A stretch of DNA of 64,000 nt. It comes from Ferrimonas sp. YFM. Lineage in GTDB: Bacteria > Pseudomonadota > Gammaproteobacteria > Enterobacterales > Shewanellaceae. A program made the position numbers and the translations under genes. Where the stretch lies: NCBI RefSeq assembly GCF_030296015.1, contig NZ_AP027368.1, positions 4,264,839-4,328,838 of the forward strand, given 5' to 3'. Under the pieces are notes generated by a model. It worked only from the letters and a program-made list of their open reading frames with translations. It was not told where the DNA came from and ran no database searches. Shown piece by piece: positions 1 through 64,000 of this stretch (within the stretch, counting starts at the first letter, position 1; the number at the start of each line of letters is the position of its first letter).

Positions 1-1190
1 CTGGTGCGGCTGGAGAGCTGACGCACTTCGTCGGCCACCACGGCAAAGCCGCGACCGGACTCGCCGGCACGGGCCGCTTCGATGGCGGCATTCAGCGCCA
101 ACAGGTTGGTCTGCTCGGCGATGCCACGAATGACGTCCAGCACACCGCTGATGTCTCGGCTGTCGCGCTCGATGGAGGCCACCACTTCGGAGAAATGGCC
201 CACCTCTTCGCTGAGCTTGTTGATCGCTTCGATCACCGTCACCAGACGGTCGTGACCCTGCTCGGCGGCAGTATGGCTGCGACCCATCTCTTCGGCGGCG
301 GTCTGGGTGTTGTTGTTCACCTCGGCGAAACTGGCGGTCATCTCTTCCATGGCGGTGGCCGCCTGGCTGGTTTGCTGACTCTGGCTGTCGGCCCGCTCAC
401 GGGTGTCGTTGATGGTGGAGGTCAGGTTCAGGCTCTGCTCGCTGATGGAACCGGCGGAATCCGCCATGCGTCCCACCACGCCACCGGTCTCGGTGACCAG
501 GTAATGCATCGCCAGATCCAGCTTACCGATCTCATCCTGACGACCTGTGTACACGCCCTGGGCGATGGGATCTTCGATGATGTTGGTGGCGGTCTGCACC
601 AGGGTCCGGAAGGGCGCCAGCAAACCATAGATGCCTGCCACACCCAGCAGACCACCGGCAACGCCGGCGGCCACAGGGGAGTACACGGCTCCGGCGGCGG
701 TGGCGGCACTCACCGAGGCTGCCCACAGCATCAGACGGCCACTGAAACCCAGCACATCTTTGCGAAGCTCTTTGGGGGTCTTGCCCTGATTGATCGCCGA
801 GTAGATGCGCTCCGCCGAAGCCACCTGCGCGTCAGTGGGTTTGCGGCGCACCGACTGGTACTCATGAATCTTGCCGTTCTCATACACCGGCGCCACATAG
901 GCGTTCACCCAGTAGTGATCCCCGCTCTTGGCGCGGTTTTTCACCACCCCCATCCAGGGCTGACCCGATCTCACTCTCTCCCACAACGACTTGAACGCCG
1001 CCGGAGGCATATCCGGATGACGAACGATGTTATGGGGTTGACGGTGCAGCTCCTCGAAGGAGTACTCCCCGACCTCGATGAAGGTCTCATTGGCGTACTT
1101 GATGTTGCCATCCAGGTCCGTGGTGGACAGCAGGATGCAATCGCGACTGAGCGTCTTCTCTTTCTGGGTAACCGGTTGATTATTGCGCAT
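1..1190 (-). CDS. Aer-like PAS methyl-accepting chemotaxis protein, C-terminus cut by window edge
   Basis: Energy-taxis type chemoreceptor read on the minus strand from the ATG at 1190-1188 and open through base 1. The translation starts MRNNQPVT and has an N-terminal PAS domain of Aer type ([30 protein letters not shown]). A short hydrophobic segment of about 40 residues (roughly residues 130-170) follows, then a HAMP-like linker and the conserved cytoplasmic signalling hairpin ([27 protein letters not shown]). There is no large periplasmic sensor, as in Aer, which senses redox through PAS-bound FAD and signals to CheA/CheW. The signalling half is almost identical at DNA level to the next gene, offset by about 1788 bases. 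The last part of the signalling domain lies outside the window. Confidence 0.93.
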
Positions 1191-1349
1191 GGTAATCGGG
1201 GCTTTTTTTATAAGAGGCGCCATTCTGGCAAACCCCTTCGAACCGGGATATGACCCACATCACGTTATTGATACGTTAAATGAGCTGGTCAATAAAATCA
1301 GGGGGAAAGAGAGGAGAAGCGGGTCATTTATGACAGCTTTGTGAACAGA

Positions 1350-1376
1350 ACCGCGGGCGCTTGCGCAACCCGCGGT
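1350..1376 (-). terminator. GC hairpin below the second Aer-like gene
   Basis: ACCGCGGG (1350-1357) pairs with CCCGCGGT (1369-1376) across an 11-base loop. It lies just past the stop of the minus-strand gene ending at 1403. The tract after the stem on the minus strand is only moderately T-rich (TTCTGTT), so termination is likely but not certain. Confidence 0.45.
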
Positions 1377-1402
1377 GGTGAATCCATTCGGATAAGTCGA
1401 AA

Positions 1403-2977
1403 TCAGTATTCGCGTTGAACGCTCTGTTTCCAGAACTGCTGAGACAGGCCGTGGGTCTTGTCCGCCAGCCGGTTCATCTGTTCGCTGCGATCCTTGGCCA
1501 GCTCGGTCTGCTCCAGACTCTCCTGGGCCAGCTCGCTGATCACCTGAATTGCCTGGCTGATCTCGCTGGCCACCGTGGTCTGCTGGCCCATGGCAGTGGC
1601 ATTGTGCTCGGACATCTCGGCGATGCGGTTGATGGAGGCGCGCAGTTGCTCGAAGGCGGCGTCCGCTTCTTCCGCCAGCTCCACGGAGCGGCTGGCCTGG
1701 GTCTGGCCCGCTTGCATCGCCTCGGTGGCGCGACGGGTGCTCTCCTGGAACTTGGAGACGATCTCCTCAATCTGCGCGGTGGACTCGCTGGTGCGGCTGG
1801 AGAGCTGACGTACCTCGTCGGCCACCACCGCAAAGCCGCGACCGGACTCACCGGCACGGGCCGCTTCGATGGCGGCGTTCAGCGCCAGCAGGTTGGTCTG
1901 ATCGGCGATGCCCCGGATCACCTCCAGCACACCGCTGATCTCGCGGCTGTCCTCTTCGATGGAGGCCACCACTTCGGAAAAGTGGCCCACTTCTTCGCTG
2001 AGCTTATTGATCGCCTCGATCACCGTCTCCAGACGGTCGTGGCCCTGCTCGGCGGCCTGGTGGCTGCGGCCCATCTCCTCGGCGGCGGTCTGGGTGTTGT
2101 TGTTGACCTCGGCAAAGCTGGCAGTCATCTCCTCCATGGCGGTGGCCGCCTGGCTGGTCTGCTGGCTCTGCTGATCTGCCCGGTCCCGGGTCTCGTTGAT
2201 GGTGTAGGTCAGCTCGGTGCTCTGCTCGCTGATGGAACCGGCAGAGTCGGCCATGCGCCCTACTACGCCGCCGGTCTCGGTCACCAGAAAGTGCATCGCC
2301 AGGTCCACCTTACCAATCTCATCCTGACGGCCGGTGTACACCCCACGAGCAACCGGATCGTCGATGATGCTGGTGGCGGTGCTCACCAGTTTACGCAGTG
2401 GCGACAGCAGGCTGTGAATCCCCAGGGCGGCCACAGCCGCACCGGCCACACCGGCCGCAATGGGCGAATAGATGGCCCCCACGGCGGTCAGAGAGGTGGC
2501 CGCCAGGGTCCACAGCATCAGCTTGCCGCCAAAGCCCAGCATGCTGGGTTTCAACTCTTTGGGGGTCTTGCCGGCATTCACCGCCTTATAGATGCGATCG
2601 GCCCGCTGCACCTGTTCAGAGGTGGGCTTGCGACGCACCGACTGATACTCATGCAGCTTGCCGTCTTCGTAGACGGGGGCGATGTAGGCGTTGACCCAGT
2701 AGTAGTCCCCGTTCTTACAGCGGTTCTTGACTACCCCAATCCAGGGATTACCGGACTTGATGGTGTCCCACATGGACTCGAAGGCCACCGGCGGCATATC
2801 CGGGTGACGCACGATGTTGTGCTCTTCACCGTGGAGTTCATCGAAGGTGTAGCCACAGATGTCACTGAAGTCCTGGTTGGCGTATTTGACGTCGCCATCC
2901 AGGTTGGTGGTGGAAAGCAGGATCGAGTCCAGGCTGACGGGCTGCTCTCGTTCGGTAACCGGTTGATTGTTGCGCAT
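1403..2977 (-). CDS. Aer-like PAS methyl-accepting chemotaxis protein (tandem paralogue)
   Basis: 524-residue energy-taxis receptor. I choose the ATG at 2977-2975 ([12 protein letters not shown]) over an upstream in-frame ATG at 3049, because it matches the start of the neighbouring paralogue and has AGAAGAA about 10 bases upstream. Order of parts: PAS (residues about 10-115, with [10 protein letters not shown] and [10 protein letters not shown]), a hydrophobic pair of segments near residues 145-195 ([27 protein letters not shown]), HAMP-like region, then a long coiled-coil signalling domain with [16 protein letters not shown]. It ends SVQREY with no pentapeptide CheR tether. It is a tandem duplicate of the gene at 1-1190. 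By family it should respond to redox or electron-transport state through a PAS-bound flavin; ligand binding itself is inferred. Confidence 0.94.
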
Positions 2978-3469
2978 GAGATGATTGTTCTTCTGTAGGG
3001 TGTCGGCATTTTGACAGTTGCCCCGCCTCAAGAACTTGACCGCTGTCAAACTTACACCTGCGCATCCATAGCCAACTCGCTAAAATTTCGAGCGAAATCA
3101 CAACATCTTTCACATGCATTTCAGTGAATATAAGCGGGGCTAAATCGAAGGGCAGAACAAAACTTGAACAGGGCATTTTGCCGCCATGGGGCGTAAAGCG
3201 TCATGAATTTGTCACATTTCACTGCGCACGGCCACAGTATCTGGGGCTAGAGTGAGGAAAACGAACTCTCTGGAGATCAAAATTAAATATTTGCAATCCA
3301 GAATGAAAATTGCGTTTATCGCCTTATATACGCCCAGCACAAATAGGCCTGCCACAATAATAAAACTCGACTTTATATTCCCCATTCCATCGCGCCAAAG
3401 ATCACAGAATTAATTAATCCAACATTTAATCTCTTGCCCGACACATCAATTAATCCAAAGGGTAAGAAT
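2978..3469. other. 492-bp divergent intergenic region between the Aer-like and cupin genes
   Basis: No gene seen. It must hold the promoters of the minus-strand chemoreceptor and the plus-strand cupin-porin pair. The cupin side is AT-rich and has AAATTAAATATTTGC (3280-3294), the palindrome AATTAATTAA (3408-3417) and a repeated TTAATCCAA (3414-3422 and 3450-3458). Similar words occur upstream of the flavocytochrome c gene at 8747, so they are candidate operators of a shared regulator; this is inference. Confidence 0.5.
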
Positions 3470-4216
3470 ATGAAACTGAAATTAATGGCTTTGGCATTGG
3501 TCTCCACCATCTCCGCTTCCGCCTGCGCCAGTGAACCTGAAAAAGGCGATTGGCAGTGGGAAGGCGAATACATCTCCGGTGCCGAAATGAAGAAGGGTGG
3601 CTACAACGAGTACGGCACCAAGTATCCGGTTCCCGGTCCTCGCACCGAACTGCCCTGGCACATCAACGCCTACAAGGAACTGCCCCAGAAGAAAACCGCC
3701 CGTTTCAAGGCCTACAAGAAGTGGGCCGAGGACCATGGTCATGACACCAGCGCCATCGAAGCCAACCCCTCCTACACCTACACCTACCCCATGGGTCCGG
3801 GTGCGCCACTGGACACCAAGAACCTGATGGCCGGTACCTTCACCTTCCAGCCTGGTGCCGTCTATGCCGTCGGTCAGCACCCCAGCTGGGAAAGTTATGT
3901 GGTGATCAAGGGTGAAGGTGAGTTCTACAACTACGACCGCGTGGTTAAGGCCACCCCGGGCACCTTCGTGTTGACCCGTCCCTTCGACGTACACGCCATC
4001 AAAAACACCTCTGATGAGCCCCTGGAGATCATCTGGTTCTGGTGGAAAGAGGATGACCAGGCGTTCGATTCCATCCACATCGGTGGCCTGCCCTTTATGC
4101 CTGAAGAGTGCTGGACCGATAAGGACGCCCAGAAACACTGCGTTACCCCACCGGTCACCATCAAGCCTGCCATCGGCAAAGACGCCGAAGCCTGGTTGTA
4201 CGCCGATAAGAAATAA
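3470..4216 (+). CDS. Secreted single-domain cupin protein
   Basis: 248-residue protein from the ATG at 3470, preceded by AAGGGTAAG; an upstream in-frame ATG at 3434 would push the signal peptide inward. Residues 1-20 (KLKLMALALVSTISASACA) form a signal peptide; the Cys near the cleavage point may make it a lipoprotein, but the lipobox is poor. The cupin barrel is C-terminal: motif 1 reads HPSWESYVVIKGEG, keeping one His and the Glu of the usual H-x-H-x(3,4)-E metal set. Motif 2 is GTFVLTRPFDVHA with the final His, followed by EPLEIIWFWW. The outline resembles cupin DMSP-lyase-like proteins, but I cannot assign a reaction. It ends 20 bases before a porin and is probably co-transcribed with it. 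Confidence 0.75.
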   Translation: MKLKLMALALVSTISASACASEPEKGDWQWEGEYISGAEMKKGGYNEYGTKYPVPGPRTELPWHINAYKELPQKKTARFKAYKKWAEDHGHDTSAIEANPSYTYTYPMGPGAPLDTKNLMAGTFTFQPGAVYAVGQHPSWESYVVIKGEGEFYNYDRVVKATPGTFVLTRPFDVHAIKNTSDEPLEIIWFWWKEDDQAFDSIHIGGLPFMPEECWTDKDAQKHCVTPPVTIKPAIGKDAEAWLYADKK

Positions 4217-4236
4217 CCGGACACAGGACCTAGACA

Positions 4237-5349
4237 ATGCTTAACTGCAGCAAACCCAAGACCCTGGCCCTGCTGGTGGCCTCTGCCCTCTCCATGCTGG
4301 CCATGGGCAGCGCCCAGGCAGAGACCCACATCGGCGGCTCTCTCAAGGTGAACTACGCCTACAAGGAGTTCTCTGAAAGCTCCAAGTCCAAAGGCGGCGA
4401 TCTGGATTTCAACTCCTTCGAGCTTAAGGTGAAGAGCGAATGGGACGACGTGGGCATGAAGGCGGCGTATCGCTTTATGAATGGCCACGACTACCTGAAA
4501 TTTGGTTACGCCTATTACAACGGCCTGCCCGACTGGCAGTTCCAGGCAGGCATCATCAACAAGCCTTTTGGTAACCGCAAATACGCCTCCCACAACTGGT
4601 GGTACAGCCTGAACTATTACCTGGGCTTCGAAGATGACTTCGACATGGGGGTGAAGGCCCAGTACAGCCAGGGTGGCTGGATCTCGGAAATGGCGTTCTT
4701 CAAGAACTCCGAGTATAAGGCCACCGATGCCCGTGGTTTCGCCGCCGATGCGGCCCGAATGACCATCAATGGCACCGACTACCACAACGAAGAGACCAAC
4801 ACCTTCAACCTGCGTCAGAGCTATGGATTCGACACCGGCGGCATCAGCCACCTGGTGGGCGCCTCCCTGGAGTATGGCCAGTTGTATGACACCAAACTGG
4901 ACGACAATGGCACCTCGACCGCCTATGCCGTGCACTGGGACAGCCGCTACAACGGCTACAACATGCAGCTTCAGTTCGTGGACTATGACTACGATCAGGC
5001 CAACCAGCGCAGCACCTATGGTGTGAAGATGCTCAACAGCGCCTTCGAGGTGGCCAGCGCCGGTCAGGTGTATACCTTCAACCTGGCCAAGTCCTTCAAG
5101 CGCGACTGGGGCAGCTTCACCATCTACAACGACTACAGCATGGTGGAGCCAGACACCGCCGACGCCAACCAGGACCGCTCCGTACTCAACAGCACCGGCG
5201 TGAGCATCTCGGTGAAGCAGTTCCAGATCTACATCGACCACTACATGGCCAAGAACTCCGTGTGGCTGGGAGATAAGGGCATCGGCCTGGCCGATGGCGA
5301 CGATGACTGGAACCACAGGATCAACGTCAACCTGGCCTACAAGTTCTGA
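4237..5349 (+). CDS. Outer-membrane porin, 16-18-strand barrel type
   Basis: 370 residues. The signal peptide (SALSMLAMGSAQA) would be cleaved before ETHIGG. The mature part shows alternating aromatic and small residues typical of a beta barrel (YRFMNGHDYLKFGYAYYNG) and ends NVNLAYKF, with the C-terminal Phe required for outer-membrane insertion. It resembles the porins coded beside periplasmic flavocytochrome c in Shewanella and the alginate/phosphate-porin-like family, but the substrate cannot be read from the sequence. It lies 20 bases after the cupin gene and ahead of a strong terminator, so the cupin and porin likely form a two-gene operon giving uptake and periplasmic processing of one compound. 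Confidence 0.82.
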   Translation: MLNCSKPKTLALLVASALSMLAMGSAQAETHIGGSLKVNYAYKEFSESSKSKGGDLDFNSFELKVKSEWDDVGMKAAYRFMNGHDYLKFGYAYYNGLPDWQFQAGIINKPFGNRKYASHNWWYSLNYYLGFEDDFDMGVKAQYSQGGWISEMAFFKNSEYKATDARGFAADAARMTINGTDYHNEETNTFNLRQSYGFDTGGISHLVGASLEYGQLYDTKLDDNGTSTAYAVHWDSRYNGYNMQLQFVDYDYDQANQRSTYGVKMLNSAFEVASAGQVYTFNLAKSFKRDWGSFTIYNDYSMVEPDTADANQDRSVLNSTGVSISVKQFQIYIDHYMAKNSVWLGDKGIGLADGDDDWNHRINVNLAYKF

Positions 5350-5367
5350 TTCAACCTTCCCTCCTTT

Positions 5368-5395
5368 GGTCGCGCCTTCGGGCGCGACCTTTTTT
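5368..5395 (+). terminator. Rho-independent terminator of the cupin-porin operon
   Basis: GGTCGCGCC (5368-5376), loop TTCG, GGCGCGACC (5381-5389), then a run of six T. Confidence 0.93.
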
Positions 5396-5555
5396 GGCAA
5401 AATTGCAGTTACGCAATCCCCCCTGCCCTGACATCGCCCTGGTTCACGCTCTGCCTCTCTCAATGCCACTCAGGGCAAAAAGTGAGACGTGAACGACGTA
5501 CAACCCGAATTCACACGGCTACTCTTGCGGCGAACCGGCTTTCTGGAACCGCACC

Positions 5556-6917
5556 ATGAAACGCATAAACACTCTGGTACTGGACGACGAGCAGATCTGG
5601 GTCGACACCCTCACCGGGTTGATCGAGGAGCTGCCCCTGGACGTCAACATCATCAAGGCCACGGACCCCAGGCAGTGCAGCACCATACTGGACACCCTGG
5701 ACATCGACCTGATCACCTTGGATCTGATGATGCCCGGCATCACCGGATTGCAGCTAATCAAGGAGATCCATTGTCTGCACCCAGACATCAGCATCATAGT
5801 GGTCTCCGGCATGGACAACCTGGATACCGCCGTGGAGTGCATGCAGGCCGGTGCCTCAGATTTTCTGGTGAAAGACAGTGAAACTCCGTTGATGAAACAG
5901 CGCCTGCACAGAATCATCGAGCGCTGCTGTCTGCAAAGGGACTATAGGGCCCTGGTCACCCAGTACCTCAATCCCACCAATCACTGCCTGGACAATTATG
6001 CCCCCCTGATCACCCGGCAGGAGTCCCTGAAAGCGGTGATCGGCTATGCCCACACCATAGAATCCAGCGCCTCGCCACTGTTGATCCAGGGTGAAACCGG
6101 CACCGGCAAGCGGACCCTGGTGAACTGCATGGCCGGCAACAGTCAGATTCAGGAGATTCATTGTCAGGCGCCGGCGGAGGTGATCCTCGAACAGTTGCTG
6201 GGCTGTGCCCGTGGCTACCAGAATCGTCAGCAGGCCTCCCTCGGCTTGCTGCACCAGACGGAAGGGGGAGTCATCCTGCTTCGTCAGGTGGAACACCTGC
6301 CGCTGCAGGCCCAGATTGTGCTGCTGGATCTGCTGACCAGCCACCGGTTCTCCCCCCTGGGCAGCAAAAACCAGCTGCCGGTCAGAGCCAGATTCATCGC
6401 CACCAGCCAGGTCCAGCTGAACACTCTGGTGGAGGAGGGACTGTTCCGTGCCGATCTCTATTATCAGCTCAGCACCCATCAGGTGACCCTGCCCCCATTG
6501 CGGGAGCGGGGCACGGATCTTGAGTTGCTGGTTCCCCACCTGCTGGACAAGCTGTGCCAGACCCACAACCGTCCCGTGCCCGAGATACCCCAGGAGCTGT
6601 ATCAGCTGCTGCACCACTACCCCTTCCCGGGCAACCTGACCGAGCTGTCCAGCATGCTCACCGATGCCCTGTTCTACGCCAGTGGTGGTGACCTGTCGCT
6701 GCTGCCGATTCAGCGGCGCTGCCATACCCAGGAGGAGGGCTGTGTCGAGCTCATCAGTCACCAGGTGGTGTTCCCGGACCCTTTGCCGACCATCAGCGAG
6801 TGCAATGAACTCTTGATTCGTGAGGCGCTTAGGCGCTGCAACGGCAGCCAGAAAGGGGCCGCCGCCCTGCTGGGGATCTCCCCCGCCGCCCTGTGTCGCC
6901 GGGTTGCCAAACTATGA
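5556..6917 (+). CDS. NtrC-type response regulator with degenerate ATPase core
   Basis: 453 residues: receiver domain (residues 1-120, acidic pair D10-D11, phosphoacceptor D56 in LITLDLMMP, K106 in FLVKD), AAA+ module (about 145-380) and a Fis-type helix-turn-helix at the C-terminus (EALRRCNGSQKGAAALLGIS). Walker A is intact (GETGTGKRT, about 179-187). The GAFTGA loop that contacts sigma-54 is absent: the equivalent stretch, about residues 217-226, reads CARGYQNRQQ. Walker B is GGVILLRQVE instead of a form carrying DE. It therefore probably does not remodel sigma-54 polymerase and may act as a conventional DNA-binding regulator. Its stop overlaps the kinase start (ATGA), making a coupled pair likely to control the flanking porin or flavocytochrome operons. 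Confidence 0.9.
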   Translation: MKRINTLVLDDEQIWVDTLTGLIEELPLDVNIIKATDPRQCSTILDTLDIDLITLDLMMPGITGLQLIKEIHCLHPDISIIVVSGMDNLDTAVECMQAGASDFLVKDSETPLMKQRLHRIIERCCLQRDYRALVTQYLNPTNHCLDNYAPLITRQESLKAVIGYAHTIESSASPLLIQGETGTGKRTLVNCMAGNSQIQEIHCQAPAEVILEQLLGCARGYQNRQQASLGLLHQTEGGVILLRQVEHLPLQAQIVLLDLLTSHRFSPLGSKNQLPVRARFIATSQVQLNTLVEEGLFRADLYYQLSTHQVTLPPLRERGTDLELLVPHLLDKLCQTHNRPVPEIPQELYQLLHHYPFPGNLTELSSMLTDALFYASGGDLSLLPIQRRCHTQEEGCVELISHQVVFPDPLPTISECNELLIREALRRCNGSQKGAAALLGISPAALCRRVAKL

Positions 6918-8563
6918 GGTGGCTGTGGCTGCTGCTGTGCTGGCCCCTGATGGCCAGCGCCGAGATCCACTACGGCATCGATCGGGATTTCGCCCCCTTT
7001 GAATGGCTCAACGAGCACGGGGAACCCGAAGGCTTCAACATCGACCTGATGCAGATGGTGGCGGACGAGATTGGTGAACCCCTGGTGGTCAGCGGCGCCT
7101 CCTGGGAGGAGACGGTGGACGCCTTCAACCGGGGACAGATCAATCTGATTGCCATAGGGGTCAGTCACTCGGGTGAGGTCAATCCCGCGCTGCAGCCCCC
7201 CCTGAGAGTCAGCCCCTTTGCCATGGCCTACAGCCATATCCATACCCTGAGCCACAGACACAACATCACCAACCTCAATGATCTTGAGGGACTGAAGGTG
7301 GCGGTGTGCCGAGGGTCCTACACCGCCCACGCCCTCAGGCAACAGGGACTGGAACTGGACATCCTCTATGCGGACTCCGAACGGGAAACCTTGCAGCTGG
7401 TGCGCCGGGGCATGGCCGATGCCGCCATCACCAACTACCAGGTGGGCCGCAACTCCCTGGCCAAAGACACCTCACCGGTGCTCATCGACAGCGGCATTCC
7501 GCTGTTCCCCAGAATGTATGCCTTTACCGTCAAGGGCAGCAACCCCCAACTGGCCAAGCGCATTCAGGAAGCGATCATCTCTCTCAGTAACAGCGGCCAA
7601 TTGTTCAAGCTGAGAGAGCGCTGGTTCAGCACCACCCAGAAGATTCGCCAGTTCGACCAGCTCAGCCAGATGTTTGTCTACGTGCTGGTGTCAGGACTGG
7701 CACTGTTTATCCTGGTGGTCCTGTGGAACCGGACCCTGAGAGAGTCGGTGCGCAAGCGCACCCAGGAACTGGAGCAGCAATCCGCCATCGCCGAGGAGCG
7801 GGCCAAGCTGGCCACCCTGGGCACCATCTCCGCCGGCATCGCCCATGAGATCAACAACCCCAATGGGGTGATTCTGCGTGCCTCCGAGCGACTGCGGCAC
7901 GACTCGCTGAAGTTGATCCATTTCCTCGAGGAGACGCCCGGCCTGGAAACCGACCTGGAGCTGCACCGCATCGATCTGGCCAGGATGGAACAGGAGCTGC
8001 AGCAGCAGGGAGATTACATCCATCAGTCCAGCCGCAAGATCTCCAGCATCGTCAAAGAACTGAAGGACTATGCCCGCCCCACTCCCGCCACCGAATTCCA
8101 GAGGGTCAGTGCCCGGCAGCTGTGCCAGGCGACCCAGGTTTTGTGCGCCTCCTTCATCAAGGCGGCCAGCATTCGCCTCGAGCTAAGACTGCCTGACAAG
8201 GATCTGCAGATGCTTGGCAACAAGGGGCGCCTGGAGCAGGTGCTGGTGAACCTGCTGGACAACGCCGTCCGCGCTTCCCGGCCGGGAGATACAGTGACCC
8301 TGGCGGTGGAGAAACAGACCGACAGGGTCGTCATCAGTGTCTCCGATCGGGGCCATGGTATGGACGCGGAGACCCAGGAGCGCGCGACCCAGGGGTTTTT
8401 CACCACCAGGCGCGGCGAGGGCGGTCTGGGATTGGGGTTGGCGATCTGTCAACGCATTGCCCTGGAACATCAGGGAACACTGACCATCCACTCGGTGGCC
8501 AATATGGGCACCCGGATTGAGATCGCCATTCCCTTGATAAAAAGCGACCAAGGACAAAAATAA
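6914..8563 (+). CDS. Sensor histidine kinase with periplasmic solute-binding (SBP3) domain
   Basis: 549 residues; the ATG at 6914 overlaps the TGA of the response regulator and starts directly with a signal sequence (MRWLWLLLCWPLMASA). Residues about 17-240 form a type-3 solute-binding domain (IHYGIDRDFAPFEW, GFNIDLMQMV, GLKVAVCRGSYTAHAL, DAAITNYQVG) facing the periplasm. One membrane segment (FVYVLVSGLALFILVVLW, about 255-272) leads to a coiled coil, an H-box with His311 (GIAHEINNPNG), an N box (NLLDNAVRAS) and G boxes (SDRGHGMD, GGLGLGLAI). The family binds small amphipathic ligands directly, so this kinase probably senses a periplasmic substrate. Its place between the porin pair and the flavocytochrome suggests the substrate of that pathway. 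Confidence 0.93.
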   Translation: MRWLWLLLCWPLMASAEIHYGIDRDFAPFEWLNEHGEPEGFNIDLMQMVADEIGEPLVVSGASWEETVDAFNRGQINLIAIGVSHSGEVNPALQPPLRVSPFAMAYSHIHTLSHRHNITNLNDLEGLKVAVCRGSYTAHALRQQGLELDILYADSERETLQLVRRGMADAAITNYQVGRNSLAKDTSPVLIDSGIPLFPRMYAFTVKGSNPQLAKRIQEAIISLSNSGQLFKLRERWFSTTQKIRQFDQLSQMFVYVLVSGLALFILVVLWNRTLRESVRKRTQELEQQSAIAEERAKLATLGTISAGIAHEINNPNGVILRASERLRHDSLKLIHFLEETPGLETDLELHRIDLARMEQELQQQGDYIHQSSRKISSIVKELKDYARPTPATEFQRVSARQLCQATQVLCASFIKAASIRLELRLPDKDLQMLGNKGRLEQVLVNLLDNAVRASRPGDTVTLAVEKQTDRVVISVSDRGHGMDAETQERATQGFFTTRRGEGGLGLGLAICQRIALEHQGTLTIHSVANMGTRIEIAIPLIKSDQGQK

Positions 8564-8572
8564 ACACCGGCC

Positions 8573-8616
8573 GATTGCAGTTGGTTAATTTAATATTGAA
8601 ATTAATTAACTGCATC
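8573..8616. repeat. AT-rich imperfect inverted repeat upstream of the flavocytochrome gene
   Basis: Arms 8573-8590 (GATTGCAGTTGGTTAATT) and 8600-8616 (AATTAATTAACTGCATC) are complementary over most of their length around a 9-base centre. No T-run follows, so it is as likely a protein-binding operator as a terminator of the two-component operon. The word AATTAATTAA also occurs at 3408-3417 before the cupin gene. Confidence 0.45.
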
Positions 8617-8619
8617 GGC

Positions 8620-8657
8620 ATTTGCCAAATTAAATATGCCAATGGCAAATATTAAAT
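8620..8657. promoter_or_regulatory. Second inverted repeat upstream of the flavocytochrome gene
   Basis: ATTTGCCA (8620-8627) and TGGCAAAT (8643-8650) are exact inverted copies. The overlapping words AAATTAAATATGCC (8627-8640) and, on the other strand, ATTTAATATTTGCC (8657-8644) resemble AAATTAAATATTTGC at 3280-3294 ahead of the cupin gene. It is a candidate operator for the adjacent response regulator; inference only. Confidence 0.4.
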
Positions 8658-8746
8658 AAAGGCTGTCGATTATTTGTCTGGCTATCGAAAGCCCATACTT
8701 CTCTCTCTATGATGGCCTGGAGTGTTATTACTTTCGGGCTTTCATC

Positions 8747-10501
8747 ATGAAATTATCTCCTCTCTCTCTCGTCATCAGCGGTGCCCTGCTGCTCAGCGGC
8801 CAGGCACTGGCTCAAGGTATCGTTCCCCTCCACAAGGAGTTCACCGAATGCAGCTCCTGCCACACGGCAGGCATGCAGGTAAGAGACAACCTGGCCGCCG
8901 AAAACGCCGCCTGTGTCGACTGTCATGGCAGCTACCCTGAACTGGCCACCGAAGACCGCCACGACATCGATCCCCACGACTCCCACCTGGATCTGGGCAA
9001 CCTGAACTGCACCACCTGCCACTCGGGCCACCAGGAGTCCTCCATGGTGTGCAACTCCTGTCACGAATACGACATGGCCATGCCAGCCGGTGACAATCAG
9101 TGGCGCCCAACCAAGCTGGAGACCGACGCCGACGCCGTGGCCAAGGCGATCGCCGCCGGCCCGGTTGAGCAGATCGATGTTCTGGTGATTGGCTCCGGCG
9201 CCTCAGGCACCACCGCCGCCGTCAGTGCCGCCCAGGCAGGCATCGACAAGATCCTGATTCTGGAAAAGGAGCCAATGCCCGGGGGCAACTCCATGCTGGC
9301 CGCAGGGGGCATGGCCTCAGCCGAATCCAGCACCCAGAAGGCGCTGAAGATCGGTGACACCAAGAAGGTGTGGTACCAGGACATCATGAAAGGGGGCTAC
9401 CAACACAACGACCCGGCCCTGGCCCGCACCCTCAGCCAGAATGGCGCTGAGGGCATTGAGTGGCTCAAGTCCCTGGGTGCCGACCTCAACAGCGTAGGCC
9501 GCCCGGGCGGACACAGCTTCGAGCGGGTTCACCGCCCCACCGGCGGCGCCAAGGCCGGCCCACACATCATGACCACCCTGATGAAGGCGGTGAAGGACCA
9601 TGACATCGAAGTGCGGGTCAATGCCCCGGCAGTGAAACTGGTGGTGGACAACCACGACCGCATCCAGGGTGTGGTGGTCAAGGGTAAGCACCAGGGTTAC
9701 TACATGGTGGGTGCCAAGAGCGTGGTGATCGCCTCCGGCGGTTTTGCGGCCAACAACGACATGGTGGCCAGCTTCCGACCCGAGTTGAAGGGGATGAACA
9801 CCACCAACAACAAAGGCAACCAAGGTGACGGCATCCAGATGGTGGAGGAGATTGGCGGCAAGGTTAAGGACGTTAAGGAGATCCAACTTTTCCCCACGGC
9901 CGCCAAGGGCAAGATCCTGATCACCGGGACCATTCGCGGTGCCGGCGCCATCCTGCTCAACGATCAGGGGCAGCGCTTCGTCAACGAGCTGGGCACCCGT
10001 GATGTGGTTTCCGGCGCCATCATCGACCAGAGCAAGCATCACGCCTGGATGCTGTATGACCAGGACGTGGTCAATGAACTGAGTCAGGTGAAGGGACTGG
10101 AAACCCTGGGCCTGGTGGACGTCGTCCTCAGCTACCCAGAACTGGAAGCGGTCACCGGCATGCCCGCCAAGGCGGCCCAGGCCAGCCTTGAGCGTTACAA
10201 CGAGTTCCAGATGAAGGGTGAGGATCTGGACTTCGGCAAACGCTTCATGAAGACCGATGTCCGCTTCCCCATCTACGTGGTGGACGTGTCACCGGCCATC
10301 CACCACACCATGGGCGGCATCGCCATCAACGAGAACACCGAGGTGTTCCTGCGTAACGGCACCAAGATTCAGGGGCTGTATGCCTCAGGTGAAGTGACCG
10401 GCGGCGTTCACGGCAAGAACCGCCTGGGAGGCAACGCCATCGCCGACACCGTGGTGTTTGGTCGTATTGCCGGCGCCCAGGCCGCCAAACAGGTTAAGTA
10501 G
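8747..10501 (+). CDS. Tetraheme flavocytochrome c reductase (FccA/urocanate/acrylate reductase family)
   Basis: 584 residues with a signal peptide (cleavage after SGQALA). The N-terminal domain has four CxxCH heme sites (C35, C56, C88, C102); an FAD domain begins at IDVLVIGSGASG (about 143-154). Catalytic residues of the family are present: R397, R418 (NELGTRD), H519-H520 (HHTMGG) and R559 (GKNRLGGN). However, the His that in fumarate reductase (His365 of Shewanella FccA, as I recall it) holds the second carboxylate is Phe here (QLFPT, F382), and the Glu of the proton path (Glu378) is Gly394. It is therefore probably not a plain fumarate reductase; an acrylate-, methacrylate- or other enoate-reducing role fits better. 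It is a soluble periplasmic enzyme likely fed by CymA-type quinol dehydrogenases, with its own promoter region upstream. Confidence 0.92.
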   Translation: MKLSPLSLVISGALLLSGQALAQGIVPLHKEFTECSSCHTAGMQVRDNLAAENAACVDCHGSYPELATEDRHDIDPHDSHLDLGNLNCTTCHSGHQESSMVCNSCHEYDMAMPAGDNQWRPTKLETDADAVAKAIAAGPVEQIDVLVIGSGASGTTAAVSAAQAGIDKILILEKEPMPGGNSMLAAGGMASAESSTQKALKIGDTKKVWYQDIMKGGYQHNDPALARTLSQNGAEGIEWLKSLGADLNSVGRPGGHSFERVHRPTGGAKAGPHIMTTLMKAVKDHDIEVRVNAPAVKLVVDNHDRIQGVVVKGKHQGYYMVGAKSVVIASGGFAANNDMVASFRPELKGMNTTNNKGNQGDGIQMVEEIGGKVKDVKEIQLFPTAAKGKILITGTIRGAGAILLNDQGQRFVNELGTRDVVSGAIIDQSKHHAWMLYDQDVVNELSQVKGLETLGLVDVVLSYPELEAVTGMPAKAAQASLERYNEFQMKGEDLDFGKRFMKTDVRFPIYVVDVSPAIHHTMGGIAINENTEVFLRNGTKIQGLYASGEVTGGVHGKNRLGGNAIADTVVFGRIAGAQAAKQVK

Positions 10502-10519
10502 GGCTCATCCCCCGCACAG

Positions 10520-10547
10520 GGCGGCACCTTAGGGTGCCGCCTTTTTT
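10520..10547. terminator. Terminator between the flavocytochrome gene and metF
   Basis: GGCGGCACC (10520-10528), loop TTAG, GGTGCCGCC (10533-10541), then six T on the plus strand. It ends the flavocytochrome transcript and lies directly after the metF stop on the other strand. Confidence 0.9.
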
Positions 10548-10550
10548 GTT

Positions 10551-13829
<3,279 letters not shown>

Positions 13830-13833
<4 letters not shown>

Positions 13834-14984
13834 TTCACGGCCTCCAGGGCCTGGCGCAGGTCCGCCACCAGGTCCTCACTGTCTTCGATGCCCACGGAGA
13901 GGCGGATCAGGGTGTCTTCGATGCCGGCGGCGCGGCGGGCTTCCGGCGCCATGGCGGCGTGGGTCATGGTGGCCGGGTGCGCCACCAGGCTCTCTACCCC
14001 GCCCAGGCTCTCCGCCAAGGAGAACAGCTCCAGCTGAGCCAGGAAGTCACGCACCTGCTGCTCACCGCCCTTGAGTTCGAAGCTGAGCATGGCACCAAAG
14101 CCGCTCTGCTGACGCTTGGCCAGCTCATGGCCCGGGTGGGATGCCAGGCCGGGATAGTGCACTTTGGCTACTGCGGGGTGGCTTTGCAGCAGGGCAACCA
14201 CGGCCTCGGCGTTCTCCTGATGCTGGCGCATGCGCAGCGGCAGGGTGCGCAGGCCACGCAGGGTCAGGAAAGAATCGAAAGGTGCGCCGGTGATGCCCAG
14301 GCAGTTGCCCCACCAGGCCAGGGTTTCCGCCAGCTCCTGTTCGCGGGCAATCACCGCACCGCCGACCACGTCGGAGTGACCGTTGATGTATTTGGTGGTG
14401 GAGTGGATAACGATGTCCGCCCCCAGGTTCAGAGGCTTCTGCAGCACCGGAGAAAGGAAGGTGTTGTCCGCCACCACCAGGGCGCCCACTTCCTTGGCAG
14501 CCTTGGCCACCTTCTCCACGTCCACTACGCGCAGCAGCGGATTGCTCGGGGTTTCCAGCCACACCATCTTGGGATTCTGCGCCAGGGCATCGGCCAGGGC
14601 CTGCTCATCGCCCTGGTCCACTACGGACAGCTCGAACGCGCCCTTGGCGGCCAGGCTGGTGAACAGGCGGTAGCTGCCGCCGTAACAGTCATGGGGCACC
14701 ACCAGGCGCTCGCCAGGCTTAAGCAGGTTCACCGCCAGGTTGACCGCCGCCATACCGGTGGCGGTGATCACCGCGCCGGCGCCCTCCTCCAGCTGTGCCA
14801 GGGCATTGCCCAGGCTGTCCCGGGTGGGGTTGCCGGAGCGGGTGTAATCGTATTGCCTCGGCTCATTGAAACCGGCAAAGGTGTAGTTGGTGGACAGATA
14901 GACAGGTGGCACCACGGCACCATGAGTCAGGTCGGTATCAATCCCTTCACGGGCAACAATGGTGGCGGGCTTATGAGTACTCAT
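13830..14984 (-). CDS. metB: Cystathionine gamma-synthase
   Basis: 384-residue PLP enzyme that joins O-succinylhomoserine and cysteine to give cystathionine. Motifs: YTRSGNPTRDSLGNALAQLE, SGM-like ATGMAAVNLAVNLL, VVPHDCYGGSYRLF, NPLLRVVDVEKV, VVADNTFLSPVLQKPL, and the PLP lysine in IHSTTKYINGHSDVVGG. First gene of the minus-strand met operon; its start faces metJ across 181 bases containing MetJ boxes, so it is MetJ-repressed. Confidence 0.96.
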
Positions 14985-15014
14985 TCCGTGGCTCCTGGTT
15001 ATTCTGTGCGCTCA

Positions 15015-15082
15015 AGATGTCTGGACGTCCAAATTAGTCGATCCAAATTTGGGCGTCAAGACTTTTAGACGTCTAAACGTTT
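15015..15082. promoter_or_regulatory. MetJ operator boxes between metB and metJ
   Basis: MetJ binds tandem 8-bp copies of AGACGTCT. A perfect copy is at 15067-15074, followed by AAACGTTT (15075-15082) and preceded in register by GGGCGTCA and AGACTTTT (15051-15066). A second pair, AGATGTCT-GGACGTCC, is at 15015-15030. The boxes sit between the divergent starts, so both metB-metL-metF and metJ should be repressed when S-adenosylmethionine is plentiful. Confidence 0.88.
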
Positions 15083-15165
15083 ATAGGTTAAGATATCTAC
15101 AATTTGACTCAGAAATCAGAGCAGTTACAATTTGCACCCGTTAACCCAAGTCAAAGGCAAAGGCA

Positions 15166-15483
15166 ATGAGCACTGAGTGGAACGGCAACTACATCAGCCC
15201 CTATGCGGAACACGGTAAGAAAAGCGAGCAGGTGAAGAAGATCACCGTCTCCATTCCGCTGGGCGTATTGAAGTTGCTGACCGATGAGCGTACCCGTCGT
15301 CAGGTCAACAACCTGCGTCACGCCACCAACAGCGAACTGCTCTGTGAAGCCTTCCTGCACGCCTTTACTGGTCAGCCTCTGCCTGAGGACAATGACCTGA
15401 GAAAGGACCACCCGGACACCGTTCCGGAGTCTGCCAAGCGCCAGATGAAAGCCCTGGGCATCGACTGGGAAGAGATGGAGTAA
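15166..15483 (+). CDS. metJ: Met regulon repressor
   Basis: 105 residues, the normal MetJ length. It is a ribbon-helix-helix repressor that uses S-adenosylmethionine as corepressor. The DNA-contacting beta strand is [18 protein letters not shown], followed by [22 protein letters not shown]. Divergent from metB with MetJ boxes between. A terminator follows within 25 bases. Confidence 0.97.
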
Positions 15484-15503
15484 GACTCCAGCGAATTGAT
15501 AAG

Positions 15504-15532
15504 AAAAGGGATACCGCGAGGTATCCCTTTTT
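15504..15532. terminator. Terminator and left copy of a 29-bp perfect repeat
   Basis: AAAGGGATACC, loop GCGA, GGTATCCCTTT, then T residues: it ends metJ on one strand and the PKD gene on the other. The same 29 bases recur exactly at 20255-20283, with similarity running on for about 14 more bases with three mismatches. The two copies bracket the PKD lipoprotein gene. Confidence 0.9.
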
Positions 15533-15541
15533 CGTTGTCAA

Positions 15542-18500
15542 CTAATTGAGTTCAACAACTCCCGGATAGTAGAGGTCCGTTGGGCTGTCTTTGGGTATCT
15601 CTGTCAGGCTGACCTGCCCGGTAGCCAGGTGATACGCAAACAGCTGTTCCTCTTGGCCCCGGACCACGCCCAGGATGTCACCGTTCTGATCTTCAATCAG
15701 GTAACCGACCACCTCTGCATTGCCAAATGTCGCAACCTCACTCACCAAGTCCATCACTGGATCAAACTGCATGAGCTTGCCATTCTCAGTACCGAAATAC
15801 AGATAGCCGTCGGACGCCACCAACAACGCTGTGCTGGGTATATCCGTAAGGCCGGTAACTGCATCCGTACGAACTGGACTTGAGCAGTCGTTGGTAATGC
15901 GCTGAATGGTACCCTCACCCGCTACAGCGCTGGCCCTTGTAGGCAGATACCATGCATCCTGACTTGCCAGATAACTCAGTGTACGCACAGGGTCGTGAGG
16001 GCCATTGACACTGAATGAGTGGCCCATCACCTTGGCTCTCGTAGTCAGGTTAAAGCAATAGAGATTAACGTCAGAAAGCACCCAGGCCCCTTGTCCCTGG
16101 ATGGCCACTTCGGTGTTGGCATGGGCTCTTCCGGTACTGTCGAACTTATCCAATTGGGTGAAGGCCAGGGAGTCAGGGTCCAGGCTATACAGCACCTGAC
16201 GGAAAGCATCGCGCACGTCGACACCCAGGCCATAGATTAGGCCTGTCTGCCCCTCTGCTAATGCAATCCCCGGACGAACTGAGCCGTACCCCGAGCCATA
16301 ATCGATGATGGCCGTATCAGGATCATAACTGTAGTTAGTCCCGAAGCCTTCGAAGTCAGGGGCATAGATAACTGAACCAAATAGTTTTCCGTTACTGTGA
16401 AGCAGAGGACGACCAAAGGTATAAGCCCCTTTCTGATACCCCAAGCTGGTGACAGAGACGCTGTTATCCAGCCTGTCCAAGGTCACGAAGGCGCCCTGGT
16501 TCATCTCTCCCCCATCGAAGCTAACAACACTGACGAAGCGATCATCCACCGGGTCATCCGGGTTACTGGATATACCAGGGTCACCCACAAACAGCTTTCC
16601 TCGCAGCTCATCTCCAATGATCAAGGGGGAGTCCGAGTAACTTCCGTTCTTCACCTGCTTCACTTGAGACGGCAGATGTTTGAATGGTGCATCTGTACCT
16701 GAGATCCGCTCAATCTCTACAGCAATTGAGGTCGCAGGATCCGTAGCATTGATAAACAACAAACCGCCATTTTGAGAGGCTGCAAGTCCGGTAGGCTTCA
16801 AGTCACTCCAGTTGCTGAAGCGCCTCAAATTGGTGCTGTCAGCACTTGCACGATTCACCTCAACCAGAATGGGTGGCTGACTGCTGCCAAGCCCCTGACA
16901 CAGACCGTAGAGTTTGCGAGCGTCCCAGGGGAAGGTCCCCAGAGGGTTGAAGCAGTCAAAGTTGACATAGCCACCGGCCCCTCCGGCTCGGGTTGTCACC
17001 TCGAAGATGGAATCGGGACTGCGATTCCACACGTTGTAGACAGTGTCGTCTCCATAATGCTGAAAGCGCCCATCATAGGGTACGGTGATATCGGCATAGC
17101 CCTTTGCGTTCCATGGCTTTGTCAGATCATTGGGATCTGAAGGGGTCAGTTCAAAGGCATTGGTTTCCGTCACCCCTTTTTTGTTGTGGTTGATCACCAT
17201 TATTCGGTTATCACCACTCCATTGAATGTTGGCCAGCGGAATGCGGCCAAAGGTATTTCCCTTGCCGTCGCCTTGTCCCAGCTCCGCAACCCAGCTCAAT
17301 TGGCCAAAGTCGTCGCTGCTACGGTCAATATTCAAATGGTAAAGTCGGCCTGCGTCATTAACTGACCCAAACTTAACCATTCCAAATAACGCAGAGCCAT
17401 CGGGGTGCAGGAGTAACCGGGTATTAAAACCATAAACCCGGTTTCCAGAGAGTGTTTGGTCCTCTATGTGGCGCACTATCTCGACCTGTTGTGACACAGG
17501 ATCGAAGCTCAGCACGACCCCTCCGGCGTACACACCCTCGGTATCCAATTGGGTATAAAATCTCTTATCCTTTGTGTTGTACACCAATGCCAGGTCAGAT
17601 TTGTTTTGAACGCTCGGCTTACCCTTGAGACTGATGAGTGGGTGAATATCTCCCAAAGACGACTCACTGATCGAATAGAGTCCACCGACCTGCTCCTCGC
17701 CGCCCAAAGTGCTGCTCATCACCAATGTATGCCCCTGGGGGACGGGGTTGACCACTATGGATCCCGACGGCTTGTTTGTGATGGTTACCGTCACCGGAGC
17801 ACTGCTCAGCACCCCATCACTGACCACCAACTGGGCCACGAAGGTCCCGGCAACATCGAGTCTAAAATCGGTGTTTACCTGATCAGCTGACGAGAGCACT
17901 GCCTGGCTTCCCGCTGGTAAAGAGAGCAATGACCAACGGTAGCTAAGAGGGTCTCCGTTGCCATCGGAAGAGGCGCTGCCACTTAATGACACGTTATCTC
18001 CAATACTCACCTGACGATCACTACCAGCATCGGCAACGGGAGCCACATTGCGCTGCTTGTCATGGATGAGCAGTGTGTCGGGCAAGCTGGTGGATTGACC
18101 ATCACTGACCACCAATTGAATCAGATAGTCCCCCTCCTCACCGGTGACCAGCACAGGATAGGCGGAATCCGCCTTCACTAGCTCGGCCTTACTGTTCACC
18201 GGACGAGACAACAGAGCCCAGCGATAAGTAAGGCTGTCGCCGTCAGCATCGCTAGAGCCACTGCCATCCAGATTAATCAGCTCGCCGGCCTCCGCTGTTC
18301 GATCTGCCCCGGCATTCGCAACCGGCAGCGAGTTCTGGCTGAGCTCACGAATGATGACAGTATCTGGTGCGCTGTCTTGCTCACCATCGTTAACCACCAG
18401 CTGCAACACATAATCACCGTCAACGTCTGCGACAAAACTGGGCATGGGCGTACGTGCGGCTGAGAGTGAGGCCTGACTGCCTGCTGGACTGCTGATGAGC

Positions 18501-20107
18501 GACCACAGGTAAGAAAGAGCAGCGCCTTCAGCATCCGTTGAAGCACTGCCATCCAACTGGACAGTTTGTCCTTTGACAACCGACGCATTGACTCCAGCAT
18601 CAGCCTTAGGGGGGAGGTTCACTTCAGTAATCAATACGGTATCGGGCGCACTGGTTAAAGCACCATCACTTACAACCAGTTGAGCCACATAATCTCCAGC
18701 AGCGTCCAGGGTAAGGGAGGGCCGCGCAGAGTCCGAACCGCTTAAGGCGGCATTACTGCTGCCTGGTTTGCTGATCAAGGTCCAGCGATAGTTCAGTGCA
18801 TCGCCATCAAAGTCGTAGGAGCCCGAGCCATCCAGTATAAGAGTGTCTCCGGGTCCTCCCTTGTGGGTTATCCCCGCATTGGCTACCGGGGCTAGATTGG
18901 TGTCTCGATCACTCAGCAGCAGAGTGGCTGGCAGGCTATTGCTCTGGCCATCACTGACGATCAATTGAATCAAGTAATCTCCAGACACATCCGGGATTAA
19001 CTGAGGGTGCGCACTGCGAACATCTGTCAGTGCACTGGCACTGCCGGTTGGCGCAGAAAGCAGAGACCATTGATAACTGAGCCCATCACCATCGAGATCA
19101 TAGGAGGACGACCCATCAAGATGAACAATCTGTCCTGTATTCACCCATTGATCATGGCCAGTTACCGCCACAGGTGGCCGATTGCCTCTGTGAAGGGTAG
19201 AAGTCACTGTCTCGCTGAGGTTTACACCGTCACTGACCGCCAGTGCGACAATATAATCTCCCGCTAAATCCGGAGTCAGTTCCACTTGAGCGAGATTGGT
19301 GGCATTCAGAGCTACCTGACTTCCCTGAGGTACAGACACCAGGTGCCACTGGTAACTGATGCTGTCGCCATCGGCGTCGGACGAGCCGCTGCCATCGAAT
19401 CGAACGGGTACACCTGGAGTTGAAAAGGCGGTGCTTACCACACGCGCAACAGGCGCCACGTTGGAGTCGCTGATTCGTACTCGATCAGGCTCGCTGCTTC
19501 CAGTGGCATCGCTCACCACAAGCTCTGCGTCATACTCACCCGGCAGATCCATTTGCAGTACGGGAAAAGGGGTATTGGCACGCTGTAACTCAGCAACACT
19601 GCCCGCAGGGCGACCAACCAAGGTCCAGTTAAAGCTCAGTCGGTCACCATCAGGGTCGATGCTGGCACTTCCATCCAGGGTAACTGAGGTCACGCCTGTG
19701 ACTTTAATGTCATGACCGGCGTGAGCTATCGGCACCACGCCTGTGTCACTGATTTTAACCCTGGCCGGTTCGCTATCAGATTCACCGTTGCTCACTACCA
19801 GCGTAATCTCGTAGTCACCCACTGCATCCAAATAGAGCCCAGGGTAAGGACTGGCAGAATCGGTCAGTGCACTGCTGCTTCCCACCGGGCGTTCCGTGAC
19901 AGTCCACTGATAGCTAATGACTCTCCCTTGAGGATCATAGGAACCACTGCCGTTCAATATCGCAGTAGCACCTTGGCTGAGGGACTGAGCGTGCCCCGCA
20001 TCCGCAACAGGCCTCACTACAGAGGCCGACGCCGAATCACTGTCGCTGCAACCAACCAACAACCCCAAAACGAGTACTACACTCAGACTCACTGGTACAC
20101 GCATCAT
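15542..20107 (-). CDS. Large PKD-repeat lipoprotein with C-terminal propeller-like domain
   Basis: 1521 residues. A lipoprotein signal ends LLVGC with Cys20. Eight tandem PKD/REJ-type immunoglobulin-like repeats of about 90 residues follow (residues about 30-790). Each opens with a PVADAG-like strand and contains LDGSGSxDxDGD, LSYxWxLxS and GDYxxxLVVSDG. The remaining 720 or so residues hold loosely repeated GGLYSISES / GRLYHLNIDR / LYSLDPDS / YLYFGTENGKLMQF blades, which looks like a beta-propeller. Probably a surface-anchored adhesion or polysaccharide-binding protein; the ligand is unknown. The DNA is AT-richer than its neighbours (two 60-base lines I counted gave 52 and 45 percent GC against 65 percent in metL), and the gene is bracketed by repeats, suggesting acquisition. 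AGGGAG precedes the ATG at 20107. Confidence 0.88.
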   Translation of the reverse strand: MMRVPVSLSVVLVLGLLVGCSDSDSASASVVRPVADAGHAQSLSQGATAILNGSGSYDPQGRVISYQWTVTERPVGSSSALTDSASPYPGLYLDAVGDYEITLVVSNGESDSEPARVKISDTGVVPIAHAGHDIKVTGVTSVTLDGSASIDPDGDRLSFNWTLVGRPAGSVAELQRANTPFPVLQMDLPGEYDAELVVSDATGSSEPDRVRISDSNVAPVARVVSTAFSTPGVPVRFDGSGSSDADGDSISYQWHLVSVPQGSQVALNATNLAQVELTPDLAGDYIVALAVSDGVNLSETVTSTLHRGNRPPVAVTGHDQWVNTGQIVHLDGSSSYDLDGDGLSYQWSLLSAPTGSASALTDVRSAHPQLIPDVSGDYLIQLIVSDGQSNSLPATLLLSDRDTNLAPVANAGITHKGGPGDTLILDGSGSYDFDGDALNYRWTLISKPGSSNAALSGSDSARPSLTLDAAGDYVAQLVVSDGALTSAPDTVLITEVNLPPKADAGVNASVVKGQTVQLDGSASTDAEGAALSYLWSLISSPAGSQASLSAARTPMPSFVADVDGDYVLQLVVNDGEQDSAPDTVIIRELSQNSLPVANAGADRTAEAGELINLDGSGSSDADGDSLTYRWALLSRPVNSKAELVKADSAYPVLVTGEEGDYLIQLVVSDGQSTSLPDTLLIHDKQRNVAPVADAGSDRQVSIGDNVSLSGSASSDGNGDPLSYRWSLLSLPAGSQAVLSSADQVNTDFRLDVAGTFVAQLVVSDGVLSSAPVTVTITNKPSGSIVVNPVPQGHTLVMSSTLGGEEQVGGLYSISESSLGDIHPLISLKGKPSVQNKSDLALVYNTKDKRFYTQLDTEGVYAGGVVLSFDPVSQQVEIVRHIEDQTLSGNRVYGFNTRLLLHPDGSALFGMVKFGSVNDAGRLYHLNIDRSSDDFGQLSWVAELGQGDGKGNTFGRIPLANIQWSGDNRIMVINHNKKGVTETNAFELTPSDPNDLTKPWNAKGYADITVPYDGRFQHYGDDTVYNVWNRSPDSIFEVTTRAGGAGGYVNFDCFNPLGTFPWDARKLYGLCQGLGSSQPPILVEVNRASADSTNLRRFSNWSDLKPTGLAASQNGGLLFINATDPATSIAVEIERISGTDAPFKHLPSQVKQVKNGSYSDSPLIIGDELRGKLFVGDPGISSNPDDPVDDRFVSVVSFDGGEMNQGAFVTLDRLDNSVSVTSLGYQKGAYTFGRPLLHSNGKLFGSVIYAPDFEGFGTNYSYDPDTAIIDYGSGYGSVRPGIALAEGQTGLIYGLGVDVRDAFRQVLYSLDPDSLAFTQLDKFDSTGRAHANTEVAIQGQGAWVLSDVNLYCFNLTTRAKVMGHSFSVNGPHDPVRTLSYLASQDAWYLPTRASAVAGEGTIQRITNDCSSPVRTDAVTGLTDIPSTALLVASDGYLYFGTENGKLMQFDPVMDLVSEVATFGNAEVVGYLIEDQNGDILGVVRGQEEQLFAYHLATGQVSLTEIPKDSPTDLYYPGVVELN

Positions 20108-20254
20108 TCCAACTCCCTTTGCGAACCTTTATGGGCAACCACCCTCACCGATCACCAAAAAGATCTTGTTAAATCAATCAAATTCCTTTTCACTTAAAAG
20201 TTAGTTGAAGCTGGGGCAATGACAAGGTTCTGCACTTAAAGTTGCTCAGATCGC

Positions 20255-20285
20255 AAAAGGGATACCGCGAGGTATCCCTTTTTTG
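20255..20285 (-). terminator. Terminator of ccpA and right copy of the 29-bp repeat
   Basis: Identical hairpin to 15504-15532 (GGGATACC-GCGA-GGTATCCC), placed directly after the cytochrome c peroxidase stop on the minus strand, with an A-run on the plus strand that reads as T on the minus strand. Confidence 0.88.
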
Positions 20286-20294
20286 TTATCAGCT

Positions 20295-21272
20295 TCAGTC
20301 GGCAAAAGGCGCCGGCTTGGGGGTGTCCGCCACCGAGGGGGGCAACAGCGGCAGGGTGATGGCTGGCTGCGTGCCGGTGAGGGTCTTGAGGAAGGCGGTG
20401 ATCTTCGCGGCGTCCTGATCGCTCAGCTCCCGGCCCAGCTGCACCCGCTGCATGGTGACTACCGCTTGCTGCAGGTCGTAGGTGGAGCCGTCGTGGAAGT
20501 AGGGGTAGGTCAGCTCGATGTTTCTCAGGGTGGGCACCTTGAACACCATGCGATCATGCTCCTGGCCGGTCACGTCGACGCGGCCCTGAGCCGGGTTGTC
20601 GGTGACAAAGGGCTGCATTAACCCCATCTTCTGATACATGGTGCCTCCGGCGGCAGGACCATTGTGACAGGCGGCACAGCCGTTGGACTTGAACAGGGCA
20701 TACCCCTGCAACTCCTCGTCGGTCATCGCCTGCTTGTCACCCTTGAGCCACAGGTCGAAACGGCTGTCCGGGGTCACCAGGGTCTCCTCGAAAGTGGCGA
20801 TGGCATCGGTGACCCGTTCCAGATCGATACTCTTATCCCCATAGACGCCAGCAAAGGCACTGCGATAGCCGGGGATGGAGCGCAGCACGTCCAGGGCCAG
20901 TTCATGCTTGAGCGCCATCTCCTTGGGGTTGGCGATGGGACCGGCGGCCTGCTCTTGAAGATCCGCCGCGCGACCGTCCCAGAACTGAGCCAGCATGTAG
21001 CGGGAGTTCAGTACCGTCGGGGCGTTGATGGGCCCCTCCTGCCAGTTGTGGCCGATGGAGGTGGGCAGGATGTCCACCCCGCCCAGGCTGAGGTTGTGGC
21101 AGCTGTTGCAGGAGAGGAAGCCAGACTTAGAGAGACGCGGGTCGAAGAACAACTGCTTACCCAGGGCCACCTTGGCAGGGTTGTCGATCTGAGGCACTTC
21201 GATGGGCTGGATGGGTTCACCGGCGCTGACTGCGGCACTGATGAGGCTGAGGGACAGAACGAGCGTTTTCAT
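20295..21272 (-). CDS. ccpA: Periplasmic diheme cytochrome c peroxidase
   Basis: 325 residues with signal peptide (SLISAAVSA). It reduces H2O2 to water with electrons from periplasmic c-type cytochromes. Two heme sites: CNSCH near residue 55 (peroxidatic, low-potential side) and CAACH near 200 (electron-transferring side). Family signatures: ALGKQLFFDPRLS, NAPTVLNSRY, QFWDGRAADLQEQAAGPI, FKVPTLRNIELTYPYFHDGS. A single gene with its own terminator and an FNR-like box upstream, consistent with low-oxygen induction in Shewanella relatives. Confidence 0.94.
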   Translation of the reverse strand: MKTLVLSLSLISAAVSAGEPIQPIEVPQIDNPAKVALGKQLFFDPRLSKSGFLSCNSCHNLSLGGVDILPTSIGHNWQEGPINAPTVLNSRYMLAQFWDGRAADLQEQAAGPIANPKEMALKHELALDVLRSIPGYRSAFAGVYGDKSIDLERVTDAIATFEETLVTPDSRFDLWLKGDKQAMTDEELQGYALFKSNGCAACHNGPAAGGTMYQKMGLMQPFVTDNPAQGRVDVTGQEHDRMVFKVPTLRNIELTYPYFHDGSTYDLQQAVVTMQRVQLGRELSDQDAAKITAFLKTLTGTQPAITLPLLPPSVADTPKPAPFAD

Positions 21273-21379
21273 ACTGACGAGTCCTTGTTGTTGGATTTGT
21301 CGCCAGTCTATTGGGCCGTGCTCATCGAAAAAATCGGATAAATTCGATTAGGTCTATCGCCGGACGATCCTCGTTATTA

Positions 21380-21393
21380 TTGATTTAAAACAA
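21380..21393 (-). promoter_or_regulatory. FNR/EtrA-like box upstream of ccpA
   Basis: TTGATTTAAAACAA differs by one base from the FNR consensus TTGATnnnnATCAA. Its centre is about 114 bases before the ccpA ATG. A class-II start about 41 bases further on would fall near 21345, with GATAGA (minus strand, 21358-21353) as a weak -10. Known ccpA genes in related bacteria are FNR/EtrA-dependent; the site itself is a prediction. Confidence 0.5.
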
Positions 21394-21546
21394 GGATTTG
21401 AATCAAACAATCTAGTGGTATCAAAAGCGAAGACCATCTGTGACAGATACGACGTTTTGGTGGCCTGTCGGCACCAAAAATCGCGATACCCTGCGCTCCT
21501 GCCTCACCCCTTGCCGCAGTTTTTCCCGGAAAGCCGAAGCATAAAG

Positions 21547-21569
21547 CAGGGATACCTTGGGCATCCCTG
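21547..21569 (-). terminator. Hairpin after the small outer-membrane protein gene
   Basis: CAGGGAT (21547-21553) pairs with ATCCCTG (21563-21569). Only a short T-rich stretch follows on the minus strand, so it is a weak terminator at best. Confidence 0.45.
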
Positions 21570-21585
21570 ATTGGTCGTAGCCTAC

Positions 21586-22125
21586 TTAGAAGTGGTAATG
21601 CACCCCGAGATAGAGCTGAGACAGTTCAACGTCCACGTCGACGGAACTGAAGTCCTCGTGCTCCAGCTCACCGTCATTCATCTCATAGGCCAGTCGCAGG
21701 CCCAGGTGCTCACCGACACTCCAGTCCAGTCCCACGCCCCAGGAGAAAACAATGCCATCGAGATCGGTGTCACCGATGGGGGTGTCCACATTCACCAGGG
21801 TATTGGCCAAGCCCGCCTTGGCAAACAGGGAAAACTCCTCGTTCAGGGTCAGTATGAAGCGGGGAGCAACACTGAAGGCAGCGCCCATCACCTCGACACC
21901 GTCCCCCTGTTTGAACTCTGTGGTGGCAAAGAGTGAACTTTCGATACCAAACCAGTCGGTAAAGTTGTAGCCACCATAGGCGCCGAAGCTGGTTGCTGTG
22001 CTGTCGTTAGAGGGATCCAGCTTGGCACTGCCCAAACTTCCCCCTACGTAAGCCCCCTCTTTAGCCAGGGCGCTACCGGAGATCATCATCGCTAGAACTG
22101 CGGTTGCCAGAATGGATTTTTTCAC
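21586..22125 (-). CDS. Small outer-membrane beta-barrel protein
   Basis: 179 residues. Signal peptide MKKSILATAVLAMMISGSALA, then an eight-strand barrel pattern of the OmpA-like/OMP_b-brl family (YVGGSLGSAKL, FGAYGGYNFTDWFGIESSLF, FILTLNEEFSLFAKAGLANT, WGVGLDWSVGEHLGLRLAYEM). It ends LYLGVHYHF with a C-terminal Phe. Function beyond outer-membrane structure is unknown. Stands alone between ccpA and the malic enzyme gene. Confidence 0.85.
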   Translation of the reverse strand: MKKSILATAVLAMMISGSALAKEGAYVGGSLGSAKLDPSNDSTATSFGAYGGYNFTDWFGIESSLFATTEFKQGDGVEVMGAAFSVAPRFILTLNEEFSLFAKAGLANTLVNVDTPIGDTDLDGIVFSWGVGLDWSVGEHLGLRLAYEMNDGELEHEDFSSVDVDVELSQLYLGVHYHF

Positions 22126-22228
22126 TGTCTATCCTTTGTTTTCATCAAATTGATTACACCAGTGCGTGCAATAATAAATCAATAAAGAACAGATGGATAC
22201 GCCAAATGGTGGCCATTCTCTGACCCAG

Positions 22229-22259
22229 AAAAAAACAGGGCAGCCCTAGGGCTGCCCTG
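22229..22259 (-). terminator. Terminator of the malic enzyme gene
   Basis: CAGGGCAGCCC (22236-22246) and GGCTGCCCTG (22250-22259) form a long stem. The preceding A-run (about 22229-22235) reads as a T-run on the minus strand, just beyond the stop at 22279. Confidence 0.9.
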
Positions 22260-22278
22260 CTCAGTCGGTGAAGACGAC

Positions 22279-23526
22279 TCAGTCAATCATATAGTGGGCC
22301 GGCAGCTCTTCGAGCTCGGCCACGCCGGAGTCGATGGCGGCCTTGGCCACCGCCTTGGCCACCCGGGGCAACAGGCGCGGGTCCATTGGCTTGGGCAGCA
22401 CGTACTCGGAGCCGAAGCTCATCTCGGTGGCGCCATAGGCGTCCAGCACAGTCTGGGGCACAGACTCCTTGGCCAGCTGGCGAATCGCTTCCACCGCGGC
22501 CACCTTCATCTCATCGTTGATGGCTCGGGCACGCACGTCCAGGGCACCACGGAAGATGAAGGGGAAACAGAGCACGTTGTTCACCTGGTTGGGGTAGTCG
22601 CTGCGGCCTGTGCCCATGATGACGTCAGGGCGGGCGGCCTTGGCCAGCTCAGGCTTGATCTCAGGATCCGGGTTGGAGCAGGCAAACAGCACCGGCTTGT
22701 CTGCCATCAGCTTCACCTGCTCCTCACTGATGAGGTCGGGACCGGATACCCCCACAAACACGTCCGCATCCTGAATCACGTCGGTCAAGGTGCGCTTATC
22801 GGTGTTGTTGGCAAACAGCTTCTTGTACTCGTTCAGGTCATCGCGGCGGGTGTGCAGCACGCCCTTGCGATCCAGCATGTAGATCTTTTCACGCACGGCA
22901 CCACAGGTGATCAGCAGCTCCATGCAGGCCACGGCGGCGGCACCGGCGCCCAGACAGACGATGGTGGACTCACACAGCTCTTTGCCCTGAATCTCCAGGG
23001 CGTTGAGCAGGCCGGCAGCGGTCACAATGGCGGTGCCGTGCTGATCATCGTGGAACACCGGCACCTGGCAACGTTCAATCAGCTGCTTCTCTATCTCGAA
23101 GCACTCTGGCGCCTTGATGTCCTCCAGGTTGATGCCACCGAAGGTGTCCGCGATGTTGGCCACGGTATCGATGAACTCCTCCTGGGTGCGGTGCTTCACC
23201 TCGATGTCGATGGAGTCGATGTTGGCAAAACGCTTGAACAGCAGGGCCTTGCCCTCCATCACCGGCTTGGAAGCCAGGGGACCCAGGTTGCCCAGGCCAA
23301 GGATCGCCGTGCCGTTGGAGATCACCGCCACCAGGTTGCCTTTGTTGGTGTATTTGTAGGCATCGGCTGGGTTGGACGCGATCTCCCGAACAGGCTCTGC
23401 CACACCCGGGCTGTAGGCCAGGGCCAGATCCGTCTGGGTTTCCGCAGGCTTGGTCAGCGAGATGCTGATCTTTCCAGGGACAGGTTGGGCGTGATACTCG
23501 AGGGCTTGTTCGCGAAGGTCTGCCAT
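22279..23526 (-). CDS. Malic enzyme, short form (oxaloacetate-decarboxylating)
   Basis: 415 residues, starting [20 protein letters not shown]. The ATG at 23526 has TAAGAGA upstream, and an in-frame ATG at 23637 would add 37 residues that do not belong to the family. It oxidatively decarboxylates malate to pyruvate. Motifs: [59 protein letters not shown] and the Rossmann site [17 protein letters not shown]. MaeB of E. coli carries an extra phosphotransacetylase-like half; this protein lacks it. NADP versus NAD preference cannot be read with certainty. Confidence 0.93.
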
Positions 23527-24077
23527 TCTCTTAATTCCAGTCACTACTTTATTTGGGAAGGGGGTACAGTCGCCTGAAACCTTACTCCTATTGCCTGATT
23601 TTGCAACCAATCTTGTTATTAATACTTGATATAACAAGCAGTTCTGACCAGTTTCATTGCCAAAGGGTCAAAAGTAATAGAATAGAGAATTATATTTCAG
23701 GAAAAGTGATTAATGGACCGTGAAACATTATTCAGTGAATTTAATTAGATAGAAGGCACTTAGCAGCAAAAAGTCTGAGTTATGCCGGTCACGCGGGAAA
23801 TTGGACTGACCAATAAAAATTTACCTTTTCCCAAGCATAATGAGGTTCATTGAGAGTCATTAGCCGGTGAAATGTCCTTGGCTCCTTTAGGGAGATAATG
23901 ACCTGAGGCGAGGATAGAGAGGGTGAGTGGCATCGGCTTGCATCTTCTGCGGCACCGATTCAGGCCGAATGCTCCAGCAACCCGACAGAGGGGCGGTAGG
24001 AGGAGTGTAAAAGGGGGGCCTGCGGACCAGGCACAAAAAAAGGCGCCCTGAGGCGCCCTTTTTCGATGCGGTTCGGC
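23527..24077. other. 551-bp region between the malic enzyme gene and rpmE
   Basis: No coding sequence of useful length on either strand. The part near 23580-23860 is AT-rich and should contain the malic enzyme promoter. The part from 23880 to 24010 is GC-rich and could fold (GCATCGGC near 23930 against GCCGAATGC near 23970), but it matches no riboswitch or RNA family I know. rpmE terminates at its right end. Confidence 0.4.
24035..24064 (-). terminator. Terminator of rpmE
   Basis: GGCGCC (24042-24047), loop CTGA, GGCGCC (24052-24057), flanked by A7 on the left and T5 on the right. Read on the minus strand it ends rpmE with a long T-run. Confidence 0.88.
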
Positions 24078-24293
24078 TTACTTCTTGGAAGACAGAGCAC
24101 CGAAACGCTTCTTGAACTTGTCTACGCGACCGCCGGTGTCCAGAACCTTCTGCTTACCGGTGTAGAAAGGGTGACACTCGGAACATACGTCCAGGTGCAG
24201 GTCCTTACCTACGGTGGAGCGGGTCTTGATCACGTTACCGCAAGAGCAGTTGGCAGTGATTTCGTTGTACTCAGGATGAATACCTTGTTTCAT
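24078..24293 (-). CDS. rpmE: 50S ribosomal protein L31, zinc-binding form
   Basis: 71 residues from the ATG at 24293-24291 ([12 protein letters not shown]), with GAGG about 9 bases upstream; a longer frame adds 18 unrelated residues. The zinc cysteines are present (NCSCG and VCSECH), so this is the C+ form that depends on zinc, as opposed to the zinc-free paralogue made under zinc starvation. Monocistronic, divergent from priA. Confidence 0.97.
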
Positions 24294-24538
24294 GGGGCAA
24301 ACCTCAGTTAAGGCCGTATCGCTATCCGATCCAAAGCCGGACACCATACGTCGTTAGTGATAAATTTAAGGCGCGTAATAGTACACGATGCAATCAACCC
24401 TCGCAAGCACAGAAACGCTCTGCATAGTAAGATTATGCCGCCTCTGATAGGGTATCCACCTGGCCATCAAATTTCGCTGGCCGGCGGGACTTCAGCCCGA
24501 TAAAGACTATCCAATTCAGTAACCCAGGATCCTCATAC

Positions 24539-26728
24539 GTGTACATTCAGGTCGCCCTGCCCCTGCCTCTGCGCCAACTATTCAGCTACCTGCCTGCCGA
24601 GGGACAGCCCCTGCCGGAGATTGGCTGTCGGGTGGAGGTGCCTTTTGGCCGCCAAACCCAGGTTGGGGTGGTGGTCAGCCTGAATGAGCACAGCGACCTG
24701 GATGACAGCAAGCTCAAACCCATATTGCGCACCCTGGACAGTGAGCGTGTGGTGAGCGAGCGCTTGTGGCAGCTGGCTCAGCTGGCCGCCCGCTACTACT
24801 TCAGCCCCCTGGGAATGGTGCTCAGCCAGATGCTTCCGGTGAAGCTGCGCCAGGGGGAGAGCGCTGCCCCGGAGCCGATCAAGCTGTGGCAACCCACAGA
24901 AGCAGGTCAGGCCCTGAATCTGGACACCCTCAAACGGGCGTTCCAGCAACAGCGGCTGCTGGCCTACCTGCAGACCCAGGGCAAGCTGGAAGATGGCCAG
25001 GTCAGCAAATTGGAGTTCAGCCGACAGGCGCTCAAAGCCCTGGAGGAGAAGGCGCTGATCCAATCTATAGAGCAGGCGCCTGAATTTGACCTCACCTGGC
25101 CCCAGGCCTTTGCCCTGGGCGAGGAACCTCAGACCCTCAACCGGGAGCAGGCGATCGCCGTGGCCACGGTCAGTGGCGATGGCGGCGGCTTCCGCCCCTG
25201 GCTGCTGGAGGGGGTCACCGGATCAGGCAAGACCGAGGTCTACTTTCACCTGATGCAGCCGGTGCTCGAGGCGGGCCGCCAGGTGCTGGTGCTGGTCCCG
25301 GAGATCGGCCTGACGCCCCAGACCATCGCCCGCTTCCGCCACCGCTTCCAGGTGCCCATCGGGGTGCTGCACTCCGCCCTCAACGACAATGAGCGACTGC
25401 AGGTATGGCAACAAGCCCGCGCCGGCGCCCTGGGAGTCATCATCGGTACCCGCTCCGCCCTGTTCACCGACCTGCCCAGCCTCGGGATGATCATCATCGA
25501 CGAGGAGCATGACGCCAGCTTCAAGCAGCAGGAGGGGTTCCGCTATCACGGCCGGGATCTGGCGGTAATGCGGGCCAGCCTGGACAGGGTGCCCATCATC
25601 CTGGGATCCGCCACCCCCTCTTTGGAGAGCCTGCATAATGTGGCCACCGGCAAATACCGCAGGCTGCAACTGACCGAGCGCGCCGGCGTTGCCCGTCATG
25701 TACAGCAGAAGATCGTCGACCTGCGACTGCAGCACCTGGACGCCGGTTGCTCCCACGAGCTGCTGAAGGAGATGACCCGGCACCTGGAAGCGGGCAATCA
25801 GGTGATGCTGTTTCTCAACCGCCGCGGCTTCGCCCCGGCGCTGCTGTGCCACGAATGCGGTCACCTGCACGGCTGCAGCCGTTGCGATGCCTTCTATACG
25901 GTGCATCAGGGCAGCGGCCTGGTGCAGTGTCACCACTGCGGCAGCCAGAAGAGGCTTCCCCGCCAGTGCAGCGAATGCGGCTCCACCCAGCTGTTTACCC
26001 AAGGGGTGGGCACCGAGCAGCTGGAGCAGGCACTGAGTCAACGCTTCCCCGATTACCCTGTGGTGCGCATCGACCGGGACACCACCTCGCGCAAAGGCAG
26101 CCTGGATGCGCTGCTGGAGAAGATCCGCCGCGGCGAAGCCAGAATCCTGATTGGCACCCAGATGCTGGCCAAGGGGCACCACTTCCCCGACGTTACCCTG
26201 GTGGGACTGCTGGATGTGGACGGGGCGCTGTTCTCCGCCGATTTTCGCGCCGCCGAACGCCTGGCCCAGCTCTACATCCAGGTGGCGGGACGTGCCGGCC
26301 GTGCCAGCAAAGCCGGCGAAGTGCTGCTGCAGACCCACCAACCGGACCATCCGCTGCTGCACCAGCTCACCACCCAGGGTTACGGCCCCTTCGCCGACGC
26401 CGCCCTGAAAGAGCGGATGGATGCCCTGCTGCCCCCTGCGGGTCAGATGGCGATCCTGCGGGCGGAATCCAGCTACCCCCAGCAAGCCCAGCAATTTTTA
26501 AACGAAGCCAACCAATGCTTCGGCGACCTGGCCCTGCAGCGGGTCGGTCCCATGCCCGCCCCCATGGAGCGCAAGGCGGGAAAATTCCGCTTCCACACCC
26601 TGCTGCTGGCCAACGACAGAAAACGGCTGCAACAGGCGCTGGATCTGGCCCTGCCGGCCATAGAGCAACTGGCCTCCGGCAAGCGCTGTCGCTGGCACCT
26701 GGAGCGGGATCCCCAGGATCTTTTGTAG
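24539..26728 (+). CDS. priA: Primosomal replication restart helicase PriA
   Basis: 729 residues, GTG start at 24539 with AGGA upstream. It recognises stalled forks and reloads DnaB. Layout: 3' DNA-end-binding domain (VALPLPLRQLFSYLP), winged helix, then helicase core with Walker A GVTGSGKTEVY (about 225) and DEEHD (about 320). An inserted zinc domain (CHECGHLHGCSRC, CHHCG, CSECGS at about 437-482) is followed by lobe 2 with LIGTQMLAKGHHFP and QVAGRAGRASK. Length matches E. coli PriA (732). Divergent from rpmE, as in many gammaproteobacteria. Confidence 0.97.
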   Translation: MYIQVALPLPLRQLFSYLPAEGQPLPEIGCRVEVPFGRQTQVGVVVSLNEHSDLDDSKLKPILRTLDSERVVSERLWQLAQLAARYYFSPLGMVLSQMLPVKLRQGESAAPEPIKLWQPTEAGQALNLDTLKRAFQQQRLLAYLQTQGKLEDGQVSKLEFSRQALKALEEKALIQSIEQAPEFDLTWPQAFALGEEPQTLNREQAIAVATVSGDGGGFRPWLLEGVTGSGKTEVYFHLMQPVLEAGRQVLVLVPEIGLTPQTIARFRHRFQVPIGVLHSALNDNERLQVWQQARAGALGVIIGTRSALFTDLPSLGMIIIDEEHDASFKQQEGFRYHGRDLAVMRASLDRVPIILGSATPSLESLHNVATGKYRRLQLTERAGVARHVQQKIVDLRLQHLDAGCSHELLKEMTRHLEAGNQVMLFLNRRGFAPALLCHECGHLHGCSRCDAFYTVHQGSGLVQCHHCGSQKRLPRQCSECGSTQLFTQGVGTEQLEQALSQRFPDYPVVRIDRDTTSRKGSLDALLEKIRRGEARILIGTQMLAKGHHFPDVTLVGLLDVDGALFSADFRAAERLAQLYIQVAGRAGRASKAGEVLLQTHQPDHPLLHQLTTQGYGPFADAALKERMDALLPPAGQMAILRAESSYPQQAQQFLNEANQCFGDLALQRVGPMPAPMERKAGKFRFHTLLLANDRKRLQQALDLALPAIEQLASGKRCRWHLERDPQDLL

Positions 26729-26740
26729 CCCCCAGCCGGT

Positions 26741-26761
26741 CCGGGCAGCCCTCCTGCCCGG
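26741..26761 (+). terminator. Possible terminator after priA
   Basis: CCGGGCAG (26741-26748), loop CCCTC, CTGCCCGG (26754-26761). The T-run is poor, so this is tentative. Confidence 0.4.
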
Positions 26762-26887
26762 TAACGCCCGTTTATCTGGTTAAACCGGCAAACAAACCGT
26801 TGGTATTGCCATAGTTAGGCGTTAAAATGTGCGGTTTGATTCATTAGCCGTTATGCGGCCAGTCCCCATCAGTTTTTCGGTGTCGCA

Positions 26888-28639
26888 ATGAAAGAACATA
26901 TCCAGCAATTACTTGAACAGACCGTTACCCTGCTAAAAGAGCGCGAGATCATTCCCGCCGACGCAGCGCCCCGAGTTCAGGTAGACCGAACCCGAGACAA
27001 GAGCCATGGCGATCTGGCCACCAACCTGGCGATGATGCTGGCCAAGCCAGCCAAGAAGAATCCCCGTGAGCTGGCCCAGGCGATCATCGATACCCTGCCT
27101 GCCTCCGAGCTGGTCTCCAAAGTGGAAATTGCCGGCCCCGGCTTCATCAACTTCTTCCTGGACAGCGGCTGGCTGGGCAAGCAGGTGGAGAAGATCGCCG
27201 CCGATGAGCGCCGCGCCAATGTGGCGGCCCTGGCCCAGCCTCAGACCATTGTCACCGACTACTCCGCCCCCAACGTGGCCAAAGAGATGGCGGTACACCA
27301 CATCCGCTCCACAGTGATCGGCGACGCGGTCACCCGCACCCTGGAATTCCTGGGCCACAAGGTGGTTCGTGCCAATCACATCGGCGACTGGGGTACCCAG
27401 TTCGGCATGCTGATCGCCTATCTGGAGAAGATGGAGAACGAAAGCGCCTCCGATATGGACCTGTCCGATCTGGAAGCCTTCTACCGGGAAGCCAAGAAGC
27501 ACTACGACGACGATGAGGCCTTCGCCGAACGCGCCCGTAACTACGTGGTGAAACTGCAAGGTGGCGACGAGTACTGCCGCACCATGTGGAGCAAGCTGGT
27601 GGACATCACCATGGCTCAGAACCAGGCCATCTACGATCGCCTGGGTGTGTCCCTGAGCAACGACGACATCATGGGCGAGAGCCTGTACAACCCGCTGCTG
27701 CCCGAGATCGTCAGCGACCTGACCGAGAAAGGCCTGGCGGTGGAAGATGACGGCGCCAAGGTGGTGTTCCTCGACGAATTCAAGGGCAAAGACGGCAACG
27801 CCATGGGCGTGATCATCCAGAAGCGTGACGGTGGTTTCCTCTACACCACCACCGACATCGCCGCCGCCAAGTACCGGGTGGATAACTTCGATGCCGACCG
27901 CATCCTCTACTTCATCGACTCCCGTCAGGCGCAGCACCTGCAGCAGGCCTGGCTGATCGCCCGCAAGGCCGGCTACCTGCCGGACACCACCAGCACCGAG
28001 CACTGTGCCTTCGGCATGATGCTGGGCAAGGACGGCAAGCCGTTTAAGACCCGCTCCGGCGGCACCGTCAAGCTGGCAGACCTGCTGGAAGAGGCCCACC
28101 AGCGCGCCGTGAAGCTGATCGGTGACAAGAACCCGGACCTTGAGGGCGACGAGCTGGACACCATCGCCAGCACCGTGGCCATGGCTTCGGTGAAGTACTC
28201 AGATCTGAACAAGAACCGCACCACCGACTATGTGTTCGACTGGGACAACATGCTCACCTTCGAGGGCAACACCGCCCCCTACATGCTGTACGCCTTCAGC
28301 CGCATCCAGTCCATCTTCCGCAAAGCCGGCGTCAGCGCCGATGCCCTGAGCGGCGAGGTGGTGATCGAGGCGGAGAAAGAGGAAGCCCTGGCTCAGAAAC
28401 TGGTGCAGTTCAACGATGCGGTGCTCAGTGTCTCCGCCAAGGGTGCCCCGCACCTGATGTGCACCTACCTGTATGAGCTGGCCGGTGCCTTTATGAGCTT
28501 CTACGAAGCCTGCCCCATCAACAAGGATGACGTGGCCGAGGCCACCAAGGCCAGCCGCCTGCGCCTGTGTGCGGCCACCGCCAACACCCTGAAGGTGGGA
28601 CTGAGCCTGCTGGGGATCAACACCCTGGAGCGGATGTAA
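26888..28639 (+). CDS. argS: Arginyl-tRNA synthetase
   Basis: 583-residue class-I synthetase, close to E. coli ArgS (577). The N-terminal Add-1 tRNA-binding domain is followed by the HIGH-type signature in [17 protein letters not shown], then [19 protein letters not shown] and [16 protein letters not shown]. The KMSKS position is replaced by [10 protein letters not shown], as usual for ArgS. The C-terminal anticodon-binding domain ends [17 protein letters not shown]. The ftsN-like gene starts three bases after its stop, so the two are likely co-transcribed. Confidence 0.97.
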
Positions 28640-28642
28640 TCC

Positions 28643-29194
28643 ATGGCCACCCGCGACTACGCCAAGCGGGGGCGCAAGCCCCGCAGCCGTGGCCGCAAGG
28701 CCGCTCCAAAGGCCAGCTTCCCCTGGGTTCGCCTGGTGGTGGTGCTGGCGCTGATCGCCGGCTTCGGCTACTTCCTGTGGAGCATCCAGGGCGCCTCGGA
28801 CGAGGCCCCTGAACCACAACCGGCGACAGAAGTGGTTAAGCCCAAGCCACAGCCCAAAACCGAGCCCGCATTGCCGGAAAAGCCCAAGGAGACCTGGGAG
28901 TACATCGAAACCCTGCCTGAGAAACAGGTGGAGGTGGAGGTGCCCAAGCAGGAGCTCAAGGGCCCCTACCAGATGCAGTGCGGTTCCTTCCGCACCCGGG
29001 ATCAGGCGGATGCCATGAAGGCGCGCATCGCCTTTATGGGGCTGGAGTCTGAGATTCGCCGCACCGAAGGCAGCAATGGCGTCTGGTACCGGGTCCGACT
29101 GGGCCCCTACGAGCGCAAGCGCCTGGCAGAGAGCGACCGCCATGCCCTGCAGCGGGGCGGCATCAATACCTGCCAGATCTGGCTGTGGAACTGA
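28643..29194 (+). CDS. ftsN: SPOR-domain cell division protein FtsN
   Basis: 183 residues. Short basic cytoplasmic tail (RDYAKRGRKPRSRGRKAA), one membrane segment (VRLVVVLALIAGFGYFLWSI, about 31-50), a proline/lysine/glutamate-rich periplasmic linker and a C-terminal SPOR domain (YQMQCGSFRTRDQADAMKARIAF ... VWYRVRLGPYERKRLAESDRHAL), which binds denuded septal glycan. Shorter than E. coli FtsN (319) but like the Shewanella type. Downstream of argS with a two-base gap and ahead of a strong terminator. Confidence 0.87.
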   Translation: MATRDYAKRGRKPRSRGRKAAPKASFPWVRLVVVLALIAGFGYFLWSIQGASDEAPEPQPATEVVKPKPQPKTEPALPEKPKETWEYIETLPEKQVEVEVPKQELKGPYQMQCGSFRTRDQADAMKARIAFMGLESEIRRTEGSNGVWYRVRLGPYERKRLAESDRHALQRGGINTCQIWLWN

Positions 29195-29200
29195 GTTGTC

Positions 29201-29225
29201 GGGCCGCCTTAGGGCGGCCCTTTTT
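29201..29225 (+). terminator. Terminator after ftsN
   Basis: GGGCCGCC (29201-29208), loop TTAG, GGCGGCCC (29213-29220), then T5. Confidence 0.93.
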
Positions 29226-29243
29226 CTTCATGGGTAGCCCAAA

Positions 29244-29843
29244 ATGAGTCAACGCCTGCAATGCCAGCGCTGCCTGCGCCCCCAAAGCGTCTGCCTGTGT
29301 CCATCGCTGGGTCACTGCACCAGCCGCCACAGGGTGACCATACTGCGCCACCCTTCGGAGGCCAAATCCGCCAAAGGTACCGCCCACCTGTGCTCCCTGG
29401 TACTGGAGGGGTGCACCCTGATAGACGGCGAAACCCAAGCCGATTTTGCCCCACTGAAAGAAGCGCTGACCCGGGACAACCGCCCGGTGTGGCTGCTCTA
29501 CCCAGGTGACGATGCCACACCGCTGGAATCCCTGGGCAGCGACTGCCGGCCTGGCCACCTGCTGGTGCTGGATGGCACCTGGAAAAAAGTGCACCGGATG
29601 CTGCAGCTCAACCCCTGGCTGCAAGCCTTGCCCAAAGTCAGCTTTGGCGAACTGCCCCAGGGCAATTATCAGATCCGCAAGGCTCGCCGCACCGACAGTC
29701 TCTCCACCCTGGAAGCGGTTGCCCACGCCCTGCCGAGGATCGACAGTTGCGACACCGCCCCCCTGTTCACCGCGTTCGAAGCGCTCAAGCAAAGCCAGCT
29801 GGCTCATATGCCGGACTCGGTAAAACGTCGCTATCTGGGCTAA
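29244..29843 (+). CDS. DTW-domain tRNA-uridine aminocarboxypropyltransferase
   Basis: 199 residues of the TapT/YfiP DTW family, which transfers the 3-amino-3-carboxypropyl group of S-adenosylmethionine to U47 of tRNA (acp3U). Seen: N-terminal zinc-type cysteines (CQRCLRPQSVCLC), ILRHPSEAKSAKGTAHL, WLLYPGD, the family motif as LDGTWKKVHRML, and the C-terminal IRKARRTDSLSTLEAVAHAL. The start overlaps nothing and lies 18 bases after the ftsN terminator T-run. Confidence 0.9.
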   Translation: MSQRLQCQRCLRPQSVCLCPSLGHCTSRHRVTILRHPSEAKSAKGTAHLCSLVLEGCTLIDGETQADFAPLKEALTRDNRPVWLLYPGDDATPLESLGSDCRPGHLLVLDGTWKKVHRMLQLNPWLQALPKVSFGELPQGNYQIRKARRTDSLSTLEAVAHALPRIDSCDTAPLFTAFEALKQSQLAHMPDSVKRRYLG

Positions 29844-29879
29844 GCTTTACCCCATATAGTCAAACAGTTAACCGCACGG

Positions 29880-31289
29880 ATGCGCACACTGACCTGTCTG
29901 CTACTGGTCCTGGCCCTGCCCGCCATGGCCACAGAAGATCCTCCCATGCGTCTGGGCAGCAAGGCCCAGGCTTCTGAGCAAGTCCCGCCCCCCTCCGGGG
30001 AGGGCGACACCTTGCGCTTCCCTGCCCCCCAGCTGAGTCAGGACGCCCCTGCCGCTTCCGTGCTGACCCAGCCCATGGCGTCGTTGACCCTGCCCAGGGA
30101 ACACGGCACAACACCGATGAAACCCGGCCGCTTTGTGCGGATCCTGCCCCAGCACCTGGAGATGGCCCGGGCCGCCTGGACTTACTTCGAGAGCCAGTAC
30201 CAGCCCGATACCGGCTTGGTGAACTCGGTGAGAGGCTACCGGGAGACCACACTGTGGGATGTGGCCAGCGCCATCGCCGGCACCCTGGCCGCCCGGGAGC
30301 TGGGCCTCATTGAGGAGACGGTGTTTCTCACCCGCATCAACGCCCTGTTGCACACCCTGGCCTCCATGCCTCTCTACGACGATGCCCTGCCCGCCCGCCG
30401 CTATCACACCGATACCGGTCTGCCGGTCACCAATGACCATAACCACCAGATAAACGGCAGCGGCTGGTCGGCGCTGGACATCGCCCGCACCCTGGGTTGG
30501 CTGGCGATATTGAAGCAGCGACGCCCCGACCTGGCTGCGGCGATCCAGAGAATTACCCAACGTTGGGCCCTGACTCGGCTGGTCAGTCAGGGACAGGTCA
30601 CCGGCGCCCGCTACACGGCTCGAGGAGAACGGCATTACCAGGAGGGCCGCCTGGGCTACGAGCAGTATGCCGCCGCGGCCCTGACGCTGTGGGGCCTGGC
30701 TCCAGACCAAGCCTGGGCGCCCTCGTTCCGGGAAAGAGTGGTGCTGGAGAAGGGCAGCCTCTGGGCTGACCGCCGCGACCGCCCCTTCCTGACCAGTGAC
30801 CCCTTCTACCTGTGGCAACTGGAACTGGGCACCAATCCTGGCCAGTTCCGCCCCCTGAGCGACGCCGTCTTCGATGCCCATAAGCGCCAGTTTCAGCGCA
30901 CCGGCCAGGCACACTGCTTCGGCGAAGACGCCGCCGACCGTGCCCCCTGGTTTCTGTACAACAACCTGCACTACCAGGGGAAACCCTGGTTGGCCACGGA
31001 CCATCAGGGGCAGGCTCAGGCGTTCTCCCAGATCCTGAGCACCAAGTGTGCCCTGGCCTGGGGCGCCCTGAGTCAGGACACTCTGGGGTCTGAGCTCTGG
31101 CAACAGGGGACCAGCATGATGCGCAGTCGCGGCTGGCTGACCGGGCGCTATGACGACGGCACACTGAATACCAGCCTCAACCTCAACACCAACGGCGTGG
31201 TGCTGACCGTGCTGCTCTACATCCACAACGGCAACAGACCCCTGCTGGAGACAGATCACCTGGATTCCACCCGGTTGCTTGATCAATAG
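29880..31289 (+). CDS. DUF3131 secreted protein
   Basis: 469 residues with an N-terminal signal peptide (MRTLTCLLLVLALPAMA). From about residue 95 it matches the DUF3131 pattern: ARAAWTYFESQYQPDTGLVNSV, TTLWDVASAIAGTLAARELGL, WSALDIARTLGWLAILK, GYEQYAAAALTLWGL, FLYNNLHYQGKPWLA, and NTNGVVLTVLLYIHNG near the end. This is an all-helical toroid related to glycoamylase-like barrels. The enzymatic role is unknown; periplasmic sugar binding or cleavage is a guess from the fold. It starts 36 bases after the DTW gene. Confidence 0.82.
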   Translation: MRTLTCLLLVLALPAMATEDPPMRLGSKAQASEQVPPPSGEGDTLRFPAPQLSQDAPAASVLTQPMASLTLPREHGTTPMKPGRFVRILPQHLEMARAAWTYFESQYQPDTGLVNSVRGYRETTLWDVASAIAGTLAARELGLIEETVFLTRINALLHTLASMPLYDDALPARRYHTDTGLPVTNDHNHQINGSGWSALDIARTLGWLAILKQRRPDLAAAIQRITQRWALTRLVSQGQVTGARYTARGERHYQEGRLGYEQYAAAALTLWGLAPDQAWAPSFRERVVLEKGSLWADRRDRPFLTSDPFYLWQLELGTNPGQFRPLSDAVFDAHKRQFQRTGQAHCFGEDAADRAPWFLYNNLHYQGKPWLATDHQGQAQAFSQILSTKCALAWGALSQDTLGSELWQQGTSMMRSRGWLTGRYDDGTLNTSLNLNTNGVVLTVLLYIHNGNRPLLETDHLDSTRLLDQ

Positions 31290-31339
31290 CCCAACCCGGC
31301 CAAAGGTTAATGGAGAATCACGAAATCAAACGCTTCGGG

Positions 31340-31368
31340 GTTGAAGGCGGAGGTGGCCGTCCCCACAT
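31340..31368 (+). promoter_or_regulatory. Likely heat-shock (sigma-32) promoter of hslVU
   Basis: GTTGAA (31340-31345) and CCCCACAT (31361-31368) are 15 bases apart, close to the sigma-32 consensus CTTGAA / CCCCAT-T. hslVU is a classical heat-shock operon in E. coli. Prediction from pattern only. Confidence 0.5.
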
Positions 31369-31395
31369 CTATCTCAACGCAAGAGAAGATTCCCC

Positions 31396-31415
31396 TGTCG
31401 GGCACGGGCCCGACA
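31396..31415 (+). promoter_or_regulatory. 5' UTR stem-loop of hslVU
   Basis: TGTCGGGC (31396-31403), loop ACGG, GCCCGACA (31408-31415): an 8-bp perfect stem 17 bases before the hslV ATG, with no T-run. A stem-loop in the E. coli hslVU leader is reported to stabilise the mRNA; this one has a comparable position. Confidence 0.55.
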
Positions 31416-31432
31416 ACAGATAAGGATTCAGT

Positions 31433-31963
31433 ATGACCACCATTGTTTCGGTTCGCCGCGGCGACAAAGTTGTCATTGCCGGTGACGGCCAGGTCTCCCT
31501 GGGCAACACAGTGATGAAGGGTAACGCCCGCAAGGTTCGCCTGCTGAGCGGCGGCAAGGTGCTGGCCGGATTCGCCGGCGCCACCGCCGATGCCTTCACC
31601 CTGTTTGAACTGCTGGAAGCCAAACTCAGTGCCCATCAGGGGCAGCTGACCCGGGCCGCCGTGGAACTGGCCAAGGCCTGGCGCACCGAACGCTCCCTGC
31701 AGAAGCTGGAAGCGATGCTGATTGTGGCCGACGCCGAGACCACCTTGCTGATCTCCGGCAACGGCGACGTGGTGGAGCCGGAATACGAGGCGATCGCCAT
31801 CGGCTCCGGCGGCAACTACGCCCAGGCCGCCGCCCTGGCCCTGGTGCAGAACACAGATTTGGGTGCCCGGGACATCTGCGCCAAGTCCCTGCAAATCGCC
31901 GGTGACATCTGCGTGTTCACCAACCAGCACCACACCATCGAAGAATTGACTACCAAGGGTTAA
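31433..31963 (+). CDS. hslV: ATP-dependent protease HslUV, peptidase subunit
   Basis: 176 residues of the proteasome-beta-like family. After Met removal, Thr2 is the nucleophile ([24 protein letters not shown]). Other signatures: [41 protein letters not shown] and [16 protein letters not shown]. It forms a dodecamer capped by HslU and degrades misfolded and regulatory proteins in the cytoplasm. hslU begins five bases after its stop. Confidence 0.98.
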
Positions 31964-31968
31964 CCACC

Positions 31969-33294
31969 ATGTCCGAGATGACCCCAAGAGAGATTGTTTC
32001 CGAACTGAACCGTCACATCATCGGTCAGGAGGGCGCCAAGAAGGCCGTCGCCATCGCCCTGCGTAACCGCTGGCGTCGCATGCAACTGGACAGCGAGCTG
32101 CGCCAGGAGGTGACCCCCAAGAACATTCTGATGATCGGCCCCACCGGTGTGGGCAAGACCGAGATCGCCCGCCGTCTGGCCAAGCTGGCCAAGGCGCCCT
32201 TCATCAAGGTGGAAGCCACCAAGTTTACCGAGGTGGGTTATGTGGGCAAGGAGGTGGAGACCATCATCCGCGACCTCACCGACTCCGCCATCAAGATGAC
32301 CCGGGACATGGAGGTGGAGCGAAACCGCTTCCGCGCCGAAGAGGCGGCCGAAGAGCGCATCCTCGACGCCCTGCTGCCCAAGCCCAAGGATGAGTGGTCT
32401 CACGACAACAAGGGTGACAGCGCCACCCGCCAGACCTTCCGCAAGAAGCTGCGCGAAGGCCAGTTGGACGACAAGGAGATCGACATCGACGTGGCCCAGT
32501 CCCCCGCCGGTGTGGAGATCATGACCCCTCCAGGCATGGAGGAGATGGCCAGCCAGCTGCAGTCCATGTTCCAAAATCTGGGCAATCAGCCCAGCAAGCG
32601 TCGCAAGATGAAAGTGCGCGACGCCATGAAACTGATGATCGACGAGGAAGCCGCCAAGCTGGTGAACCCGGAAGAGCTGAAGGAGAAAGCGATCGAGGCC
32701 GTGGAGCAGAACGGCATCGTCTTCCTAGATGAGATCGACAAGATCTGTAAGCGTGGCGAAACTTCCGGCCCGGATGTGTCCCGGGAAGGGGTGCAGCGTG
32801 ACCTGCTGCCCCTGGTGGAAGGCTGCACCGTCAACACCAAGCACGGCATGGTGAAGACCGATCACATCCTGTTTATCGCCTCCGGCGCCTTCCAGCTGGC
32901 CAAGCCGTCGGATCTGATCCCCGAGCTTCAGGGGCGTCTGCCGATCCGGGTTGAACTGGAAGCCCTGTCAGCCGAAGACTTCGTCCGCATCCTGACCGAG
33001 CCCAATGCCAGCCTGACCGAGCAGTACCAGGCACTGATGGCCACCGAAGGGGTGACCATCGCCTTTACCGAAGATGGCATCAAGCGCATCGCCGAGGCGG
33101 CCTGGCAGGTGAATGAGCGCACCGAGAACATCGGCGCCCGCCGTCTGCACACCGTGATGGAGAAGCTGATGGAGGAGATCTCCTTTGACGCCTCCGACAA
33201 GGGCGGCGAGACCCTGACCATCAATGCCGACTATGTGAATGCCCATCTGGATATGCTGGTAGAGAACGAAGATCTCTCCCGCTTCATCCTCTAA
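31969..33294 (+). CDS. hslU: ATP-dependent protease HslUV, ATPase subunit
   Basis: 441-residue AAA+ unfoldase. Starts [18 protein letters not shown]; Walker [10 protein letters not shown] (about 61-69), the I domain in the middle, Walker [10 protein letters not shown] (about 249), sensor regions and the C-terminal tail [10 protein letters not shown] that docks into HslV. Length and motifs are those of canonical HslU (443 in E. coli). Second gene of the heat-shock operon. Confidence 0.98.
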
Positions 33295-33311
33295 CAGACA
33301 AGGAGTGGACC

Positions 33312-33701
33312 ATGCGCCAGGCCCCAAAGGTGATCAAACTCAAGCTCAAGCGCCAATCCCGCATCCTGGAGGTGGGTTTCGAGAATGGCGAAACCGCCCA
33401 GCTCAGCTGTGAGCTGCTGCGGGTCTGCTCCCCCTCTGCCGAGGTGCAGGGGCACGGCAACCCGGTATTGGTGACCAACAAGAAAATGGTCAACATCGAC
33501 AAGATTGAGCCGGTGGGCAACTACGCGGTGAAACTGGTGTTCGATGATGGCCATGACTCCGGGCTGTTCTCCTGGGACATCCTCTACGCCTTTGCCATGA
33601 ATCAGAGCACCATGTGGGAGGACTACCTCAAGCGGCTCAAGGCCGCCAAAGGCAGCCGGGAGCCCCTGCTGGATGTGCAGATCCACTACAGCGATAAGTG
33701 A
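33312..33701 (+). CDS. DUF971 protein
   Basis: 129 residues of DUF971, the fold of the N-terminal domain of gamma-butyrobetaine hydroxylase (KVIKLKLKRQSRILEVGFENG ... LSCELLRVCSPSAEVQGHG ... VKLVFDDGHDSGLFSWDILYAF). The usual metal-ligand cysteines of the hydroxylase domain are not evident. It follows hslU by 17 bases, an arrangement I recognise from other gammaproteobacteria. The precise function is unknown; roles in Fe-S biology have been suggested for relatives. Confidence 0.85.
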   Translation: MRQAPKVIKLKLKRQSRILEVGFENGETAQLSCELLRVCSPSAEVQGHGNPVLVTNKKMVNIDKIEPVGNYAVKLVFDDGHDSGLFSWDILYAFAMNQSTMWEDYLKRLKAAKGSREPLLDVQIHYSDK

Positions 33702-33724
33702 CACCAGACCAAGTCACTGACGTG

Positions 33725-33750
33725 AAAAAGGAGCCTATCGGCTCCTTTTT
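33725..33750. terminator. Bidirectional terminator after the hslVU unit
   Basis: A5, then GGAGCC (33730-33735), loop TATC, GGCTCC (33740-33745), T5. Serves hslVU-DUF971 on the plus strand and the glycosyltransferase gene on the minus strand. Confidence 0.92.
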
Positions 33751-33774
33751 GTTTGCGCGCTAACAACAACGAAA

Positions 33775-34836
33775 TCAGTAGGCGTAGGCCCATTTGTGCT
33801 TCCAGCTCTCCGGCAACCTGGCTTCACTCCAGGCCTGCTGACACAGCTCTGAGACCTTATGCCACTCTCCCTTGGCCAACCAGCGGGCCAGCATCTGGCC
33901 CATCTGGGGGTAGTGAATTACCTCCTGGGCGCTGGAGGCCATCCAGCTGCGAATCTCTTCCCTGTCCCCCCGCTCCATGGTGCGGGCAGCCCCAAGCAGT
34001 TCAAGGGCCAGGGCATTGGATTTCTGCTCGAACTGGCCCTTGAGAGGCTTGAGCAACAGCTTCTTCCCCAGCACCAGGGCCTCGGACACCAGCTCAAAGC
34101 CCGCAGAACAGACCACCCCGGCGCAACCGGTCAGGTGCTGGTGGAATCCGGCGCGCTCGAAACCGTGCCAGTGAATGTGGCCAGGCAGGTTGGCCGGCGC
34201 CGGCTTGCCGTGATAGACGTGACACTGAATCTCAGGCACGACAGCAAACATGGCGGCGATGTCCTCCGGTTCCTCGAACGGCAGGTAGATCAACAGATGC
34301 CCCACATCCCTGGCCTCAGATTCAGGGGGCTCAATGAAGGGGGGCAGCAGATCGCAGCCGAAGTGGTGCCAATGGCAGCCCAGGTGGATGGTGGCCGGAG
34401 CAAACTTCTCCATGATCATCCTGTCTATCCAGCGCTGACCGGCCACCGGCACCTTATGCTGAAAGGCGTTCTGATGGCTGACACTGACGCACTCCTTGCC
34501 CTGCTGACGGGCCGCCCAGGCGCTGATGGGTTCAAAGTCATTGAGCACCAGGTCATACTGGCTCAGATCCAGACCTCTGACATCACGCCAGAACTGACTC
34601 AGGCTGTTCTGCCTGTAGGTGCCCCACATGCTGACCTCGCCCCCCTTGGTGGCAAAGGTCAGCCCGGCGCGACAATCGAAGTCACCAAAGGGCGCCATAT
34701 CGAAAAACTGCTCTCTGGGGCGGCCGGAGAACAGATAGTCCACCTGGATCCCCTCCGCCGCCAGGGCCGGGGCCATCACCCGTCCCCGGGTCAGATGGCC
34801 ATTCCCCGTCCCTTGAATTCCATACAAAATTCGCAT
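33775..34836 (-). CDS. MJ1255-type glycosyltransferase-like protein
   Basis: 353 residues with a two-Rossmann GT-B outline: N-terminal glycine motif MRILYGIQGTGNGHLTRGR and a C-terminal acceptor/donor half with VVCSAGFELVSEALVLGKKLLLKPLKGQFEQ, where the UDP-sugar contact is expected. It belongs to the family seen as MJ1255 and its Vibrio/Shewanella homologues, related to MurG/GT28. The sugar and acceptor are unknown. Downstream of a PAP2 phosphatase by 13 bases, so lipid-linked glycan metabolism is a reasonable inference. Confidence 0.8.
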   Translation of the reverse strand: MRILYGIQGTGNGHLTRGRVMAPALAAEGIQVDYLFSGRPREQFFDMAPFGDFDCRAGLTFATKGGEVSMWGTYRQNSLSQFWRDVRGLDLSQYDLVLNDFEPISAWAARQQGKECVSVSHQNAFQHKVPVAGQRWIDRMIMEKFAPATIHLGCHWHHFGCDLLPPFIEPPESEARDVGHLLIYLPFEEPEDIAAMFAVVPEIQCHVYHGKPAPANLPGHIHWHGFERAGFHQHLTGCAGVVCSAGFELVSEALVLGKKLLLKPLKGQFEQKSNALALELLGAARTMERGDREEIRSWMASSAQEVIHYPQMGQMLARWLAKGEWHKVSELCQQAWSEARLPESWKHKWAYAY

Positions 34837-34849
34837 TTGACCTCGTTTC

Positions 34850-35368
34850 CTAAAGCAGCATGTTCATACTCATCAGGGCCGCCATGGTCCCCAGTGAGGC
34901 ACCGGCCACCACATCCCCCGGATAGTGGACCCCCAGTACTATCCGGGCCCAGGCAACGCCGGAGGACCACAGGAAGCACCAGGGGCCCAGTTCCGGTATG
35001 TACCAGCACAGTATGGTGGCAAACAGAAAGGCTGCCGCACTGTGACCTGAGGGCAGACTGAATTTGTCGTGAGGGTCCACCAGGGCCCGGCATCCGTTCA
35101 CCACCTGACAGGGGCGGGCGCGGCGCAGCCGGGTTTTCAGGACCCAGTAGAGAGGCAGTTCGATGGCGTAGGCCATCAGCAGCAAACCGAATAACAGCGG
35201 CCCCTGATGGGGATCCGCCGCAGCCGCAACCAGGGCGAACAGGGCGTAGCCCGCTCCATCACCGCTGCGGGACAGTTGACGCGCCGCCAGCTGACCCAGG
35301 GGGCGGTCAGCGGCGCGGTTGAGTATCAGGAAACAGCGCTTGTCCCAGTCATCCAGTCGTTGCCACAT
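34850..35368 (-). CDS. PAP2-family membrane phosphatase
   Basis: 172 residues with several membrane segments and all three PAP2 motifs: KTRLRRARP (about 88-96), SLPSGHSAAAF (about 114-124, with the catalytic His) and RIVLGVHYPGDV (about 146-157). The active site faces the periplasm and dephosphorylates phospholipid or undecaprenyl-pyrophosphate-like substrates. First gene of a pair with the glycosyltransferase. Confidence 0.9.
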   Translation of the reverse strand: MWQRLDDWDKRCFLILNRAADRPLGQLAARQLSRSGDGAGYALFALVAAAADPHQGPLLFGLLLMAYAIELPLYWVLKTRLRRARPCQVVNGCRALVDPHDKFSLPSGHSAAAFLFATILCWYIPELGPWCFLWSSGVAWARIVLGVHYPGDVVAGASLGTMAALMSMNMLL

Positions 35369-35504
35369 GGGTATCTGCCTCTTCAGGTCGATGATTCAGA
35401 CCTTATTTATCGGCAATGACACTAGCGTGACAGGGCAGGGTCAGTTCGGTGACAAAGCAAGCAGGAGAAGAGGCAGGGAGGCAGCGAACGTCGGCCACAA
35501 AAAA

Positions 35505-36528
35505 GGGCTGTGTCTGCGTTAATTGTTGAGGTTCTATAATTAGGGTAACTCTTTGATAGAGAGGGCCCGTTATGGATAGTTCAGCTTTTGCCCGTATCCT
35601 GCGTTCCCTGCCTGAGCTTACGCCCAGTCAACGAGAACAGCTCCTTACTCATGTGCGCTTCGATGCTCCTGCCGTCGTGGCGCTACTCATTGAAAACCAT
35701 CCTAAAGACTGTCCACATTGCCACGAGGAAGCTCTACGCCCTTGGGGCTCAAGCCATGGTCTGCCTCGATTTCGGTGCCGTGCCTGTGGCAAAACCTCTA
35801 ACCCATTGACTGGCACACCATTGGCACGATTGCGCATGCGCGAACGCTGGTTGGAGTACGCACTTTGCTTAAACGATGGCTTGACCGTTCGCCGAGCTGC
35901 AGCCCAATGCCAAGTTAATAAAAACACTGCGTTTTTGTGGCGACATCGATTTCTGAAATTGATAGCTGACATGCGCCCTGAAAAGGAGCACGGCATTGTT
36001 GAAGCCGATGAAACCTTCTTTTTGAAATCGTACAAAGGGCAACGCAACCTCCCTGGCCAGCGCGTCAGCGTGGTGGTGTCAGCAAGACCAAAGGCGGTGG
36101 TAGTGAAGACCAGGTATCGGTCCTAATAGTGCGCGATAGGTCGGGTAAGACGGCGGACTACATGCTGAAAAAACTGGATGCAGCACATGTCACGACGGCT
36201 TTGGACTCGATTCTGGACAAGGATGCCTGTCTGTGTACTGACCGTGCTGGCGTTTATCTGTCTTACGCAAAATCAAAGAGAATCAGACACGAGCCTATCA
36301 AGGCATCAGGCCCGCGCAGGCGAGGTCCCTTCCACATCCAGAACGTAAACGCCTACGACAGCCGGTTGAAAGGGTGGATATCAAGGTTTAGAGGGGTGGC
36401 GACCAAGTATTTAGGAAACTACTTGGGCTGGCACAGAATGCTGGACCGGCATAAGTACCGACCCAGCTCTGAGCAGTGCCTGTTCGAAGCTGTTGGGTGG
36501 GGTTCAACAGTTACTTAGGACACAGCCC
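35505..36528 (+). mobile_element. IS1595-type insertion sequence with broken transposase
   Basis: About 1.02 kb. The left end GGGCTGTGTC (35505-35514) matches, inverted, the right end GACACAGCCC (36519-36528), with further partial complementarity inside (TTGTTGA at 35531-35537 and TCAACAG at 36503-36509). AAAAAAGG occurs at both junctions (35499-35506 and 36529-36536), the expected 8-bp size of an IS1595-family target duplication if the left two G are shared with the terminal repeat. One counted line is 47 percent GC, below the neighbourhood. Insertion fell in the A-tract of the terminator of the next minus-strand gene. Confidence 0.85.
35572..36518 (+). pseudogene. IS1595-family transposase, frameshifted
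   Basis: The first frame (35572-36126) carries an N-terminal zinc ribbon ([13 protein letters not shown] ... [13 protein letters not shown]), a helix-turn-helix ([21 protein letters not shown]) and the first catalytic acid (IVEADETFF). The second frame, open from at least 36063 to 36518, continues [34 protein letters not shown] (second acid) and FHIQNVNAYDSRLKGWI. Loss of one base near 36056-36062 best explains the break, because the codons before and after read through as one ISXO2-like DDE domain. No programmed-frameshift heptamer is evident, so it is probably inactive in cis. Confidence 0.85.
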
Positions 36529-36553
36529 AAAAAAGGGCCGCCACTGGCGACCC
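36529..36553 (-). terminator. Terminator of the small membrane protein gene, now abutting the IS
   Basis: GGGCCGCC-ACT-GGCGACCC (36535-36553) forms a stem with one mismatched pair. On the minus strand it is followed by six T (36534-36529), directly at the IS right end, so the T-run is preserved. Confidence 0.7.
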
Positions 36554-36573
36554 TTTCTTCAGGTAGAGGTGGC

Positions 36574-36822
36574 TTACGCCCCTTCTGCCTGAGGTGACTT
36601 CTGCTCGCGGAACATCTTAACCAGGTAGTAGACGTTTACGCTGGCCACGAAGGCGTTCATGGTCCACACCGGAGATGCATCGATGATAAGACCGTAGATA
36701 ACGAATAGAGAGCAACCGATGAAGTTCAGCACACGCAGGCGAACAATGTTTTTCATCATCAGAGAGATGGCAACCATAACGGAAGCCATGTGACCGACTA
36801 CTTCAACCAGGTTCAGTTCCAT
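36574..36822 (-). CDS. Small inner-membrane protein, three predicted segments
   Basis: 82 residues. Hydrophobic stretches at about 9-23 (VGHMASVMVAISLMM), 31-48 (VLNFIGCSLFVIYGLIID) and 52-68 (VWTMNAFVASVNVYYLV). The shape recalls half of a YgjV-type protein or the CBU_0592 family, but I cannot name it with confidence and no function is known. Monocistronic, with a CRP-like palindrome 158 bases upstream that it shares with rraA. Confidence 0.75.
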   Translation of the reverse strand: MELNLVEVVGHMASVMVAISLMMKNIVRLRVLNFIGCSLFVIYGLIIDASPVWTMNAFVASVNVYYLVKMFREQKSPQAEGA

Positions 36823-37164
36823 AGTATTAACCTTAAGAAAACGACTGACTGATCCCCTCGACCCTGACTGGTGCTGGGGGTTCCTTGCCCCGAACTGTCT
36901 GGTGAATCATTAATCAAACTGTAAGAAATGGTAGCAAACAAGTTGTTAACATCAATACATTTGTGCATTTAACGTGATCATGATCACGCCAAAAACCGCC
37001 TTGAGGTTGATTTGTTTCGTCAATTTACAACACTCTGTTTTCGGCGGACGGCAAAGATTACTAAAAGTCGATTAACAAACAATGAGTTCTGCCACAAAAG
37101 CCGCATTTCAACGGGAAAAATTGCGGTTATACTTGAGCTGCACCAGTTACGCGAGGAGGGCATC
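36823..37164. other. 342-bp divergent region between the small membrane protein gene and rraA
   Basis: No gene seen. AT-rich; the only clear element is the CRP-like palindrome at 36973-36988. An open frame that runs into rraA from 37012 is not used: its codons do not look coding and the GAGGAGGG ribosome-binding site sits at the internal ATG. Confidence 0.5.
36973..36988. promoter_or_regulatory. CRP-like palindrome
   Basis: CGTGATCATGATCACG is a perfect 16-bp palindrome containing GTGA-N6-TCAC, the core of the CRP consensus TGTGA-N6-TCACA. It lies midway between the divergent starts at 36822 and 37165. Confidence 0.55.
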
Positions 37165-37650
37165 ATGCACTACAACACTTCTGAACTATGCGATCTGTAC
37201 GCCGAGCAGGTGGACGTGGTGGAACCCATGTTCAGCAACTTCGGAGGCTGTAACTCCTTCGGGGGAGAGCTGCACACCATCAAGTGTTTCGAAGACAATG
37301 TGCTGATTGCCGAAACCCTTGAGCAGGACGGCACCGGCAAGGTCCTGCTGGTGGACGGAGGCGGTTCCCTGCGCCGTGCCCTGGTGGATGCCTCCCTGGC
37401 CGAGCTGGCCGCCCGCAACAACTGGGAAGGTCTGATCATCTATGGCTGCGTCCGTGAAGTGGATGCCCTGGAAGACATCGACATCGGCATTCAGGCCCTG
37501 GCCCCCATCCCGGTGGGTGCTTACCAGACCGGTGAGGGCGCCGTGGATGTGCCGGTGAACTTCGGCGGGGTCACCTTCCTGCCCGAAGATCATGTCTACG
37601 CCGACTCCACCGGCATCATCCTGTCACCTGACCCACTGGACATCGATTGA
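37165..37650 (+). CDS. rraA: Ribonuclease E activity regulator RraA
   Basis: 161 residues from the ATG at 37165, with GAGGAGGG just upstream. RraA binds RNase E and lowers its activity, changing global mRNA decay. Signatures: [71 protein letters not shown]. Length equals E. coli RraA (161). The ureohydrolase gene follows two bases after its stop. Confidence 0.97.
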
Positions 37651-37652
37651 TC

Positions 37653-38714
37653 ATGCCCTTGCAACTGGCTGACCGCGCCTATCTGGCGCGGTTTTTGTCT
37701 CACCGTGCCGGCGAAGCTCACCAGGGTGAACACTGGTTGCTGGCCGGCGAGCTCAGCGGACACACCCTTCCTCAGGTTCTGGCTCAGGCGAAACAGCAGG
37801 GGGCCAACTACGTGCTGCTCGGTGTGCCGGAGGATCTCGGTCCCCGGGCCAACCTGGGCCGCGGCGGTGCCACCGAGGCCTGGCACGCCTTCCTTGGCCA
37901 GTTCGCCAACATGCAGTCCAACCCCTTCCTCGGCGGTGAGCAGATTCTGCTGCTTGGGGAGATTCGTACCGACGCCCTGCAGCAGCAGGCCCAGGGCCTG
38001 AGCAGCGACCACCCACAGCAGCTGGCCACATTGCGCCAGTTGACCGAACAGCTGGATGCCCTGCTCAAGCCGGTGATCGCTCAGGTGGTGGCTGCCGGGC
38101 TGGAGCCCATTGTCATCGGCGGGGGCCACAACAACGCCTACCCGATACTGGCGGGCGCCAGCGACGCCATCGACGGCCCCCTCTGCGCGGTCAACCTGGA
38201 TCCCCACAGCGACTTTCGCGCCACCGAGGGCCGTCACAGTGGCAACGGCTTCGCCTATGCCCACGAACAGGGCGCCCTGGATTACTACCACGTTCTGGGC
38301 CTGCACGAACTGAAGAACAACAGCGCCAGCCTGGCGGCCCTGCAGGAGAGCGGCAAACGCTGGACCAGCTATCAGGCGATCTGGGTTCGGCGGGAGCTGA
38401 GCCTGGCCCAGGCTCTGGAGCGCATCAGCGACGATCTGCACCTGGCAGGCAAACCTCTTGGAGTGGAGCTGGATCTGGACGCGATAGCCGGCCTGGCCAG
38501 CTCGGCGGAGACCGTCGCCGGCATTCCGCTGACCGACGCCCTGCACAGTGTCTTCCATCTGGCACAGCATCACCCTTGCGCCTACCTGCACCTGGCGGAA
38601 GGCGCCCCCGCCTGCCATCCCGCCGGAGTGGACGCCGGTCGCCGCCAAATAGGCCAGGCCCTGAGCGAGCTGGTGTACAGCTACCTCAGCGGTCGCCTGT
38701 CGGCAGCTCACTGA
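37653..38714 (+). CDS. Ureohydrolase (arginase/formimidoylglutamase family)
   Basis: 353 residues from the ATG at 37653; a TTG six bases earlier is possible. Manganese-binding motifs of the family: GGGHNNAYP (about 155), LDPHSDFR (D-x-H-x-D, about 183) and GVELDLDAI (D-x-D, about 272). Formimidoylglutamase (HutG), agmatinase or arginase activity cannot be separated by eye. No hut genes are nearby, and the tight link to rraA gives no clue. Its last 29 bases overlap, tail to tail, the 3' end of the lapD gene on the other strand. Confidence 0.85.
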   Translation: MPLQLADRAYLARFLSHRAGEAHQGEHWLLAGELSGHTLPQVLAQAKQQGANYVLLGVPEDLGPRANLGRGGATEAWHAFLGQFANMQSNPFLGGEQILLLGEIRTDALQQQAQGLSSDHPQQLATLRQLTEQLDALLKPVIAQVVAAGLEPIVIGGGHNNAYPILAGASDAIDGPLCAVNLDPHSDFRATEGRHSGNGFAYAHEQGALDYYHVLGLHELKNNSASLAALQESGKRWTSYQAIWVRRELSLAQALERISDDLHLAGKPLGVELDLDAIAGLASSAETVAGIPLTDALHSVFHLAQHHPCAYLHLAEGAPACHPAGVDAGRRQIGQALSELVYSYLSGRLSAAH

Positions 38715-40602
38715 AGGCCACCGGGCCGCTGAAGGCAAAGCCCTGCAACCCATCCACCTGAAAGTCGTGGAGGCGCTCAGCCACTGAGTGCTCCTCCACC
38801 TGCTCCGCCACCACCAATACGCTGCGGGCGTGGGCGGCGGTGACCATCAGCGGCAACAGGGATTCGTAACTGCCCTCCTGGTTCATGTGCCGGCTGTAGG
38901 CCGGGTCCAGTTTGATCCCCTCCACCGGCAGGCTCTCCAGCTCCGCCAGTCCCGCCGGGGTCACATGATCCAGCCAGACAGGAATTCCCTCCTGCTGCAT
39001 CAGGGTCACGAAGTGGCGGCAGCCATCGCGATACTCCAGCGCCGCCTGCTCCGGGATCTCCACCGCCAGGACGGCCCCCAGAGTCGCCGCCTCCCGGCCA
39101 GCCTCCCGCAACCGGCTGATGAAGTGCTGAGACAGCAGGGAGGCGGTCGTCAGGTTCAGGGCCAGGGTCTGGGCAACCGGGGCCTCTCTGAGCTGGGACA
39201 GCAGGGTCTCCAGCACCAGCAGGTCCACCTCCACCTGGCGCTCCAGCCTCTGGGCCAGCACCACCACCGCCCCGGGTGTACGCCACTGCTTGCCGTCGTG
39301 GAAGCGGGTCAGCACTTCGTAGTAGAGGGTTCGGGCTTCCCGGTCGATCACCTGATGAGCCATCAATCTGGGCGGATGGGCAAGCATGGCGTCCAGCCGT
39401 TGGCTCTGAGCCGCCTGATCGCTGGGCACCACGGTCGTCACCGGCCCGGGCTCCCCCGCCAGCAGTCGCTGCAACTGCTGGTGCAGCCGCTGCTCCACCT
39501 CGGCTACCTCACCGCCAAACACGAAGGCTTCGGAGGCCACCATCGCCCTGGTGGCTCCCGCCTGCTGCAGCCGCTGACACAGGCTCTGTTCCAGCTCCGC
39601 CCCCTGGGGCAACCAGTCCTGCAATTCGATCCCAGGCAGCAGCGCCCAGAAGTCCGCCTGCCCCATGCGATACAGGCGACCCAGGGGGAAACGCGCCAGC
39701 TGCTGACGCAACAGTTCGGTGATCCCCACCATCAACGGCTGCTGAGCGGCCACGCCTCGGCTTCGCTCCAGCCCCTCCAGGCCCGAGAGGTGCACCTGCA
39801 CCACCACTCCCTGCTCGACCTCCCGGTCCTTGAGCAGGTTGTCCAGCCGGTCCCGGCCGCGGATGCCGTTGCCCAGGCCGGTTTCCCCATCGATAAAGCA
39901 GTTCTGCTGCAGCTGCCGCATCCGCTTGCACTGCTGCCGGTACTGCAGCTCGCTGTTTTCCACCATGCGGTTCATGGTCAGGGTCAGCGCCTTGAGCTCC
40001 AGCACCCAGGGCAGTTTCTGCTGACGAAGGAAGCTGCGTCGCCGCAGGGCTTCCGCCTGGGCCTGGGCCGACTTCAGCGGTGCCAGAATCCAGCGCAGGC
40101 CCCAGGCGCCAGTGGAAATGGCCACCGCCGCCACCACCAGAGCCACCAACAGGGCATTGAGGGAGATGCGATACAGATGTACCAGGGCCGGTTCGGGATT
40201 GACCTCCACCCGCAAGGTCGCCACCAGCTGCCAGCCGGCGTTGATCTCGGTCTCCCGGATTGGCACCTTGAGGTCGATCCACTGCCGGAACCAGTCGGGA
40301 GCGGTTTCCGGCGACGCGGTAATTTGGCGCGCCAGCCTGTTGTCACGGCCGACCAGCTCCAGGGAGGCGTAATCGCCCCGGTCGAAGATGGCGTCCACCA
40401 TGGACTCCGCCAGCACCCAGTCTCCCTTGGCCAGCACCGGCGACAGAGACAACCCGAATGAGGTGGCGGTGTCCTGGCCGTGGCTGGCCAGTTGCTCCAC
40501 CAGATAGGCCTGACTGCCGCGGACAAACAGCAGCAGGGTGGTGGCGGTCAACGAGGCCACCAGCAGGATCAGGCAGATGAGAAGGAGTCGGAATAGGGTC
40601 AT
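38686..40602 (-). CDS. lapD: LapD-like c-di-GMP receptor (degenerate GGDEF-EAL)
   Basis: 638 residues from the ATG at 40602, which overlaps the lapG stop (ATGA). Inner-membrane layout: first segment (LFRLLLICLILLVASLTATTLLLF), periplasmic LapD/MoxY-type domain (about 30-145), second segment (about 148-170), HAMP, then a GGDEF domain whose motif is ruined (GQADFWALL) and an EAL domain that reads YYEVLTRF and lacks catalytic residues. In Pseudomonas LapD the EAL binds c-di-GMP and the periplasmic domain then holds the protease LapG, keeping large adhesins on the surface. Operon with lapG supports this. Confidence 0.92.
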   Translation of the reverse strand: MTLFRLLLICLILLVASLTATTLLLFVRGSQAYLVEQLASHGQDTATSFGLSLSPVLAKGDWVLAESMVDAIFDRGDYASLELVGRDNRLARQITASPETAPDWFRQWIDLKVPIRETEINAGWQLVATLRVEVNPEPALVHLYRISLNALLVALVVAAVAISTGAWGLRWILAPLKSAQAQAEALRRRSFLRQQKLPWVLELKALTLTMNRMVENSELQYRQQCKRMRQLQQNCFIDGETGLGNGIRGRDRLDNLLKDREVEQGVVVQVHLSGLEGLERSRGVAAQQPLMVGITELLRQQLARFPLGRLYRMGQADFWALLPGIELQDWLPQGAELEQSLCQRLQQAGATRAMVASEAFVFGGEVAEVEQRLHQQLQRLLAGEPGPVTTVVPSDQAAQSQRLDAMLAHPPRLMAHQVIDREARTLYYEVLTRFHDGKQWRTPGAVVVLAQRLERQVEVDLLVLETLLSQLREAPVAQTLALNLTTASLLSQHFISRLREAGREAATLGAVLAVEIPEQAALEYRDGCRHFVTLMQQEGIPVWLDHVTPAGLAELESLPVEGIKLDPAYSRHMNQEGSYESLLPLMVTAAHARSVLVVAEQVEEHSVAERLHDFQVDGLQGFAFSGPVAFSELPTGDR

Positions 40603-41264
40603 GAGGAGTCTCCTGCCAGTCGCTGCAGCAGGTCCTGCCACAGCAGTATGCCGTTGTCGCCCTGTTTCAGGCGCACCCCTTGATCAAAGGCCCGGGCCCG
40701 CCACAACCCCTCACCATTGAAGGCGTAGACGGGCAGCAGATCTGGCCGTTGATCGCCGGGAAGAATCTTGGGATTGAGGTTATCCAGAACCAGGGGCATG
40801 GCGTCCTCGGTCTCGAGGTAGATCAGCACCATATGCGCCTGATTCAGCTCCAGGGCCTTGGCGTACATCAGCCTGAGGTGTTCGGAGGAGAGGCCCAGCA
40901 CCCTCAGGGTAAAAAACTTGGCCAGGGAGAAGTCTTCACAGTCCCCACCGCCACTGGCGACAAACTCAAAGGGGGTCGCCCAGTAGTCGTCCCGGTTCCA
41001 GTGGGTGGCGTCCGCGACAAAGTGGTAACGGTTGAAGTGGTCATTGACCGCGGCAAGGTGTTGGTGGGCGGGCAACTTCATCGCCAGCCTGGCCTCGATA
41101 AAGGCCTTGAGCTCATGAACCTGGGCAAGCCCCTGTTCGCCAAAACGCCTTTCTATGGGCACCAGGCGCTCCGGCAGGAAGAAGTCGCGCCATTGTGGCA
41201 CCTCCTCCGCCCACCCGGGCAGGCTTGGCAGCAGCAAAAGGAGAAGCCAAACTGTAACTCTCAC
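40599..41264 (-). CDS. lapG: LapG-like periplasmic transglutaminase-type cysteine protease
   Basis: 221 residues if it starts at the GTG at 41264 (MRVTVWLLLLLLPSLPGWA, a clean signal peptide, with AGGA upstream). A further-upstream ATG at 41354 would bury the signal. Catalytic triad: Cys109 (SGGGDCEDFSLAK), His144 (AHMVLIY) and Asp161 (LVLDNLNP). Calcium-dependent LapG proteases clip the N-terminus of LapA/BapA-type adhesins when LapD is free of c-di-GMP. No such adhesin is in the window, so its target lies elsewhere. Confidence 0.92.
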   Translation of the reverse strand: MRVTVWLLLLLLPSLPGWAEEVPQWRDFFLPERLVPIERRFGEQGLAQVHELKAFIEARLAMKLPAHQHLAAVNDHFNRYHFVADATHWNRDDYWATPFEFVASGGGDCEDFSLAKFFTLRVLGLSSEHLRLMYAKALELNQAHMVLIYLETEDAMPLVLDNLNPKILPGDQRPDLLPVYAFNGEGLWRARAFDQGVRLKQGDNGILLWQDLLQRLAGDSS

Positions 41265-41422
41265 ATCCCTGTGTCCTGTGGCCTGTCTGTCCCTATGAAT
41301 CCGGTCACCGTCGTGCGCCACAGTGATAAGGGTTACAGATTGATCCCGCACCATTTCTGTTCATTGCTTTAAAGTGTAGACTGTGTCCAATTTCCAGCTA
41401 GCAAACATAGGAATGCCCGCTC

Positions 41423-42175
41423 ATGGCAGACAACGGGGACAAGACCCATTTCGGATACAAGACGGTGGAAGCCGACAAGAAGGCCGAGATGGTGGCCGAC
41501 GTATTCCACTCCGTCGCATCCAAATATGACCTGATGAATGACCTGATGTCCTTTGGCGTACACAGGTACTGGAAACGCTTCACCATTGAGTGCGCCGCCG
41601 CCCGTCCCGGCATGAAGGTGCTGGACCTGGCCGGTGGTACCGGCGACCTGACCCGCAAGTTCTCCCAGCTGGTGGGCGAGAAGGGTGAGGTGGTGTTGGC
41701 GGACATCAACGACTCCATGCTGAAAGTGGGCCGCGCCAAGCTGCAGGACCAGGGCGTGGTGGGTAACGTCAACTATGTTCAGGCCAATGCCGAAGCCCTG
41801 CCCTTCCCGGACAACCACTTCGACATCATCACCATCGCCTTCGGCCTGCGTAACGTCACCGAGAAGGCCAAGGCACTGGCCTCCATGCAGCGGGTGCTCA
41901 AGCCCGGTGGCAAGCTGCTGGTTCTGGAGTTCTCCAAGCCCCTGAACCCCATGATGCAGAAGGCCTACGACTTCTACAGCTTCCAGGTGATCCCCCGCAT
42001 GGGCTCCATGGTGGCCGGCGACGCCGAGAGCTACCAGTACCTGTCCGAGTCCATTCGTATGCACCCGGACCAGGAAACCCTGAAGCAGATGATGCTGGAC
42101 GCCGGTTTCGACCAGGCGGACTACGTCAACATGACCAATGGTGTGGTAGCCCTGCACCGCGGCTATAAGTTCTGA
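41423..42175 (+). CDS. ubiE: Ubiquinone/menaquinone biosynthesis C-methyltransferase
   Basis: 250 residues. Class-I SAM methyltransferase for the C-methylation of demethylmenaquinol and of the ubiquinone intermediate. Motifs: [39 protein letters not shown] motif [15 protein letters not shown] (about 67-81), [19 protein letters not shown] and [11 protein letters not shown]. First gene of ubiE-ubiJ-ubiB, 12 bases before ubiJ. Confidence 0.97.
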
Positions 42176-42187
42176 TCCCGAGGTAAT

Positions 42188-42790
42188 ATGCACCTTGCGA
42201 CCCTGGTAGCAGGCAGCCTGGAAGCGGCGCTGGGGCACCTGCTGACGTACCATCCCGACCCCCGCCCCCTGGCCGATTGCCGGGGGCAGGTAGTGGAACT
42301 GCAACTGGCGGAGCTGCCCTGGCCGCTCTTCCTGATCCTCAATCACCCCCTCCAGGTCTACAGCCGTTACGGCGGCGAGCCTCAGGCCACCCTGAGCGTC
42401 AGCCTGTCGGTGCTGGCCGACATCCAGCAGGGCGCCCCCCTGTCGGAGCTGGTGCAGCAGAACAAACTGGAGATCAGCGGCGACATGCAGCTGGTGGGTA
42501 AGCTGGCCCAGGTACTGACCGGCATCGAACCGGACATCACCGAGCCTCTGAGCAAGGTACTGGGTGACGGCATGGCCTACCGGGTACACAACCTGGGACA
42601 GAGCCTGTTCGCCATGGGCAAGAAGCACATCGGCGCCACCCAGGCCCACCTGGGAGACTACCTGGTGGAGGAGCGACGGGTCTCCCCGGCCGCCGATGAG
42701 GTTGCCGGTTTCTGCCGTCAGGTGGATGAGCTGGAGCGGCGCACCCAGGCCCTGGCCGCCAGGCTGGCGGCACTGGAGTCCCGCTCATGA
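42188..42790 (+). CDS. ubiJ: Ubiquinone biosynthesis accessory factor UbiJ
   Basis: 200 residues with an N-terminal SCP2 lipid-binding domain ([60 protein letters not shown]) and a C-terminal coiled coil ([20 protein letters not shown]). Partner of UbiK in the soluble ubiquinone-synthesis complex. Its TGA overlaps the ubiB ATG (ATGA). Confidence 0.93.
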
Positions 42791-44421
42791 GCTGGGGCGC
42801 CATCAAGCGGGCCTATCAGGTTGCCCGCACCTTTCGCCAGTACCGCCTGATCGAACTGCTGCCGGAGCAGCGTCGCCCCCTGCCCCTGAAGCTGATGGAC
42901 GCCAGCCTGTTCTGGGTCGGCCGCAAGTCCCTGGATGCCCACCCCTCGGTGCGGGTGCGCCTGGCCCTGCAGAGTCTGGGACCGGTATTCATCAAGTTCG
43001 GTCAGATGCTCTCCACCCGACGGGATCTGCTGCCGGACCTGTTCGCCGATGCCCTGGCCCAGCTGCAGGATCAGGTGCCTCCCTTCGACGGTGAGCTGGC
43101 CAAATCGGAGATCGAGTCCGCCCTGGGCCACAGCATCGACACCCTGTTCGATGATTTCGACATTACTCCTCTGGCCTCGGCCTCGGTGGCTCAGGTACAC
43201 ACGGCCACCCTGCGCAGCACCGGCGAAGAGGTGATCCTCAAGGTGGTGCGCCCGGACATCGAGGCGGTGATCCTGGCGGACCTGGCGCTGATGGAAACTG
43301 GCGCCCGGCTGGTGCACAACACCCGCAAAGGCAAACCCTTGCGCGCCATCGAAGTGGTCGAAGATTATCGTAAGACCATCCTGGCCGAACTGGACCTGGT
43401 GCAGGAAGCCAGCAACGCCCGCCGACTGCGGGACAACTTTGCCGGTTCCCCCGCCCTCTACATTCCCCGGGTCTACCCTGAGCTGTGCCGGCGTAAACTG
43501 CTGGTGATGGAGCGAATCCACGGCATCCCGGTGACCGACATCGAGGCCCTCAAGGCTCAGGGCACCAACATGAAGCTGCTGGCGGAGCGCGGCGTGGAGG
43601 TGTTCTTCACCCAGGTGTTCCGGGACAACTTCTTCCACGCCGACATGCACCCGGGCAACATCTTCGTCAGCCGGGAGCATCCGGACGACCCCATGTACAT
43701 CGGCATCGACTGCGGCATCGTCGGCAGCCTCACCGAGAACGACAAACGCTACCTGGCGGATGTGTTCCTGGCCTTCTTCAACCAGGACTACTCACGTCTG
43801 TCCCAGGTCTATATCGACTCGGGCTGGATCAGCGCCGACACCAACCCGGTGGAGTTTGAGAAGGCGTTGCGCAAGGTGCTCGAGCCCCTGGAGAACAAGC
43901 CCCTGTCGCAGATCAGCTTCGGCCACCTGCTGGTGGAGCTGTTCCGCTGTGCCCGAGAGTTCGAGATGGAGGTACAGCCGCAACTGGTGCTGCTGGAGAA
44001 GACCCTGCTCTACATCGAAGGGCTGGGACGTCAGCTCTACCCTCAACTGGACCTGTGGCAGACAGCCAAACCCTTCCTCGAACAGTGGATGGCGGAACAG
44101 CTGGGTCCCTCGGCACAGATGAAGCGGGTAAAAGAGGCTTTGCCCTTCTGGTTGGAGAAGCTTCCGGAGATGCCGGATCTCATCCACGACAATTTACAGT
44201 TGAGCAAGGCGCTATTGCGACATCCGCAAGGTGTGATGGAGCGCTACATAAATCAGCGTCGAACAATTCACAATAGTCACTACTTCCTCATTATTGGCTC
44301 GGTTTTGTTGATCTCGGGCACACTATTGATAGGGAAATTCAGTACAATCTGGCCTTCTATAACCCTCGCCCTGACCGGGCTGGCCTGCTGGGCCAAAGGG
44401 TGGCGACTTAACAACCAGTGA
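42787..44421 (+). CDS. ubiB: Ubiquinone biosynthesis atypical kinase/ATPase UbiB
   Basis: 544 residues of the ADCK/UbiB family. KxGQ motif ([17 protein letters not shown], about 71-87), Ala-rich loop ASASVAQVH, invariant Lys in EVILKVVRP, catalytic [10 protein letters not shown] (about 284-293), DCGIVGSL, and two C-terminal membrane helices ([19 protein letters not shown] and a second ending LACWAKGW). Thought to extract or activate ubiquinone intermediates at the membrane through ATPase activity. Third gene of the ubi unit. Confidence 0.97.
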
Positions 44422-44486
44422 AAATGTCGCCGATACTTGTTACATTGAACATCGTTTATTGACCTGTTAAATACCCCGGAGACAAC

Positions 44487-44711
44487 ATGGGCGGCATCAG
44501 CATTTGGCAACTTCTTATCATCGCACTCATCGTGGTACTGCTGTTCGGTACCAAGAAGCTGCGCGGCATGGGCTCTGATCTGGGCGGCGCTGTAAAGGGC
44601 TTCAAGAAAGCCATGGGCGACGAAGACAAGGGCGCAGAAAAGAAAGCGATCGAAGAGAGCAAAGCAGAGGACACCACCACTGCCGAGCAGAAAAACAAAG
44701 AACAGGCCTAA
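44487..44711 (+). CDS. tatA: Sec-independent translocase subunit TatA
   Basis: 74 residues: short N-terminal membrane helix ([20 protein letters not shown]), [10 protein letters not shown] hinge, amphipathic helix ([14 protein letters not shown]) and an acidic/lysine-rich tail. Oligomerises to form the export passage for folded proteins. Head of tatA-tatB-tatC. Confidence 0.97.
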
Positions 44712-44717
44712 ACCACT

Positions 44718-45110
44718 ATGATCGACGGTATCGGCCTGTTTGAACTGGTCCTGATTGCCGTTCTGGGCTTGGTGGTTCTGGGGCCCGAACGTCTGCCAGT
44801 GGCGGTGCGCAGCATCAGCCGCTGGGTCAGCACCATCAAGCGCATGGCCAACTCGGTGAAGGATGAGCTCGAACAGGAGCTGAAGATCGAGCAGCTGCAG
44901 TCGGATCTGAAGAAGGCCGAGTCCAAAGGACTCGAGTCTCTGGATCCCGGCCTGAAACAGTCTATCGAGGAGCTTCGTTCCGCCGCACAATCGGTGAACC
45001 GCCCCTACCAGACGGACGAAGGCAAGCCCGACGCATCCACCCCCACTGTCTCGCCACAACCCGAGATCAGCGAAAAGAAAGCCGCTGAACCGGGTAAAAC
45101 CGCAGAGTAA
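44718..45110 (+). CDS. tatB: Sec-independent translocase subunit TatB
   Basis: 130 residues: [27 protein letters not shown] is the diagnostic N-terminal helix plus hinge, followed by a long amphipathic helix ([26 protein letters not shown]) and a variable Pro/Glu/Lys-rich tail. Works with TatC in binding twin-arginine signals. Six bases after tatA, two bases before tatC. Confidence 0.97.
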
Positions 45111-45112
45111 GT

Positions 45113-45868
45113 ATGTCCGAGCAGCAACCCCTAATCAGTCATCTGCTCGAGCTGAGAAACCGCCTGTTGCACGCAATAGGCGGCGTCCTGCTCGTGTTCG
45201 CCAGCCTCGCCTACTGGGCCAACGACATCTACAACTTCCTGTCGCTGCCCCTGTTGGAGGTGATGCCGGAGAACGCCTCCATGATCGCAACGGACGTGGC
45301 CTCCCCCTTCTTCGCCCCGTTCAAGCTGACCATGTTTGTGGCGCTGTTCATCGCCATGCCCTATGTGTTGTATCAGGTGTGGGCCTTTATCGCCCCGGGT
45401 CTGTACAAGCATGAGAAGAAGCTGGTCTTCCCTCTGCTGATCAGCAGCTCCCTCCTGTTCTACGCCGGCATCGCATTTGCCTACTTTATCGTGTTCCCCG
45501 TGGTGTTTGGCTTCTTCACCAGCGTTGCTCCGGAAGGGGTACAGGTGGCCACGGACATCAACAGCTACCTGAGCTTCGTCCTCAAGCTGTTCTTCGCCTT
45601 CGGCCTCGCCTTCGAAATTCCGGTGGCGGTGATCCTGATGGTGTGGACCGGCATGACCACCCCGGACGATCTCAAGAAAAATCGCCCCTACATTGTTGTC
45701 GGCGCCTTCGTTGTTGGTATGCTGTTAACGCCGCCGGACATCATCTCTCAGACCATGCTGGCTCTGCCCATGCTGTTGCTGTTTGAGGGTGGCCTGTTCT
45801 TCTCCCGTCTTTACCAGCCTAAGGACGACGAAGAGGAAGAGGTACAAGAGGAGCCCACCGAAGAGTAG
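45113..45868 (+). CDS. tatC: Sec-independent translocase subunit TatC
   Basis: 251 residues with six membrane helices. Begins [25 protein letters not shown], with [66 protein letters not shown] and the acidic tail [14 protein letters not shown]. Receptor for twin-arginine signals; NrfC, encoded in this window, is an expected substrate. Confidence 0.98.
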
Positions 45869-45939
45869 CCCAGTCACGGCGGTCACTAAGCGCATTGCCC
45901 ATCAATGCGCTTGGCATCAGGTTTAATCAAGGAACTGTT

Positions 45940-46455
45940 ATGCTTAAGACCGCCGTTTTCTCCCTGCTGCTTGCCCCGGCAGCTGTCTCTGCCGCCGACG
46001 CGGCCTGCCACTCAATCAAAGATCAGATCCAGCGCCTGGCCTGTTACGACAAGGCCGCCGAGGCGGTGGTGAACTGCGCCAGTGAGAAAGACAAACTGGA
46101 CCGGTTGGTGTGCTTCGACAAGTTGGGTAAGCCCATGAAAGCGCTCGCCCAGTCCAAGAAAGCCCTTCCCCCTCAGGCTAAGGCGCCCGAAGCCGCCAAT
46201 GAACGCTTTGGCCTGAGCGACAAGCGTCCCGAAGAGCCGGAAGCGATTAAGGCCAGTGTTAGCAAGCTGAAGCAGGATCCCTACGGTAAGTTCATCATCA
46301 CCCTGGACAATGGCCAGGTGTGGAAGCAGATCGACTCCAAGCGATTCCGCTTCAAGAAGGACAAGCCGGTCACCATCGAGAAGGCCTCCCTTGGCTCCTT
46401 TATGCTGACCCAGGAGGGCAGCAGCAAGAGCGCCCGGGTGAAGCGCGTGCAATGA
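45940..46455 (+). CDS. Secreted protein of unknown function between tatC and tatD
   Basis: 171 residues from the ATG at 45940 with AAGGAAC upstream. Signal peptide MLKTAVFSLLLAPAAVSA, then two similar Cys-bearing segments (DQIQRLACYDKAAE and DKLDRLVCFDKLGK), a Pro/Lys/Ala linker and a C-terminal domain of about 65 residues (KFIITLDNGQVWKQ, VTIEKASLGSFMLTQEGSSKSARVKRVQ) that looks like a small beta-rich module. The CYDKAA pattern occurs in several periplasmic proteins of unknown role. Its stop overlaps the tatD start (ATGA), so it is translated with tatD. Confidence 0.82.
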   Translation: MLKTAVFSLLLAPAAVSAADAACHSIKDQIQRLACYDKAAEAVVNCASEKDKLDRLVCFDKLGKPMKALAQSKKALPPQAKAPEAANERFGLSDKRPEEPEAIKASVSKLKQDPYGKFIITLDNGQVWKQIDSKRFRFKKDKPVTIEKASLGSFMLTQEGSSKSARVKRVQ

Positions 46456-47228
46456 TCGACATTGCGGTCAATCTGACCTCCAGCCAGTTCAGGGAGGACC
46501 TTGAGCTGGTGCTGGCCCGCGCCCAGGAAGCCGGAGTCGATACCCTTATCGGCCTGGCCAGCGATCTGGAGGAGGCGCGGCAGCTGCAGCCCCTGGCGGA
46601 GCAGCATCCCGGCGTCTTCATTACCGCCGGCATCCATCCCCACTACGCCAGTGGCTTCGATGCCAGCAGTCCAGCACAGATCGAAGCCCTGTGCCGTCAC
46701 CCCAGGGTGGTGGCCGTGGGTGAGTGCGGCCTGGATTTCAACCGGGACTTCTCCCCCAGGCCGGATCAGCGCCGCGCCTTCGAGGCCCAGCTGAGGCTGG
46801 CCTGCGACCTGGGCAAACCGGCGCTGATGCACTGCCGGGATGCCGGCGAGGAGTTCACCGCCATGGTGTCAGAGGTGCGAGGCAACCTCAGCGGCGGGGT
46901 GCTGCACTGCTTCACCGGCAGCGAACAGGAACTGCATCAGGCCCTGGAACTGGACCTCTATATCGGCATCACCGGCTGGGTCTGTGACGAGCGCCGGGGG
47001 GCAGAGCTGGCCCGGCTGGTACCGCAGATCCCCGATGACCGCCTGCTGCTGGAGACCGATGCCCCCTATCTGATCCCCAGGGACATCCGCCCCAAACCTA
47101 AGACCCGGCGCAACGAACCGAGATGGCTGCCACACATCGCCAATAAAGTGGCCGAGCTGCGCAACCAAAGTGTGGATACGCTGTCCCAACACTGTCTACA
47201 GAATGCCAAGCGCCTGTTTCAAGTGTGA
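46452..47228 (+). CDS. tatD: TatD-family metal-dependent deoxyribonuclease
   Basis: 258 residues from the ATG at 46452 (MIDIAVNLTSSQFREDLE); a frame open from 46320 only overlaps the upstream gene. Metal-site residues in FITAGIHPHYA, AVGECGLDFNRDFSP, KPALMHCRDA, VLHCFTGS and LLLETDAPYLIPRD. TIM-barrel 3'-5' exonuclease family member implicated in DNA repair and turnover, placed after tatABC as in E. coli. Confidence 0.95.
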   Translation: MIDIAVNLTSSQFREDLELVLARAQEAGVDTLIGLASDLEEARQLQPLAEQHPGVFITAGIHPHYASGFDASSPAQIEALCRHPRVVAVGECGLDFNRDFSPRPDQRRAFEAQLRLACDLGKPALMHCRDAGEEFTAMVSEVRGNLSGGVLHCFTGSEQELHQALELDLYIGITGWVCDERRGAELARLVPQIPDDRLLLETDAPYLIPRDIRPKPKTRRNEPRWLPHIANKVAELRNQSVDTLSQHCLQNAKRLFQV

Positions 47229-47321
47229 TTAAGCTCCTGCCTTAAGGAGTAGAGTTTGCTAATATTGACGCCGTTCTATCGGCCTGACCTCCGTCACACT
47301 GTGATCGGTCTTTGGCGATAA

Positions 47322-48353
<1,032 letters not shown>

Positions 48354-48376
48354 GGTTCCGCGCCTGAACGACACAA

Positions 48377-48398
48377 GGGGAGCTTCGGCTCCCCTTTT
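48377..48398 (+). terminator. Terminator of hemB
   Basis: GGGGAGC (48377-48383), loop TTCG, GCTCCCC (48388-48394), T4. Confidence 0.92.
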
Positions 48399-48444
48399 CA
48401 TTGCCCGCCCCTGTTCGGTTTTGACCGATCCCGGTCACGTTTCC

Positions 48445-48476
48445 ACAATTCTGGAAGAACAAAGTCGACAATTCTG
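48445..48476. repeat. Direct repeat upstream of the thioredoxin-like gene
   Basis: ACAATTCTG occurs at 48445-48453 and 48468-48476, 23 bases apart (about two helical turns), 40 bases before the ATG at 48516. Possibly a regulator site; unknown protein. Confidence 0.35.
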
Positions 48477-48515
48477 AGTCAGACTGGTCAGCAGGATAGA
48501 GAGAATGAGAGCACC

Positions 48516-49055
48516 ATGAAAAAGACAACTTTGCTGGCCATGATGCTGGCCCCGGCTTTGATGAGCCCCTACGCTATGGCAAACTCCGGCTGTGGTTTCG
48601 AAGAGGGCCAGAAGGGCCCCTTCGCCACCTGCACCCAAGAGGAGAAACAGGAGGTAATTTTGACCGGTGAACTGGCCATGGCCGACATTATTGACGCGAT
48701 CCCCGGCTACGGAGACAACTTCGACAGCTACGCACCCCAGTCCAACTGGGTTGACGCCCTGAAGGCGGTAGACACCCCCACGGAGATCGTGGTGATCATC
48801 GGCACCTGGTGCCCCGACTGCCATCGCGAGACCCCACGCTTCGCCAAACTGCTGGAGCAGGTCGGCAACGACAAGCTGTCCGTGCGCTACATCGGCGTCG
48901 ATCGCCAGAAATCCGATCCGCAGAACCTGGCGGCCGCCTATGAGTTCAAGCGCATCCCCACCTTTATGGTGATCCAGGATGGCAAGGAGATCGGCCGCAT
49001 CGTCGAGACTCCCAAGCACTCCCTGGAGCAGGATCTGGCCGAGATCCTCAAATAA
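48516..49055 (+). CDS. Periplasmic thioredoxin-like protein
   Basis: 179 residues: signal peptide (KKTTLLAMMLAPALMSPYAMA), then a thioredoxin fold with the redox pair Cys99-Cys102 in GTWCPDCHRETPRF, the cis-Pro in RIPTFMVIQDGKEIGRIVE, and a C-terminal helix. Two further cysteines at 26 and 39 precede the domain. Likely a periplasmic thiol-disulfide or redox protein; the partner is unknown. Stands alone after hemB. Confidence 0.87.
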   Translation: MKKTTLLAMMLAPALMSPYAMANSGCGFEEGQKGPFATCTQEEKQEVILTGELAMADIIDAIPGYGDNFDSYAPQSNWVDALKAVDTPTEIVVIIGTWCPDCHRETPRFAKLLEQVGNDKLSVRYIGVDRQKSDPQNLAAAYEFKRIPTFMVIQDGKEIGRIVETPKHSLEQDLAEILK

Positions 49056-49063
49056 TCCCCTCA

Positions 49064-49092
49064 GGCCGAATCAGCCCAACTGGTTCGGCCTC
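49064..49092 (+). terminator. Possible terminator of the thioredoxin-like gene
   Basis: AGGCCGAA (49064-49071) and TTCGGCCT (49085-49092) with a 13-base loop; followed by only two T, so tentative. Confidence 0.4.
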
Positions 49093-49117
49093 TTAGCGCC
49101 ACTTCAAAACATTGATT

Positions 49118-49138
49118 TGTAAAGACAATATTTACAAG
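49118..49138. promoter_or_regulatory. Perfect 7-7-7 dyad upstream of the riboswitch
   Basis: TTGTAAA, seven bases, TTTACAA. Perfect dyad about 110 bases before the aptamer, in the likely promoter. The binding protein is unknown. Confidence 0.5.
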
Positions 49139-49248
49139 CGCCCATCACTTCATCTCAGTACCAAGTACACCCACTGACACCCTCACTTCACCATGCTCTA
49201 ATGGTCCCGACCCAAGGATAAACCGAGTCCTGGGTTCAGTTTTCGTTA

Positions 49249-49329
49249 CGCTGACAATGGCAAACCAACCGTGAGGTTGGGACGCAAAGCTTCCGGTCTC
49301 GCCCAAGCGAGATAGCGGGGTTTCCAGCG
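49249..49329 (+). promoter_or_regulatory. Cyclic-di-GMP class I (GEMM-I) riboswitch
   Basis: Aptamer with all hallmarks: P1 CGCTG/CAGCG (49249-49253 with 49325-49329), the conserved ACAATGGCAAACC strand, P2 CCAACC-GTGA-GGTTGG with a GNRA tetraloop (49265-49280), the conserved GGGACGCAAAGC joining strand, P3 GTCTCGC-CCAA-GCGAGA (49297-49312) and the closing TAGCGGGGTTTCC strand. Downstream, GAGTCC pairs with GGACTC (49332-49353). A further ACCAT/ATGGT stem (49387-49401) places the GGAG ribosome-binding site in its loop, so translation control is more likely than termination, as no T-run is present. Confidence 0.95.
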
Positions 49330-49407
49330 GTGAGTCCCTCTTTGGGAGGACTCCACACAGCCAAAGACAGCGTTTGGATAGGATCAACCATTGGAGATGG
49401 TAGATTT

Positions 49408-52053
49408 ATGCAGTTCAAGCGCCACCTTATCGCCCTGTCCCTGACAGCGGCTCTGACCCAACTCACCGCCTGTGGCGGCGGCTCCTCTGACTCCGCCCCG
49501 GCACCTCAACCCGAACCCCAGCCAGGCCAAAGCCTTGAAGGCGCGACCGCCGATGGTTATCTGGTCAATGCCCAGGTATGTCTGGATCTCAACCGCAACG
49601 GCGAATGCGACGCCGATGAGCCCAGCACCCTGACCCAGGCCGGAGGCCAGTACAGTTTCGAAAACCTCGATGCCACCCTGGATCTCAGCCAGGTGCAGAT
49701 GCTGGTGAAGGTGATTGCCGGCCAGACCGAGGATGAAGACAACCCGGGCGTAGTGCTGACCCAGGGCTACACCATGACGGCACCGGCCGGTGTGGTGGAG
49801 TTTGTCAGCCCGCTGACCACCCTGCTCGCCTCTGAGATGGACAGGGCCGGTGTGGATCAGGAAACCGCGGCAGCGGCCCTGGAACAAACCCTGGGCATTC
49901 TGGGCTCGGATCTGAGCCTGGTCGAGGACTACATCGTCGGCAAGCAGCAACAGGCCAACGGCGACGGCTACAAGCGGCTGCACCGAGTGGCCCAGGTGGT
50001 CGCCCGGGTGACCGCCAAGGCGAAACATGCCGTAGAGCAGAACGGCGGCACCGGCGGCGACGCCGAAGACAATGAAGTGGCCGACGCCATCGCCGAAACC
50101 CTGACCGAAAACCTGGAGCGTCTGGTGAACCGGGTGGATGAGGCGGAAGCCAATGGCCAGGAGCCCGATGCCGACACCATCGCCGACGAAGTCGCCGGCG
50201 AGCTGCCTCTTGACCCGGAAGACGTGCAGGACAGAGTCGAGCGTAAGCGCGAGCGCGGCGACCTCGAAGAGGCCAGTCTGCTGACCCTGCTTGAGTCTGA
50301 AGGGGGCATGTTCGAGCTGGATGGCCACTCCGAGGTGTTCTTTGACGCCAGCACCAACCAGTGCATCAAAGAGCGCGAGCTGGGCTACCAGCAGATTCAG
50401 AAGGTGGAATCCCTGATCACCTTCAACCGCTTCCGTTATGACGGCCCTGACGCCGGTTTTGTCGAGATTACCGAAGAGGAAGATCGCGACATGCTGGTGT
50501 GGAAAGGGGAAGCCTGGGCGGAGATGAACGACCAGGTGGAGGTGGTCTCCCTGGAGGAGGATGGCTCAGTCATCGTCAGCTCCGATATGGATGGCCGCCA
50601 GCAGGTCTGGGCTCAGCAGCTGGATCTGTCTGATTTGAAACTTAAGCGCTACGCCAAGGGCGAACACGAGTGGAAATCCCTGTTCAGTGGCGACCACCTC
50701 TTCCCTGAGGGTGCCAGCGGTTTCCAGATGACCTTCAAGCAGCTGGAGAGCCGCGCCATGCTGCCCTACCGGGCAGAGTGTGACGCCTCGGTTCGGTGGT
50801 GCAACCAGGTGGTTCTGCCAACGGGTCCGGTTCAGACTCTGGCCGAGCTGATGAATGACGCCGACACCGAAGAGCCCAAACTGGTCTACATAGGTGGTGA
50901 CGATGACACCAGCCTGGCCGTTGCCCTTCAGGGCTCCATTGAACAGGAGCAGGGTCAGGTACAACTCTATGTCATAGAGCACGATGAGTGCGATGACAAC
51001 GGCTGTGGCGCTCCCGAGCTGAAAGAGAACGCCGACGCCAGCTGGAACAAAACCCCCATGGGCCTGGTGCTGAACCTGCCTGAGTGGGGCCACTCCTTTA
51101 CCCATCGTCGCCGGGCGCAGCCTCTTCTGACCGAATACGAAGGGGCGGTACGTCACGGCTTTGTCCTTGGCGAAGGCCTGACCCGCAGCGATCAGTGGGG
51201 CTTCAACCAGGTGGCCATGGACGCCTTCCTGGCCAATCTGGGGACTCCGGAGCTGCGTGAGGTAGAAGATGCCGAGGAGTGTGGCTTCGAACCAGACGAC
51301 GGCCAGGAGCCCGATGACGGTGTGGAGCCCGGCGAAGAGCCGACCACCCCGGATCTGGTGGCCGATGAAACCGCCATGGCCGCCCTGGTGGGCAAACGTT
51401 ATCTGGCTCAGGACGGCGACTTTGAGGCGCTGATCCACTTCAGCCGCGAAGGACAGGTACAGGTCTGGCTGGAGGAGCTGGAGGGCGACCTCATGGAAAC
51501 CGAGATCCTGCTTGGTTCATGGCTGGTTGACGCCAACCATCAGTTGCAAATGCTGTTTGGTTCCGATGATCAGGTACTGATTCAGCTTCCTGCGGAAGGT
51601 CTGGGCAGCGACGTGATGAAAGTGTCTGAAGAGGAGGAGGGCCAGGTACGCGAATACAGCATGAGCCTGGTGCGCCCCTTCACCCTTGAGGGACTGGCAG
51701 CGCCACTGGACCTGAGACTCTCCGCCATGGGTCAGGAGAGCTGCGTACTGGATCTGCACCTCAATGGCCTGCCCACCGATCAGGAAGGTTTTGGCTGGGT
51801 CGATCAGGCCCAATGTCCTGAAGAGGATCCCAATGCGCCGACGGCCTTTGAGATGGTCTGGTACCTGACCGACTCCGGCCTGGAGCTGAGCCCCATTGAT
51901 CCCAATGGTGAAGCCTCACCCCAGCGCCATCACCTCTACTGGTTTGGCAGTGAAGGCACGGAACAGGTGCTGACCCGAAGCTTTGCCATCGCCGAGGATG
52001 GCACCGCCGAGCTGGAATCTCTGGACAGTTTCCAGTTCAGCCTGATTCGTTAA
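49408..52053 (+). CDS. c-di-GMP riboswitch-controlled lipoprotein of unknown function
   Basis: 881 residues from the ATG at 49408 with GGAG 11 bases upstream; a frame open from 49330 lies over the riboswitch. Lipoprotein signal with Cys22 (TQLTAC), then a GGGSSDSAPAP linker. One SdrD/CarboxypepD-like stalk module with a calcium-type loop follows (VCLDLNRNGECDADEPSTLTQ, AGGQYSFENLD), then TTLLASEMDR-type helices, a long acidic stretch and a large C-terminal domain I cannot name, rich in Glu/Asp with paired Cys. Probably on the outer membrane surface. Control by c-di-GMP points to attachment or biofilm matrix. Confidence 0.87.
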   Translation: MQFKRHLIALSLTAALTQLTACGGGSSDSAPAPQPEPQPGQSLEGATADGYLVNAQVCLDLNRNGECDADEPSTLTQAGGQYSFENLDATLDLSQVQMLVKVIAGQTEDEDNPGVVLTQGYTMTAPAGVVEFVSPLTTLLASEMDRAGVDQETAAAALEQTLGILGSDLSLVEDYIVGKQQQANGDGYKRLHRVAQVVARVTAKAKHAVEQNGGTGGDAEDNEVADAIAETLTENLERLVNRVDEAEANGQEPDADTIADEVAGELPLDPEDVQDRVERKRERGDLEEASLLTLLESEGGMFELDGHSEVFFDASTNQCIKERELGYQQIQKVESLITFNRFRYDGPDAGFVEITEEEDRDMLVWKGEAWAEMNDQVEVVSLEEDGSVIVSSDMDGRQQVWAQQLDLSDLKLKRYAKGEHEWKSLFSGDHLFPEGASGFQMTFKQLESRAMLPYRAECDASVRWCNQVVLPTGPVQTLAELMNDADTEEPKLVYIGGDDDTSLAVALQGSIEQEQGQVQLYVIEHDECDDNGCGAPELKENADASWNKTPMGLVLNLPEWGHSFTHRRRAQPLLTEYEGAVRHGFVLGEGLTRSDQWGFNQVAMDAFLANLGTPELREVEDAEECGFEPDDGQEPDDGVEPGEEPTTPDLVADETAMAALVGKRYLAQDGDFEALIHFSREGQVQVWLEELEGDLMETEILLGSWLVDANHQLQMLFGSDDQVLIQLPAEGLGSDVMKVSEEEEGQVREYSMSLVRPFTLEGLAAPLDLRLSAMGQESCVLDLHLNGLPTDQEGFGWVDQAQCPEEDPNAPTAFEMVWYLTDSGLELSPIDPNGEASPQRHHLYWFGSEGTEQVLTRSFAIAEDGTAELESLDSFQFSLIR

Positions 52054-52065
52054 CCCTAGCATCAA

Positions 52066-52089
52066 GGGGCGGCCTGAGCCGCCCCTTCT
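52066..52089 (+). terminator. Terminator of the riboswitch-controlled lipoprotein gene
   Basis: GGGGCGGC (52066-52073), loop CTGA, GCCGCCCC (52078-52085), then TTCT. Confidence 0.85.
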
Positions 52090-52170
52090 CTTTGATACTC
52101 TTACCAATTTCCTGCAAATCCGTTACCCTTACCCCTCTGGACTGATCTGTGCTGACCTAAGGGCTCAAGG

Positions 52171-52734
52171 ATGAAGATACGCGGATTTACCCTGATTGAA
52201 CTGGTGCTGGTGCTGATCCTTCTGGGCATTTTGGCCATAGTGGCCCTGCCCCGCTTTCTCAACCTGACACCGGAAGCTCAGGCAAATGCCGCCAGGGCCC
52301 AGACAGCCGCCCTGCAGCAGGCGGTGGAGTTTGCCCATGCCAAATGGCAGTTGGAGAGCCCAGGCGAGGAGATCGTCAACCTTCCCGGCTATGTGGGCGG
52401 CGTATTGGACATGAATCCCCTGGGCTACCCATTGGGCATCGACAAAAACAGTCCCATGGGACAGCCGATGCAGATAGGCCAGGGCGATCAGGGGTGCGTC
52501 TCGCTTTGGGACACCTTACTGACCGATCCACCACTGGCGACACTGCCAGGTGATGCCAACTCGGCGGACGCCGATTACCATGCCTACCGCCACAATGAAA
52601 ATGGCGACAGCGCCCCCATGAGCCGCTGCAGCTACGTCTATCGGGGGGGCGGAGACACCAGGGACAGGAGCAGTGCCGCACTGGTGGTGGAGTACAACTC
52701 TGAGCTGGGACACGTTCGCCTTATCGAGCGCTAA
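52171..52734 (+). CDS. Type IV pilin-like (MSHA-type) prepilin
   Basis: 187 residues. Short leader MKIRG then FTLIELVLVLILLGILAIVALPRFLNL: the prepilin-peptidase site G/F, Glu5 and the hydrophobic N-terminal helix of type IVa/MSHA pilins. The globular part is short, with Cys in GCVSLWD and SRCSYVYRGGG, possibly the C-terminal disulfide loop. No assembly genes are adjacent, so it is an orphan pilin or minor pseudopilin whose machinery is elsewhere. It starts about 80 bases after the lipoprotein terminator. Confidence 0.88.
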   Translation: MKIRGFTLIELVLVLILLGILAIVALPRFLNLTPEAQANAARAQTAALQQAVEFAHAKWQLESPGEEIVNLPGYVGGVLDMNPLGYPLGIDKNSPMGQPMQIGQGDQGCVSLWDTLLTDPPLATLPGDANSADADYHAYRHNENGDSAPMSRCSYVYRGGGDTRDRSSAALVVEYNSELGHVRLIER

Positions 52735-52736
52735 AG

Positions 52737-52759
52737 ATGGCTGGCCAGAGACCAGCCAT
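52737..52759 (+). terminator. Hairpin after the pilin-like gene
   Basis: ATGGCTGG (52737-52744) with CCAGCCAT (52752-52759), directly after the stop. No T-run, so termination is uncertain. Confidence 0.4.
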
Positions 52760-52852
52760 GGTGTGTCAAACTGTATCGCCCTGTAAGAGGGCATTTGCGC
52801 CCTGAAGCGGCGCCTCTTCATAAGCCGCTGAGAATCTGCTGTTCATCCCGTC

Positions 52853-52870
52853 ACTCCCCAAATGGGGAGT
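52853..52870. other. Hairpin upstream of the DUF3718 gene
   Basis: ACTCCCC (52853-52859), loop AAAT, GGGGAGT (52864-52870), about 95 bases before the ATG at 52966. No T-run; may be a leader structure or operator. Confidence 0.4.
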
Positions 52871-52965
52871 CTAAGGCGGTTACATCTGCTCACCCTTTGC
52901 TAACAGCATTCCCCAGGCTCTCTGCCACAGTGTGCTAACCCCCACCACAGAAAGGACACTGAATA

Positions 52966-53325
52966 ATGAAAACACTGTTGATGACCGGACTGCTGGCCTT
53001 GGGAACCCTGGGGACAGCCACAGCTCAGGACAGGCAATTTATTGCCGCCGATGACAGGATCGAAACCCAGCTCTGCCTGACTGCGGTCACCGAAAACTGG
53101 CGTTCGATGGATCGCACTCTGGCGCATTCCGGCTACCGCCTGATGCAGGTTTCCCGGGAACTGAAGTGCAATGATATCCCGGTTGCCGTATTCGCCGCCC
53201 AATACAATGCGGACCCCAGGGTGGCCAAACACCTGGCCAAGTTCAGCCGGGATGCCATCAAGCAGGAGGTGGAGATCACCGATCTGACCGCCATGACCGG
53301 CACCTTCAGGATAGAGGGCCACTAG
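52966..53325 (+). CDS. DUF3718 secreted small protein
   Basis: 119 residues. Signal peptide MKTLLMTGLLALGTLGTATA, then a mature part with two cysteines (TQLCLTAVTENW and RELKCNDIPV) and FAAQYN, the pattern of DUF3718 proteins known from Shewanella and relatives. Function unknown. Monocistronic, preceded by AAAGGA and followed by a strong terminator. Confidence 0.82.
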   Translation: MKTLLMTGLLALGTLGTATAQDRQFIAADDRIETQLCLTAVTENWRSMDRTLAHSGYRLMQVSRELKCNDIPVAVFAAQYNADPRVAKHLAKFSRDAIKQEVEITDLTAMTGTFRIEGH

Positions 53326-53335
53326 CCAAAGAGAA

Positions 53336-53358
53336 GGGGAGCCTCCAGGCTCCCCTTT
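53336..53358. terminator. Terminator between the DUF3718 and CoA-disulfide-reductase genes
   Basis: GGGGAGCC (53336-53343), loop TCCA, GGCTCCCC (53348-53355), T3 on the plus strand and a T-rich stretch on the minus strand. Convergent genes share it. Confidence 0.85.
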
Positions 53359-53370
53359 CAGGCTCAAGCT

Positions 53371-54705
53371 TTACTTCGCGACATTGCCCGCCACGTTGAG
53401 GGCGTCCCAGGTTCGGGCAAAGGGGGGCGCATAGACCAGGTCCAGCATCCCCAGGTCTTCGGTGGTCAAACCGCCAACGATGGCCGCCGCCAAAGCATCC
53501 ACCCTAAGCACCGCGCCCGGTCCACCGGCCACCTGGCCACCCAACAGACGCTTGTCCTCGGTGCGGTACACCAGCTTCACCCGCAAGTCGCTCTGACCCG
53601 GTACATAGTTGGTGGTGTTCTTGTCATTGATCACCACGGTACTGTAAACCAGCCCCTGGGCCTTAGCCTCCTGCTCACTCAGTCCGGTTCGGCCTGCTTC
53701 CAAGCCCAGCACCTTGACCCCGGCACTGCCCAGGGTTCCGGGGAACTGCTTCTCCCTGCCACAGAGGTTTTCGCCGATCATCCTGCCCAGCTTGTTGGCG
53801 CTGGTGGCCAGAGGCAGATAAGCGGGACGGCCAGTCACTCTGTGAGTTACAGTGGCGCAATCCCCCGCCGCATAGACGCTGGCCAGGCTGGTGCGACCCT
53901 GGGGGTCGATGACGATGGCACCGTTGGCCAGGCGGTCAATGCCGGTGTCGGCCAGAAACTCGGTGGTGGGCTTCACCCCGGTGGCCAGGATCACCAGATC
54001 CGCCGGATACTGTCCCAGCTCCGACACCACCTGGCGCACCTGACCCTCCCCTTCCAGAGCGGTCACCGACTCGTTCAGGTGCAACTGCACCCCCTGGCGG
54101 AGCAGCTCCGCCTCCATCAGTTCGCTGATCTCGGCGTCAAAGGATTCGCTGAGCACCCGCTGGGCGCGCTCTATCACCCTCACCCGCTTGCCCTGATGCA
54201 CCAGGGCCTCGGCCACCTCCAGGCCGATGTAACCGGCGCCGATGACCACCACGTCCTGCACCTGGTCGGATGCCAGCAATGGCTTGATGGTCAGGCCATC
54301 CTCCAGGGTCTTGAGGAAAAACACCCGCTCCAGATCCAGGCCAGTCACCGGAGGCGCCACCGGGGCAGCACCGGTGGCGATCAGCAGCTTGTCGAAGGAC
54401 TGGGGAAAGCTGCGGCCCTTGGCCAGATCGGTCACCAGCAGGGTGCGCTTGGCCATGTCCAGTCGTTCGACACGGTGGCCAACGCGCAGATCGATGCCGG
54501 AATCGCGAAACTGCTCGACACTGCGCTCCGCCATAAACCCACTGTCATCGAAGCTGTCACCGATGTAATAGGGCAAGCCACAGGCGCCGAAGGAGACCAC
54601 CTGGGATTGCTCAAAGACGATGATCTCCGCCTCAGGGTCGGTGCGCCTGGCCTTGGCGGCGGCGCTCATTCCGGCGGCTTCGGCGCCGATGATGACAATT
54701 CTCAT
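53371..54705 (-). CDS. CoA-disulfide reductase-type FAD/NAD(P)H oxidoreductase
   Basis: 444 residues: FAD motif RIVIIGAEAAGMSAA, single redox Cys42 in SFGACGLPYYIG (the one-cysteine chemistry of CoA-disulfide reductase and NADH peroxidase/oxidase), NAD(P) Rossmann motif VVVIGAGYIGLEVAEAL (about 151-167), LVILATGVKPTTEFL and ASVYAAGDCATVTH. It lacks the C-terminal rhodanese domain that Shewanella NADH persulfide reductase carries. Likely reduces CoA disulfide or CoA persulfide. Downstream of, and on the same strand as, the cystine transporter tcyP, 59 bases away across a hairpin. Confidence 0.9.
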   Translation of the reverse strand: MRIVIIGAEAAGMSAAAKARRTDPEAEIIVFEQSQVVSFGACGLPYYIGDSFDDSGFMAERSVEQFRDSGIDLRVGHRVERLDMAKRTLLVTDLAKGRSFPQSFDKLLIATGAAPVAPPVTGLDLERVFFLKTLEDGLTIKPLLASDQVQDVVVIGAGYIGLEVAEALVHQGKRVRVIERAQRVLSESFDAEISELMEAELLRQGVQLHLNESVTALEGEGQVRQVVSELGQYPADLVILATGVKPTTEFLADTGIDRLANGAIVIDPQGRTSLASVYAAGDCATVTHRVTGRPAYLPLATSANKLGRMIGENLCGREKQFPGTLGSAGVKVLGLEAGRTGLSEQEAKAQGLVYSTVVINDKNTTNYVPGQSDLRVKLVYRTEDKRLLGGQVAGGPGAVLRVDALAAAIVGGLTTEDLGMLDLVYAPPFARTWDALNVAGNVAK

Positions 54706-54723
54706 ACACTATCTTCCAAATAA

Positions 54724-54745
54724 AAGGCCGCCATGGGGCGGCCTT
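54724..54745 (-). terminator. Terminator/attenuator between tcyP and the disulfide reductase gene
   Basis: AAGGCCGCC (54724-54732), loop ATGG, GGCGGCCTT (54737-54745). On the minus strand it is followed by TTTTA. Placed between two same-strand genes, so some read-through is possible. Confidence 0.8.
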
Positions 54746-54764
54746 GATCCTATTCTTGGGCGGC

Positions 54765-56159
54765 TCAGGCCGACTCCAGATCCACGTCCAGTTCCTGCTC
54801 AGAGTTATACACCGACATGTCGGTCTGACCCAAGACCCGGCTGGTAACAAAACCGGCGGTCATGGCGCCATTCACGTTCAGCGCGGTACGCCCCATGTCG
54901 ATCAGCGGCTCGATGGAGATCAGCAAGCCGGCCAGGGCCACTGGCAGATCCAGTGCAGTGAGGACGATCAGCGCCGCGAAGGTGGCACCGCCCCCCACAC
55001 CGGCCACACCGAAGGAGCCCACCACTATGGTGGCGATCAGGGTAGCGATAAAGGTCGGGGTCATGGGATCGATGCCCACTGTGGGGGCGATCATCGCCAC
55101 CAGCATCGCCGGGTAGATGCCGGCGCAACCATTCTGACCTATGGTGGCTCCGAAGGAGGCCGCCAGGTTGGCGATGCCATCAGGCACCCCCAGCCTCTGG
55201 GTCTGGGTCTGGATGTTCAGCGGTATGGTGCCGGCGCTGGTGCGGCTGGTGAAGGCGAAGGAGAGCACAGGCAACACCTTGCGCACGAAGGTCACCGGGT
55301 TGCCGCCGAAGAAGGTGACAAGCCCCAGGTGCACCAGGAACATCAGCCCCAGGGCCAGGTAGGAGGCGGCCACGAAGTTGATCAGGTTGAAGATGTCGGC
55401 GAACTGACTGGTGGCCAGCACCTTGGTCATCAACGCCATCACACCGTAGGGGGTCAGCCTCAGCACCAGGGTGACGATGCGCATCACCACCGCGTAGGCC
55501 ACCTCCACGAAACGGTCGAAGCGCTCTGCCACCTCCGGCTGCTTGCGGTGCAGGCCCAGGCCAGCCACCCCAACGAAGGCGGAGAAGATCACCACGGAGA
55601 TGATGGAGGTATCCCGGGCCCCGGTCATATCCAGGAAGGGGTTGGCGGGGATCAAGTTGACCAGGGTGGTGGCGATGGAGATGCCGGTGGCCGCGCCCTC
55701 CCGGGACATCAGGTAGGCGGCGCGATCCGCTTCCCGGGCCCCCTGGGTCAGCCCTTCCGCGGTCAGGCCGAACAGGTTGGCCACGAAGAAACCGATGAGG
55801 CCGGCGATGGCCACGGTGACCAGCAGAATCCCTATGGTCAGGCCGCTGATGCGCCCCAGGGCCTCGGCATCCTTGAGCTTAAGGATGGCGCTGATGATGG
55901 AGACCATCACCAGGGGCATGACGATCATCTTCAACAGCTGGACATAGCCCTTGCCGACGATATTGAAGTAGTCGATGGAGGTGATCAGCTCCGGAGAGTC
56001 CACTCCGTAGATCAGCTGCAACACCAGGCCGAAGGCAACACCCAGGCCCAAACCGGCAAACACCCTGTGGGTAAATTTCATGTGCTTCTGCTGCATGCGG
56101 TACAGCATCCACAACAGGGCCAACATCACCAACAGGTTGGCGACCACCAGTAGACTCAT
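54765..56159 (-). CDS. tcyP: L-cystine transporter, sodium:dicarboxylate symporter family
   Basis: 464 residues with about nine membrane segments plus re-entrant loops. YdjN/TcyP signatures: DYFNIVGKGYVQLLKMIVMPLVMVSII, FTSRTSAGTIPLNIQTQTQRLGVP, NLAASFGATIGQNGCAGIYPAML, VAGVGGGATFAALIVLTALDLP and EPLIDMGRTALNVNGAMTAGFV. Imports cystine, which must then be reduced, matching the disulfide reductase encoded downstream. Confidence 0.93.
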   Translation of the reverse strand: MSLLVVANLLVMLALLWMLYRMQQKHMKFTHRVFAGLGLGVAFGLVLQLIYGVDSPELITSIDYFNIVGKGYVQLLKMIVMPLVMVSIISAILKLKDAEALGRISGLTIGILLVTVAIAGLIGFFVANLFGLTAEGLTQGAREADRAAYLMSREGAATGISIATTLVNLIPANPFLDMTGARDTSIISVVIFSAFVGVAGLGLHRKQPEVAERFDRFVEVAYAVVMRIVTLVLRLTPYGVMALMTKVLATSQFADIFNLINFVAASYLALGLMFLVHLGLVTFFGGNPVTFVRKVLPVLSFAFTSRTSAGTIPLNIQTQTQRLGVPDGIANLAASFGATIGQNGCAGIYPAMLVAMIAPTVGIDPMTPTFIATLIATIVVGSFGVAGVGGGATFAALIVLTALDLPVALAGLLISIEPLIDMGRTALNVNGAMTAGFVTSRVLGQTDMSVYNSEQELDVDLESA

Positions 56160-56328
56160 ACTCTTTTACCTCGCCCCAACGGGGCTCTCTCTGCGAAATG
56201 TGAAAAAATTTGGTGCGATATTGTTCTTTAGACCCGGAATTCGAGGGATTTATTTCGGGCGGTAGTACAGGATACCCGAGGCCAAAAGCCCGGCTTTAGC
56301 ACCAAAATGCATTGCATATAAGTAAAAG

Positions 56329-57252
56329 TTAATAAGAAGCCAGGGCACTCTGCAAACGGTGCAACAGCCCCTCACGAAGGGCGCCCCCCGCCAGTCTCAA
56401 GGCATCGATCTCCAGCAGCTCGAACAGGGCCAGCAAGATGGCCACGCCGGCGGCAAAGGGGATGCGCCGCTCCTCATCCAGCTGGGCCAGCAAAGCGTCG
56501 CTGTCCTGACACAGACTCTGACGCACCTGACGCAGATACCCAGGCGTCAAAGCATCCAAGTCGTGCCCCTGGGCCTGAGCCAGCTCAAACAGGGCACGGA
56601 CCGTGCCAGAGACGCCAAGGCAATGCTGCCATCGCTGCGCCTTCAGCCGGGGCAGCTGTTCCGCCAGCCTGGCCTGCACCGCCGCATTGGCCGCTTCGAA
56701 GGCGGCTTCGTTGATCTCGCCAGAGAAGTAACCCTGGGTGTAGAGGACGCAGCCCAGATCAAAGGAGTGCTTGTAGTGGATCTGCCCCTCGTCTCCCACC
56801 ACCAGCTCGGTGCTGGCGCCGCCGATGTCGATCACCAGGGCTTCCCCCTGAACCGGGGTGGAGGCGCGCATGCCGGTGTAAATAAGCTCCGCCTCCTCAT
56901 CGCCAGAGATCACTTGGATGGCATGACCCAGCAGAGGCTCGGCCCGGTCGCAGAACGCGGCACCATTGGCGGCGCAGCGCAGGGCGGCGGTGGCCAGCAC
57001 GGCCACCTGGGCAGGCTGAGCCTGGGCCAGGATCTCGCCGAACCAGGCGAGGCAATCCAGCCCACGTGCCTGTGCCTCAGGGGAGAGGCCGCGCTCATCC
57101 ATCCCTTCGGCCAGACGCACCTTGCGCTTGTGTTTGGCGACGATGCGAGGAAGAGAACCCGGCACGGGCTCGGCCAGGAGCAGATTGAAACTGTTGGACC
57201 CTAGAGTAACGGCGGCCAAAAGGCCGCCGTTGCTGGTATTAACGCTTGTCAT
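56329..57252 (-). CDS. gppA: Ppx/GppA-family phosphatase, short form
   Basis: 307 residues from the ATG at 57252 ([10 protein letters not shown]), overlapping the rhlB 3' end by 14 bases. Actin-like ASKHA fold: [16 protein letters not shown] (phosphate 1), [34 protein letters not shown] (phosphate 2) and [15 protein letters not shown]. The family hydrolyses pppGpp and/or polyphosphate ends. E. coli GppA and Ppx are near 500 residues with a C-terminal HD-like domain; this one stops after the two actin lobes. Place beside rhlB-trxA-rho is that of gppA. Confidence 0.9.
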
Positions 57253-58522
57253 GTCGACGCTGACCGGAGGAGCGGTCACGTCCGCCGGGGCGCTTGCCGC
57301 CGGTGTTGGTGCGGCGATGGCGCTGAATCCGCTGAGGCCGTTTGAGATCGCTCAGCAGGGCGTCAGGGTCATAGCCGGTCACCGGAACGGAGTGACCGAT
57401 GTAGGCCTCGATGTCCGGCAGGTTGAGGGCGTACTCTTCACAGGCAAAGCTGATGGAGGAACCTTCGGCACCGGCACGACCGGTACGACCGATGCGATGC
57501 ACGTAGTCTTCGCAATCATCCGGCAGGTCGTAGTTGAAGACATGGGTCACGTCGGAGATGTGCAGGCCACGGGCCGCCACGTCGGTGGCCACCAGGAAGT
57601 CGAGCTGGCCGCCTTTGAACTGCTCCAGGATGCGCAGACGCTTCTTCTGGGGCACATCGCCGGTCAGCAGGCCGACGCGATGGCCATCGGCCTCCATCCA
57701 GCCGTGAATGTCTTCACAACGGTGCTTGGTGTTGGCAAAGACGATCGCCTTATCGGGCCACTCCTCCTCGATGAGGGTCAGCAGCAGCGGCATCTTTTCC
57801 TTGTTGGAGGGGTAGAACAGCTCCTCCTTGATGCGCTTGGCGGTCTTCTGCTCAGGCTCCACCTCGACGTGCACAGGATCGTTCATGTGCTCATAGGCCA
57901 GCTCCTTCACCTTGAAGGAGAGGGTGGCGGAGAACAGCATGTTACGACGCTCTGCGGCAGGAGGCATGCGGCGGAAGATGTAACGGATATCACGGATAAA
58001 GCCGAGATCGAACATCCGGTCCGCCTCATCCAGCACCATCACCTGAATGGCGTTGAGGTTGTAGACCCCCTGCTTGAGGTAATCGATCAGCCGGCCGGTG
58101 GTGCCGATGAGGATATCGGTGCCCGCCTGCAGCTGATTGCGCTGGGCGTCGTAGCCCTCGCCGCCGTAGACCAGGCCCATCTTCAGGCCGGTGCTCTTGG
58201 CCAGGGGCTCCGCATCCTTGTGGATCTGGATAGCCAGTTCCCGGGTTGGAGCCATCACGATGGCGCGTGGACTCTTGCCGTCGTGCTGTTCTGGCACAGG
58301 GCGAGTCATCAGTTCATGGAAGGTCGCCGTCAAAAAGGCCAGGGTCTTTCCGGTTCCGGTTTGAGCTTGACCGGCAATGTCCTTGCCGCCCAGCACGATA
58401 GGAAGGGAGAGGGCCTGAATCGGCGTACAGTGGGTAAACCCGGTCTCCACCAGAGCGTCAGCCACCTCTTTGGTGAGTGGCAGGTCGGTGAAACGGGTGT
58501 CAGTCAAGTGTGTTTTGCTCAT
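57239..58522 (-). CDS. rhlB: ATP-dependent RNA helicase RhlB
   Basis: 427 residues from the ATG at 58522 ([16 protein letters not shown]); longer in-frame starts add non-family residues. DEAD-box motifs: Q motif [46 protein letters not shown] in [25 protein letters not shown] and [10 protein letters not shown]. The basic tail ([18 protein letters not shown]) resembles E. coli RhlB (421), the RNA helicase of the RNase E degradosome. Divergent from trxA. Confidence 0.96.
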
Positions 58523-58844
58523 GGTTGGAAAGCATACCGGATGCGCTTGCATTAGAAAACGTGATCCAGTCAAATATTACCGATTCTGTTGCCCTGTTCG
58601 AAACTCGATCCTCCGAGGTCCGGTCTGAAGAGGAAATGCCCCGGAAACAGAGCCTGTCCGCGAAAGCGGCACTGGCGCGCACATCTTCTGTGGCAGGGAG
58701 TAAATCCCAGCAGAAACCGACACAAACAGTGCCCCGGTGAAGATTTACACACTTTTTTAGCCGCCGGAGGCTTGAAAGCCCAGGCAAGGAGCCCAAGATC
58801 GCAACCATGGCTCCGAACCGAGCTATCACTAAACGGAGTAAACA
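58523..58844. other. 322-bp divergent region between rhlB and trxA
   Basis: No real gene seen: the open frames here lack ribosome-binding sites and family resemblance. It must hold the rhlB and trxA promoters. I see no operator I can name. Confidence 0.45.
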
Positions 58845-59171
58845 ATGAGCGATAAGATTGTACAGCTGACCGATGACAGCTTTGACGCTGACGTACTGCA
58901 ATCCAGCAAGCCTGTGCTGGTCGACTTTTGGGCGGAGTGGTGTGGTCCCTGCAAGATGATCGCCCCGGTCCTGGATGAACTGGCGGAAGAGTATGGCGAG
59001 CAGATCGTCATCGGTAAGGTCAACGTGGACCAGAACAACGCCACCCCGGCGAAGTTCGGCATCCGCGGCATCCCTACCCTGCTGCTGTTCAAGAATGGCG
59101 AGCTGGCCGGCACCAAGGTTGGCGCGGCTTCCAAGACCCAGCTGAAAGAGTTCATCGACTCTCATCTGTAA
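58845..59171 (+). CDS. trxA: Thioredoxin 1
   Basis: 108 residues, same size as E. coli TrxA. Active site [41 protein letters not shown] with the cis-Pro, and C-terminal helix LKEFIDSHL. General cytoplasmic disulfide reductant driven by thioredoxin reductase. Between rhlB (divergent) and rho, the conserved arrangement. Confidence 0.98.
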
Positions 59172-59181
59172 TGGGATCCAG

Positions 59182-59202
59182 CCCAGGCTTCGGCCTGGGT
59201 TT
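59182..59202 (+). terminator. Terminator of trxA
   Basis: CCCAGGC (59182-59188, offset by one), loop TTCG, GCCTGGG (59193-59199), T3. Confidence 0.8.
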
Positions 59203-59394
59203 GCCCCGCCTCTCTCACAAAGCCGTAAAATCCCCCAGGGACACTGGACGCCTTTTTCCTTTAGTGCTAGTTTATTAGCCAACACTTGCCTGCCTGAATC
59301 GGCTCCTGCCCTCGGGCACTCCCTTAATATTTCAAATAATTTGTAATGAAAGCGTGGGCATCAGCCGCACGCAAACAACCACAAAGACCCTCCC

Positions 59395-60660
59395 ATGAAT
59401 TTATCTGAACTTAAGCAGAAACCCATTTCCGAGCTCGTTGCCTTGGCAGAGTCCATGGGCCTGGAAAACATGGCTCGCGCCAGGAAGCAAGATATCCTGT
59501 TCGCCGTACTCAAAGCCCACGCCAAGAGTGGCGAAGACATCTTCGGCGGTGGCGTCCTGGAGATCCTCCAAGACGGTTTCGGTTTCTTGCGCAGCGCCGA
59601 CGCCTCCTTCCTGGCCGGTCCGGACGACATCTACGTCTCCCCCAGCCAGATTCGCCGCTTCAACCTGCGTACCGGTGACACCATCGCCGGTAAGATTCGG
59701 CCCCCGAAAGAGGGCGAGCGTTACTTCGCTCTGCTTAAGGTCAACCAGGTCAACTACGACCGTCCGGAAAACTCCCGCAACAAGATTCTGTTCGAGAACC
59801 TGACCCCGCTGCACGCCAACGATCGTCTGCGCATGGAGCGAGGCAATGGTTCTACCGAAGACATCACCGCCCGGGTTCTGGATCTGGCCAGCCCCATAGG
59901 TAAAGGCCAGCGCGGCCTGATTGTGGCGCCGCCCAAGGCCGGTAAAACCCTGCTGCTGCAGAACATCGCCCAGTCCATCGCCTACAACCACCCGGACTGT
60001 GAGCTGATCGTACTGCTGATCGATGAGCGTCCCGAAGAGGTGACCGAGATGCAGCGCCTGGTGAAGGGTGAGGTTGTGGCCTCCACCTTCGACGAGCCCG
60101 CCTCCCGCCACGTTCAGGTGGCCGAGATGGTGATCGAGAAGGCCAAGCGCCTGGTGGAACACAAGAAGGACGTGGTGATCCTGCTGGACTCCATCACCCG
60201 TCTGGCCCGTGCCTACAACACAGTGATCCCCTCCTCCGGTAAGGTTCTGACCGGTGGTGTGGACGCCAACGCCCTGCACCGTCCCAAGCGGTTCTTCGGC
60301 GCGGCCCGTAACGTGGAAGAGGGTGGCAGCCTGACCATCATCGCCACCGCCCTGATCGACACCGGCTCCAAGATGGACGAAGTGATCTACGAAGAGTTCA
60401 AGGGCACAGGTAACATGGAACTGCACCTGTCTCGTAAGATTGCCGAGAAGCGCGTCTTCCCTGCCATCGACTTCAACCGCTCCGGCACCCGCCGTGAAGA
60501 GCTGCTGACCAGTCAGGATGAGCTGCAGAAGATGTGGATCCTGCGCAAGATTCTCCACCCCATGCAGGAGGTGGAAGCGATGGAGTTCCTTATCGATCGT
60601 CTGGCCATGACCAAGACCAACGATGAGTTCTTCACCGCCATGAAGCGCTCCAAGGGTTAA
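59395..60660 (+). CDS. rho: Transcription termination factor Rho
   Basis: 421 residues (E. coli 419). N-terminal helix bundle ([22 protein letters not shown]), cold-shock-like RNA-binding domain ([31 protein letters not shown]), Walker A in [16 protein letters not shown] (about 178-186), Walker [17 protein letters not shown], and [22 protein letters not shown]. Hexameric RNA helicase. The 190 bases between the trxA hairpin and rho would be its leader, where Rho autoregulates in E. coli. Confidence 0.98.
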
Positions 60661-60673
60661 AGAACCCTCCATG

Positions 60674-60701
60674 AAAAAAGGCCGCTGATGCGGCCTTTTT
60701 T
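60674..60701. terminator. Bidirectional terminator between rho and the LysR gene
   Basis: A6, GGCCGC (60680-60685), loop TGAT, GCGGCC (60690-60695), T6. Confidence 0.93.
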
Positions 60702-60710
60702 GATCCCGGG

Positions 60711-61682
60711 TCAATCCCTCGACTGAGCGGCATCCCGAACGAACTCTCGAACCGATTCCACCAGCCAGGCAGGTGCCTGATGGCCAGGACGCTGCAACAT
60801 GTGGAACCCTGGCATCTGTTCGCCGAAGTTGTGCTTGACCACCACCCGGCGCAGCTCTTCCGGCAATCGTTGCACCCGAATGCCGTACACGGAGCGCAGG
60901 AAACCCACCGCCTGACTGCCACAGACCACAGACAGATTCTCTGAGTCCGCCACCATCTCCACCAGCTCCGCCAGACTGTTTACCCGAGCCTCCACCAGCA
61001 CCTCCTGCCCCATGGCCCGGGCGGTACGTTGCAGCAGGTCCTCTTCCGAGTTCACCTCGGTCATCTCGGTGACCACCTGGGGGTAGCTCATCAGCGCCTC
61101 CAGAGTCAGCGGCGCTTCCTGCCAGATGTCGTGACCGGCGCAGCCCACCAGGTAACTGGCCTGATTCTCCGCCACCAGTTCACTGCCCATCTTGGGGTAA
61201 CCGTGGGCGGAACAGAATACGCCGATGTCCACCTGGTTTCGCTCCATGTCCTCGATAACTCCGGCGCCCCAGGTGCGGGTCACCAGGTCGATGCTGGCCT
61301 GATGTTCGTGACAACTGTAATTCAGATGCTGGGTGAGCCCGGCACGCAACGGGGCCGGCACACTCAGCACCACCTTGAGCTTCTCCTGCTCTACAGGATG
61401 CAGCTGTCTGGACAAGGCTTTGGCATGCTTGAGCAACTGTTCCATCTCGGGAAAGATGCGGGTCGCCACGGGCGTGGCTTCGAAACCGTACTGGCGGCGA
61501 ATGAACAGCGGGTCACCCAGGCTTTGACGGAGGGAAGCCAGGGCACGACTGACTTTGGAGGGCGGCACCTGCAGATGCTTGGCGACCGCTTGAGAGTTCA
61601 AGGTGCCATAGAGTCGAACAAACACCAGAATATTAAACAGGGTTAACTCACAAAGTTTATCCATTCCATATTCTTCAGACAT
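60711..61682 (-). CDS. LysR-family transcriptional regulator
   Basis: 323 residues. Winged helix-turn-helix at about 10-70 (LFNILVFVRLYGTLNSQAVAKHLQVPPSKVSRALASLRQSLGDPLFIRR) and a periplasmic-binding-like effector domain (KLKVVLSVPAPLRAGLTQHL ... VDIGVFCSAHGYPKMGSELVAE). An alternative start at Met7 is possible. Effector and targets unknown; divergent from the nrf operon across 433 bases, so it may regulate it or itself. Confidence 0.9.
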   Translation of the reverse strand: MSEEYGMDKLCELTLFNILVFVRLYGTLNSQAVAKHLQVPPSKVSRALASLRQSLGDPLFIRRQYGFEATPVATRIFPEMEQLLKHAKALSRQLHPVEQEKLKVVLSVPAPLRAGLTQHLNYSCHEHQASIDLVTRTWGAGVIEDMERNQVDIGVFCSAHGYPKMGSELVAENQASYLVGCAGHDIWQEAPLTLEALMSYPQVVTEMTEVNSEEDLLQRTARAMGQEVLVEARVNSLAELVEMVADSENLSVVCGSQAVGFLRSVYGIRVQRLPEELRRVVVKHNFGEQMPGFHMLQRPGHQAPAWLVESVREFVRDAAQSRD

Positions 61683-62115
61683 GGTTAGCCCCTCGCAAAA
61701 AAGCTTGAATTTAAAATAGCATTAATTAGCCATAGTGCGCCACATAATTAAAGTTTTAAATTGAGAGTTTTATAATCCTGTTATCCGTTTTCTGAAACCG
61801 GCTCTTTCACTTAGTGCATTTGACTCCTTGGGAAACCTTAAAAAAGCCGGTTTTACGTAGAATTACGATAATCATAATGACCTATTGCACTTATTCACAT
61901 ATAGAAAGCCAGGAAACCGAAAGACAACTATGTAATTATCCGATTTTCGCAGAATACTTTTCCTAAAAATGGAAATATTTTCCAGATCAAAAAATGGGTC
62001 GGTTTTATTTATTTGCACGATTTAAATTGATCGCAATCAAGTAATTTCTATTATTTAAATGGAGATAATAATAACCAAGAAAGGGAAACGCCCTTTTTAA
62101 ATCCAGGAGGATATT
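61683..62115. other. 433-bp AT-rich divergent region between the LysR gene and the nrf operon
   Basis: No gene seen. Very AT-rich with a perfect FNR box at 62027-62040. A separate TTAAAG / TATAAT pair (61748-61753 and 61771-61776, 17-base spacing) could be a basal plus-strand promoter, and GTAGAATTACGATAATCATAATG near 61857 is a further AT-rich element of unknown use. Confidence 0.5.
62027..62069 (+). promoter_or_regulatory. FNR-dependent promoter of the nrf operon
   Basis: TTGATCGCAATCAA (62027-62040) is a perfect match to the FNR consensus TTGATnnnnATCAA. With the site centred at -41.5, transcription would start near 62075, and GATAAT (62064-62069) sits exactly where the -10 should be. This is a class-II anaerobic promoter, 40 bases before the first start codon. 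Confidence 0.85.
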
Positions 62116-62295
62116 ATGAGCTTCGGTACTTTCTTAACTGTCGTTATACCTTATCTGTTCCTGTTCTTCGTTCTGTTCGTTGCCCTGCCCTATATCGCCT
62201 CTGCGATTGTTGTCGGCATGTATGAATATCTGACTCAAGGACGGAAGCGGGAGGTGAAAAGCACTGCCCCCCGCCACATCAACCACCAACACTGA
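62116..62295 (+). CDS. 59-residue single-span membrane protein at the head of the nrf operon
   Basis: Reads MSFGTFLTVVIPYLFLFFVL, then FVALPYIASAIVVGMYEYLT and a basic tail ending PRHINHQH. An ideal AGGAGGA ribosome-binding site lies 6 bases before the ATG at 62116. The N-terminal 36 residues form one long or two short hydrophobic segments; the C-terminus is basic and His-rich. It lies between the FNR promoter and nrfB, 46 bases apart. I recognise no family; a small subunit or assembly helper of the Nrf quinol-oxidising complex is a guess. Confidence 0.75.
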   Translation: MSFGTFLTVVIPYLFLFFVLFVALPYIASAIVVGMYEYLTQGRKREVKSTAPRHINHQH

Positions 62296-62341
62296 ACACC
62301 CTGGGCGCCCGCAAGGGCTCCCGCTCTCCCCGGAGGAAATT

Positions 62342-62809
62342 ATGAGAGATCGATGCCTGATTTCGATCCTGGTCAGCTGCGCCCTGATGCTTGGGGTGCA
62401 GCCCCTGGCCCAGGCGGCAAAAGACCCATCCGCTCAATGCCTGCGCTGCCATAAGCGCAATGGCACCATGGAGGGAGTCCACGCCTCCATCGGCAGCAAG
62501 GGGCTGGCCTGCACCAGCTGCCATGGTGACAAGGGACAGCATCCCAAGAACAAAACCCCAGTGATCACCTTTGGCCCGGACAGCGTCACCGATGTCACGG
62601 TACAGAACCAGCGATGCGCCCGCTGTCACAAGCCGGGCAAGCTGAGGGCCGAAGACTGGACCCATGATGTGCATCAGAAGGTGCTGAGCTGTGCTGCCTG
62701 CCACCAGCTGCATCCAGGCCAGGATCCCATCCGGGGCATCGGCGAAACCCAGCGCACCCAGCTGTGTGTTGACTGTCACGGCGCCCGTAAGGCTAAGGAG
62801 TCACTATGA
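62342..62809 (+). CDS. nrfB: Pentaheme c-type cytochrome NrfB
   Basis: 155 residues with a signal peptide (MLGVQPLAQA) and five CxxCH heme sites at Cys33, 57, 92, 117 and 142 (CLRCH, CTSCH, CARCH, CAACH, CVDCH). NrfB carries electrons from the NrfCD quinol dehydrogenase to the nitrite reductase NrfA in the periplasm. Somewhat shorter than E. coli NrfB (188). GGAGG ribosome-binding site; its stop overlaps the nrfC start (ATGA). Confidence 0.92.
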   Translation: MRDRCLISILVSCALMLGVQPLAQAAKDPSAQCLRCHKRNGTMEGVHASIGSKGLACTSCHGDKGQHPKNKTPVITFGPDSVTDVTVQNQRCARCHKPGKLRAEDWTHDVHQKVLSCAACHQLHPGQDPIRGIGETQRTQLCVDCHGARKAKESL

Positions 62810-63471
62810 GCCTGACCAGACGAGATTTTCTGGGCTGTTCCGCCCTGTGCGCTGCCGCCGCGGCGGTGGGCATCAGCGAGGCAGGCGAGTCCTCTGCTCA
62901 AGGGAAAAACCTGGCCCTGATTCACGATGAGACCAAGTGCATCGGTTGCCGCGCCTGCGAGCAGGCCTGCCGTGAAGTCAATCAGGTGCCCGAAGGCGTC
63001 AGCCGCCTTAAACTGAACATCGATGGTCCCTACCACAAAGAGGACCAGCCCTATTACGTCTTTACCCGTGAGAGCTGCCAGCACTGCCAGGATGCCCCCT
63101 GCATCAGTGTCTGCCCCACAGGCGCCGCCTTCCGTGATGAGGCCACCGGCATCGTCGATGTGGACCCCTTCAAGTGCGTCGGTTGCCAGTACTGCCTGGC
63201 CGCCTGCCCCTACCGGGTCCGTTTCATCAACCCAGTCACCAAGGCCGCCGACAAGTGCGACTTCTGCCGCAAAACCAACCTGGCCCAGGGCAAACTGCCC
63301 GCCTGCGTCGAAGCCTGCCCCACAGGGGCACTGACCTTTGGTGACCTCAACGATCGCAACAGCGAGCTGGTGTCGGTGCTGCGCAGTGCCCGTACCGTCC
63401 GCGACAAACTGGACCTGGGCACCAACCCCAAACTGTTCCGCATCCCCAGTCAGAAGCCGGGAGTCCTATGA
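62806..63471 (+). CDS. nrfC: Periplasmic 4x[4Fe-4S] ferredoxin-type subunit NrfC
   Basis: 221 residues. Twin-arginine signal LTRRDFLGCSALCAAAAAVG, so a Tat substrate. Sixteen cluster cysteines in four motifs (CIGCRACEQAC, CQHCQDAPCISVCPTGA, CVGCQYCLAACPYRV, CDFCRKTN with CVEACPTGA). Passes electrons from NrfD to NrfB. The same fold serves PsrB/DmsB proteins, but the neighbours make NrfC the best name. Confidence 0.93.
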   Translation: MSLTRRDFLGCSALCAAAAAVGISEAGESSAQGKNLALIHDETKCIGCRACEQACREVNQVPEGVSRLKLNIDGPYHKEDQPYYVFTRESCQHCQDAPCISVCPTGAAFRDEATGIVDVDPFKCVGCQYCLAACPYRVRFINPVTKAADKCDFCRKTNLAQGKLPACVEACPTGALTFGDLNDRNSELVSVLRSARTVRDKLDLGTNPKLFRIPSQKPGVL

Positions 63472-64000
63472 TGAGCAACTTAGACAGCGTACTGCACTTC
63501 GACACCCTGGTGTGGCACTGGCCCATCGCCATCTACCTGTTCCTGGCCGGGGTCTCCGCCGGGGCCACCCTGGTGGGCATTCTCACCAAGCGTAAACTGG
63601 AAAACAAAGGCCTGCCGGCCCACCACAGCGGCATCGTTCAGGGCGCCGCCGCCGTCGGTCCTCTGGCGATCATGGTCGGCCTGATGCTGCTGGTGTTGGA
63701 TCTGACCAAGCCATTGGAGTTCTGGAAGATCATGGTGTTCTACAACCCCACCTCGGTGATGAGCCTGGGGGTGATCGCCGCGTCGCTTTACATCGGCGTG
63801 CTGCTGGTGTGGCTGCTGATCGCCTTTGCCGGCCCGCTGCAGAAGCTGGATGTGGCCCTGCCCAGATTCGTCAAGCTGGTGAACTGGCTGTGTCGCCATG
63901 CCCGCCCCATAGAGAACACCCTGGCACTGCTGGCGATCATCCTGGGCGCCTATACCGGATTCCTGCTGTCCGCCCTCAAGGGCTATCCCATGCTGAACAA
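63468..64000 (+). CDS. nrfD: Quinol-oxidising membrane subunit NrfD, C-terminus cut by window edge
   Basis: Starts at the ATG at 63468 (overlapping the nrfC TGA) or three bases on at 63471. About 177 residues are in the window: VLHFDTLVWHWPIAIYLFLAGVSAGATLVG, then AVGPLAIMVGLMLLVLDLTKPLEFWKI and further helices, the NrfD/PsrC pattern with the charged residues of the quinol site. Continues past base 64000. nrfA is not seen upstream, so it may follow or lie elsewhere. Confidence 0.92.
   Translation, partial: MMSNLDSVLHFDTLVWHWPIAIYLFLAGVSAGATLVGILTKRKLENKGLPAHHSGIVQGAAAVGPLAIMVGLMLLVLDLTKPLEFWKIMVFYNPTSVMSLGVIAASLYIGVLLVWLLIAFAGPLQKLDVALPRFVKLVNWLCRHARPIENTLALLAIILGAYTGFLLSALKGYPMLN

Follow-up and report, generated by a model that had tools for sequence, protein, structure and literature searches.

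A c-di-GMP-I riboswitch in Ferrimonas that may repress a lipoprotein gene through pairing of its leader with early codons

In the stretch of Ferrimonas DNA analysed here (64 kb, called the window), a c-di-GMP-I aptamer lies ahead of the gene for a large lipoprotein. The locus raises two questions: (i) how such an aptamer could control the gene; and (ii) which strand of the leader, if any, changes partners between the ligand-free and ligand-bound states. The main features of the locus, in window positions, are:

49174..49202, plus strand: candidate promoter read from the sequence, with CTGACA at 49174-49179, a 17-nt spacer and TCTAAT at 49197-49202
49249..49328, plus strand: c-di-GMP-I aptamer (RF01051), a covariance-model match, with P1 formed by 49249-49253 and 49325-49329, and P2 at 49265-49280 closed by a GUGA loop
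49408..52053, plus strand: open reading frame of an 881-aa lipoprotein with lipobox LTAC and Cys22, an N-terminal module at about residues 41-285 and a central beta domain at about 286-626

The initial annotation described the aptamer as nearly textbook, and the computed match agrees: it scores 68.7 bits against a gathering score of 35 (E 2.4e-11 for the 64-kb window), is the sole c-di-GMP-I match at that score in the window, and has a 5-bp P1 and a 6-bp P2 whose GUGA loop is of the GNRA type. Two pairs of P2 show two-sided changes, i.e., covariation, among the five orthologues described below. UAU or GGC variant models score best for some of the orthologues; an altered ligand was nevertheless rejected, because the nucleotides that we take to correspond to G20, A47 and C92 of the ligand pocket read as canonical in the alignment, both in these orthologues and in the window aptamer. 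Judged by sequence and computed structure, the element is a c-di-GMP-I riboswitch aptamer, and we infer that it binds c-di-GMP, which should be present since the genome has 45 GGDEF matches, 44 of them above the cut-off. Two further c-di-GMP-I aptamers are found elsewhere in the same genome. A transcript from the candidate promoter would begin upstream of the aptamer; the hexamer on its -35 side is kept in three of the five orthologues (CTGACA, CTGACA and GTGACA in genomes G000, G005 and G009), and a strict promoter scan listed no promoter. The window also holds an L31-Gammaproteobacteria ribosomal protein leader at 24301-24350 on the minus strand (64.2 bits).

Full-length orthologues of the lipoprotein occur in five of 14 Ferrimonas genomes (G000, G005, G009, G010 and G006), on contigs that include those of F. 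futtsuensis, F. sediminicola and F. sediminum. The reading frame is open upstream of the ATG as far as a GTG at 49330, which was ruled out as the start: across the five orthologues, the P1 3′ strand and the ATG are separated by 78, 82, 79, 82 and 80 nt, lengths that keep no common reading frame, which leaves ATG 49408 as the likely translation start. As noted at the outset, the 881-residue product is an unrecognised lipoprotein, matching no Pfam family. It has LTAC-GG at residues 19-24, its Cys22 is invariant in alignments of seven and of 16 sequences, and there is no Asp at +2. Lipoproteins that lack Asp at this position are generally sorted to the outer membrane, and the regulated product is probably an outer-membrane lipoprotein. 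The term "stalk-like", used in the initial annotation, proves loose, as the structure model predicts a beta and helical N-terminal module, a large beta domain (confidently modelled, with no clear PDB match) and, after a low-confidence linker at 627-645, two small beta domains at 651-756 and 759-881. The N-terminal module (window 49525-50190; ADGYL..A.VCLD.N.N..CD..EP ... SPLTT) recurs in lipoproteins of another genus (L009-L030), which are often matched in that part only; the window's copy has no Pfam match, and GEVED is weakly matched in three of 20 members.

The leader between aptamer and gene folds better than most shuffled sequences (z -2.9; three of 200 shuffles as good) and contains the following elements:

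49248..49261, plus strand: P1 5′ strand and core, ACGCUGACAAUGGC, able to form part of either P1 or the anti-P1 duplex
49330..49356, plus strand: linker hairpin, variable in sequence between species
49360..49373, plus strand: anti-P1 strand, GCCAAAGACAGCGU, whose GCCA pairs with 49258-49261 and CAGCGU with 49248-49253
49370..49378, plus strand: clamp 5′ strand, GCGUUUGGA, overlapping the anti-P1 strand
49384..49404, plus strand: SD hairpin, UCAACCAU-UGGAG-AUGGUAGA, with one A.A mismatch, predicted in both states
49414..49422, plus strand: clamp 3′ strand, UUCAAGCGC, comprising codons 3-5 (UUC AAG CGC), with nine pairs to the clamp 5′ strand

The initial annotation had proposed that a small stem holding the GGAG serves as the switch. 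The hairpin does exist and the GGAG (49393-49396) is indeed 11 bases before the ATG, but it sits in the loop of ACCAU/AUGGU (49387-49391 with 49397-49401) rather than in the stem. The stem is invariant in all five orthologues, with GGAG or AGGG as the SD, and opening positions -16 to -10 costs 3.6 with either P1 or anti-P1 forced in three species and 2.4 against 2.4-2.5 in the other two; for the wider SD region from -14 to -5, the two states differ by 0.7-1.6 kcal/mol. Since the hairpin is predicted in both aptamer states at nearly equal opening cost, it is probably a constitutive element and not the switching element. CsrA/RsmA proteins recognise a GGA motif, and a site for them in the hairpin loop was considered and rejected: three species have the loop UGGAG but the other two UAGGG, and GGA is therefore not kept.

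The best candidate for the switch is instead the leader strand CAGCGUUUGGA, which can pair either with the P1 5′ strand or with codons 3-5. Within GCCAAAGACAGCGUUUGGA (49360-49378), GCCA and CAGCGU are complementary to the aptamer's UGGC and ACGCUG, and the clamp 5′ strand can pair with the codons; because the two strands overlap and share GCG, the anti-P1 and clamp pairings exclude each other. In the anti-P1 pairing, 96% of cells are paired across the five orthologues, with no covariation, as its strands are nearly invariant. The clamp has nine pairs with 100% of cells paired; three pairs carry a change on one side and stay paired (UG/UA, UA/UG and GU/AU), two-sided changes are absent, and the species show just two variants of the region. 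When RNA to +43 is folded with P1 and P2 forced, opening the start region from -18 to +12 costs 14.8, 13.3, 14.3, 15.2 and 15.6 kcal/mol (G000, G005, G009, G010 and G006), against 10.2, 10.6, 10.2, 6.9 and 9.1 kcal/mol with anti-P1 forced. Of the two forced states, the one that holds P1 thus closes the start region more, and the gene is predicted to be OFF when c-di-GMP is bound. No intrinsic terminator was found in 49040-49500, in line with the initial annotation, and control is probably translational, as had been suggested.

We therefore propose, and would give an even chance to, a c-di-GMP-I riboswitch that represses translation in its ligand-bound state through a clamp on early codons. Without ligand, the P1 5′ strand and core would pair with the downstream anti-P1 strand, dismantling the aptamer and consuming the GCG of the clamp strand; the start region would then bear only the small SD hairpin, which should be easier to open. 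With c-di-GMP, P1 would be held, the clamp strand would be free to pair with codons 3-5 as they emerge, and the resulting nine-pair stem would close round the SD and AUG, giving low translation.

Support for the clamp in the window's leader alone is moderate. Compared with 270 other gene starts (150 for native closure), the window clamp leans on G-U pairs, with a longest Watson-Crick run of four that is equalled by 181 of the 270 (181-200 across the five orthologues). Its duplex energy is equalled by 11 of 270 (11, 11, 11, 19 and 8 in the orthologues) and its native start-region closure by 12 of 150 (12, 48, 12, 10 and 4). The anti-P1 duplex energy is better than that of shuffles in G000, G005 and G009 (p 0.038, 0.022 and 0.006) and not in G010 and G006 (p 0.377 and 0.449), RNAduplex tests of anti-P1 across leaders are mixed, and an automatic search for the longest Watson-Crick match chose a different match from the anti-P1 strand for the window leader. 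As these statistics are only moderate, the case for the window's leader rests on conservation and on a pattern seen across the genus.

That pattern comes from 39 c-di-GMP-I aptamers in 14 Ferrimonas genomes, all of which were read and 31 of which entered the clamp test; the other eight have unclear starts (L072, L116 and L117) or leaders of 15-18 nt (two in L077, and L078, L080 and L115). Thirteen leaders precede genes of two groups, LG (large exported proteins) and DP (Asp-Pro-rich lipoproteins). In a comparison of ten of the proteins, a stretch of about 330-390 residues, about 48-54% identical, is common to both groups, and none of the ten resembles the window's protein (best E 1.7); because the groups are related, the 13 genes count as one origin. 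All 13 have UCUGCC in the leader and UCGGCA in the coding start, at codons 2-4 or 3-5, together with an anti-P1 match of 7-10 Watson-Crick pairs to the aptamer 5′ strand; for the 11 leaders tested against shuffles, 0-48 of 2000 do as well. The clamp UGCCGA/UCGGCA is found in ten of them, the next pair being U-A in five, A-U in one (L064) and unpaired in four. The clamps of nine, nine and eight Watson-Crick pairs (L074, L083 and L064) are matched by none of the 270 gene starts and those of seven pairs by one, three and six, whereas six pairs are equalled by 10-14 and five pairs by 53-65; native closure in these leaders is equalled by 6-68 of 150. The clamp Arg codon is CGG in 13 of 13 genes, compared with 52 of 373 Arg codons further along the same genes.

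Three groups with 17 leaders in all were compared for start-region closure, with the anti-P1 strand set by hand for the window's group. In 16 of them, the bound state is the more closed by 4.0-9.2 kcal/mol, the exception being L075 (-1.2); in seven other leaders the difference is -0.7 to 2.3 kcal/mol. This comparison used the upstream ATG for L073 and L082, for which the clamp test took the second ATG as the start. There is no strong clamp in L075, L118 and L119 (whose genes resemble LG by eye), nor in the LPMO, ParA-like and other leaders, although the duplex energies of L120 and L068-L069 are equalled by only 28-30 of 270 gene starts.

Somewhat more tentatively, with the balance slightly against it, we suggest a general design for Ferrimonas leaders of two unrelated kinds of exported protein, in which a hinge strand would pair with either the P1 5′ strand or codons 2-5. 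Because the hinge strand would pair with the gene's own codons, the expression platform would reach into the coding sequence and constrain the N-terminal residues, and the switch would be set in the brief interval after the hinge has been made and before the codons follow. The residues specified by the clamp codons are Arg-His or Arg-Gln in 13 of 13 LG/DP genes (UCGGCA) and Lys/Arg-Arg-His in the window's family. As the same layout appears with two unrelated gene families, either a separate origin or leader transfer is possible.

Several other leaders in the genus have distinct arrangements. L067 and L120 precede genes for GbpA-like LPMOs (Pfam LPMO_10 and GbpA_2 for L067) and carry, ahead of GAGGCA near the start, a TGCCTTT that is complementary to AAAGGCA in the aptamer core. 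In four Ferrimonas genomes, an aptamer precedes a gene for a ParA-like ATPase (L068, L069, L070 and L049; AAA_31 and CbiA for L069), an unusual cytoplasmic target of a c-di-GMP-I aptamer. The aptamers of L077, L078, L080 and L115 in genome G008 are c-di-GMP-I-like, lie 15-18 nt before the start codon and mostly have swapped core pairs (GCCAAAC, GACGGAAAG, CACGGGTC, AGCCGGG); both L077 aptamers are matched best by the GGC variant family in spite of an A at the A47 position, and the set is perhaps a coherent variant with direct SD occlusion. Apart from these leaders, two tandem c-di-GMP-I aptamers are found about 165 bases apart at G112:C38:6019-6351.

The timing of the two pairings bears directly on the proposed switch. 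In ligand-free RNA, the pairing alternative to P1 is predicted in all five orthologues, both in leader-alone folds and in nascent transcripts up to +12. For leaders ending before the AUG, anti-P1 lies within 0.2 kcal/mol of the free ensemble in all five and P1 is 2.8-8.0 less stable, and for transcripts ending at -28 to +12, the computed probability of anti-P1 is 0.99-1.00 in three species, 0.44-0.91 in G010 and 0.75-0.94 in G006. Once the transcript includes codons 3-5, at +21, the clamp rises to 0.29-1.00; at later ends it is 0.21-1.00 (0.32, 0.88, 0.78, 1.00 and 1.00 at +45). In the unforced, ligand-free ensemble to +43, the clamp's middle pairs are the majority in all five orthologues (0.62, 0.99-1.00, 0.88-0.89, 1.00 and 1.00), with anti-P1 at 0.40, 0.001, 0.12, 0.001 and 0.005; opening of the start region costs 10.8, 14.9, 11.5, 12.1 and 13.3, and for G005 this exceeds the cost in the P1 state (14.9 vs 13.3). 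Because the clamp dominates without ligand, ligand at equilibrium would have a smaller effect than the forced folds imply; if the model holds, control would have to be kinetic, with most of the choice made while the RNA is being transcribed. For 1 µM ligand and a Kd of 1 nM, the value quoted for Vc2 in a 2025 review (PMC12564702), the P1 fractions are estimated roughly at 0.96, 0.05, 1.00, 0.99 and 1.00, with G005 as the exception.

This equilibrium majority, and an SD hairpin that is nearly the same in both states, would also suit an aptamer that acts by Rho-dependent termination, RNA stability or processing, with the start-region structures being constitutive; Vc2 is reported also to affect the stability of an upstream RNA. 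We nevertheless consider such a route unlikely, because the leader strand and codons 3-5 stay paired through three changes, leader-to-codon clamps recur in 13 other leaders, and the region holds no recognisable intrinsic terminator.

Less likely again, in our estimation, is a translational ON switch, in which the SD would be hidden without ligand, by the core AAUGG pairing with CCAUU in the SD hairpin or by another helix, until c-di-GMP released it. CAAUGG/CCAUUG, with six Watson-Crick nucleotides, is the longest match between the aptamer 5′ strand and the leader (five in two orthologues), and Vc1 before gbpA is activated by c-di-GMP, according to PMC4744006. However, such a match arises in 240-1425 of 2000 shuffles, and the core:SD-strand pairing is energetically unfavourable: in RNA to +43, forcing it raises the energy by 9.1-11.6 kcal/mol relative to the free ensemble (2.4-10.9 for the leader alone, five species); moreover, it eases opening of the start region (5.1-9.7 vs 13.3-15.6) instead of closing it.

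Conservation addresses whether the aptamer matters to the gene at all. Of 152 genomes in the family, 83 match the protein somewhere, many in the N-terminal part only. An aptamer of the c-di-GMP-I clan precedes the gene in all five genomes with a full-length orthologue and, at the gathering score in about 1.5 kb of upstream DNA, none of the 12 next best homologues, from another genus (L009-L020; 31-35% identical over about residues 5-640). Riboswitch control of the gene therefore looks like a Ferrimonas trait. The upstream thioredoxin-like gene and the downstream CoA-disulfide reductase gene match in the four other species that have the gene. That the aptamer is a relic, or binds ligand without regulating the gene, would fit the 12 aptamer-free homologues and is very improbable, given that the aptamer core and downstream strands are kept in five of five species while the linker hairpin and upstream DNA vary.

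If the repressing clamp is correct, it shows in concrete, testable terms how translational c-di-GMP-I switches could be built, with RNA structure shaping the first residues of exported proteins, and places a large uncharacterised lipoprotein under low-c-di-GMP expression. An output in attachment, suggested in the initial annotation, finds no support here: c-di-GMP usually promotes the attached state, and the predicted shut-off of the gene when c-di-GMP is high speaks against a simple role in attachment.

A literature search found no paper joining a c-di-GMP-I riboswitch with Ferrimonas. The add switch of V. vulnificus is said to involve its start region. The GEMM-Ib element of pgcA in Geobacter responds to cGAMP and is proposed to act as an ON switch by way of an anti-terminator (PMC6456294). 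PgcA has hemes, whereas the window's protein is without CXXCH, and no PDB chain of PgcA is among its listed sequence matches. Vc1 of Vibrio cholerae is activating, and PMC4744006 reports no evident terminator or anti-SD, its authors calling the mechanism unclear. Common to Vc1 and the window's leader is a c-di-GMP-I aptamer before a gene for an exported protein, but Vc1 activates and the window's switch is predicted to repress. The Ferrimonas GbpA-like LPMO leaders, L067 and L120, show no clear codon clamp.

The closest parallel is Vc2 before tfoY in V. cholerae, for which Inuzuka 2018 is reportedly the primary paper. According to PMC7371385 and PMC9262584, Vc2 is a translational OFF switch in which P1 is the switching helix and an RBS distant from the aptamer is masked, contrary to the 2025 review, which calls it an ON switch (PMC12564702). 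The window's leader would have in common with Vc2 the c-di-GMP-I aptamer, a translational OFF sign and P1 as the switching helix; it differs in having a lipoprotein and not a regulator as its target, and in the predicted pairing of the freed strand with codons 3-5 of the gene itself.
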